From Polyangium aurulentum (GTDB lineage Bacteria; Myxococcota_A; Polyangia; Polyangiales; Polyangiaceae), in contig CAMCKZ010000026.1 of assembly GCA_945875545.1 (NCBI GenBank), positions 1 to 36,449 on the forward strand: a stretch of DNA of 36,449 bases, in the 5' to 3' direction. Below, piece after piece: positions 1-36,449 of this stretch. Both the position numbers and the translations under genes were made by a program. The notes beneath the pieces are model-generated. The model was not told the origin of the DNA and ran no database searches. It saw only the letters and a program-made list of their open reading frames with translations. Position 1 is the first letter of the stretch. The number at the start of each line of letters is the position of its first letter.

Positions 1-935
1 AAACGAACGCGTTCAGCCTCGGCCCACACGTCTTCGGGATTATCAATGCGGTCGATCTTATCGAGCATTTTTCGGCGACTTTGCGCCTGCTTCGATTTTT
101 GACCGGCGATATTCTTTCGAATAAAATCTTCGGTCTTGCCGATAAAAGCTTGCTGGCGCTCGACGACCGACCGCTCACGCTCAAGCTCCGTCTCGCGCAT
201 CTCCACGTAAGGCCCGTAGCTCACGGGATAGATTCGCATGCCGCGCGCACCGAGCTCGAACGTCTGGGTGGTCACCGCGTCGAGAAAAGCCCTGTCGTGG
301 GAGACCACGAGGATGGCCGCGCGCTGGGCCACCAGGTGTTTTTCGAGCCAGTTGATTGTGGGCAAATCAAGGTGGTTCGTCGGTTCGTCCAAGAGCAGGA
401 GGTCGGCGCGCTGCGCCAAAACGATACCCAATTGCAAACGCCCGCGCTCACCCCCGCTCAGCGAATCTACGGGCCGTTCGAGATCCCGCGGCGAGAAACC
501 CAAGCTGCCCGCAAGCATCGATACGTCGCGCTCGAGGGCGTCGCCGTCGATGCGTTGATACGCTTCTTGCGCATGCCCGAGGTCGTCAAGAGCCTCGACG
601 GTGCCCGCCGCTGCGTTCTCTTGCGCCTCCGCGAGCCGCGTGCGCATCGCGAGAACTTCTCCGTACCCCGAGAGAAACGCCTCCAGCACCGTGCCCTGCG
701 CGACGAGTTCGTGGCTTTGCCTGTAGTATGCAACCTTCACGCCTTTGCGAACAATGGCCGACCCAGAATCGGGTACGGCCTCGCCAGCCACAATGCGCAA
801 AAGCGTGCTTTTTCCCGCGCCGTTCGGTGCGACCATGGCGGCGCGTTCCCCGATGGCGAGGGAAAAGCTAACGTCTCGAAAGAGCTCGTCGGCCCCAAAA
901 CCATGGCGGACATTGCCCACTTGAAGCACGGTCAT
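1..935 (-). CDS. ABC-F family ATPase, N-terminal half (cut by window edge)
   Basis: ABC-F proteins are soluble twin-ATPase translation factors that act at the ribosomal E site or protect ribosomes from antibiotics. Reading from the ATG at 935, the first ABC domain has a Walker A-like loop at residues 36-43 (APNGAGKS; the first Gly is Ala), the signature LSGGE at 159-163 and Walker B with DEPTNHLD at about 179-190. These are followed by a charged helical stretch ending in QSRRKML, typical of the ABC-F interdomain linker. About 311 codons are visible; family members run to about 550-650 residues, so the second ATPase domain lies beyond the left edge. The start lies 8 bases after the dnaJ stop, so it is probably the last visible gene of the dnaJ operon. 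The subfamily (Uup, EttA or YheS type) cannot be settled from this half. Confidence 0.93.
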   Translation of the reverse strand, partial: MTVLQVGNVRHGFGADELFRDVSFSLAIGERAAMVAPNGAGKSTLLRIVAGEAVPDSGSAIVRKGVKVAYYRQSHELVAQGTVLEAFLSGYGEVLAMRTRLAEAQENAAAGTVEALDDLGHAQEAYQRIDGDALERDVSMLAGSLGFSPRDLERPVDSLSGGERGRLQLGIVLAQRADLLLLDEPTNHLDLPTINWLEKHLVAQRAAILVVSHDRAFLDAVTTQTFELGARGMRIYPVSYGPYVEMRETELERERSVVERQQAFIGKTEDFIRKNIAGQKSKQAQSRRKMLDKIDRIDNPEDVWAEAERVR

Positions 936-943
936 TGGGGGCC

Positions 944-2014
944 TTAAGTCCCCTCGGCGAGCTCGGCCTCGAGAGCAGCGAGGAGCTCTTGCGCCTTCGC
1001 CGAAACGCGCTTGGGGACGGCCACTTGGACGACGATCATGAGGTTGCCACGCCCTCGCCCGTCAAGGCTTGGTACGCCACGGCCTCGCATGGAAAACACC
1101 GTGCCCGGTGCCGTTCCTGAGGGAATTGCCAGGATCGTGGAGCCCTCGCCCGATTCTTCAAGGGTCGGAACCTGCACCGTGCCGCCCGTGACCATGGTGG
1201 GAAAACTCACCTGCGCGCGCGTCACGAGATCGAGGCCGTCGCGCTCAAATCGCGGGTCTTCTGCGACCTCGATGTCGACGTAAAGATCGCCTGGCTGAAG
1301 GCCGCCGCCGGGATGAACACCTTGCCCGGTGACCCGAAGACGTTGGCCGTTGTCGATGCCCGCGGGAAACGTCACGTTGACCTTGCGCGTGGTCTCGACG
1401 GCGCCCTTGCCTTTGCACGGCGCGCATGGGGTTTTGATCATTTGCCCCGTGCCGCTGCACCGCGCGCAAGCCGAGGCAAACATCACGAATCCGCGCTGCA
1501 CATTGACCTGCCCCGCGCCCCGGCAACCCACGCACACTTCGGGCTTCGTGCCCGCTTTCGCGCCCGTGCCGTTGCACGCGGTGCACGAGCTTGGTGCCCG
1601 CACATCGACCTCGCGTTTGGCCCCGAAAGCCGCTTCGCGAAGCGTGAGATTGGCCTCCATGCGCAGGTCTGCGCCGCGCTGAGCCCGCCTTCCGCGACCG
1701 CCTCCGCCGCCGGAAAACATCTCTTGAAACAGGTCTTGCATGTGCGAAAAAACGTCGCCGGAGCCGCCTCCCCCGCCCATGCCGCCCTCAAGCCCCGCGT
1801 GCCCGTACTGATCATAAACCCGGCGTTTATCCGCGTCGTTCAATATCTGGTACGCCTCGTTCGCCTCTTTGTAGCGAGCCTCGGCCTCCGCGTCGCCCTG
1901 GTTGCGATCCGGGTGGTGCTTCATCGCCTCGCGGCGAAATGCCTTTCGAAGGTCGTCGTCGCCGGCGTCTCGGGAGACACTGAGCACTTCGTAATAATCA
2001 CGCTTTTCGGCCAT
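944..2014 (-). CDS. dnaJ: Chaperone protein DnaJ (Hsp40)
   Basis: DnaJ is the cytoplasmic co-chaperone that delivers unfolded clients to DnaK and stimulates its ATPase. All type I parts are present in 356 residues. The J domain spans about 5-70 with HPD at 34-36. A Gly/Phe-rich linker spans about 72-113. Four CxxCxGxG zinc motifs lie at about 144-204 (CTACNGTG, CVGCRGAG, CARCSGTG, CAPCKGKG). The C-terminal substrate-binding domains follow. The ATG at 2014 overlaps the end of the upstream methyltransferase-fold gene by 17 bases, and the ABC-F gene follows after 8 bases, so the three are probably co-transcribed. No dnaK or grpE is in the window. CIRCE and heat-shock promoter elements were not seen, and the start lies inside the upstream gene, so regulation may come from further upstream. 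Confidence 0.97.
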   Translation of the reverse strand: MAEKRDYYEVLSVSRDAGDDDLRKAFRREAMKHHPDRNQGDAEAEARYKEANEAYQILNDADKRRVYDQYGHAGLEGGMGGGGGSGDVFSHMQDLFQEMFSGGGGGRGRRAQRGADLRMEANLTLREAAFGAKREVDVRAPSSCTACNGTGAKAGTKPEVCVGCRGAGQVNVQRGFVMFASACARCSGTGQMIKTPCAPCKGKGAVETTRKVNVTFPAGIDNGQRLRVTGQGVHPGGGLQPGDLYVDIEVAEDPRFERDGLDLVTRAQVSFPTMVTGGTVQVPTLEESGEGSTILAIPSGTAPGTVFSMRGRGVPSLDGRGRGNLMIVVQVAVPKRVSAKAQELLAALEAELAEGT

Positions 2015-3590
2015 CGTCGTTGTTCATGCCCGCGAACTCCAGCAGCGACAAGGCCGCCTCGGTCGGGGAAATGCCGGCCAACGTAGGCGCAGACTCCCCC
2101 ATGTCAATGCTCGAAGACGCAGCTTCGTCCACAGCCTCGACGATTCGTCGTACTCGTGCACGCAACGCCTGGATTTCTACTGACAATATATCGGCGCGCG
2201 CGCGCGACTCAAGAAGACTGCGCACAAGCCCTCCCTCATCCGCCGCGAGCGAAGGACTCGCAAGGACCGCGCCCGGCCGCACCCGCCAGGAGTCCGCGCG
2301 AAGCCATCGCTGAAACTCTCGTTGGCCTCGACGCAGCGTCGCGAGCTCGCTGGTCACGTCGCGGAGTCTGCTCTCGCGGTCCATGATTTCGGCAGCGGAC
2401 ATGACCTCGAATTCCGCGAGCGCCTCGTTAAGGAGCGCCGCGTGCGCGCGAAGATCGTCGGCGCCATCGAGCTGAATTGCCGCCTCGCGCTCCACATTTT
2501 TTCGAGCCACTTCCGACGTGTGAAGTCTTGTTTCGAGACGCAAACATGCGTCATCGGCCTCGACGCGCGCCGCGTCCGCCGCGGCTATTTCCTCAATAAA
2601 TCGCGCGCGTTCGGCCAGGGCCATGGGTGATTCTATCACGCGCGGACGGTCTTTTCCCGCGAGCGCTTCAAGGCGCTGCAAGTGGGCGGGCACAGCTCCC
2701 GCCAACGCGCGATCGAGGTGGGCTGTGAGAGCCTCGATCTCGACGCGGAAACGATCGTTCTGCGTCTCGGAGGCGCGTAGCGCGGTCTCGCGAAGATCGA
2801 TCGTGTCGCGCAAATCGGACCGCTCTTCGCGTAACTTATTCGCGGCCAGGTCCGCCGCCGCAAGGGCCTCGCGGACTTCGGAAACCGCGGCCTCCGAAGG
2901 TCCGTCACCGGCGGTAGGTGCAGTATACACGCGAGCCATCGCCGCGAGCTCCGCGGGCACTTCGAGGAGCAGCGCGGGCTCGGGCGCGCGGGGCTTCTGC
3001 GAGGCAATTGCCAGGAAACTCTCTACGACAGCCCGGGAGGTTTCCAGCGGGTGCACGAGGAACTCGCCGAGGCCGCCGGGGGCCCCAATGGGCGCAACCA
3101 ACATGCCGTGAAACGACGCGAGACCCCGCAAGTCGATCCATGCAAACTGCACGGATAGAAGTTCAGCGAGTTCGTGGAGCGAGAAGGCCCCTTCGTCATC
3201 GCTTGGATGCTGGCCCGTTGCGCGAGTGGCTCCGAGGACCAAAACGCCGCTAGCCCCGAGGAGACGCCGAAAGCGGCCTAGCCACGCGGAAGGATCGCCG
3301 AGGGCTGCGAGTTCATCGACGACAACGAGGTCGAACGCCCCCTCGCGCACATCAAATTCGCCCGCGGGAAGATCGCGCACGAGCAGCGTGCGATCCAAAC
3401 GAACGGGCACCGACTGGCGATCGCGGTCGCTCGCGTAGTGGTGAACGGATCGGGCGCCGGCGCGAAGCAATCCGTGAGGAATTTCGCACAGACCAGGGCC
3501 GATCACGGCGCACCGGCGGTCGGCGCAATAGGCCTCGCTCATCGCCAAAACGGAGCGAGAGAGAGATGCCGTGGAGGGGGAGGCCAGCAT
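1998..3590 (-). CDS. Methyltransferase-fold protein with long coiled coil, function unknown
   Basis: The first ~200 residues look like a degenerate Rossmann methyltransferase. There is a glycine-rich turn after the first strand (AVIGPGLCEIPHGLL), an acidic end to the second strand (HHYASDRD), then FDLVVVDELAAL and a GVLVLGA strand. The catalytic class cannot be named, and SAM binding is inferred from fold pattern only. From roughly residue 225 to 450 the protein is rich in Ala, Glu, Arg and Leu in heptad-like spacing, indicating coiled coil. The ATG at 3590 (530 residues) is preferred over an in-frame TTG at 3638, because the latter lies only 10 bases after the terminator of the upstream gene; an ATG at 3542 is also possible. 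The 3' end overlaps dnaJ by 17 bases. Two TGYA-N3-TRCA copies lie inside it (2919, 3141). Confidence 0.7.
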   Translation of the reverse strand: MLASPSTASLSRSVLAMSEAYCADRRCAVIGPGLCEIPHGLLRAGARSVHHYASDRDRQSVPVRLDRTLLVRDLPAGEFDVREGAFDLVVVDELAALGDPSAWLGRFRRLLGASGVLVLGATRATGQHPSDDEGAFSLHELAELLSVQFAWIDLRGLASFHGMLVAPIGAPGGLGEFLVHPLETSRAVVESFLAIASQKPRAPEPALLLEVPAELAAMARVYTAPTAGDGPSEAAVSEVREALAAADLAANKLREERSDLRDTIDLRETALRASETQNDRFRVEIEALTAHLDRALAGAVPAHLQRLEALAGKDRPRVIESPMALAERARFIEEIAAADAARVEADDACLRLETRLHTSEVARKNVEREAAIQLDGADDLRAHAALLNEALAEFEVMSAAEIMDRESRLRDVTSELATLRRGQREFQRWLRADSWRVRPGAVLASPSLAADEGGLVRSLLESRARADILSVEIQALRARVRRIVEAVDEAASSSIDMGESAPTLAGISPTEAALSLLEFAGMNNDDGRKA

Positions 3591-3647
3591 GCGCAGGAAC
3601 GTCGACCCTACCAAGTCAGCGCGCAAGTCCGCGGGCAATTTCGCACG

Positions 3648-3683
3648 AAAAAAAAGGCGCGCCCCGGTCGGAGCACGCCTTTT
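3648..3683 (-). terminator. Intrinsic terminator of the sigma-region-4 gene
   Basis: An inverted repeat (arms 3652-3662 and 3673-3683, one G-U pair) is followed on the minus strand by a run of eight T (A run 3648-3655 on plus). It lies 22 bases past the stop of the gene at 3705-4355 and just before the methyltransferase-fold gene, separating the two transcripts. Confidence 0.85.
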
Positions 3684-3704
3684 CTTCTGTCACGAAAGTG
3701 ACCG

Positions 3705-4355
3705 CTACTCGGCGTCCTGCGACGCTTGCGCAAACGCGTCTGCGCCAGGTGTTACCGTATCCATGTCGTTGTTGTCGTTGTTGTCGTCTGCGTCGTCGTC
3801 ATCGTCGTCGGCCGCGGCGACGGGCTGGTTAAGAATCGGCAGACGTCGCTTACTGACCGGGCCTTCTTCGACGAAATCGCGCAGCGAATGGCCCTCAGTG
3901 ATGGCCTCGAGTTTCGCGAGAGCCTTGACCTCGACCTGGCGAATGCGTTCGCGGGTGAGGTTCATGATGGCCCCAACCTCTTCGAGGGTCGCACCTCCGC
4001 GATCCGAAACGTCGAGGGAGCAGGACTCTTTCATTTCCCACACTTCGAGGTCGGGGAAGTTGAGTTTGATGGCGCCTGTGCGCGACGAAACGTCGAGAAA
4101 AAGGTGCTGTTTGCAGGAAACAAATGGGCAAGGGCGAATGCCATTGACGCACTCTTCGCGGCTGCGCGGCCGCTCCACACCCTCCACGTCGGGGTACAAA
4201 ACGCGGCCCATTTCGAGCTCGCGCTTGGTCATGCGCTTGATGCTGACCGTGCGCGCACGCACCGCCCTCTTGCGGCGTGATCGACGTTGCTCGCGCGTCA
4301 GTTGCTCTTCGACTTCCTTTATTTCCACTACTTCTGCAGTCGCCATCATCGTCAT
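3705..4355 (-). CDS. Free-standing sigma-70 region 4 DNA-binding protein
   Basis: This 216-residue protein carries a helix-turn-helix closely resembling sigma-70 region 4.2 (GATLEEVGAIMNLTRERIRQVEVKALAKL, split here as residues 121-149). It has none of regions 1.2, 2 or 3, so it cannot by itself open a -10 element. I know this architecture as a conserved hypothetical in deltaproteobacteria and Myxococcota, usually annotated sigma factor-like. Four cysteines (C69, C76, C81, C112) lie in the segment before the HTH, which could bind a metal; that is inference. The N-terminus is strongly basic (RREQRRSRRKR-like, 20-35), and residues 183-197 form an acidic Asp/Asn tail encoded by a GTCGTT-type simple repeat. 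The ATG at 4355 has a good ribosome site (GGGAGG, plus-strand 4365-4370). It may act as an RNA polymerase-binding regulator, but its target is unknown. Confidence 0.85.
   Translation of the reverse strand: MTMMATAEVVEIKEVEEQLTREQRRSRRKRAVRARTVSIKRMTKRELEMGRVLYPDVEGVERPRSREECVNGIRPCPFVSCKQHLFLDVSSRTGAIKLNFPDLEVWEMKESCSLDVSDRGGATLEEVGAIMNLTRERIRQVEVKALAKLEAITEGHSLRDFVEEGPVSKRRLPILNQPVAAADDDDDDADDNNDNNDMDTVTPGADAFAQASQDAE
3765..3810. repeat. GTCGTT/GTCGTC simple repeat inside the sigma-region-4 gene
   Basis: Trinucleotide-like repeats of GTC/GTT encode the Asp/Asn-rich acidic tail (minus-strand GAC/AAC codons). Length changes here would lengthen or shorten the tail without frameshift when they occur in units of three. 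Confidence 0.8.
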
Positions 4356-5224
4356 GAAAATTTTCCTCCCGGTGCCAGAGTCGGCGTTGTCAACTTCTCG
4401 CGGGAAATAAGGATCAACGAAGCGGTATCGAACCGCGCCGGAGCCACTCTTCCCCCTTGTTCACCTAAGCAAACGACCTGATTTTATTGGTCTTTTACCA
4501 GATATGCCCACCGCCCATGTCAGCGCCTCGCGAACATGCAGCGTGTCGAAGACCCGAGATCTGAGGCTCGCGGAGTTTTCCGGTCGGGACCGGACAGAAA
4601 GGGAAGGACCCACTCGGGGCGGGATTCAAGCGTTGGCCGAAGTGGCCGCGACGTCCGCTTTGGCCGAGGGCTTTAGGTGGGGCGGCTGGCACCCCTTATG
4701 CCTCGGTCATGACAACAATTTAGGCTGGTGAGAACGGCACCTGGGGTGCCTCGCCTCATCAACGTGTCGTCAAGATACGCGAGGAGTTTTCCATCGGTCA
4801 ACGCACGCATTCGCTATTTTTTTGCACATGTCCATGATGGATTCCATGCCGAGGTTTCCGGTGCACGGTATGCCAAACAATGTCCTACCCAATGGGGCTG
4901 CGGCTGGGGTCGTGGCGCAGTGTGAGGCTACGCGGCGACGCCCCCCAAGGAGAAAAAATGGGTGCTCTTTGCACCAAAGTTGGCGTTTGCACGAAGACCC
5001 AACGAGCCCGCTTTCCTAGGACAATTCCAGGTCACGATCATCCTGACGAACGCCACTCGGCGCGGAGGCATGCGAACATTTTGCGTGTAGAGCACACAGA
5101 TGTCGGGCGGGCGAGCATGGGAAATACTTGCGCGATTGGGCACGCGTCGAAGGCGCCGCCAGCGCGCAGCCAGGAATTCTCCTGCACGGGCCCCCGCTGG
5201 TCTCCCACGCGCGGCTCTCATTCA

Positions 5225-5235
5225 TGCAAACTACA
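5225..5235. repeat. Intergenic copy of the TGYA-N3-TRCA palindrome
   Basis: TGCAAACTACA lies in the non-coding stretch downstream of the DUF4388 gene. With flanks (CATGCAAACTACACG) it is identical over 15 bases to the intergenic copy at 11414. Confidence 0.8.
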
Positions 5236-5265
5236 CGGGAGTTTTTTCGCCTGCTGCGACCCTCT

Positions 5266-5283
5266 CGCCGCGGCGCCGCGGCG
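5266..5283 (-). terminator. GC-rich perfect palindrome after the DUF4388 gene, possible terminator
   Basis: An 18-base perfect palindrome of C and G only lies about 38 bases past the stop at 5321. On the minus strand it is followed about 18 bases later by a run of T-poor, A-rich sequence, not a T-run, so intrinsic termination is uncertain. It may instead act as a 3' protective hairpin. Confidence 0.35.
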
Positions 5284-5320
5284 CTGTGACGCGCTCGCCG
5301 GGCGCGGCGCGTGTGGCAGC

Positions 5321-7369
5321 TTACGGCGTCGCGAATTGGCGGCACTCGGCCACGTGAACGCCTTTTCCGCGGCGCACGCACTCGTTGAAAAAGTGCGTGG
5401 CTTCTGCATGTTTTCCTTGAGCTTGGGCCGCTGCCCCGAGCACAAGCCACGCCTCCGCCTGCGCGGGATCGCCCTGCACCACGGCCTGAGCCTCGATCAT
5501 CGCGCTGACAAAATTACCTTGATCGAGAAAGAGCTTCGCGCGGTCAAGACGACCAGGTGGAAGTTTCACGGCGGGCACCGGACTCGGAAATGCGGGGCGC
5601 GCCGGGGCTGGGGCGGCCACAGGACGGGCCGCAGCATCGACCGCCGGGGCCGTGAGCGCGGCGGCGGGAGAGGCCTCCACGACGCGGGCTGCGCTGCCGT
5701 CATCGCCCGCGGTTGCCTCGATTGCCTCGGCGGGCACGGGCGGCACCGGAACCTCTTTATCGGCGAATGTATCGGCGGTTACCGCGGGCACATGTGCCGG
5801 AGCGGCAGGCGTGGACTCGGACACCCTCGGGAGGGCCGCAGCCGGTGATTGAAGGCTCTTGATGGCCATCGCGGCAAAGACCACGGCGGCCGCAATACCA
5901 ATCATTCCAACTAGATACATAGCCTTCGCCGTCGCGGATTTGACCGCCGATGGCGAGGGCCGGAGCCGGTCTTCTGCGGCCTGACTTGCCGCGAGGGCCG
6001 CCTGGGACTCCTGCGCCGCTTTGCGAAATGCGGCATCGAGGGCAGCCTTCGCCGGCGTCTCGACGGAAATCGGGGTGCCTCGTTCCGGGGCGCTTTCGGA
6101 GGCCTCCGACGCGTACTCGGCACCGGGTGCCATGGGCGTGGGCGAATAGCCTGCCGACGACGCCTGTGGGTCGCCTGTGGCCCCGGATGCGGCCCCAGAT
6201 GCGGCCCCAGATGCGGCGGCGGGGGCAGCGAAAAGGCCCCGGGGCGTTGACGCGCCAATGGGGCCCGTCGAGGCACCCAGAGACTGCACATTTCCATCAG
6301 CGGAGCCGGATGGCGCGGACGCCGGCGCAGCGTTCGCGTGGGTGGGCGCGTCGGTCTCAAAAAGCGAGGCTGCGGTCGGCGTGGCGTGCGTCACTTGAGG
6401 AAGCGCGACGGGCGTAAACCGCGACACGAGGGCCATGCTCGGAGGTGAAACGTCGGCGAGTTGCGACGACGAACCGGCGGCCCGCAGTGCGCCACCTTGC
6501 GCAAAACGCGCGAGGGTGCGTGCGGTGGAGGCGTCGTCGAAGGGCGATGCGTCGAGGATGGCGTTGATGTCTCGGACGCCATCGATCAGCGCCAACAACG
6601 CGTCGAGTTCGGGGCTTGGCTGAGGAACAATTCGCGAGGCCATAAAGCGCTCAAGTTCCATCGGCACGCCCGCCTTCGGGAGCAGGATAATTGCAGCAGA
6701 TACCGTGCTCGCCATGCGTTCGCTTTCCGCGAACAACTCTTCGATCGGGCGCTGCATGAGGGCGTCGCCGAGGACGCTGCCTTCGGCCACAACCACATTG
6801 CCTTCGGCCCAGCCGAGAAGCCGTGCGAGAGCTTCTTCGCCACGCAACGCAGCGACCTCCACGTCGATCACGAGGCCGTCGCGGACGTAAACAGACCCGG
6901 TGCCGCGAGGCCCCTCAAAGCGAATGGTGCCGCTGGCCTTGCGGCCAAGCAACGCCGCGAGGCACGATCGCAGGGGCACATCTTGCAGAAATCCGCGAGC
7001 CTGGTGAACGCGCCCTGCACGCAATGCGGCCAATTGCGCGATGAACGCGAGGCGACGAAGGTCTGCTGCAATTTGTGCCACGGGCGTGGAAAAAGGCCGG
7101 GATGAAAGCCCGTCGGGCCCCTCGCCGGTGCCCACAAATAAGCCTTGCACCCAGGGCCCCGGCATCGCCGGCGACAAATGCGATACCGAGCCGTCGACAA
7201 CGACCACGGCAAACGGTGCGTCGCGCAGCAGGGCTTCGAGTTCGCCGCCATTTCGCAGGGAAGATATCGTCCAGCCGTTGGCCTGGAGAGGGGCCAAGAA
7301 GGCGGAACGAACGACGTCGCTGCGAACAAAAGCGTGAATGGGCGTGGTGCTGTCGTCGGTCGTCGTCAT
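5321..7369 (-). CDS. DUF4388 domain protein with transmembrane segment and C-terminal TPR
   Basis: This 682-residue protein has four visible parts. Residues about 10-115 look like a degenerate response-regulator receiver (hydrophobic VVVVDGS strand, no clear Asp pocket). Residues about 126-195 match the DUF4388/PATAN pattern (GFLQDVPLRSCLAALL, SGTIRF, GSVYVRDGLVIDV, GEEALARLLGW, GNVVV). A long low-complexity Ala/Pro/Ser stretch follows, with a 12-base tandem repeat giving SGAASGAASGA. A single membrane helix lies at about 481-501 (MYLVGMIGIAAAVVFAAMAI). A periplasmic C-terminus ends in a TPR-like pair (AKLFLDQGNFVSAMIEAQAV; AWLVLGAAAQAQGKHAEATHFF). DUF4388 proteins are common in Myxococcota and associated with signalling and gliding, but no specific role is known here. 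The ATG at 7369 with GAGG 7 bases upstream is preferred over the TTG just before it. Confidence 0.82.
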   Translation of the reverse strand: MTTTDDSTTPIHAFVRSDVVRSAFLAPLQANGWTISSLRNGGELEALLRDAPFAVVVVDGSVSHLSPAMPGPWVQGLFVGTGEGPDGLSSRPFSTPVAQIAADLRRLAFIAQLAALRAGRVHQARGFLQDVPLRSCLAALLGRKASGTIRFEGPRGTGSVYVRDGLVIDVEVAALRGEEALARLLGWAEGNVVVAEGSVLGDALMQRPIEELFAESERMASTVSAAIILLPKAGVPMELERFMASRIVPQPSPELDALLALIDGVRDINAILDASPFDDASTARTLARFAQGGALRAAGSSSQLADVSPPSMALVSRFTPVALPQVTHATPTAASLFETDAPTHANAAPASAPSGSADGNVQSLGASTGPIGASTPRGLFAAPAAASGAASGAASGATGDPQASSAGYSPTPMAPGAEYASEASESAPERGTPISVETPAKAALDAAFRKAAQESQAALAASQAAEDRLRPSPSAVKSATAKAMYLVGMIGIAAAVVFAAMAIKSLQSPAAALPRVSESTPAAPAHVPAVTADTFADKEVPVPPVPAEAIEATAGDDGSAARVVEASPAAALTAPAVDAAARPVAAPAPARPAFPSPVPAVKLPPGRLDRAKLFLDQGNFVSAMIEAQAVVQGDPAQAEAWLVLGAAAQAQGKHAEATHFFNECVRRGKGVHVAECRQFATP
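6186..6217. repeat. 12-base tandem repeat in the DUF4388 gene
   Basis: GATGCGGCCCCA is repeated about 2.7 times in tandem. It is in frame and encodes the SGAA repeats of the low-complexity linker. Confidence 0.8.
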
Positions 7370-7920
7370 CAAAAAGCCTCGGTGAATGCAGCCCTAGCAA
7401 GGGCGTTCGAAAAGTGCGCTGCGCAGCAAATCGTCAAGGAATCCATCGCGCTGCGTGTGCCGCAGAAAGCGTACGATGGGGGAACTCCATCTTCTTGCTG
7501 CGAAGCAAACCGGAAGGTCGCGAATGGGGGTGGTGCTCGTCGAAATACGGACCCTCTTACGTCAAACAATCGTGCCTCAAACAGCCCTAAATATGGCGGT
7601 GCGAGCGTTTCCCGGGGCACCCTTAGCCGCGCAACTCAAACTCCGACAGGACCGATTCACCTCGAATGTGTGCCGGGAAACGCAGACGCTCCCAAAGCTA
7701 GTGAAGTCGGAGGCAGGCCTGTTTGAGAAAAGAGGGCTCTGTATTTCGACGACGACAAACCCCATCCTATCCCATTTTGCTTCGCACAATGGGGATGGGT
7801 CCCCGACGATTTGGGGCGGTTCCGCGTTTAACAGCGGCCACCGAGCGCTTCTACGGGGCAGCCTCACTGCAAAATTATCGCGGCGCTCGGGCCCTGTGGT
7901 GACCCGACTTTTTCGCTACG
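7370..7920. promoter_or_regulatory. Divergent intergenic region with an imperfect hairpin
   Basis: About 550 bases separate the divergent DUF4388 gene and the helical-repeat gene at 7921, so promoters for both are expected. The one structured element seen is an imperfect hairpin at 7761-7799 (CCCATC and CCCATT pairing with AATGGG and GATGGG, with a four-base bulge). No gene with convincing codon use or ribosome site was seen, and no confident promoter hexamers. Confidence 0.45.
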
Positions 7921-9015
7921 GTGAGCCGCATGGTGCCCGCTGATTTGGAACTCTCGGCCCTCGGGCGAAAGCTGCTCGACCCCGCCTCGCCCCTGCCCCT
8001 GCGCTTGCTCGCAGCCCGCGGCGCTGCACCGGCGGTGGCCCAGGGCGAGATTCTCGTCTTGGCCATTCTCTTGCGCGAAGATCCCGAGGTCGCCGTTCAA
8101 GAGGCCGCCTCCCTTTTTTGCGCAAAAGCAGGAAAATCGCACGTGGATGCGGCGGTAAACGGCTCCCGTTCCCCCGCAAGCCTGCGCCTCGTCGCCGGAG
8201 CATGCAGCCTCGATGCAGACTGCACATGCTCCATTTTTCGGCATGCATCCGCGACCGACGAACTTCGCGCCGAGCTTGTGCAGAATGCAAGTATCGATAC
8301 GCTGGATCGGCTCATCACCCTTGACGCAATTCTCGCGCTGAGTCCCCTCGCCGTGCAGGCCCTGGCAACGCACTTGTTGGCGTCGGCGGCGGTGCGCAAT
8401 CGGTGCCGCGAACTAGCTGCACAATACAACATGGTGTTGACCCCAGCGACGGCGACAGAGGTCGTCGCCCCTCCCGACGCGCCCCTTGTCGAGGGCGAAT
8501 CGCTGGCCGCCGATACAGCGATTGACGCGGTTATTTCCACGCTTTTTGCGGCGCTTGCCGGTCCTGAAAGCGAAGAAGGGAGCGAGGTCGCAGAGGCAAA
8601 GCGCGTACTTCCTCTTGCCAAATTTCTTGAAGGACTTTCGATCGCTCAAAAGATTCGTCGGGCCACGGTGGGCTCCGCGGAGGAGCGCTTGATCCTCGTG
8701 CGCGACAGCAACCGCCTCGTGGCGGAGGCCGCGATCACGAGCCCACGCATTCAAGAAAATGAAGTGATTCGCATTGCGGGCAACCGCGGCGTTGCCACCG
8801 ACGTACTTCGCCGAATTGGCGACAGCCGCGAGTGGATGAAGTCTTACCCTATCAAGGTTGTGCTCGCGCAGAATCCGCGAACGCCGCTTCCCATGGCGCT
8901 GCGCCTACTGCCGATGCTGCGCGGGTCCGACCTCAAACGCATTGCCATCAGCCGCTCGGTGCCCACCGCCGTCGCCCAGGCCGCGAAGCGCGAGGTCCAG
9001 AAAAAGCAGGACTAG
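7921..9015 (+). CDS. Conserved helical-repeat protein, function unknown
   Basis: This 364-residue, soluble, largely alpha-helical protein has no signal peptide. The C-terminal third has short repeated two-helix units of the HEAT/LRV type (ITSPRIQENEVIRIAGNRG, REWMKSYPIKVVLAQNPRTP, LPMLRGSDLKRIAISRSVPT). The pattern of a helix, NPRTP-like turn and RxIAxSRxVP resembles hypothetical proteins I recall in deltaproteobacteria; no activity is established. The N-terminal part is Ala/Leu-rich and Cys-containing (ACSLDADCTCSIF). GTG at 7921 and ATG at 7930 are both possible starts; neither has a strong ribosome site. Three TGYA-N3-TRCA copies fall within 215 bases (8214, 8279, 8418), the densest cluster in the window. 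Confidence 0.72.
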   Translation: MSRMVPADLELSALGRKLLDPASPLPLRLLAARGAAPAVAQGEILVLAILLREDPEVAVQEAASLFCAKAGKSHVDAAVNGSRSPASLRLVAGACSLDADCTCSIFRHASATDELRAELVQNASIDTLDRLITLDAILALSPLAVQALATHLLASAAVRNRCRELAAQYNMVLTPATATEVVAPPDAPLVEGESLAADTAIDAVISTLFAALAGPESEEGSEVAEAKRVLPLAKFLEGLSIAQKIRRATVGSAEERLILVRDSNRLVAEAAITSPRIQENEVIRIAGNRGVATDVLRRIGDSREWMKSYPIKVVLAQNPRTPLPMALRLLPMLRGSDLKRIAISRSVPTAVAQAAKREVQKKQD

Positions 9016-9156
9016 AACTGTGCCGGGAAACGTCGCGCGGACTCAAAAACGCGCCCCGTCCTTCGTTCACGCGCGAGATGCTCTGCGGCCGGGGCCATCC
9101 TAGGAATGAATCCACCAAGGTTGCCCTGTTCGCACACTGCGCGTAGCGTTCTCGCG

Positions 9157-9417
9157 ATGAGCACCCCATGCCCCGCAGCAGAACAGCGTCGCCTCCTCGA
9201 CGACCCTCAAGGAATCGAAGCGGCTTGGGCGGGTTTCAAAAATGGCGGCGTCGTCACGTGCCCCAACACCGGTGCGCAACTCACACTTTCCGTGGACGGC
9301 TCGCCGGGAACTTACCGTTTGGTCTGCGGCGGCTGCGGCTTTCCCTCGCCGTGGTTCAACGCCGGGCCCGCAGGAATTACGCTCCGCGACGGCCCATCGC
9401 GTAGCTCCAAATTCTAG
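9157..9417 (+). CDS. Small Cys-containing protein, possible zinc ribbon
   Basis: This 86-residue protein starts at the ATG at 9157. It contains VTCPNTGAQ and, about 25 residues later, LVCGGCGFP, which together look like a reduced zinc ribbon (three cysteines; the usual fourth is missing or replaced). It ends by overlapping the convergent maf gene by four bases. An upstream in-frame extension to 9106 is possible but lacks support. No function can be assigned. Confidence 0.6.
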   Translation: MSTPCPAAEQRRLLDDPQGIEAAWAGFKNGGVVTCPNTGAQLTLSVDGSPGTYRLVCGGCGFPSPWFNAGPAGITLRDGPSRSSKF

Positions 9418-10046
9418 GTCAATGCACGCGTGGGCGACCCGCGCGTCACCGCGCGCAGCGCCACGGCAACCTCCGCGAGCGGCAGCCCAACGACGCTCGT
9501 GTACGACCCCTCGATGGCGCGCACAAACGACGCAGCCCCTCCTTGGATACCGTATGCGCCTGCCTTGTCGCGCGGCTCACCCGTCGCCACATACGCGGTA
9601 ATTTCCTCGGTTTCAAGCTCTCGAAACCACACGGTCGTCGTCACCGTCTGCGCGTGAACCACCGCGTCGTTTGACGCGTGGGCCAAAAGAAATCGCGTGC
9701 GCACCTCGTGCTCTTGCCCCGCCAGGCCCGCGAGCATGCGCTTTGCGTCGTCGTCGTTCAGCGGCTTTCCGAGCACGCGATCGCCCAAAACCACAATCGT
9801 ATCGGCGACGATCACGAGGGTTGGCTCCAGCCCCGGGGCCGCATCGGGCCCTGCCATTTCTCGCACGCGCATGCACACCGCGCCGAGCTTGGCCATGGTG
9901 ATGCGTGCATGATACATGCTTGCCGGTTCATCGGGAAATTGACCTTCGTCGACATCCGCCGCAACCACCGTGAAGACGACGCCAAGCCTCTCGAGAAGCT
10001 CACGGCGCCGAGGAGATGCACTTCCGAGAATCAGACGAGGGGCCAT
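9414..10046 (-). CDS. maf: Maf-like nucleoside triphosphate pyrophosphatase
   Basis: Maf proteins hydrolyse non-canonical or damaged nucleoside triphosphates (dTTP, UTP, m5UTP and others) to monophosphate and pyrophosphate; some inhibit septation. The 210-residue sequence has the family N-terminus LILGSASPRRRELL (5-18), the catalytic VADT (80-83), LGKP (92-95), and the late signature GEPRDKAGAYGIQG followed by EGSYTSVVGLP. The length is near the usual 190-205, with a short insertion around residues 60-75 (MAGPDAAPGLEP). It is divergent from the aminotransferase gene, with a palindrome between them. One TGYA-N3-TRCA copy lies inside (9906). Confidence 0.95.
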   Translation of the reverse strand: MAPRLILGSASPRRRELLERLGVVFTVVAADVDEGQFPDEPASMYHARITMAKLGAVCMRVREMAGPDAAPGLEPTLVIVADTIVVLGDRVLGKPLNDDDAKRMLAGLAGQEHEVRTRFLLAHASNDAVVHAQTVTTTVWFRELETEEITAYVATGEPRDKAGAYGIQGGAASFVRAIEGSYTSVVGLPLAEVAVALRAVTRGSPTRALT

Positions 10047-10078
10047 CGTTCGGCGTTATTCCATCGGCCTCGCATTGC

Positions 10079-10098
10079 GATAAAATACGCATTTTATC
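10079..10098. promoter_or_regulatory. AT-rich palindrome between divergent maf and aminotransferase genes
   Basis: GATAAAAT-acgc-ATTTTATC is a perfect 8+4+8 inverted repeat, strikingly AT-rich for this DNA. It lies 33 bases from the maf start and 58 from the aminotransferase start. The position and symmetry suit a dimeric repressor or activator site for one or both genes. The regulator is not identifiable from the window. Confidence 0.6.
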
Positions 10099-10156
10099 AA
10101 ACACTTTGCTGCACAAGCTCTCGCATCGGCGGGAACCTCATGACTAACGTAAGCCC

Positions 10157-11389
10157 ATGACGCCTGCGCTCTCGCCCTTCCTCCACCCGTTTGCACGCCC
10201 CGCAGCCCCACCCGAAACATTTGTGCGCTTTGTTCGCGGCGAGGGCGCTTACGTTTGGGACGACGCGGGCAAGCGTTACATCGATGCCATGGCGAGTCTT
10301 TGGTACTGCGCGGTCGGCCACGGGCGCGCCGAAATCGCCGACGCCATTCGCGCGCAGGCCGCCACCCTCGCGGGTTACCAATGCTTCGATCGCTTCACGA
10401 ACGAGCCCGCCGAAGCGCTCGCCGCAAAAGTCGCTGCGATTGCGCCCATGCAGAATGCACGTGTTTTTTTTACGAGCGGGGGCAGCGAGAGCGTTGATAC
10501 GGCGATCAAGATTGCGCGCGTAACCTCGCATATCGCTCAAAAACCAGGAAAAACGATCATCATCAGCCGTGAACCAAGCTACCACGGCGTGGCCTACGGA
10601 GGCCTGACGGCCACGGGTCTTGCGCCCAATCGCGAAGGTTTTGGGCCGCTCCTTCCCGACGTCATTCGCGTTCCCAAAGACGATCTCGCAGCCCTAGACG
10701 CCGTGCTTGATCGCGAAGGCGATCGGGTAACGGCCATTCTCACCGAGCCCATCATCGGTGCCGCTGGCGTGTTTCCGCCGCAATCCGGGTACCTTCAAGG
10801 CCTTCGCGAGAGGTGCGACCGCATCGGTGCCTGGCTCGTGTTTGACGAGGTTATTTGCGGCTATGGTCGCCTCGGCGAGTGGTTTGGCGCGCAGCACTTT
10901 GGCATCGAACCCGACATGGTCACCTTCGCAAAAGCCATCACCAGCGGGTATGTGCCCCTCGGCGGCGTCATCGTTGGGCCCAAGGTTCGGGCCGTCCTTG
11001 AGAGCCAATCCGACTTCATTTTTCGTCATGGCTACACGTACAGCGGCCATCCCACGGCCTGCGCCGCGGGCCTTGCGAACCTCGCCATCATGGAGCGCGA
11101 GGGGCTCGTCGGAGCCGCCAAGACGATGGGGGCACACCTCGAAAAAGGCCTAAAAACCCTCGTAGATGGCGACCGCGTCAAAGAGGTGCGCGGAGGCGTC
11201 GCGGTGTGGGCGCTCGGCCTAACGCCGGCCCTTGACGCCCTGAAACTTCGCGACGTCCTCCTCGACGAAGGCATCATCGTGCGCCCCATCGGGCCCGCCA
11301 CCATCGCCTACTGCCCGCCTCTCGTCACGAGCCCCGACGACATCGACGCCATCGTCGACGGAACGCGACGCGCCATCGCACGCATGTAA
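10157..11389 (+). CDS. Class III PLP-dependent aminotransferase
   Basis: Class III enzymes move an amino group from an omega-amino acid, diamine or amino alcohol to a keto acid using pyridoxal phosphate. The 410-residue sequence has the early YIDAMASLWYCAVGHG, the PLP phosphate region FFTSGGSESVDTAIK, SYHG, the FDEV motif at about 229-232 whose Asp contacts the pyridine nitrogen, and the Schiff-base lysine K259 in TFAKAITSGYVPLGG. The closest general resemblance is to omega-amino acid:pyruvate or putrescine-type transaminases; the substrate cannot be fixed. It stands alone between maf and the convergent etf operon. The TAA stop is embedded in a TGYA-N3-TRCA copy. Confidence 0.92.
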   Translation: MTPALSPFLHPFARPAAPPETFVRFVRGEGAYVWDDAGKRYIDAMASLWYCAVGHGRAEIADAIRAQAATLAGYQCFDRFTNEPAEALAAKVAAIAPMQNARVFFTSGGSESVDTAIKIARVTSHIAQKPGKTIIISREPSYHGVAYGGLTATGLAPNREGFGPLLPDVIRVPKDDLAALDAVLDREGDRVTAILTEPIIGAAGVFPPQSGYLQGLRERCDRIGAWLVFDEVICGYGRLGEWFGAQHFGIEPDMVTFAKAITSGYVPLGGVIVGPKVRAVLESQSDFIFRHGYTYSGHPTACAAGLANLAIMEREGLVGAAKTMGAHLEKGLKTLVDGDRVKEVRGGVAVWALGLTPALDALKLRDVLLDEGIIVRPIGPATIAYCPPLVTSPDDIDAIVDGTRRAIARM

Positions 11390-11424
11390 ACTGCACGAAA
11401 GCAGTCTCGCGCATGCAAACTACA
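11385..11424. repeat. Pair of TGYA-N3-TRCA palindromes between convergent genes
   Basis: TGTAAACTGCA (11385-11395) contains the aminotransferase stop codon, and TGCAAACTACA (11414-11424) lies 29 bases further on in non-coding DNA. Both carry a preceding GCA and a following CG. The two share the AAC centre. Confidence 0.8.
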
Positions 11425-11460
11425 CGCATAACCGCGGGCCGCGACCGGTGCGGAAAACTC

Positions 11461-11501
11461 AAAAAAAGGGCCCAAGAGCGCGTGCTCTCAGGCCTCTTTT
11501 C
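11461..11501. terminator. Bidirectional terminator between aminotransferase and etfA
   Basis: Stem AGAGC/GCTCT with a four-base loop is extended by GGCC/GGCC across a small internal loop. It is flanked by seven A on the left and CTCTTTT on the right. It can serve both the plus-strand aminotransferase gene and the convergent minus-strand etf operon. Confidence 0.85.
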
Positions 11502-11537
11502 TGGGGCATTTGCCTCGGTTAATTGACCGCCACGCTC

Positions 11538-12485
11538 TTACGCGAGGCCCTTGACGAGGGCTGGGACCGCTTGAAAAAGATCGGTCACAAGACCGTAATC
11601 GGCCACCTGAAAGATGGGCGCCTCGGGGTCTTTGTTGATGGCCACAATGACCTTGGAGCCCTTCATGCCCGCGAGGTGCTGAATGGCACCGCTGATACCC
11701 ACCGCGACATAAAGATTGGGGGCCACGATGCGCCCCGTCTGGCCAACCTGAAGCTCCGGCGCGGCGTAACCGGCGTCGCAGGCCGCTCGGCTCGCGCCCA
11801 CGGCCGCACCGAGGAGACTCGCCAGCGGATCGAGGACTTGGGCGAACTGCTCTTTCAAGGCCCGGCCGCCGCTCACAATCACCCGCGCTTCGCCCAAATC
11901 GGGCCGCTCGCTCTTGGTGGATTCAAGCGAGAGGAACTCCACACGCGCCGCCGCTGCATCGGCGGGTTGAACCGCGACGGTTTCGGTGGCGCTCGCCCCG
12001 CCCGATGGCTCCGCGGCGCCAAATTCGCTTTGCCGTACGGTAACCACATGTATTGGCGTAGTGATAGAGCACGATGCGTACGCATTGCCCGCAAAAACAG
12101 GACGCCTGTAGACGAGTTTGTCGCCCTCGACGCGGACGGCGCTGAGGTCTGCGGCGTACCCCGCGGAAAGCTTCGCGGCGACGCGTGGGGCCAAGTCTTT
12201 TCCGAAACTTGAAGCCGTGGCGACAATGACTTTGTAGCCCTTGCCGATGGCGGCAACCGTCGGCGCGAAACGCTCGCAGATGTAGTTTGCAAGCGATACG
12301 TCGTCGGCGACGAGTATTTTTTGCGCACCAAACGCCACGACTCCGGCGGCGGCGCTGGCGGCACCTTGGCCCATGACCAAAATGTCAAAGGGCTGGGAAA
12401 TTCCTCGCGCGAAGGTGACAGCGCTCAGCGTCGAGCGGCGAACCTTGCCCTCATGGAGCTCGGCGATAACGAGTGTATGGCTCAT
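11538..12485 (-). CDS. etfA: Electron transfer flavoprotein alpha subunit
   Basis: EtfA binds FAD and, with EtfB, collects electrons from acyl-CoA and related dehydrogenases and passes them to ETF-quinone oxidoreductase. The 315-residue protein has the usual N-terminal adenine-nucleotide-alpha-hydrolase fold. It then has the FAD domain: VIVSGGRALK, ETF-type GASRAACDAGYA, QVGQTGRIVAPNLYVAVGISGAIQHLAGMKGS (split signature) and INKDPEAPIFQVADYGLVTDL. The ATG at 12485 has AGAGGT six bases upstream. It follows etfB by 25 bases, in the usual B-A order. One TGYA-N3-TRCA copy lies at 12281. Confidence 0.97.
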   Translation of the reverse strand: MSHTLVIAELHEGKVRRSTLSAVTFARGISQPFDILVMGQGAASAAAGVVAFGAQKILVADDVSLANYICERFAPTVAAIGKGYKVIVATASSFGKDLAPRVAAKLSAGYAADLSAVRVEGDKLVYRRPVFAGNAYASCSITTPIHVVTVRQSEFGAAEPSGGASATETVAVQPADAAAARVEFLSLESTKSERPDLGEARVIVSGGRALKEQFAQVLDPLASLLGAAVGASRAACDAGYAAPELQVGQTGRIVAPNLYVAVGISGAIQHLAGMKGSKVIVAINKDPEAPIFQVADYGLVTDLFQAVPALVKGLA

Positions 12486-12510
12486 GTGCGACCTCTTTTC
12501 TCAGGCGTTG

Positions 12511-13332
12511 TCAAACAACACGGGCTTCGTTGCGGAGCTTGTCGACGAGTTCCGCCACATCTTTCACTTTGATGCCCGCCTTGCGCGGCGGAGGCAGTTC
12601 ATGCGTGGTGTAAGCAATCTTGGCGGCGGCGTCGGAGACGAGCTCGCTCAGCTTGAATTCCACCATCGGCTTCTTCTTTGCCGCCATGATCGCCATGAGC
12701 GCCGCGAACCGAACGCCGTCGGCATATGTGTGTGTTGGCGAATGCTTGGACGATACGCTCGTGGGAGCGACGATGCGCAAGTCAACGGAAACGACCGCGG
12801 GCAAGGTCACGCGCAAGGTAAGCGTGCCGCCATCGACCTCGCGGCCAACCAAAAGAGCCGTGTCGCCTTCGGATTTGATGGTGCCGGCGAAGGTGGCTTG
12901 CGGCCATCCGAGGTACTCGGCGAGCAGCTGGCCGACCTGGTTGGAGTCGCCGTCGACGGCCTGTTTTCCCACGAGAATGAGGTCGGGCTTCTCTTTTTCG
13001 ACCACCGCGCGAATGGCGCGCGCGACCACGTCGCCGTCGAGGTCGTCGTCGGTGGCATCGATGCGAATCGCGCGGTCGGCACCGGTCGCCAGTGCGCCGC
13101 GAAGCTGGGTCTCAGCCTCTTTCGGGCCGACGGTGAGAACAATTACCTCGCCGAGGCGAACCTTCGTGCTCGCGCCGTTTTCGGTCAAGCGTAGGGCGGT
13201 TTCGACCGCGTATTCGTCAAACGGATTTGGCTTCCACTGCATGCCCGTGGTGTCGAGCTTGCCGGCGGTGACCTTCACTTTGTTGGCGTTGTCGGGGTCG
13301 GCGACTCGCTTGAGCGGAACGAGGATCTTCAC
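12511..13332 (-). CDS. etfB: Electron transfer flavoprotein beta subunit
   Basis: EtfB holds AMP and docks to acyl-CoA dehydrogenases; it forms the heterodimer with EtfA encoded directly downstream. The sequence begins KILVPLKRVADPD, matching the standard family start. It continues through the AMP-binding region with DLILVGKQAVDGDSNQVGQLLAEYLGWPQ, and LTLRVTLPAVVSVDLRI. The start is placed at the GTG at 13332: AAGGAG (13339-13344) is six bases upstream, and the upstream ATG at 13338 would abut that ribosome site. This gives 273 residues, close to the usual ~250-265. A TGAATGA-type palindrome sits just upstream and may be the operator of the etfBA operon. Confidence 0.96.
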   Translation of the reverse strand: MKILVPLKRVADPDNANKVKVTAGKLDTTGMQWKPNPFDEYAVETALRLTENGASTKVRLGEVIVLTVGPKEAETQLRGALATGADRAIRIDATDDDLDGDVVARAIRAVVEKEKPDLILVGKQAVDGDSNQVGQLLAEYLGWPQATFAGTIKSEGDTALLVGREVDGGTLTLRVTLPAVVSVDLRIVAPTSVSSKHSPTHTYADGVRFAALMAIMAAKKKPMVEFKLSELVSDAAAKIAYTTHELPPPRKAGIKVKDVAELVDKLRNEARVV

Positions 13333-13354
13333 GCGCATCTCCTTCGGCTGGAAA

Positions 13355-13372
13355 ACTGAATGACGATTCAGT
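13355..13372 (-). promoter_or_regulatory. Palindromic candidate operator upstream of etfBA
   Basis: ACTGAAT-gacg-ATTCAGT is a perfect 7+4+7 inverted repeat, 10 bases upstream of the etfB ribosome site. It includes TGAATGA, which resembles operators I recall for TetR-family fatty-acid-degradation repressors such as Bacillus FadR, which also controls etfBA. The resemblance is from memory; the regulator gene is not in the window. Confidence 0.6.
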
Positions 13373-13421
13373 CGAAGGATGTCGCGTAGTCGCTTCGACG
13401 CAGGGTGTCAATGGGGACCCT

Positions 13422-13458
13422 CTAAAAAAGGCGGCACCCTGTCTTTCGAAAGGGTGCC
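13422..13458 (-). terminator. Intrinsic terminator of rnpB
   Basis: GGCACCCT (13433-13440) pairs with AGGGTGCC (13451-13458). On the minus strand the stem is followed by GCC and then a run of six T (A tract 13424-13429 on plus). It sits directly past the RNase P RNA 3' end. Confidence 0.88.
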
Positions 13459-13459
13459 G

Positions 13460-13895
13460 GAACACAGAGGATCATGAGCCGAGTCCTGTTCCGCTGCGAA
13501 ATCGCTCGCGCAACGGTGACGATCATTCCTCTAGGCCCCCGGTTACCCGAGGGCTCGAGCAGCCTACCCACAAGCTCGAACGGGCCGTTCTCAAACGCTT
13601 GCCTACGTGACTTTGCTTCCAATGGGGTTTGCCTTGCCGTTCCCGTTGCCGGGCCCGCGGTGAGCTTTTACCTCACCCTTTCACCCTTACCGCGCGTCAA
13701 CGAGTTTCACGTGAAGCGCGGCGGTCTTCTCTCTGTTGCACTTTCCTCGGCCTTGCGGCCACCGGGCGTTACCCGGCATTGCGCCCTGCGAAGCTCGGAC
13801 TTTCCTCCCGCGGCAGAAGCCTGCCGCCGGCGAACGTCGATCCCCATGTTCGCCGAGGAGATGAGCACGACAGGGCGATCGCCGCAAGGCACCGC
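13460..13895 (-). ncRNA. rnpB: RNase P RNA, type A
   Basis: This is the catalytic RNA that matures tRNA 5' ends with the RnpA protein. Read on the minus strand it shows, in order, the universally conserved blocks: GAGGAAAGTCCG (13807-13796), GTGCAACAGAGAG (near 13741-13729), GGTAAGGGTGAAAGGGTG and GGTAAAAGCTCACC (13692-13660), GGGTAGGCTGCTCGAGCC (about 13568-13551), AGAGGAATGATCGTCACC and the P4 3' strand ACAGGACTCGGCTC (13490-13477). GGCGATC at 13883-13877 can pair with GATCGTC near the 3' end as helix P2. The 3' end is fixed by the terminator at 13422-13458; the 5' end is approximate (13885-13920). A TAGAAT hexamer at 13947-13942 could be part of its promoter. The variable P12 hairpin carries a parS-like sequence. 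Confidence 0.95.
13703..13718. promoter_or_regulatory. parS-like 16-mer inside rnpB
   Basis: AGTTTCACGTGAAGCG matches the bacterial parS consensus (TGTTTCACGTGAAACA) at 13 of 16 positions, including twelve in a row (GTTTCACGTGAA). It lies in the variable P12 arm of the RNase P RNA, about 10 kb from parB. ParB would be expected to tolerate some outer mismatches, but binding is unproven. Confidence 0.45.
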
Positions 13896-13968
13896 GGCGA
13901 CTTGCGCCTACCGCGTGTTGGAAACAGAAAGGACCAGCGGCATTCTATTCGCGGTAACCTCCCGACGC

Positions 13969-15495
13969 ATGTCCGCCAGCGCGAGCACGAGCACCCAAAC
14001 CCTTCGCGAACATTTTCAAGCACGGCGGCGCATCGGTGAGCCGTACCCTTGGGAAAAAGCAGTCGAAGCGACGCGATGTCTGGCCATCGAATTGGCCCTC
14101 CGTTTGGCCTCTCGCGGCGACGCGAACGTACCATACGTGTATCCTGCAAGTATTTCGTTTGAGTCATTGGAGAGGTGGTCGCTGGTCGATGGCGCGAGCT
14201 TTCCAACCGTCGAACGCGATGGCGATCGCGATCAAAGTTGCGTCGCCCCGGAGCTTCTCAACGGCGAGCGCACGGCCACCGAGGCCTCGGCCGTCTACGC
14301 GCTGGCCGCCACGCTTTACGAGGCTGTCACGGGCTTTGGCGTAGGCCCCGCGATGGCGAGGCCGTGCGACGTGGTACCCGATCTTCCGTCGCGCGTTGAG
14401 CTTGCCTTGGCGCGCGCCCTCGTCGCCGATGCGGTGCACCGCGTGCCAACCCTCGCGCGTTTCGCCGACGAACTTGGGGGTAACGGCGCGGGCGCGAGTG
14501 TGCCGCCGCCGAGCGTGGAAATCGACGTAGACGTGCGTTCGAGCATGATCGCGCTGGAGGCTGCCGCGAACTCGTTGCCCGCCAGTGTTCGCATTTCCAC
14601 GAGCGGTTGGTCCGTCGCCGACGCCGAAGAACTCGGGCCACCATCGATGCTGCCCGTGAGCGAGGCCGAGCGTCTGGCCGCACTGAAGGCGCGGCTCGAA
14701 GCCGACCGTCGCCCTCGTTACGTGGTCGTTAAACGCGGAATTGATCACGGGCCATTCTCCGCTGTGGAGCTCTTGCAGCAACTTGCAAAAGGCAGTTTCG
14801 TGGCGACCGACGTGCTGCGAGACGACCTCGGTGGGCACAAAAAACCCATCGGTGAGTGGAACGAATTCAAGGATTTTGCCACGCATGCGGCCCTTGCGGC
14901 CACCGAGCGTCGTGACGCGGAAGCCGTCGCCACAGTGGCCCGAAAAGAAGATGTACAACGCAAGCAATCGGTCGGCGGCGGCGTCTTGGTGCTCGCAGGT
15001 CTCGCGGTCGTGGCATGCGCCGTGTATTTTGTGCGGCGCGGATCAGCGGTCGAAACGGCCTCGGCGGTGCAAGACGAAGGCGCGTCGAGCGTCGACGTGG
15101 AGGGCGCAATCAAGGGCAAAGAGCGCAAGCGCCGATCACAAAACGGAGGCGGGTCTGGCGCGGGTTCGGGCGGTTTTGCCGGGGGCGGTCTGAGCTATGA
15201 GCAGGCCTTGAACGGCAACGTTGAAGCGATGGATTTCGAGCATAAAGCCGGCCCAGATCTCACCGACTCGCAGCTCAAACGCCCCCTCGACAACGCGTCG
15301 TTCATCGACGGCTGCGGCCTCTCGGGCTCGGCCCATGCCACGGTGAAAGTCGCGATCAAGAACGGTCACGCCCTCGGCGTTTCCGTGACCACGAATCCGC
15401 CGAGCCCCGGTGCGGGAGCGTGCATCGAAGCACACGTCCGCCGCCTCGAGTGGCCGTCGAATCCGAAGATGGACTCGATGACCGTGAACTATTGA
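13969..15495 (+). CDS. Degenerate kinase-like / GYF domain membrane protein
   Basis: The 508-residue protein has four parts. Residues about 12-170 resemble the C-lobe of a Ser/Thr kinase (CVAPELLNGERT with APE at 93-95; VYALAATLYEAVTG; a final VHRVPTLARFADEL), with no P-loop, no HRD and VDGAS where DFG would be, so it should be inactive. Residues 250-303 form a GYF/DUF4339-like domain (YVVVKRGIDHGPFSAVELLQQ, GEWNEF). A membrane helix spans about 336-355. The periplasmic C-terminus (410-508) resembles the AgmX/TonB-like domain of Myxococcota proteins, with two cysteines. The start is the ATG at 13969; the longer in-frame reading back to 13474 runs through rnpB and is false. It is likely a scaffold across the inner membrane, but the partner is unknown. 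Confidence 0.78.
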   Translation: MSASASTSTQTLREHFQARRRIGEPYPWEKAVEATRCLAIELALRLASRGDANVPYVYPASISFESLERWSLVDGASFPTVERDGDRDQSCVAPELLNGERTATEASAVYALAATLYEAVTGFGVGPAMARPCDVVPDLPSRVELALARALVADAVHRVPTLARFADELGGNGAGASVPPPSVEIDVDVRSSMIALEAAANSLPASVRISTSGWSVADAEELGPPSMLPVSEAERLAALKARLEADRRPRYVVVKRGIDHGPFSAVELLQQLAKGSFVATDVLRDDLGGHKKPIGEWNEFKDFATHAALAATERRDAEAVATVARKEDVQRKQSVGGGVLVLAGLAVVACAVYFVRRGSAVETASAVQDEGASSVDVEGAIKGKERKRRSQNGGGSGAGSGGFAGGGLSYEQALNGNVEAMDFEHKAGPDLTDSQLKRPLDNASFIDGCGLSGSAHATVKVAIKNGHALGVSVTTNPPSPGAGACIEAHVRRLEWPSNPKMDSMTVNY

Positions 15496-15563
15496 GGCGG
15501 CCGGCACCCGCACTACTCTTACGCGGTATGTGTTTCGTATTACTGTACTAGTACGATGGATAT

Positions 15564-16313
15564 CTAGGAGTAATAAAGCTTGCCAAGCCGCGCCTCGACG
15601 ACATCCGCCGGGTCAGGCTTTTGCCACAGAATTACCGCGGTGAGCGCCAAGACAACCGACTCGGCCACGAGTACCGAGGGCACGGCTTTGGTGCCGGCAA
15701 AAGACGCCTCCAGGAAACGAAACGCGGCCTGAAACCCGATGGCGGAAAATGCCCCGTCGTCGAGACGCCATAGTTCCACGGCAACGAGCGCCAACGCGCC
15801 CTCGCGAAGCAAGACTTCAAGATGGTCTTCGCCGAGACCAAAGGCCCACGCACAGCCCGCCAAAGCCGCCACCACAGACACCATCGGACGCGATAGAATA
15901 CCTGCAAACCCTCTGCGAATCATGCCGCGAAGGAGTATCTCGTCCCGGGCACCGGCGAGGAGTAATTCGAGGGCGCCCAGCAGGGCACCGAACCCGACAA
16001 GGCGACCGAGATCGAGGTCAACCCCGAGACCCATTTTCGCCGCCACCCCCGACACCGAGGCCGCCACGGCACCGATCGCAAAACCACGGCCCATGTATTC
16101 TGCAACATCGCGGACACCCGCCACGGGCCGGTAAGCGGAGGCCCACGGAACCGCCATTTTGCCCGCCATAAATTCGGCGGCGAGGAGTTGAAGGCCGAGG
16201 GCCACCAGTGACCGCTCCGCGGCGAATACTGAGCAAAACGCCAGACCCGCGCTCAGTACGCCGACGGCGACAACCGTGCGATTCGCGTCCGCGACAAGGT
16301 CTGGAGCTTTCAT
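15564..16313 (-). CDS. CPBP-type intramembrane protein, probable
   Basis: A 249-residue, very hydrophobic protein with about seven to eight predicted membrane helices. The segment ARDEILLRGMIRRGF matches motif 1 of the CPBP (CAAX protease and bacteriocin-processing, Abi) family in ExxxR spacing, with Asp-Glu in place of Glu-Glu. FGLGEDHLE about 40 residues later could be motif 2 (FxxxH). Whether it is a working protease is unclear given the altered motif. The ATG at 16313 is ten bases after the biotin-carrier gene, so the two are probably co-transcribed. Function is unknown. Confidence 0.65.
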   Translation of the reverse strand: MKAPDLVADANRTVVAVGVLSAGLAFCSVFAAERSLVALGLQLLAAEFMAGKMAVPWASAYRPVAGVRDVAEYMGRGFAIGAVAASVSGVAAKMGLGVDLDLGRLVGFGALLGALELLLAGARDEILLRGMIRRGFAGILSRPMVSVVAALAGCAWAFGLGEDHLEVLLREGALALVAVELWRLDDGAFSAIGFQAAFRFLEASFAGTKAVPSVLVAESVVLALTAVILWQKPDPADVVEARLGKLYYS

Positions 16314-16323
16314 AGGCGACGCT

Positions 16324-16839
16324 TTACGCGAAGGTCACGAGCTTGGCGCGGGCCTCGACGGTCGCCCCCAATTGGACGTGAACCGATTGAACCACGCCGG
16401 GCCCCTTGGCCTTCACTTCGTTCTCCATCTTCATCGCCTCGACGACGAACAACGGTTGCCCCGCCGCGACCTCTTGCCCCACCTCGACGAGGATTTTGAT
16501 GACCCGCCCGGGCATCGGTGCCTTCACAATTTTTTCGGCGCTGGCGCCCATGCTGCCGCCTGCCGCGGCCTCCAAGCGGTCACGCTCGCTCTCGACCCGC
16601 ACGTCGGTGCGAATGCCACGGGAGACCACAAATCGCTCGCTTCCCGCGCCTTCGAGCACGAGGTCGACGACCTTGCCATCAACGATGTACGTGTGGCGAC
16701 CGCCTTGGGAAAACACCTCCACGGGCACGAGCCTCTCGCCAACGCGAACACGGATTTCCGTCGAGGTCGTGGAGCCGACGTCGTCGATCACGCGCTCGCC
16801 GGTTTGGCCTTGGCCCGGAAGATTCACGAAGGTCCGCAT
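16324..16839 (-). CDS. Biotin carboxyl carrier domain protein
   Basis: The last ~75 residues form a biotinyl/lipoyl domain with the biotinylation motif EAMKMEN, K137 being the acceptor, preceded by APMPGRVIKILVEVGQEVAAGQPL. Residues 1-95 resemble the linker and BT-type region seen in stand-alone carriers of acyl-CoA carboxylases (propionyl-CoA, methylcrotonyl-CoA or acetyl-CoA types). The carboxylase and carboxyltransferase partners are not in the window. The ATG at 16839 (171 residues) with GAGAGGG upstream is preferred to a TTG at 16887. Confidence 0.9.
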   Translation of the reverse strand: MRTFVNLPGQGQTGERVIDDVGSTTSTEIRVRVGERLVPVEVFSQGGRHTYIVDGKVVDLVLEGAGSERFVVSRGIRTDVRVESERDRLEAAAGGSMGASAEKIVKAPMPGRVIKILVEVGQEVAAGQPLFVVEAMKMENEVKAKGPGVVQSVHVQLGATVEARAKLVTFA

Positions 16840-16971
16840 GGCCCTCTCTTGCCACGTTCTTGCGTGGGGTTGAAGGGCGGCCCGCAACCCCTCGTGGACG
16901 GCACCTCGCCCGCCCTGGGATTGGAGCGGTTTTCGGCCCGCCGCCCTCGGTGCGAGAGCCCGGGCCGTCCC

Positions 16972-19900
16972 TCATTGGTGAAGGAAATCGCAGCTATTCG
17001 TCGCCAAACACCCGTGGGAACCGGGGCGCGAGAGGTACAAGAGCTCCGTCCCGCCGGTGGCAACGAAACGCGCGATGAGATTCTCGTAATAGGTCACCGC
17101 GTCGAAGGCTTGGCACGCGTTCCCCGCCTCCCACGAATGTTGCCCCGTAGGGCTCATGAGCGCCCCAACATGGGCCAGGAGCGGCTGCCCCCCGAGGACA
17201 CCCTCGGCGTCGGTGTAAAGGCTCTTGCTGAGGGTTCGTGGGCGAAATGCCCGCACCAAGTCATCATCGCCCCTCGCCTCAATCGTGATGTCGCGGGCCA
17301 TTCTCAAGGGGTACACGGGTCTTTGCTGGTCATAGCCAGCGCGTGATTCATCAATAAAATCGGGATCATAGAGTGTAGCGCGGCAGGTCGCCTCGCTCCG
17401 CATGGGGGCCGTCGTACACCGATCCAAGAAGGCCTCATTGGCGGAACACCGCGTTCCCGCCGGCGTGCGCCAGAAGCGAGACACGCCCTCGAGAACGAAC
17501 TTTTCGCGAAGAATTTCGTCGGGCGATTTGCCCCAGATCATCTTGATCGAGGATGGCACAGCCCAAGACACATACTCGGAAATACGTGACGCATCCGACG
17601 CATGAATGAAGGGTATTGCTCCGGCAATCCGTGCAAAGTGCACGCTGTTGGCAGCGCCCAATTCATCGTCTCCGAGGGTGGCGACGTTCAACAAGGCGCG
17701 CTTCGCCATAGGCCTGCCGAGCGGGCCGTTCATGGGCTTGATGACGTAAGCCTGGGCGTAGTTTGCGGGATCGGCCGCATCGAGCAGGTGGGGTAAAAGG
17801 CTCAGAAAGCGCCGCAGTTCCGGGGTCTGACGACGAAGGCCCAAGCCGTCTTGCGGCGACGTAAGGCGCGAGCCCACGGGAAAGAGAGCCCGATGAAATT
17901 GCTGGCAGCCCTTCGCCTCGGAGCACGCCGCCACACCCGCGGCCGAAGGTTCAGTCGCGCCGGAGCGAGGCGCCGCACTGACCTCCCACGTGTTCACGGT
18001 CGCAAGCCGCGACGCCCCGGCTTTGAGGGCGCAAGTCGCGAAAGAAAGTGCCACCGACGGGTCGCGGTAGATCTCGACCGACAGCGGGTCACCGGCTGAA
18101 GTCGCGATGGGCACGTGCACGAGACCGGCTCCGTCGCTGCGCGCGCAACGGGCAAGCCCATTTTTCAAATTGCGAACCACGAAAGTAGCCCTTGGCGGCG
18201 CGCGATCGTCGCCCACGCACGCAACCTCTACCTCGCCAAGCCCTGACAATTCGCTGACCACAAAGCGCAGTGAGCGTTGCCCGACCGCGCAGCGTGTTCC
18301 GCCGTTCGCGCCCGAGGGCGGCACGTCTTCGGCCCGCACCGTCACCAGTATTGGGGTCAGAAGCTGCGCGGCCACCATCTGAGAAACGGACCTTCCAGCG
18401 CCGTCCGCGAGGCCCGCCGTGCCCGCGATGGCAACAGCGACTTTCACATGCTCATCGACCGCCCCCGCGAGCTGCGCAACCGCCGCGCCGAACGACTGAC
18501 CCACGAGGGCCGCGGGCGCGTGTGCCCCGTCGATGTCCACGACACCGTCTCCGTCAAAATCGCCTGCGAGACTCTTTGTTGCAGTCTGCACATATGGCGA
18601 TGGCGCGAGGGTTTTTCCATCGAATGCGCGAAGCACGCGGATGAACTGGAGCTCGTCTACGACCCCTTGCCGAAGCACGTCGCGCCCGTGCAAACCCCGC
18701 AGAGAGAACGCGTCGCCGCCGGATTCGCGCACGCCGTCGTCGTTCGTGTCGCGGGCGCGGCTCGTCTCGAAGGCCGCGAGCATCGGCGCCAGGCAGGCGT
18801 CCGTGACAAGCGACGTGGCCGCCGCCGTCGCCGCCGCACCAAGCACGAGACCGTGACTGGGAAGGTCAAACGCACCAAGGGCAATGCCCTGCCGGGCCAT
18901 CGCGCCGGCGTGAAAGAGCATGGCCTCGGCGGGAAGCCCCGTGCCGCTGTTCCAAACGGCGACCGGAAAAGGTTGCTTGGCGCGGGCCGTTTTTTTCGGC
19001 ACGGTGAGCCAAAACTTCACGCGATCGGCCACGGGCGACGCGGTACCCGCGAGGTAATTCACTCGAAAATGTGAAAATGGGTCCGCAAGCGCCGGGTCGC
19101 CGAAAAACTGCGGCGAGGCGAAGGTTCCGACCACAAAATGGTCCACCTCCGCGAGGTTCGCCATCAGGTCATCAAGCTGCGTGCCGCCCACACCGAACAG
19201 CTGCTGAACGAGCCCGCGCGCTGCTCTTGAAAAGTCGACGAGGCTCACCGTGTACGGCCTCGCCCAAAGTTCTCTGCATTCTACAGGTACATTTGCCGGC
19301 AAGGGCGACGGTACCCGGACGGGCTCGGTCCGCGACCTCCCAACGAGGGGAAAGAGGCTGTGCACGGGCTTGTACGCGTCTGCGAGCCACGCAAAGGGCC
19401 CCGCCGCACTTAGCCCATCGCGCAAAAGCCGAAGGTCTTCGGACTGCGGGCCGGTCGTGAAACTCCAAGCAAATGCCACGTGGGCGAGCCCGGTGCCGGC
19501 GAGGTCGCCGAAAAACCGCGTGAGTCGCCCGTCTCTGAGAATCGCCTGAAGGCGCTCGATCGGCGCGCGTTGAAACGGGTGGTAAACTTGCGGAAACGGC
19601 GAACGCACAGGCTGCCCGAGGCCGTCAACGAGACGATCCGTAAGCACCACCGCGTACTCGCGCTTCTCCGCAAGTGGCAACACTGGTTTAAGTATTATTG
19701 TGTCTGTCTCACGCTCGTACCACGTCAATACATCGTCAATCCCATGAATGCCCGTTGTAATGGTCGCGGAGTTGGGCTTATCGATGACCCCATCGAAGTC
19801 ACTGTCAAAAAATGGGTTGTACGGAAGGCGCGGTCGGCCCGGCGCTTCGTCCCGGGTTTCGAAGAGCAACGTCTGCGAATCTTGCTGCGGATCGCTCGGG

Positions 19901-20427
19901 CCCGGCCCCAGACCAAGACCTTGGGGCCGATGCGCGGCGATAGGGAAATGCCCGTGGTTCACCTCAAGAAGCGCCGGCGTACCGCTCGCCAGATCGACCA
20001 CATAAATGGCGTCGTCGCGAAAATCGTAGGCCACATGGCGCGCGGCAAAGGCCTCGGTGTCGATGGCGGTTTCATCGGCGATGAGACCCGCGGGCCTCTG
20101 AAATGGCACGGTGATGGGCGCGCTTGTTCCCCATCCTTCGAGTTCGTTCAGGGCCTCGTGGGTGCGGGCTTCGAGGGTCGTCGTGCCGTCCCGGCCGAGG
20201 TTTACCCGCCGGCCCGTGCGGCTCGTTGGATCGGAAACCGTGGCAACATCGTTCGGCAAGGGAATGAGCGGAAAGGGCTTCGCCGACAGATCGAACGCGA
20301 CCCTTGGCCCACCGCCGCGTGGCGACATTTGCAAGGAATTATCCGTCGATTCCGACGCGTCGTCACCCGTGCAAGCTGCAAGCATCGTCATGGCGAGGAT
20401 AAGCCTGAGGCCGGGCTGCGCGATCAA
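16972..20427 (-). CDS. Large lipase-like surface lipoprotein
   Basis: About 1,151 residues begin with a lipoprotein signal (RLILAMTMLAAC, lipobox LAAC). The middle has an alpha/beta-hydrolase pattern: PFPVAVWNSGTG, a region of oxyanion type, FDLPSHG, and the nucleophile elbow GQSFG with Ser at about 645. The overall order resembles bacterial lipases with an N-terminal Ig-like region (PFQRP, VLPLAEKREYAVVLTD). Three Asp-rich loops (DSDFDGVIDK, DTNDDGVRE, DFDGDGVVDIDG) look like calcium sites. No substrate is known. The TTG at 20427 overlaps the upstream stop by four bases (TTGA) and gives a neat 19-residue signal; a GTG at 20460 is an alternative. It is probably translated with the upstream barrel gene. 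Four TGYA-N3-TRCA copies lie inside (17632, 18580, 19275, 20370). Confidence 0.78.
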   Translation of the reverse strand: MIAQPGLRLILAMTMLAACTGDDASESTDNSLQMSPRGGGPRVAFDLSAKPFPLIPLPNDVATVSDPTSRTGRRVNLGRDGTTTLEARTHEALNELEGWGTSAPITVPFQRPAGLIADETAIDTEAFAARHVAYDFRDDAIYVVDLASGTPALLEVNHGHFPIAAHRPQGLGLGPGPSDPQQDSQTLLFETRDEAPGRPRLPYNPFFDSDFDGVIDKPNSATITTGIHGIDDVLTWYERETDTIILKPVLPLAEKREYAVVLTDRLVDGLGQPVRSPFPQVYHPFQRAPIERLQAILRDGRLTRFFGDLAGTGLAHVAFAWSFTTGPQSEDLRLLRDGLSAAGPFAWLADAYKPVHSLFPLVGRSRTEPVRVPSPLPANVPVECRELWARPYTVSLVDFSRAARGLVQQLFGVGGTQLDDLMANLAEVDHFVVGTFASPQFFGDPALADPFSHFRVNYLAGTASPVADRVKFWLTVPKKTARAKQPFPVAVWNSGTGLPAEAMLFHAGAMARQGIALGAFDLPSHGLVLGAAATAAATSLVTDACLAPMLAAFETSRARDTNDDGVRESGGDAFSLRGLHGRDVLRQGVVDELQFIRVLRAFDGKTLAPSPYVQTATKSLAGDFDGDGVVDIDGAHAPAALVGQSFGAAVAQLAGAVDEHVKVAVAIAGTAGLADGAGRSVSQMVAAQLLTPILVTVRAEDVPPSGANGGTRCAVGQRSLRFVVSELSGLGEVEVACVGDDRAPPRATFVVRNLKNGLARCARSDGAGLVHVPIATSAGDPLSVEIYRDPSVALSFATCALKAGASRLATVNTWEVSAAPRSGATEPSAAGVAACSEAKGCQQFHRALFPVGSRLTSPQDGLGLRRQTPELRRFLSLLPHLLDAADPANYAQAYVIKPMNGPLGRPMAKRALLNVATLGDDELGAANSVHFARIAGAIPFIHASDASRISEYVSWAVPSSIKMIWGKSPDEILREKFVLEGVSRFWRTPAGTRCSANEAFLDRCTTAPMRSEATCRATLYDPDFIDESRAGYDQQRPVYPLRMARDITIEARGDDDLVRAFRPRTLSKSLYTDAEGVLGGQPLLAHVGALMSPTGQHSWEAGNACQAFDAVTYYENLIARFVATGGTELLYLSRPGSHGCLATNSCDFLHQ

Positions 20428-22127
20428 AACTGCAACCCCGCGCGGCCCTGCACAACCCACGGCGGCCTCATCGTGTTTCCCTTTTCATCGGCGAGGGCCG
20501 TGCCCGGAAAGAGAACCCCGCCCTGGAGCCCCAGCTGCGGAACAAGGCCCGCGCTCGACACCCAACGCTTCTCGATCGCGCCGTCGACCTCTACGCCGTA
20601 GTCGCGACCTCGCGGCGCACCACCCGTGTAGTTTACAACCATTCCATCGGCGGCGACGCGGTACGGATCAACCACGTCGGAGGTGGCCTGCGCCAGCAAA
20701 ATACCAAGGCAAACGTCGAGAGAGGCATCCGGCCGAAACACAAACGATGGCTGCACATAAGCCGTTCCGACGACTCCCCCATTCGTAGGAAGCAGCTCAC
20801 TGCCCGCCGCGGGAATGCCCGCGCCGGCGAAGGCTGGGTCTCGCAGCGCCGTTGCGGATCTCGCGGTTTGCCATCGAATCACTTCGTCAAAAAGCACGAG
20901 CCCGACACGGTGATTGGGGTCAAACGAGAACCGTGATTGTTGGCCCCCACGCGCATCGGCCTGCCCGCTCGCGTGCCCGTACTCGACGGTGAACACCCAC
21001 TTGGCCTGGGCGCGAAGCCCGGTTGCCTCGACCCGGCCGCCCATGATTCCGAGTTCCGCAAGAAGGCCGATGGCGCGGGTCTTGGTGCGTCCGTTCGCCT
21101 GCATGCTGGTCGTAGTTCGTGGATTATCGCTGGCCGCCGCGACGAAAGCGACCTCCGCCCCCACAAACCCTTGAACGTCCGGCGTGAGCTCGGACACCGC
21201 GCGGGCGTAAAAGTCGCCGAGGAGGGCCTTGGCTTTATCCGTGTAGAGTGCAGCTTGTCCGCCACGCGCGTTGGTCTGCTGCCGCACGGCACCGTAGACG
21301 CCTGACTCCACGTGTTCGCCGCGCCATGAGATGGCCGCGACCCCCTGGTAGGTCTCGTCGCCCCGGGCGTCGTCGGAGAATTGATCGCGACGCACACGGT
21401 CGCCGGCAACCGCGAAAACAAGGGGCGAAGTTTCGCCGAGGGGCCTCGCTTCCAGGAGCATGCGGTCTTGAATGGTGCCCTTTCGGTAGTCGCCAAAACG
21501 AGGCCGATGGTCGCCGTCGTTGGCAAGCATTCCGAGCCCCCAATGCATCGACTGACGCCCCGCGCGGAGCATGCCCCAGCGTGTCCGCCACTCCAAATAA
21601 GCCCAACGAAGTTCAGCACTTCCGATGGAATCGTAGGCGTCCCGAGGAGACCCATCTGCGCCGACATCACGCGTGAGATCGCCCACCCACAGGCCTGAGA
21701 AAACATCCGCCTGCGCGACCACGCTCACGTGTTCGGCGAGCTGCAACGTGGGCCTCAGTCGAAGCCATTGCGCCCCGAACGCGCGCTGTCCAAGAGCCTG
21801 GCGCCGCGACGACGAAATGGCCGCGGCGTGAGTCGGCATGCGGTCCAACGGCTGATCGGACATCGCACTCCCGCGCAGTTGGAGCTCGCCGTGACCCAAG
21901 AGCCGCACGAGCCCCGCCTCCGGTTCGAGGTCAAGGAGACGCCCATCGTTCGCCCGAAGTGTGACGACACTCGCCACAGACAACGCCGAGCCCTTACTCG
22001 CGGTAGTCACGGCGGGTGCCGGGGACGGCTCGTCCGCCTGGGCCGGCAAGATCGCTACTGCCAGCAAATATCCAGCAAGAATACGCATTCGGAACGGTGC
22101 GTGACTTTCCCTCATGGTGCGCATCAT
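20424..22127 (-). CDS. Outer-membrane beta-barrel protein, function unknown
   Basis: The sequence begins with a signal peptide ending in LAGYLLAVAILPAQA-DE. After it come alternating hydrophobic/polar strands with aromatic ends (LRWAYLEWRTRWGMLRAGRQ, ESGVYGAVRQQ, AKWVFTVEYGHASGQ, GTAYVQPSFVFRP) and a terminal aromatic residue (RAGLQF). These are features of a large outer-membrane barrel; DNPRT and SFDPNHRVGLVLFDEV resemble porin or alginate-export-like barrels only loosely. The ATG at 22127 (AAGG five bases upstream) gives 567 residues; a shorter start at 22088 is possible. The stop overlaps the lipase-like gene, suggesting a two-gene unit in which the barrel and lipoprotein work together at the cell surface. 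Two TGYA-N3-TRCA copies are inside. Confidence 0.78.
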   Translation of the reverse strand: MMRTMRESHAPFRMRILAGYLLAVAILPAQADEPSPAPAVTTASKGSALSVASVVTLRANDGRLLDLEPEAGLVRLLGHGELQLRGSAMSDQPLDRMPTHAAAISSSRRQALGQRAFGAQWLRLRPTLQLAEHVSVVAQADVFSGLWVGDLTRDVGADGSPRDAYDSIGSAELRWAYLEWRTRWGMLRAGRQSMHWGLGMLANDGDHRPRFGDYRKGTIQDRMLLEARPLGETSPLVFAVAGDRVRRDQFSDDARGDETYQGVAAISWRGEHVESGVYGAVRQQTNARGGQAALYTDKAKALLGDFYARAVSELTPDVQGFVGAEVAFVAAASDNPRTTTSMQANGRTKTRAIGLLAELGIMGGRVEATGLRAQAKWVFTVEYGHASGQADARGGQQSRFSFDPNHRVGLVLFDEVIRWQTARSATALRDPAFAGAGIPAAGSELLPTNGGVVGTAYVQPSFVFRPDASLDVCLGILLAQATSDVVDPYRVAADGMVVNYTGGAPRGRDYGVEVDGAIEKRWVSSAGLVPQLGLQGGVLFPGTALADEKGNTMRPPWVVQGRAGLQF

Positions 22128-22253
22128 TTTCGCCTTGCTCCCGTCCGCCCTGCGAGCGGCCACACCTTTTCTGGCTACTGTGGATCTGGCGCGCATCCAA
22201 GAATTGCTGCGCTACATTCGCGGCAGCACACCCCTTTCCTGTGCCGACCGCCC

Positions 22254-23540
22254 ATGACCGCAGCAGCAAACCGCCGACGCTCCACAAAGTCTTCGAAGAC
22301 GTCAAAGCTTGCTGCGCAGGCGGAGAAATCGTCCGATCGCCGCGATGCGACCGTCCACGATCTCACGGTCGTGGAGTTCAAGCCGAAGCGCCTTCGCGCC
22401 GTGGCGCGTGCGGTCGGCCCAATCGATATTCCGCCGCTTCGCGCGTCGGCGCTCTTCCCTTCGCTGCTCGATACGTCGCCCCACGCGGTCATCGTCATCG
22501 ATCGCGAAGGTCAGGTTATTCGCTGGAATTCTAAGGCAACGCGCATGTTCGGGTGGCGGCGACGCGAGGTCTTCGGGCGCGCTGTGCCGTTCTTGATCGA
22601 CGATGAGATTGGCCGCGAACATTGGGTGCTGGCCACGCGCGGCAAGCGCTATCGAGGCATCGAGATTCGCGTGCGGCGGCGCGATGATCGCATTGTGATC
22701 GTCGAGCTCCATGCCTCGCCGATTCGCGCGAAAGACGGCACCCTCGTCGGTGCGGTTCTTATGGCCATCGACGTGACCGCCCTTCGTCGCGTGCGCGCGC
22801 AACTCGAGGCCACCGATCGCATGGCGAGCATCGGAATGCTCACCTCGGCCATCACACAAGAACTCGCCACGCCTCTCACGAACGCCCTCGCCAATCTTGA
22901 TTTCGCAATGAAATCCCTGGCAGAAACCGAGTCGGCGCTCACTCCTGCAAACTTCGCCACGATTCGCGACGCCCTAGAGGAGGCCCTCGCAAGTTCGCAA
23001 CAACTCGATCGCATCACGATGGACGTCCGCATGCTCGCGCAGCCGTCGAGCCCAGGGCCAGGCTGCGCAGACGTCGTGAAAGCCATTGATTCGGCGCTCA
23101 ATCTCGCGCGCCTCACGCTGCGAGAACGCGCGCGTCTCGTGCGCCGCTACGACCAAGTTCCCCTCGCCGCCAGCGACGAAGGCAAGCTCTCGCGCCTCTT
23201 CGTGAATCTCCTCGTGCACGCCATTGAGTCGATTCCTGCCGGGCGCCCGGGTGAAAACACGATATCCGTCAGCGTCGAGAGCACCCCGGAGGCCGTGCTG
23301 GTGCGCATCACCGACACGGGCCTCGGCATGAACGACGAACAGCTCGAATTGCTGGCAGAACCCATCGATTCTCCAAAAACGGCGGCCCTCGGCCTGGGCC
23401 TTTTTCTGTCGCGACGCATCGCAAAATCGATCGGTGCCGCGGTTCGTTTCGACAGCATCGAGGGCGAAGGCACAACGTGCACCGTCGATTTGCCCATCGC
23501 AGCCCCGTCTCCATCCGACTGGTCGCTCCGCAACGCGTAA
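22254..23540 (+). CDS. PAS histidine-kinase homologue lacking the phospho-accepting His
   Basis: This 428-residue cytoplasmic protein has a PAS domain (about 66-180: LLDTSPHAVIVIDREGQVIRW and after) followed by a HisKA-like two-helix segment and an HATPase domain. The H-box reads MLTSAITQELATPLTN, with Gln at 202 (codon CAA) where the phosphorylated His should be. The N-box reads NLLVHAIES, with His322 where the Mg-binding second Asn is usual. The G1 (DTGLGM, 354-359) and G2 (LGLGLFLS, from 379) boxes are intact. The protein therefore may still bind nucleotide but cannot autophosphorylate in the standard way. No response regulator is adjacent. It is divergent from the barrel gene across 126 bases. 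The ATG at 22254 is chosen, as the upstream frame is antisense to that gene. Confidence 0.88.
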   Translation: MTAAANRRRSTKSSKTSKLAAQAEKSSDRRDATVHDLTVVEFKPKRLRAVARAVGPIDIPPLRASALFPSLLDTSPHAVIVIDREGQVIRWNSKATRMFGWRRREVFGRAVPFLIDDEIGREHWVLATRGKRYRGIEIRVRRRDDRIVIVELHASPIRAKDGTLVGAVLMAIDVTALRRVRAQLEATDRMASIGMLTSAITQELATPLTNALANLDFAMKSLAETESALTPANFATIRDALEEALASSQQLDRITMDVRMLAQPSSPGPGCADVVKAIDSALNLARLTLRERARLVRRYDQVPLAASDEGKLSRLFVNLLVHAIESIPAGRPGENTISVSVESTPEAVLVRITDTGLGMNDEQLELLAEPIDSPKTAALGLGLFLSRRIAKSIGAAVRFDSIEGEGTTCTVDLPIAAPSPSDWSLRNA

Positions 23541-23575
23541 TTGGCCGGGCGGCGCGCCGTGTCCCACCATCAGCC

Positions 23576-24487
23576 TTAGCCTTGTTCCACTCCGAGCTTT
23601 TGGAGGAGTCGGTCCAGGGCATCTAGGCTCTCGTACGGGATAAGCACCGCGCCCTTTGTGGCGCTCTTGGCCTTTAGTTCGACCCTCATGCCGAGGGTGC
23701 GCGTGAGGCGCAGTTCGAGGTCGCGCACAGCGGCTGTTTTGTCGCTTTTTTCCGCCGCTTCATCCCGGTCTACTTTTGTAGAACCTCCGGTTTTTGCCAG
23801 GACTTCCGTCGCTCGAACGCTCAACTTTTCTGCGATGACCCTGTCCGCCAAACGCTCAATCGCCGCGTCGTCTTTTGCCATCAAAAGTGCCCGGGCATGC
23901 CCCTCGGAAAGACGCAATTCGACAACGTGATCGCGCACGCGCGACGGCAGTTTCAAGAGCCGCAGACCATTGGCAATCGTTGAACGATCCTTGCCAAGCC
24001 GCGTGGCCAGCGCCTCTTGGGTGTAGGTGTATTCTGCAATAAGCCGTTGGCACGCCTCGGCGAATTCGATGGCGGAAAGGTCTTCGCGCTGGGCGTTTTC
24101 AACGAGCGCGGCCTCGAAGGCGCTCTTCTCGTCGGCCACGCGCACCACGACCGGAACCTCACGAAGTCCAGCGATTTGTGCGGCGCGCCACCGACGCTCG
24201 CCCGCGACGATCACAAATTTGTCGACGCCGTTGGCCGCACGCCGCACGACCAGCGGCTCGATGATTCCGTGTTCACGAATCGACTGCGCGAGCTCTTCGA
24301 GAGGCACCTTCGCGAAGTGGCGGCGCGGCTGCCCGACCATCGGTTCCATCTTTTCGAGGGCACATGCGAAGGCCCACTTCTCCGCCGGCGGCGCGGAAGA
24401 AATGGCCACGGGCGCCACCGCTGCGCCGGTGGGAATGAGGGCTTCGAGACCGCGCCCGAGGCCCCGTCTTTTCGGATCGATCGTCAT
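23576..24487 (-). CDS. parB: Chromosome-partitioning protein ParB
   Basis: ParB binds parS, loads CTP and slides along DNA to build the nucleoprotein complex moved by ParA. The 303-residue sequence has an N-terminal ParA-stimulating segment (KRRGLGRGLEALIP, 6-19), the CTP-binding box GERRWRA (96-102), ENAQREDL (130-137), a helix-turn-helix (about 155-178, TQEALATRLGKDRSTIANGL) and a C-terminal dimer domain. The start overlaps the parA stop by four bases. The usual IPxNPxQPR segment reads EPMVGQPRRHF. The stop is 35 bases from the convergent kinase-like gene. A TGYA-N3-TRCA copy lies inside (24028). Confidence 0.97.
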   Translation of the reverse strand: MTIDPKRRGLGRGLEALIPTGAAVAPVAISSAPPAEKWAFACALEKMEPMVGQPRRHFAKVPLEELAQSIREHGIIEPLVVRRAANGVDKFVIVAGERRWRAAQIAGLREVPVVVRVADEKSAFEAALVENAQREDLSAIEFAEACQRLIAEYTYTQEALATRLGKDRSTIANGLRLLKLPSRVRDHVVELRLSEGHARALLMAKDDAAIERLADRVIAEKLSVRATEVLAKTGGSTKVDRDEAAEKSDKTAAVRDLELRLTRTLGMRVELKAKSATKGAVLIPYESLDALDRLLQKLGVEQG

Positions 24488-25278
24488 GACTTTTTCTCGG
24501 CGCTCAGTTCGCTGGCGAGCAGTTGATAGGCCACAGCCCCCTTCGATGAGGGGTCGTAGAGGGTCACGGGTTTGCCGTGGGATGGGGCTTCCGAGAGGCG
24601 AACATTGCGCGGAATTACCGCATCAAACACGAAAAAATGCTTGCGAACTTCTGCCGCTACTTGATGGGCCAGGTTGTTTCGCGCATCGAACATCGTGAGC
24701 ACGAGACCCTTCACACCGAGGGTCGGGTGGAGGCCCGCCCGCACCCGCTCAATCGTGGCCATCAGGTGCGTGAGCCCTTCGAGCGCGTAGTACTCACACT
24801 GCAAAGGAACGAGCACTTCGTCGGCGGCGACCAAGGCGTTGACCGTCAAGAGACCGAGCGATGGCGGGCAGTCCACAAGCACGTCGTCGAAGGGCATGTC
24901 TGTGAGGAGTACATCTATTGCCGCCCGCAGCCGGCTCGCGCGATCGGGTTCATCGACGAGTTCGATTTCCGCGGCCACGAGGTCTTGCGTCGCCGGTGCC
25001 AAGAAAAGTCCGTCGACCGGGCAGGGCAAAAGCACGTCGCGGAGCGCGGCTTCCCCAATCAATACGTTGTAAATACTAGAGCCCACAGTTCGCGTCGGAT
25101 GACCGAGCCCGCTTGAGGCATTTCCCTGGGGATCCATATCGATCAAGAGAACGCGTCGGCCCCGTTGCGCCAAGGCTGCGGCCACATTTACGGCGGTGGT
25201 CGTCTTGCCAACGCCGCCCTTTTGATTGACGACCGCTAGGCGATTGAACGGATTGGCGCTGCGCGTGCGATCAGTCAT
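24484..25278 (-). CDS. parA: Chromosome-partitioning ATPase ParA (Soj)
   Basis: ParA is a deviant-Walker ATPase that binds DNA non-specifically and pulls ParB-parS complexes. The sequence (264 residues from the ATG at 25278) has the deviant Walker A KGGVGKTT at 20-27, LLIDMDPQGNASSGL, DDVLVDCPPSLGLLTVNAL, and the Soj-like VLTMFDARNNLAHQV and IPRNVRLSEAPSHGKPV near the end. An upstream in-frame GTG at 25314 is less likely. It is followed by parB with a four-base overlap, as in most chromosomes. Because gidAB and oriC genes are not seen here, the distance to the origin is unknown. Confidence 0.97.
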   Translation of the reverse strand: MTDRTRSANPFNRLAVVNQKGGVGKTTTAVNVAAALAQRGRRVLLIDMDPQGNASSGLGHPTRTVGSSIYNVLIGEAALRDVLLPCPVDGLFLAPATQDLVAAEIELVDEPDRASRLRAAIDVLLTDMPFDDVLVDCPPSLGLLTVNALVAADEVLVPLQCEYYALEGLTHLMATIERVRAGLHPTLGVKGLVLTMFDARNNLAHQVAAEVRKHFFVFDAVIPRNVRLSEAPSHGKPVTLYDPSSKGAVAYQLLASELSAEKKS

Positions 25279-25531
25279 GAGCACCGTCCCATACCGATCA
25301 TACGCCGACCTCACAAGGCCGCCTCAGACTGGCTCGGCGCAACGCCCGCGCCGCCTTTCCTATCCGTCGGCGAAAAAAACGATCAAGCGCCGCGAATGAC
25401 CGGCCAATCGCATGCGCAAGAGAAAAACGACGCGGCTATTTTTTCCCTTGGCCCGGAGGCGTGTAGCGTCCTTCTTACGATGTAGGCAAACGTGACGAAC
25501 TGACGTCAATCTGCCTCCAAACGAAGGAATC

Positions 25532-25711
25532 ATGGCCGCACGAACAATGCCCTCCCTAACGGACAGTGATGATGACCGAAGCACGCGGATTCTCGCGGCT
25601 TTTTGGGGCGATGGCCCCGGCGAGGCGCACCTCGGCACGGTGTTGCCGATGCGGCCGCTGGCCCGTGCCGTTCGCCACGCAACGCCTGTTTTCGAGGAGT
25701 CGAGCCGATGA
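25532..25711 (+). CDS. Small protein of 59 residues, first gene of a two-gene unit
   Basis: An ORF from the ATG at 25532 (second ATG at 25547) encodes a 59-residue protein: MAARTMPSLTDSDDD, then RILAAFWGDGPGEAHLG, then an Arg/Ala-rich tail ending in FEESSR. Its TGA overlaps the ATG of the next small gene (ATGA), a typical coupling arrangement. AAGGAA lies just upstream, rather close. Third-position GC is high in its middle part. No similarity is recognised and no function is proposed. Confidence 0.6.
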   Translation: MAARTMPSLTDSDDDRSTRILAAFWGDGPGEAHLGTVLPMRPLARAVRHATPVFEESSR

Positions 25712-25869
25712 GTTTTCTGAAGAATTACCGCAGCATCGAAGAGTTTGAACGCGAAGAAATTCGCCCCAGTTTCCGGATCGGGTTTTCCCTCGACGACCTC
25801 GTGCAGGAGTCGATGATTGACGCCCGCGACATGCTCTTCGATGAGCTCTCCGACGACTTCGACGAGTAA
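25708..25869 (+). CDS. Small acidic protein of 53 residues
   Basis: It starts MSFLKNYRSIEEFEREE and ends in an acidic helix (MLFDELSDDFDE). A strong GAGGAG lies eight bases upstream of the ATG at 25708. A perfect intrinsic terminator follows 48 bases after the stop. It overlaps the preceding 59-residue gene by four bases. The sequence is compact, helical and charged, with no cysteine and no membrane segment. I do not recognise a family. The pairing of a basic-tailed and an acidic small protein resembles toxin-antitoxin or regulator pairs in layout only. Confidence 0.72.
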   Translation: MSFLKNYRSIEEFEREEIRPSFRIGFSLDDLVQESMIDARDMLFDELSDDFDE

Positions 25870-25917
25870 TTCGCCGCTCCACAAGACTTGCGTTCGCCGT
25901 CCTCCCCGGTGAACGCC

Positions 25918-25960
25918 GCGCCCGGATTCCACGCCTCGGAATCACGGGCGCAACTTTTTT
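25918..25960 (+). terminator. Intrinsic terminator of the small-protein unit
   Basis: GCGCCCG and GATTCC pair with GGAATC and CGGGCGC, separated by a single unpaired A on the right arm. A run of seven T follows (25954-25960). It is one of the strongest terminators in the window and lies between the two small genes and the thioesterase-like gene. Confidence 0.92.
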
Positions 25961-26021
25961 TGGACCACGAACGGCGCTTACCGACTGGTAGGCCGCATTG
26001 CGTCATGCTAGGGAATTCCCC

Positions 26022-26522
26022 ATGAATCTTGAGCAGAATCGCCTCTCTCGCAACGTCTCGCGCGTCAACCGCTTGCCTTCCGCGGTGGCCGTTTTCGCTC
26101 GTTCCCGAATGATGGGCAGCCTCGTCAAGTTCGTGGGAACGGCGGGCGTGCGTATTGAAGAGCTTACCGAAGAGCGCTGCGTCGCGACGTTGGCCAACGC
26201 GGCCAAGGTTCAGAACCACATCGGCGGTATTCACGCGGCCGCAATGGCGCTTTTGGCCGAGACCGCCACTGGTTTTGTCGTGGGCATGAACGTCCCCGAC
26301 GACCGCATTCCGGTCATCAAGCGAATGACTGTAAACTACATCAAACGCGCCAAGGGCGATCTGCGGGCGGAGGCCACGCTGTCATCGGAAGACCGCGAAC
26401 GCATGCGCACGGATGAAAAGGGAGAGGTTGCGGTGAACGTCGTCGTGACCGACGGTGCGAATGTGGAGCCAATACGCTGCGAAATGATCTGGGCCTGGAC
26501 GGGAAAGCGCCGCAGCCCTTGA
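26022..26522 (+). CDS. Hotdog-fold DUF4442 protein, probable thioesterase-like
   Basis: This 166-residue protein resembles the DUF4442 group of hotdog proteins, related to acyl-CoA thioesterases. It has the long helix HIGGIHAAAMALLAETATGFVVGM and the strands VIKRMTVNYIKRAKGDLRAEATL, and VAVNVVVTDGANVEPIRCEMIWAWTGKR. The family is thought to act on acyl thioesters; the substrate is not known. The ATG at 26022 has AGGGAA at good spacing. It is followed by tig after 34 bases and may share a transcript with it. A TGYA-N3-TRCA copy (26330) encodes TVNYI. Confidence 0.85.
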   Translation: MNLEQNRLSRNVSRVNRLPSAVAVFARSRMMGSLVKFVGTAGVRIEELTEERCVATLANAAKVQNHIGGIHAAAMALLAETATGFVVGMNVPDDRIPVIKRMTVNYIKRAKGDLRAEATLSSEDRERMRTDEKGEVAVNVVVTDGANVEPIRCEMIWAWTGKRRSP

Positions 26523-26556
26523 CGCCTGCCCAGTGGGCGCTAAGAGCGGCGGTCCT

Positions 26557-27843
26557 ATGCAAGTCTCGGTCACTCGTTTGTCCTCGGTTTCCCTCGAGCT
26601 CTCCATTCTACTTCCGGTCGAAGTTGTCTCGAAAAAGTACGACGAAGGTCTCGCCAAGGTCGCCAAAACGGCGCACCTAAAGGGCTTCCGCCCGGGTAAG
26701 GCCCCGCGGCACGTCGTCCAGCAAATGTTCGGTCCGCGCATCCTTTCAGACCTCGCCAACGAGCTCGTCAACGAGTCGCTACCGAAGGCGCTCGAGACCG
26801 AAAAACTCGCGCCGATCAACCAGCCGCAGGTTGCCATTGGCAGTCTCGGAAAGGCCGAGGCGTTTTCCTACAAGGCAACCTTCGAGGTGCAACCCACCAT
26901 CGAAACCATCCACTTCGAGGGGCTCGAGCTCACCCGCCCTTCGACGGACGTGACCGATCAAGACGTAGAGTCCGAGGTCGTTAAACTTCAGCGTTTTAGC
27001 GGCGATTTTAAGGATGTGACCCCAGCGCGCCCGGTCGTAAAAGGCGACGCTGTCACGGTCGATTTTACGCTCACCGTCGGCGGCGAGAACAAAGAAGACG
27101 CGGGCGGCCAGGGCGTTCGTCTCGAACTCGGCGACGGTTCGGTCCTTGCAGCACTTGAGACGGCAATCCTCGGCAAGACAGTGGGCGAGGCGGGCGAGGC
27201 TTCCATCACTTTTGGCAGCGACCATCCGCGCGAAGACTTTCGCGGCAAGGCGGCGGTTTTTGCGCTCACGATTCGCACGCATCTTGAACGCGTGCTGCCC
27301 GAGGTCGACGACGCCTTTGCCAAGAAGGCAACCGGCGAAGACACCGTCGACGCCATGAAGTCGATGATGCGCGCGCGCTTGCAAAAAGCCGCCAAAGAAC
27401 GCTCCGAGATGGCGCTCGCCAACCAAATCGTCGAACTCTTGAACGACAAAAACCCCATGGACCTGCCGAACTCCCTCGTGGAGCAACAGCAGCGAATCCT
27501 CGAGGGAGAATACGTTCAGCGACTTCGCCGCATGGGCGGTCGTCTCACCGAAGAGCAGGCCAGCCAGATTCAGCTTCAGCTTCGAAGTGAGGCCGAAAAG
27601 AAGGTTCGCGCCGGTCTCGTCATGGCCGAAATTGCGAAGCGAAACGAACTGCGAATCGAAGAGGCCGACATCGAAAAGGCCTACGAAGAACTCGCCGCCG
27701 AGTCCGGCAAGAACGTCGCGAAAGTCAAGGCCGAATACCGAGAGCCAGCGCGCCAGCAGTTTCTTCTCGGCATGGTTCTCGAAGACAAGGTGCTGACCTT
27801 CATCGAGTCAAAGGCCGTCTTTTCCGTCGCAGCTGCCGTCTAA
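26557..27843 (+). CDS. tig: Trigger factor, ribosome-associated chaperone and prolyl isomerase
   Basis: Trigger factor sits at the ribosomal exit tunnel and shields nascent chains. The 428-residue sequence has the ribosome-docking signature GFRPGKAP at 43-50, an FKBP-type domain at about 155-240 (VKGDAVTVDFTLTVGG, LGDGSVLAALETAILGKTVGEAGEASITF) and the helical C-terminal arms. The ATG at 26557 (MQVSVTRLSS) fits the family start better than the frame extension to 26533. It heads the classic tig-clpP-clpX-lon order. Confidence 0.97.
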   Translation: MQVSVTRLSSVSLELSILLPVEVVSKKYDEGLAKVAKTAHLKGFRPGKAPRHVVQQMFGPRILSDLANELVNESLPKALETEKLAPINQPQVAIGSLGKAEAFSYKATFEVQPTIETIHFEGLELTRPSTDVTDQDVESEVVKLQRFSGDFKDVTPARPVVKGDAVTVDFTLTVGGENKEDAGGQGVRLELGDGSVLAALETAILGKTVGEAGEASITFGSDHPREDFRGKAAVFALTIRTHLERVLPEVDDAFAKKATGEDTVDAMKSMMRARLQKAAKERSEMALANQIVELLNDKNPMDLPNSLVEQQQRILEGEYVQRLRRMGGRLTEEQASQIQLQLRSEAEKKVRAGLVMAEIAKRNELRIEEADIEKAYEELAAESGKNVAKVKAEYREPARQQFLLGMVLEDKVLTFIESKAVFSVAAAV

Positions 27844-27866
27844 CGCGAGCGCTGCAGAACCACGAG

Positions 27867-27926
27867 GGCACGCAAGCTTAAATGTGCGTGCCTACGCTTT
27901 CTCGCGCCGATCCAGGTGCGGCGCGA
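27867..27926 (+). terminator. Two hairpins after tig
   Basis: A perfect stem GGCACGCA/TGCGTGCC (27867-27892, ten-base loop) is followed by TCGCGCC/GGCGCGA (27902-27926). Neither has a true T-run downstream (TACGCTTTCT after the first). They may weaken or process the transcript between tig and clpP. A GC palindrome (28005-28018) lies nearer clpP. Confidence 0.5.
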
Positions 27927-28050
27927 AAAAGCAAGCAGGCCAAACGCCGCGACGAGCGGATGTTCCGGTAATCGACCGGGTCCGCCTGCCGTTCTCTTGG
28001 AGACGCGCGCCGGCGCGCATATAGATTCCGGTTAGAAAGCGAGTTGCCGC

Positions 28051-28713
28051 ATGTTCACGAAAAGGCCCGAGAATAGAGTCCAAGCTATCGAGACCATCGA
28101 GCGCGCCAAAGATTTCATCCCGTATCCGAGCGTCGTGGAGTCCACGCATCGCGGCGAGCGCACATGGGATATTTTCAGCCGGCTGCTAAAAGATCGCATC
28201 GTCTTTCTCGGCACCGAGGTCAACGACGACGTCGCCAACATCATCATCGCGCAGTTCTTGTTCCTGGAGTCCGAAGACCCAGACAAGGAAATCATGCTCT
28301 ACATCAACAGCCCTGGCGGCGTGGTGACGAGCGGTCTCGCGATCTACGACACCATGAATTACGTGCGTTGCCCCGTCTCCACGACGTGCCTCGGCATGGC
28401 CGCGAGCATGGCGGCCGTTCTGCTCGCCGCGGGCCAAAAGGGTCGCCGCGTGGCCCTGCCGAACTCGCGCATCATGATTCACCAGCCCATGGGCGGCGCT
28501 CGCGGGCAGGCAACCGACATCGAGATTCAGGCGCGAGAAATTCGCCGCCTCAAAGACGTGCTTATCGGCATTCTCTACGAGGCGTCGGGCCGCACCCGCG
28601 AGCAGGTCGAAAAAGACATCGACCGCGACAACTACATGGGCGCGCCGCAAGCGAAAGAATACGGCCTAATCGACGAAGTTCTCTCGCCAAAAAAGCGACC
28701 TGTTGAGCGCTGA
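28051..28713 (+). CDS. clpP: ATP-dependent Clp protease proteolytic subunit
   Basis: ClpP is the barrel-shaped serine protease partnered by ClpX, encoded next. The 220-residue sequence has the triad: Ser119 in GMAASMAA, His144 in HQPMGG and Asp193 in DRDNYM. About 24 residues precede the point where mature ClpP usually begins ([19 protein letters not shown]), a propeptide-like extension longer than in E. coli. The ATG at 28051 is used; no strong ribosome site is seen. clpX begins 164 bases later, past a strong hairpin. Confidence 0.98.
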
Positions 28714-28758
28714 AAACCTGCGCAAATGCTGCATTTTGCGCCAGATTTAGGTTGAATT

Positions 28759-28802
28759 TTGTCGTCGGAGGGCCGCCAGTTGCTGTCTGGCTCCGACGAC
28801 AA
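28759..28802. promoter_or_regulatory. Strong hairpin between clpP and clpX
   Basis: TTGTCGTCGGAG (28759-28770) pairs perfectly with CTCCGACGACAA (28791-28802). The 20-base loop contains a nested CCAG/CTGG. No T-run follows, so it is not a clear terminator; transcript processing or differential clpP/clpX expression is possible. Confidence 0.7.
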
Positions 28803-28877
28803 GCGTGAATAGTCTTGCGAACGTGCTACCCCGTTTATTCTCGGGGATTTTCCCTTCTAAGCCTTCCCAGGTGACCT

Positions 28878-30131
28878 GTGGACCGACGTCGTGACGAATC
28901 GATGGGCAATCTCAGTTGTTCTTTCTGCGGTAAATCGCAGAAAGAGGTCAAGAAGCTCATTGCCGGGCCCACTGTTTACATCTGCGACGAGTGCATTGGC
29001 CTGTGCAACGACATCATCGCCGAAGAGGTGGAAAAAGAGGCACCGGCGGGCGGGCACCAGCCGATTCCGAAGCCCGCGGATATCAAGAGTGTCCTTGACG
29101 AGTACGTAATTGGGCAAGACCAAGCGAAAAAGAACCTCGCTGTTGCAGTCTACAACCATTACAAACGCATCGACGCGAAGGCTCAAAAAGACGAAATTGA
29201 GCTTCAAAAGAGCAACATTCTTTTGATCGGCCCCACGGGCAGCGGCAAGACTCTCCTCGCGCAGACCCTCGCGCGCATTCTCAAAGTGCCCTTCGCCATC
29301 GCCGATGCCACGACCCTCACCGAGGCCGGCTACGTGGGCGAAGACGTGGAAAACATCATCGTTCAGCTGCTCCAGAACGCCGACCACGACATCGAGCGAG
29401 CCCAGCGCGGCATTGTCTACATCGATGAAATCGATAAGATTTCTCGCAAGAGCGACAACCCGTCCATCACCCGCGACGTGTCCGGCGAGGGCGTTCAGCA
29501 AGCGCTTCTAAAAATCATCGAGGGCACCATCGCGAACGTGCCGCCAAAAGGCGGGCGCAAGCATCCGCAACAAGAGTTTCTACAGGTTGATACCTCGAAC
29601 ATTCTCTTCATTTGCGGCGGCGCATTTGTGGGCCTCGATCAAATCGTTCAACGACGAATCGGCCAGCAATCGCTGGGGTTCGGCGCAGATGTCAAGAGCA
29701 AGCGCGACTACAAACTCGGCGAACTCTTCGCGCAATTGCAGCCCGAAGACCTGCTCAAGTTTGGCCTCATTCCAGAGTTCATCGGCCGTCTTCCCGTGCT
29801 CGCCACCCTGCACGAGCTCGACGAAGAAGCCCTCATCGACATCCTCACGCGTCCAAAAAACGCCATCGCCAAACAGTACGTCAAGCTCCTCGACATGGAC
29901 GGCGTCAAACTCAAGTTCACCAAGGGCGCGCTCCAAGCGGTGGCACGCCAGTCTCTCGAGCGAAAAGCCGGGGCTCGCGGCCTTCGAGCCATCTTGGAAT
30001 CCGCGATGCTCGATGTCATGTACGACATCCCCTCGCGGGTCGGCGTCAAAGAGATTCTCGTGAGCGAAGAGACCATCCTCAAGAAGGAGCCGCCTCTTGT
30101 CGTGTACCAAAAAGAGGCCGAGGCAGGCTGA
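28878..30131 (+). CDS. clpX: ATP-dependent unfoldase ClpX
   Basis: ClpX is the AAA+ unfoldase that feeds substrates to ClpP. The 417-residue sequence has the N-terminal zinc-binding domain (C14, C17, C36, C39), Walker A GPTGSGKT (118-125), the pore loop GYVGED (151-156), Walker B VYIDEID (180-186), the RKH motif ([10 protein letters not shown]) and an LGF ClpP-docking loop ([12 protein letters not shown]). The GTG at 28878 gives a start ([20 protein letters not shown]) like that of E. coli ClpX, with AGGTGA upstream; ATG at 28902 is the alternative. A TGYA-N3-TRCA copy lies at 29144. Confidence 0.97.
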
Positions 30132-30146
30132 GCACCCGAGCTCGCG

Positions 30147-30190
30147 GGCTCCACCTGGCTTCATTTGGCTCCACTTGGCTCAAACTGGCG
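30147..30190. repeat. Ten-base direct repeats between clpX and lon
   Basis: GGCTCCACCT, GGCTTCATTT, GGCTCCACTT, GGCTCAAACT and a partial GGCGCCCTGC follow each other with an exact 10-base period. This is close to one helical turn, so all copies face the same side of the DNA. The repeats sit 15 bases past the clpX stop. Confidence 0.75.
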
Positions 30191-30196
30191 CCCTGC

Positions 30197-30213
30197 AGCA
30201 TACGGTGTATGCT
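30197..30213. promoter_or_regulatory. 17-base palindrome upstream of lon
   Basis: AGCATAC-ggt-GTATGCT is a perfect 7+3+7 inverted repeat, followed by the AT-rich TTATAGTTTGTTAACACATAG. It could be an operator or part of the lon promoter. No regulator is assigned. Confidence 0.6.
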
Positions 30214-30276
30214 TATAGTTTGTTAACACATAGCCTCAGTATTTCGGTGGAGTGAGGTGTTGTGCAGCTAGCGAAA

Positions 30277-30309
30277 AACCCCGCGTGTCCTCTGGGCATT
30301 CGCGGGGTT
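30277..30309. terminator. Hairpin in the clpX-lon gap
   Basis: AACCCCGCG and CGCGGGGTT form a perfect nine-pair stem with a 15-base loop. On the plus strand TCTCTTC follows; on the minus strand a five-T run follows. It can end clpX transcription or act as an attenuator in the lon leader, as lon starts 45 bases later. Confidence 0.6.
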
Positions 30310-30353
30310 CTCTTCACCGCTTCTTGGCGGCTTCATGGGTAACGGGTACGACA

Positions 30354-32879
30354 ATGGGCACCTTTTTTAAGAACGACACCGACTCCAAGCCGGCACCCTC
30401 CACGAAGAAACGCGTGGTTCCGCTACTGCCTCTTCGCGACATCATTTTGTTTCCCCATATGGTCAGCCAGCTCTTTGTTGGCCGCGAACGCAGCATCAAC
30501 GCCCTTGATGCGGCCATGGGTCGAGACCGCGAAATCTTTCTCGCGGCGCAGAAAAATGCGCGAACAAACGAGCCCGAGCCCGACGACATCTACGCGTATG
30601 GAACCCTCGGCACCGTGATGCAAATGGTGCGTCTTCCAGACGGCACGGTGAAAGTCTTGGTCGAGGGTCGCAAGCGCGCCCGCCTCACGCGTTTTGTGCA
30701 AACCGACGACCATTTCGTTGTCGAAGTCGAGGAGACCGAGGAGACCGGAAAAGACGGCCTTGAGGTCGAAGCCCTGGTACGCAGCGTTCTCGGCGCGTTT
30801 GAAAACTACGTGAAACTCAACAAAAAGGTTGAGCCCGAGGTTCTCGTGGGCGTGCAGGCCACCGAAGATCCGTCCCAGGTCGCCGACGCCGTGATCCGTC
30901 ACCTCGCCACGGTAAAGGTCACCGATCGCCAAGATCTTTTGGAGACCGAAGACGTGCGCAAGCGCCTCGAACGGCTCCATGAAATCCTCCAGGCTGAAAT
31001 TGAGATCATGCAGGTGGAGCGCAAGATCCGCACCCGCGTGAAGAAGCAGATGGAGAAGACGCAGAAAGAGTATTACCTAAACGAGCAGATGGCTGCGATC
31101 CAGCGCGAGCTCGGTGGTGATCGCGACGATGCGCGAAGCGAGTTTCAGGAGATCGAAGAGGCGCTGAAGGCCAAGGCTCTCTCGAAAGAGGCGCGCGACA
31201 AGGTGAAAAAAGAGCTGAAAAAGCTCAAACTAATGCATCCTACGAGTGCCGAGGCCACAGTCGTACGCGGCTACCTCGACTGGGTCGTGCAGCTGCCTTG
31301 GGGCGAAAAAACCGAAGAGACGATCGACCTGAGCAAGGCCGAAGCCATCCTCGAGGAGGAGCACTACGGCCTCAAGAAAATCAAGGAACGCATCATCGAG
31401 CACCTCGCTGTGCAGGCGCTCACCAAGACCCTAAAGGGCCCGGTGCTTTGCTTTGTGGGTCCGCCGGGCGTGGGAAAAACCTCGCTCGCCCGCAGTATCG
31501 CCCGCGCCACCGATCGCAAATTTGTACGCCTAGCCCTCGGCGGCGTGCGCGACGAGGCCGAAATTCGAGGTCACCGGCGCACGTACATTGGCGCGATGCC
31601 AGGCAAGATCATCCAGTCGATAAAACGTGCTGGAACACAGAACCCGCTGATTCTTCTTGACGAGATCGACAAAATGAGTGTCGATTTTCGCGGCGATCCG
31701 GCCTCGGCGCTGCTGGAAGTTCTCGATCCGGAGCAAAACCACGCGTTCAGCGATCACTACCTCGATCTCGACTACGACCTCAGCGACGTGATGTTCATCA
31801 CGACAGCCAACACGCTGTCGGGCATTCCCCTGCCCCTCCAAGACCGCATGGAGATCATTCAGCTCTCGAGCTACACCGAGTTCGAGAAGCTCAACATCGC
31901 GTTCAAATACCTCATCGGACGCCACAAAGTCGATTGCGGGCTCGCGGAAATTCCCGTGGAACTCACGGAGGGCGCGGTTCGCACCATCATCCATCACTAC
32001 ACGCGCGAGGCCGGGGTTCGTAACCTCGACCGCGAGATCGCCAGCGTGTTTCGCAAGGTCGCGCGCAAGGTCGTCGCAGACACTGACAAGACAACGTCTT
32101 ACCTTATCGGTGCCAAGGAAATCCCCGATTTTCTTGGGGTACCAAAATACACGTCGAACAAGACCGAAGAGCGCGACGAAGTAGGCTTGACGAATGGTCT
32201 ATCGGTGACGAGCGGCGGCGGCGGCGAGCTTCTCGCGTGCGAAGTTTCGGTGGTTCAAGGCACAGGAAAACTCTCGATCACGGGGCTCCTCGAAAAGGGC
32301 ATGGAAGAAAGCGCGCACGCGGCGTTGAGCTACGTGCGTTCGCGGGCGCGGGCATTGGGCCTCGAGCCCGACTTCCACGCCAAGGTCGACGTCCACGTGC
32401 ACTTTCCCGAGTTCATTCGCAAAGATGGCCCGTCGGCGGGCGTCACCATGGCGACGAGCCTCGCAAGTGCCCTCATGCGCATTCCCGTGCGCCGCGACCT
32501 CGCCATGACCGGCGAAATCACGCTGCGCGGACGCGTGCTTGAAATCGGCGGCCTCAAAGAAAAACTGTTGGCCGCGCACCGGGCGGGAATTCGCACGGTT
32601 CTCGTGCCGCGCGACAACCGAAAAGATTTGCGAGAGGTGCCGCGCCGCGTTCTCAAAGCGATGCGCATTGTTCTCGTTTCACACGTCGACGATGTGCTTC
32701 GCGAGGCTCTCGCCGCCGAAGACGCCGCGGTTCGTTTTCCTCAAACGCGTCCCCTCGTCGAATACCGTTTCGGCGAGGTCATCATGACGGAACCGCCTAT
32801 TCACGCGGCCGCCGAGGTCACGGAACCGGCCATTCACGCCGCCGTTGAAGTCGTGCCGCAACCCGCTCAGGTTCATTAG
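30354..32879 (+). CDS. lon: ATP-dependent protease Lon
   Basis: Lon is a homo-hexameric AAA+ serine protease that degrades misfolded and regulatory proteins. The 841-residue sequence has the N-terminal LonB/PUA-like domain ([17 protein letters not shown]), Walker A GPPGVGKT (369-376), Walker [11 protein letters not shown], and the catalytic dyad Ser694 (KDGPSAGV) and Lys735 ([14 protein letters not shown]). The ATG at 30354 is chosen; the open frame upstream to 30252 contains the hairpin and is probably untranslated. The last ~30 residues are unusual: two imperfect copies of TEPxIHAAxEV followed by VPQPAQVH, absent from typical Lon. Myxobacteria often have two Lon genes (lonV, lonD); which this is cannot be told here. 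Confidence 0.97.
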
Positions 32880-32907
32880 AGCAGCGTTCGTTCAGCGTGA
32901 AAGCGAC

Positions 32908-33357
32908 CTAACGCGCGAGCAGGGCCCGCTTCAAGCTTCCGCGTCCCGTGCACGCGCAATTCGCCCCTTCGAGGGCCTCGTCGACGGGCGAGGCCACTTG
33001 CATGTATTGTGCATGTTCAAGATAAGCTGCCGTGACCGTGAGCCCTCCTACGCACAGGGCGCATCGCGTATCTCGTTCAGCCATGAACGCGGTGAGAACG
33101 GCTCGAACGCGCGGCGATTCTCGTAGGGCCTCGGCGGTTTGCACGCGGGCGCCATCGTGGAGGTCGCAAAAAAAAACCGTGCATGATGCAGCTATCTTGT
33201 CGTCGATAAGCACGCGGCACGCGCCACAGTCTGCGCTCTCGCATCCGTGAAGCACGCTCGTGAGTTTCAGTTGCCGGCGAAGGACCGCATCGAGGCGCGA
33301 TTGTGCGGGTGCCTCGACCACACTCGACTCACCGTTGACGACCAGGGCGCGCGACAA
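32908..33357 (-). CDS. Two-cluster [2Fe-2S] protein of the xanthine dehydrogenase small-subunit type
   Basis: The 149-residue sequence matches the small subunit or N-terminal domain of molybdenum hydroxylases. Cluster one uses C39, C44, C47 and C59 (GCESADCGAC...SC). Cluster two uses C99, C102, C134 and C136 (RCALC...NCACTGRG). The usual GxC-R-C-T-G-Y ending is altered to ANCACTGRG, and the second CxxC lacks the common GFCTPG (here ALCVGG), so it is divergent. No molybdopterin subunit is adjacent. TTG at 33357 is chosen because MSRALVVNGESSVVEAP fits the family start, and upstream reading runs through a terminator hairpin. It is convergent with lon. Two TGYA-N3-TRCA copies lie inside (33003, 33180). 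Confidence 0.82.
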   Translation of the reverse strand: MSRALVVNGESSVVEAPAQSRLDAVLRRQLKLTSVLHGCESADCGACRVLIDDKIAASCTVFFCDLHDGARVQTAEALRESPRVRAVLTAFMAERDTRCALCVGGLTVTAAYLEHAQYMQVASPVDEALEGANCACTGRGSLKRALLAR

Positions 33358-33360
33358 GAG

Positions 33361-33393
33361 AAAACCCCCGCCCGCTTCTTCAGAAGGCGGGGG
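33361..33393 (-). terminator. Intrinsic terminator of the Fe-S carrier gene
   Basis: CCCCCGC (33365-33371) pairs with GCGGGGG (33387-33393), with an inner CTTCT/AGAAG. On the minus strand TTTTCTC follows. It lies 33 bases past the stop of the carrier gene and directly before the [2Fe-2S] protein start. Confidence 0.85.
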
Positions 33394-33425
33394 CGAGGGT
33401 TGATTTTTAAACGGTGTCTTCAGGG

Positions 33426-33749
33426 TCACGCGCTGAAAGACGAGCCGCAGCCACAACTGCCCGTGGCGGTCGGGTTGTTGAACTTGAAGCCGGCCCCGTG
33501 AACACCTTCGACGTAATCGATCTCGGTGTCGGACAAATATTGAAACGAAAGAGGATCGACGAAGAGCTTGACGCCGAGGGACTCAAATTGCTCGTCGACC
33601 TCGCTGACAGCGTCTTCGAAGTACAAGTCGTAGGTAAAACCGGCGCATCCACCACCGATCACACGAAGACGCAGACCTTGGTCGCTCAGGTTCTCTTCAA
33701 CGGCGATTTGACGCACTTTTTGGGCGGCTCGTTCGGTGACGGTGATCAT
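33426..33749 (-). CDS. erpA: A-type iron-sulfur cluster carrier (IscA/ErpA-like)
   Basis: A-type carriers receive Fe-S clusters from IscU or SufB and insert them into target proteins. The 107-residue length and the three cysteine ligands (C35 in GGGCAGF; C99 and C101 in GSCGCGSSF) match the family exactly. The start at 33749 (MITVTERAAQKVRQI) is preferred over the longer frame to 33785, which adds non-family residues. ErpA and IscA cannot be separated with certainty from sequence alone. Its neighbour, a [2Fe-2S] protein, could be a client. Confidence 0.93.
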   Translation of the reverse strand: MITVTERAAQKVRQIAVEENLSDQGLRLRVIGGGCAGFTYDLYFEDAVSEVDEQFESLGVKLFVDPLSFQYLSDTEIDYVEGVHGAGFKFNNPTATGSCGCGSSFSA

Positions 33750-34128
33750 GCTGCGGAGCATACCGCAAGACACGCACCGTGCCATGATTCTAACGACTCC
33801 TCGAGCGATTTACGGTCGGGGAGATCGCCTGCTGCTGCTCCCCCGGGCGACCCCCACCAGTTTATATGCTGAGCGGCACGGCTCCGTGCGGGGTCAATTC
33901 GACAGATTAGAGGGCGTCGAGCTATGAACTAGTTGCGTACCGCTCGGTCATCGAAGTCATGGAGCGGAAAAATCTTCGGCCATCCGCGCAAATGATTTGC
34001 CCTGGTACGACCGATGCAGGCAGGCTTCGATAAAGAGCCTATACCGGAAGATTGTTCTTCCCAAGGCTCTCATGTCGGGCGACCATGCACCCCGTCAAGG
34101 CGTGTACCCTGTTCAAGGAATGTATTCG
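33750..34128. promoter_or_regulatory. Divergent intergenic region, Fe-S carrier and lipoprotein genes
   Basis: About 380 bases between divergent genes should hold both promoters. A short perfect palindrome (GCACGG-ct-CCGTGC, 33876-33889) and a GC hairpin near 33813-33838 are seen. No gene with a credible start was found, and no confident promoter hexamers. Confidence 0.45.
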
Positions 34129-35433
34129 ATGCGTAAAAACACTCTCGTTCGGTTCAGTGCTGTCTCTCTCGCGCTCGTAGTTTCTGCGGGCGCATTTGTT
34201 GTGGGCTGCAGCGACCCTGCAGCGACCGCGGCCACACCGGCAACCGATGCTGCCGTTGTCGTGGTCGACGCAGGTCCCGCCACGGACGCAGGTCCAGCCA
34301 CGGACGCAGGTCCCGCCACGGACGCAGGTCCGCGCCCCGACGCAGGTCCCGTCGACGCAGGTCCGCGCCCCGACACCGGTCCCGTCGACGCAGGTCCGCC
34401 ACCAAAGCCAGCCAAGATTCACATCGTTCACGCCGCAGCCGGTGCGAGCTTCGTTTCGCTGTGCCTCGGTGGCGCGGTTGGTGCGCCGACCGCTGCCCCA
34501 GCGATTTGGCCTGATGTCGCCGCGGGCGCAACGTCCGGCGGCAAAGGGAGCCCCGCGCTTCCTCCCGGCTTCGGCACGTCGATCACGGTTCCCGCGAACA
34601 TCATTCAGGCTGCTTCCGCCGCCACCGTCGTCATCATGGCTTACCCCGTCACGGGCGCCAACTTGGCAGCTGCTGCCGACGCGGGTGCCGCTCGCGGCCC
34701 GATCGGCGCAGATTGCGCGGCCCTCTACACCGCCATGGCGACCAACGGCGGCATGGAAGTCGGCCGAATCCCCGCAGGCACAATCCTCAATGGCACGGCC
34801 TTCGTTGCGGCCGTCGTCGACAAGCCAGCCGACGCCGGCGCGGGCGTCACCTTGAAGCTCACCACGATGAACGCGGCCCCTCCGGCCGACCCGCTCCAGG
34901 TCGGCGTGCAGTTCTTGCACCACATGCTCAACACGGTCAACCCGGCCACGGGCGCGCAGCTTCCGATCGCCGTCGGTTCCATCGCACCAAACGGTGCCGA
35001 TGGCGGCTGCACGTTCGGCTTCGCCAAGTTCGGCTCGGCCACGTTCCCAGGCGTTTCGGTCAAGGCCGACGTGCCTTCCTTCACCTTCGCGCTCCCCGGC
35101 GCTGACGGCGGCGCGCCTACGGGCCGTCACCTCTCCTTCGGCGTCGACATGGGCGCGAGCGCGGCCGTCGGCCCGATCACGGCACCCGGCCCAACGGCAC
35201 CATGCGGTTACGGCATGTTCCCCTTCGACGCCATCGCAACGCTCTCCTCGGGCGGCGCGCCAACGCCGGCAGCGAGCTACTTCCAGGCCGGCAAAACCTA
35301 CTCCATCATCGCCATCGGTGATGCAGCGAAGGCTCCTCAGTCCCCCACGGTAACGCCCGACGGCGGCACCCCGGTCTCAAACCCCGCGTTTTACACGAAC
35401 TGGGGCCGTTTCCTGGCCTTCCCGAACAACTGA
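34129..35433 (+). CDS. Lipoprotein with DAGP-repeat linker and DUF4397-like domain
   Basis: The 434-residue protein has a lipoprotein signal (MRKNTLVRFSAVSLALVVSA...VVGC, lipid-bearing Cys27). A linker of Asp-Ala-Gly-Pro repeats (about 46-90) follows. The rest resembles DUF4397 (KIHIVHAAAGASFVSLCLGG, VPANIIQAAS, repeated in the second half as VGVQFLHHMLNTVN). DUF4397 proteins are extracellular Ig-like domains of unknown function. The ATG at 34129 has AAGGA upstream. A paralogue follows in tandem. It is most likely anchored at the outer membrane. Function unknown. Confidence 0.8.
   Translation: MRKNTLVRFSAVSLALVVSAGAFVVGCSDPAATAATPATDAAVVVVDAGPATDAGPATDAGPATDAGPRPDAGPVDAGPRPDTGPVDAGPPPKPAKIHIVHAAAGASFVSLCLGGAVGAPTAAPAIWPDVAAGATSGGKGSPALPPGFGTSITVPANIIQAASAATVVIMAYPVTGANLAAAADAGAARGPIGADCAALYTAMATNGGMEVGRIPAGTILNGTAFVAAVVDKPADAGAGVTLKLTTMNAAPPADPLQVGVQFLHHMLNTVNPATGAQLPIAVGSIAPNGADGGCTFGFAKFGSATFPGVSVKADVPSFTFALPGADGGAPTGRHLSFGVDMGASAAVGPITAPGPTAPCGYGMFPFDAIATLSSGGAPTPAASYFQAGKTYSIIAIGDAAKAPQSPTVTPDGGTPVSNPAFYTNWGRFLAFPNN
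34267..34398. repeat. In-frame GACGCAGGTCC repeats encoding DAGP linker
   Basis: About eight imperfect copies of GAC-GCA-GGT-CCx with short ACG or CGC spacers encode DAGPATDAGP and DAGPRPDAGP-type units. The repeat likely sets the distance of the domain from the membrane and may vary between strains. Confidence 0.85.
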
Positions 35434-35470
35434 GTTTCCCCGGCGCATCGCGCCACGAAGACTTGGGCCA

Positions 35471-35503
35471 AGCCGTCAGAATCACTTCTGGCGGCTTTGT
35501 CTT
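35471..35503 (+). terminator. Intrinsic terminator after the first lipoprotein gene
   Basis: AGCCGTCAGA (35471-35480) pairs with TCTGGCGGCT (35487-35496) with one G-U pair, followed by TTGTCTTT. It lies 38 bases after the stop. Confidence 0.85.
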
Positions 35504-35620
35504 TGGCACGACGACGACACGCCTCAAAGGCCCTTCACCTCGACGCGTGTTTACATCGGCACATGCCCATGCCACCATCCGTACGCATCGCGCGGCGAGG
35601 GGCTTGCGCGGCAGAGACTT

Positions 35621-36449
35621 TTGTGTCCACGAGGTGCTACAATAACCGCTGTTTACCCTGTCAAAATTGGTTTTTTTCTTCTCGCGGTCGCAGCCGCAAC
35701 CCAGGTCGCCGCGTGCAGCGCCGAGGCCGCACCCACCGGCGCAACCACCGGCGCGACCGATGCGGGCCTCGCTCCCCCGGATGGCGCGTCTTCCCTCGAC
35801 GCGGCGTCCGTGGGCGCCAACGATGGGGCATCGGCCCCCGATTCCGCATGGATACCCGAGGCCGGGCCCGCCGCGCCCCAGGGAATTCTCATCGATGTGG
35901 TCCACGCCTCGCCCGATCTGGGTGCCGTCGGGCTTTGTTTTGCGGCAGTGATTTCAGGCACGCCCCAGTTCATCGCGCCGTTTGAAAACGTGCAGGGCCC
36001 ACTGCCTCGTTACGCGGCCACCCAGCTCGCCATCCCGGGCGCTTTGCAAGGTGCCATCGGCAACGTGCCCGTTCGCATTTACGCCATCCCAGGCTTCACG
36101 CGCACCGACGCAGGTGCCCCGCTGTGCGCCTCCGCCATCGCGGGGGGTACACCAAACGCCCTGATGCTCAAAGAGTTCGCCTCGGGGGCATTCCAGCCCG
36201 GCAAAGGGTATATTGTGGCCGTGACGGGGTGCGCATCCCCATCCGCGGCCAGCATCGCCAAGTGCGGTGCCGATCCGGTCGTGCCGGCGTATCCGCGTCC
36301 GCTCGGCGCATGGGTTCGCGAATTTGACCGTGCAACCGTGGCCGCGAGCTCCTTTGGTGCGCAGTTCGTGCACCTCTCGCCGCAAGCCGAGAGCCAGGTA
36401 TTCCCCGTCGCAGGTGCCGCGGCCGACGGCGGCACGGCCTACGTACCCA
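35621..36449 (+). CDS. Second DUF4397-like lipoprotein (cut by window edge)
   Basis: The open frame encodes a lipoprotein signal (VKIGFFLLAVAAATQVAAC, lipobox VAAC), a short Thr/Gly/Ala/Asp linker, then ILIDVVHASPDLGAVGLCFAAV, close to the DUF4397 start of the preceding gene (KIHIVHAAAGASFVSLCLGG). It continues with VRIYAIPGFTRTDAG and runs off the window with no stop. It is therefore a paralogue of the gene before it. The start is unclear: no ATG or GTG lies near the signal, and the TTG at 35621 is the nearest candidate; GAGG lies at 35631-35634 with no usual start codon after it. A sequence error or unusual start is possible. Confidence 0.75.
   Translation, partial: MCPRGATITAVYPVKIGFFLLAVAAATQVAACSAEAAPTGATTGATDAGLAPPDGASSLDAASVGANDGASAPDSAWIPEAGPAAPQGILIDVVHASPDLGAVGLCFAAVISGTPQFIAPFENVQGPLPRYAATQLAIPGALQGAIGNVPVRIYAIPGFTRTDAGAPLCASAIAGGTPNALMLKEFASGAFQPGKGYIVAVTGCASPSAASIAKCGADPVVPAYPRPLGAWVREFDRATVAASSFGAQFVHLSPQAESQVFPVAGAAADGGTAYVP

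Follow-up and report, generated by a model that had tools for sequence, protein, structure and literature searches.

In a window of 36,449 nucleotides from Polyangium aurulentum (the whole stretch of DNA that was analyzed), two tiny overlapping genes beside parAB belong to two unnamed microprotein families, and the hairpins that follow them constitute one unnamed RNA element; no paper that we found names any of the three. As judged by conservation, the second gene, ORF2, is a real protein family and the class-wide core of a micro-operon, to which some families add the first gene, ORF1, while a functional RNA probably lies at the 3' end. Taking these features together, we consider it somewhat probable that the micro-operon has a dual output, namely a small acidic protein and a 3'UTR-derived RNA carrying anti-Shine-Dalgarno-like C-rich loops.

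Results

The features of the locus are compiled in Table 1. An earlier note on this DNA had proposed a micro-operon of two tiny genes with its own terminator, a reading that our data support as right yet too modest. The two frames and their ATGA overlap (25708-25711) were confirmed, a GAGGAG ribosome-binding site does precede ORF2, and the pair is indeed divergent to parAB, with both parA and parB on the minus strand. The terminator, which had been called near-perfect, does comprise a hairpin and seven T, but its stem has a one-base asymmetry and is better described as good. A second hairpin (SL1) and a conserved upstream element go beyond what the note had described. Directly downstream of the micro-operon, a DUF4442 thioesterase-like gene (26022-26522, plus strand) is so placed in the same genus only; relatives outside the genus but in the same family have no DUF4442 gene there, and trigger factor, clpP and clpX come directly.

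Table 1. Positions of the micro-operon, its flanking elements and parAB within the window
Feature	Position	Strand	Description
parB	23576-24487	-	ORF, N-terminus LGRGLxALIP; tblastn orthologs adjoin parA in related loci
parA	24484-25278	-	Pfam AAA_31, E = 6.6e-55; divergent neighbor
Promoter-proximal conserved element	25464-25489	+	Core ATGTAGG at 25480-25486
ORF1	25532-25711	+	59 aa, ATG start, AAGGA upstream
ORF2	25708-25869	+	53 aa, ATG start, GAGGAG before
SL1 stem-loop	25890-25916	+	10-bp stem, loop UCCUCCC
SL2 (terminator stem)	25918-25951	+	Loop ACGCCUC; consensus YGCC(U)C
AAC-U7 tract 3' of SL2	25952-25961	+	Intrinsic terminator tail, from sequence

Spurious ORFs of 40-190 aa occur by the dozen in the region, and one of them, an antisense ORF of 190 aa, spans both genes. 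With so many spurious ORFs in GC-rich DNA, ORF length is no evidence here, and conservation was tested instead. The same abundance could be taken to mean that ORF1 and ORF2 are themselves chance ORFs, with their linkage to parAB reflecting mere inertia of gene order. We assign this explanation next to no probability, as it is refuted for coding by the profile conservation, purifying selection and cross-validated ORF1 described below, the upstream element is almost unique to the locus, and inertia is unlikely given the turnover of the other neighbors.

Searching with the 53-aa protein, we found ORF2 in 56 of the 59 nearest genomes, essentially as a single copy. In three genomes of the same family (G003, G024 and G036), the ORF2 match was absent or marginal and a ParA match was likewise lacking at the cut-off used; the region itself is probably missing from these assemblies. 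Profile searches yielded homologs across the class Polyangia (Myxococcota) in some 20 families (f1-f24 being our working family labels), the named loci being from Polyangiaceae, Sandaracinaceae and many 'Myxococcales' MAGs. The profiles reach f13, f14, f15, f18, f20, f21 and f22 beside parAB, and a member in f16, divergent from parA, was recognized by eye from the pattern Y-x-S-[FY]-x-E-F-x-R-E. The protein has a net charge of about -10, with a core of Y-x-S-x-x-E-F-E-R-E-E-[IL]-R-P...G-[FW]-S-L-D-D-L and an acidic tail; Y7, F13, R15, E17 and R19 (window ORF2 numbering) are invariant in a diverse alignment, and a pN/pS of 0.04-0.26 indicates strong purifying selection. Most members have an acidic C-terminus; that of f15 ends in RGRPRK, which is AT-hook-like. 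Searches for plasmid and viral relatives of ORF2 found none.

The relatives' frames ahead of ORF2 share an ORF1 core of [DE]-R-[IV]-[LM]-x(2,3)-F-[WF] ... V-[VI]-x-L. Two profile HMMs built from disjoint sets of loci each recovered the held-out upstream ORFs as their best six-frame hits, on the correct strand and in the correct place, directly upstream of ORF2. To pick the training loci, the frame ahead of ORF2 had first been screened with a loose motif; the HMM test itself is position-free, and several loci outside the motif-picked set were also recovered. ORF1 directly precedes ORF2 in 42 distinct loci of f1, f3 and f8 (loci are phylogenetically related, so that locus counts here and below are not independent events), and its pN/pS of 0.26-0.61 is consistent with a fast-evolving yet constrained protein. 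On the strength of these profiles, ORF1 is real, as an accessory limited to some families. Conservation of both frames and selection upon them, which the earlier note had listed as checks, thus came out positive by the profiles and pN/pS values of ORF2 and ORF1 alike. Its remark that neither protein belongs to a recognizable family also held, with profile searches of Pfam, NCBIfam, PHROG and PDB empty for ORF2 and for ORF1. AlphaFold models of both proteins are of low confidence (pLDDT 65 and 69) with two short helices each, suggesting, at that low confidence, short helices that might become folded once a partner is bound.

Linkage to parAB, another of the proposed checks, is conserved in nearly every relative sampled. 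When ORF2 alone was used to fetch loci, parA adjoined it unless the contig ended, nearly always in divergent orientation. A comparison of 34 loci from 19 families left parA, parB and their shadow frames as the only frames common to all; trigger factor/clpP/clpX, an M24 peptidase and folD are each common to only part of the families. In L023 and L074, ORF2 is flipped and co-directional with parAB, about 0.5 kb from parA, with linkage kept. A second, less stable neighbor is folD, which several families (f3, f5 and others; e.g., L022:6606-7463 and L034:6720-7781) carry downstream of parB. A search of the window for parS beside the micro-operon gave nothing better than 3 mismatches, at 13703; two tandem parS sites with 0 and 1 mismatch are found on another contig of the same genome (G000 C42:23326-23383).

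This linkage suggests a role for ORF2 in ParABS, and a tentative alternative to the dual output would stop there, with an operon for accessory proteins, ORF2 along with ORF1, that tune ParA or ParB; the hairpins would merely serve termination or mRNA stability. Such an operon would account for the retention of parAB in all 19 families while other neighbors change and for a linkage that outlasts inversion in L023 and L074, and it has a precedent in ParC of the Myxococcus plasmid pMF1, a small acidic protein partner that binds ParA and renders it soluble/active (PMC7843461). Like ORF2, ParC is small, acidic and encoded beside parA in a myxobacterial context; unlike ORF2, which is normally divergent and chromosomal, it is co-directional, directly upstream of parA in one operon, on a plasmid. 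Homology between the two was rejected (hhalign probability 0.4, with no sequence or profile similarity), and by analogy ParC may serve as a functional precedent. What speaks against an accessory operon at this level is that parAB also occurs without detected ORF2 (G105, f12 and f19); ORF2-like genes are also found off parAB in f17 (L133) and f24 (L130 and L132), and for both reasons ORF2 is not obligatory for ParABS. The f24 genes, from another class (L130:3937-4421 and L132:3901-4183), have the core SYEDFERxEY, and that of L130 lies between a ribbon-helix-helix-like gene and lipA.

Two small overlapping genes with their own terminator, the second encoding an acidic protein, also call to mind a toxin-antitoxin-like pair. 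We deem this very improbable, since ORF2 stands alone, without ORF1, in many families; it is vertical, single copy and near parAB in nearly every sampled relative rather than mobile; and profile searches gave no match to a toxin family.

Upstream of ORF2, the element CAGATGTAGG is almost unique to this locus genome-wide. Its family consensus is TA[CT]NGT-GTNNGC-AGATGTAGG, and the usual layout ahead of ORF2 reads T-run, TTGG, 17 nt, TA[CT]NGT, GTNNGC and AGATGTAGG. In 73 of 96 distinct loci, ATGTAG(G) occurs within the 480 nt that precede ORF2, vs. 0.005 expected per 480 nt (background of 12 ATGTAGG per 1.27 Mb), and six of the seven matches to TGTNNNCAGATGTAGG across 14 whole genomes are at this locus. 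In f14 and f16 the element is palindromic, CCTACATGTAGG or nearly so, and in the genus of the window it has drifted, the window itself reading TTACGATGTAGG. The element overlaps with the predicted start of the transcript, includes AUG-UAG and may act either as an operator on the DNA or at the RNA level; a -10/-35 pair can be assigned only weakly in the window. Eleven parAB loci were taken from genomes in which no parAB-linked ORF2 was detected; none of them has a copy upstream of parA, the sole ATGTAGG being situated inside parA (L151), and the element therefore belongs to the micro-operon and not to parAB.

The 3'UTR of the window folds into two hairpins (z = -4.87), the second being a GC-rich stem followed by a U-run, as in an intrinsic terminator (25918-25961). 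Across loci, the SL1 loop C(C)UCCC and the SL2 loop YGCC(U)C before the U-run stay constant while the stems change, and both loops are enriched about 70- to 200-fold here vs. control DNA. A plain terminator has an unconstrained loop, but of the 36 strong terminators after ORF2, 33 have a GCCY loop, vs. 1 of the 24 found at other places in these loci, and that one (L133) comes after the f17 ORF2-like gene that is not linked to parAB. By a looser count, hairpins with an SL2-type loop number 44 in 37.7 kb after ORF2 vs. 21 in 1252 kb. In L133 (3955-4210), the ORF2-like gene is followed by a YGCCUC hairpin and U-run away from parAB; gene and hairpin travel together in this locus.

In the ungapped set, 8 of 12 pairs of the SL2 stem change on both sides, a covariation reached by none of 500 shuffles; members of the set were chosen for pairing, which biases the percentage paired and, to a lesser degree, the covariation. 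One covariance model (R1), built on a gapped MAFFT alignment, kept only 3 pairs and was discarded in favor of one from the ungapped subset (R2). The covariance model had its best whole-genome hit at this locus in 9 of 15 genomes searched, and the high-scoring hits inspected elsewhere were without the loop. On the hairpin of the window itself, R2 scored 24.1 bits locally; in the whole-genome scan this hairpin was unranked because its stem is asymmetric.

Some Sandaracinaceae loci (L023, L026 and L074) contain two or three tandem hairpins with the SL2 loop and a U-run on the last only, an arrangement that argues for the loop mattering beyond termination. At the place of SL1, a CUCCC-loop hairpin is present in 19 of 38 loci vs. 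1 of 409 control windows, SL1 thus being recognized in half of the loci only. The f15 loci have no C-rich hairpins. In these loci (L118-L124; e.g., L120:3980-4165), a basic AT-hook-like tail stands in for the acidic one, as if protein tail and RNA element had been interchanged. Rfam gave no match for the window region and five related loci.

Because the loops of these hairpins are conserved in sequence, we surmise that the 3' end probably functions as an RNA in its own right, beyond terminating transcription. The accessory-operon alternative fares less well at this point: plain terminators need no conserved loops, so that the bias toward GCCY after ORF2 is left unexplained, as are the tandem hairpins without U-runs and the enrichment of SL1.

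Discussion

We favor the dual-output gene because the element shows hallmarks of C-rich-loop sRNAs: conserved loops on changing stems, a CUCCC complementary to the Shine-Dalgarno sequence and, in some loci, tandem copies. According to this proposal, the micro-operon would be ancestral in Polyangia and retained beside parAB. A strong divergent promoter, with the locus-specific element at the predicted transcript start, would drive a short mRNA, likely a single transcription unit, that encodes ORF2 and, in some families, a translationally coupled ORF1, and that ends in two C-rich-loop hairpins, the last being the terminator. The 3'UTR would most likely also serve as a regulatory RNA, either after release or in situ, and its C(C)UCCC and YGCC(U)C loops would pair in trans with G-rich ribosome-binding regions of target mRNAs. 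The ORF2 protein most likely binds a partner protein as a short helical adaptor, and on account of the linkage the first candidates for that partner are ParA and ParB. Local pairing of the SL2 loop with the starts of ORF1, ORF2, parA and parB was examined and rejected (longest run of 4.8-5.5 on average vs. 5.2 in random windows); as the loops show no preferential pairing with local start regions, RNA targets would be in trans. No trans target of the loops was found.

These features recall several known RNAs, none of them homologous to the element described here as far as we can tell. In Rhodobacter sphaeroides, the sRNAs CcsR1-4 are processed from the 3'UTR of the small-protein mRNA ccaF1 (PMC8625941). 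Here, too, a tiny gene is followed by C-rich-loop hairpins, and the two systems may work alike without being homologous. The two differ as follows: 1) no protein homology was detected, and ORF2, having no Pfam match, is not DUF1127; 2) the micro-operon has another loop motif, is linked to parAB and belongs to another phylum. The alpha-r14/cuckoo RNAs of Alphaproteobacteria have strictly conserved aSD loops on divergent stems (PMC10746234). Our element resembles them, again without homology, in its several hairpins with C-rich aSD-type loops that are kept while stems vary, but it has C(C)UCCC and YGCC(U)C loops in place of CCUCCUCCC, and it ends in a hairpin that terminates a coding operon. With UCCUCCC and ACGCCUC as loops, the window has neither the exact CCUCCUCCC motif nor a match to an Rfam family. 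The trans-encoded sRNA sX13 of Xanthomonas represses mRNAs that carry G-rich motifs close to their start codons by way of 4C/5C loops (PMC3771888); it shares stable stems with apical C-rich loops, and differs in being trans-encoded and in its 4C/5C loops, with no homology as far as Rfam shows. In kind, the 3' end conforms to aSD sRNAs, that is, at least two hairpins with C-rich unpaired loops and free stems, although its two loops differ in motif.

Conserved loops on free stems, together with the lack of a local base-pairing target, would equally be expected of a C-rich-loop RNA element bound by an RNA-binding regulator, with autoregulation of the micro-operon in place of a base-pairing sRNA. 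We think this rather unlikely, given that no candidate binding protein was identified and that the CUCCC loops match aSD loops known to act by base pairing (PMC10746234, PMC3771888).

Extending the dual-output proposal, we postulate, with appreciably less confidence, a class-wide ParABS-associated element in which a single divergent promoter region would drive parAB in one direction and, in the opposite direction, a microprotein acting on ParA or ParB together with a 3'UTR-derived aSD-type sRNA, thereby possibly coupling chromosome segregation to post-transcriptional control.

The segregation machinery of Polyangia, which are related to the myxobacteria, has been little studied compared with that of Myxococcus. 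Our findings anchor unnamed families to parAB, one of the most conserved loci of cell biology, and propose a concrete link between chromosome segregation and control by a small RNA or small protein in this class. They also indicate that the loop of a terminator can be more conserved than its stem, a signal that can be scanned for elsewhere. If our reading is true, the segregation locus of Polyangia would harbor a previously unknown dual-function RNA/protein gene.
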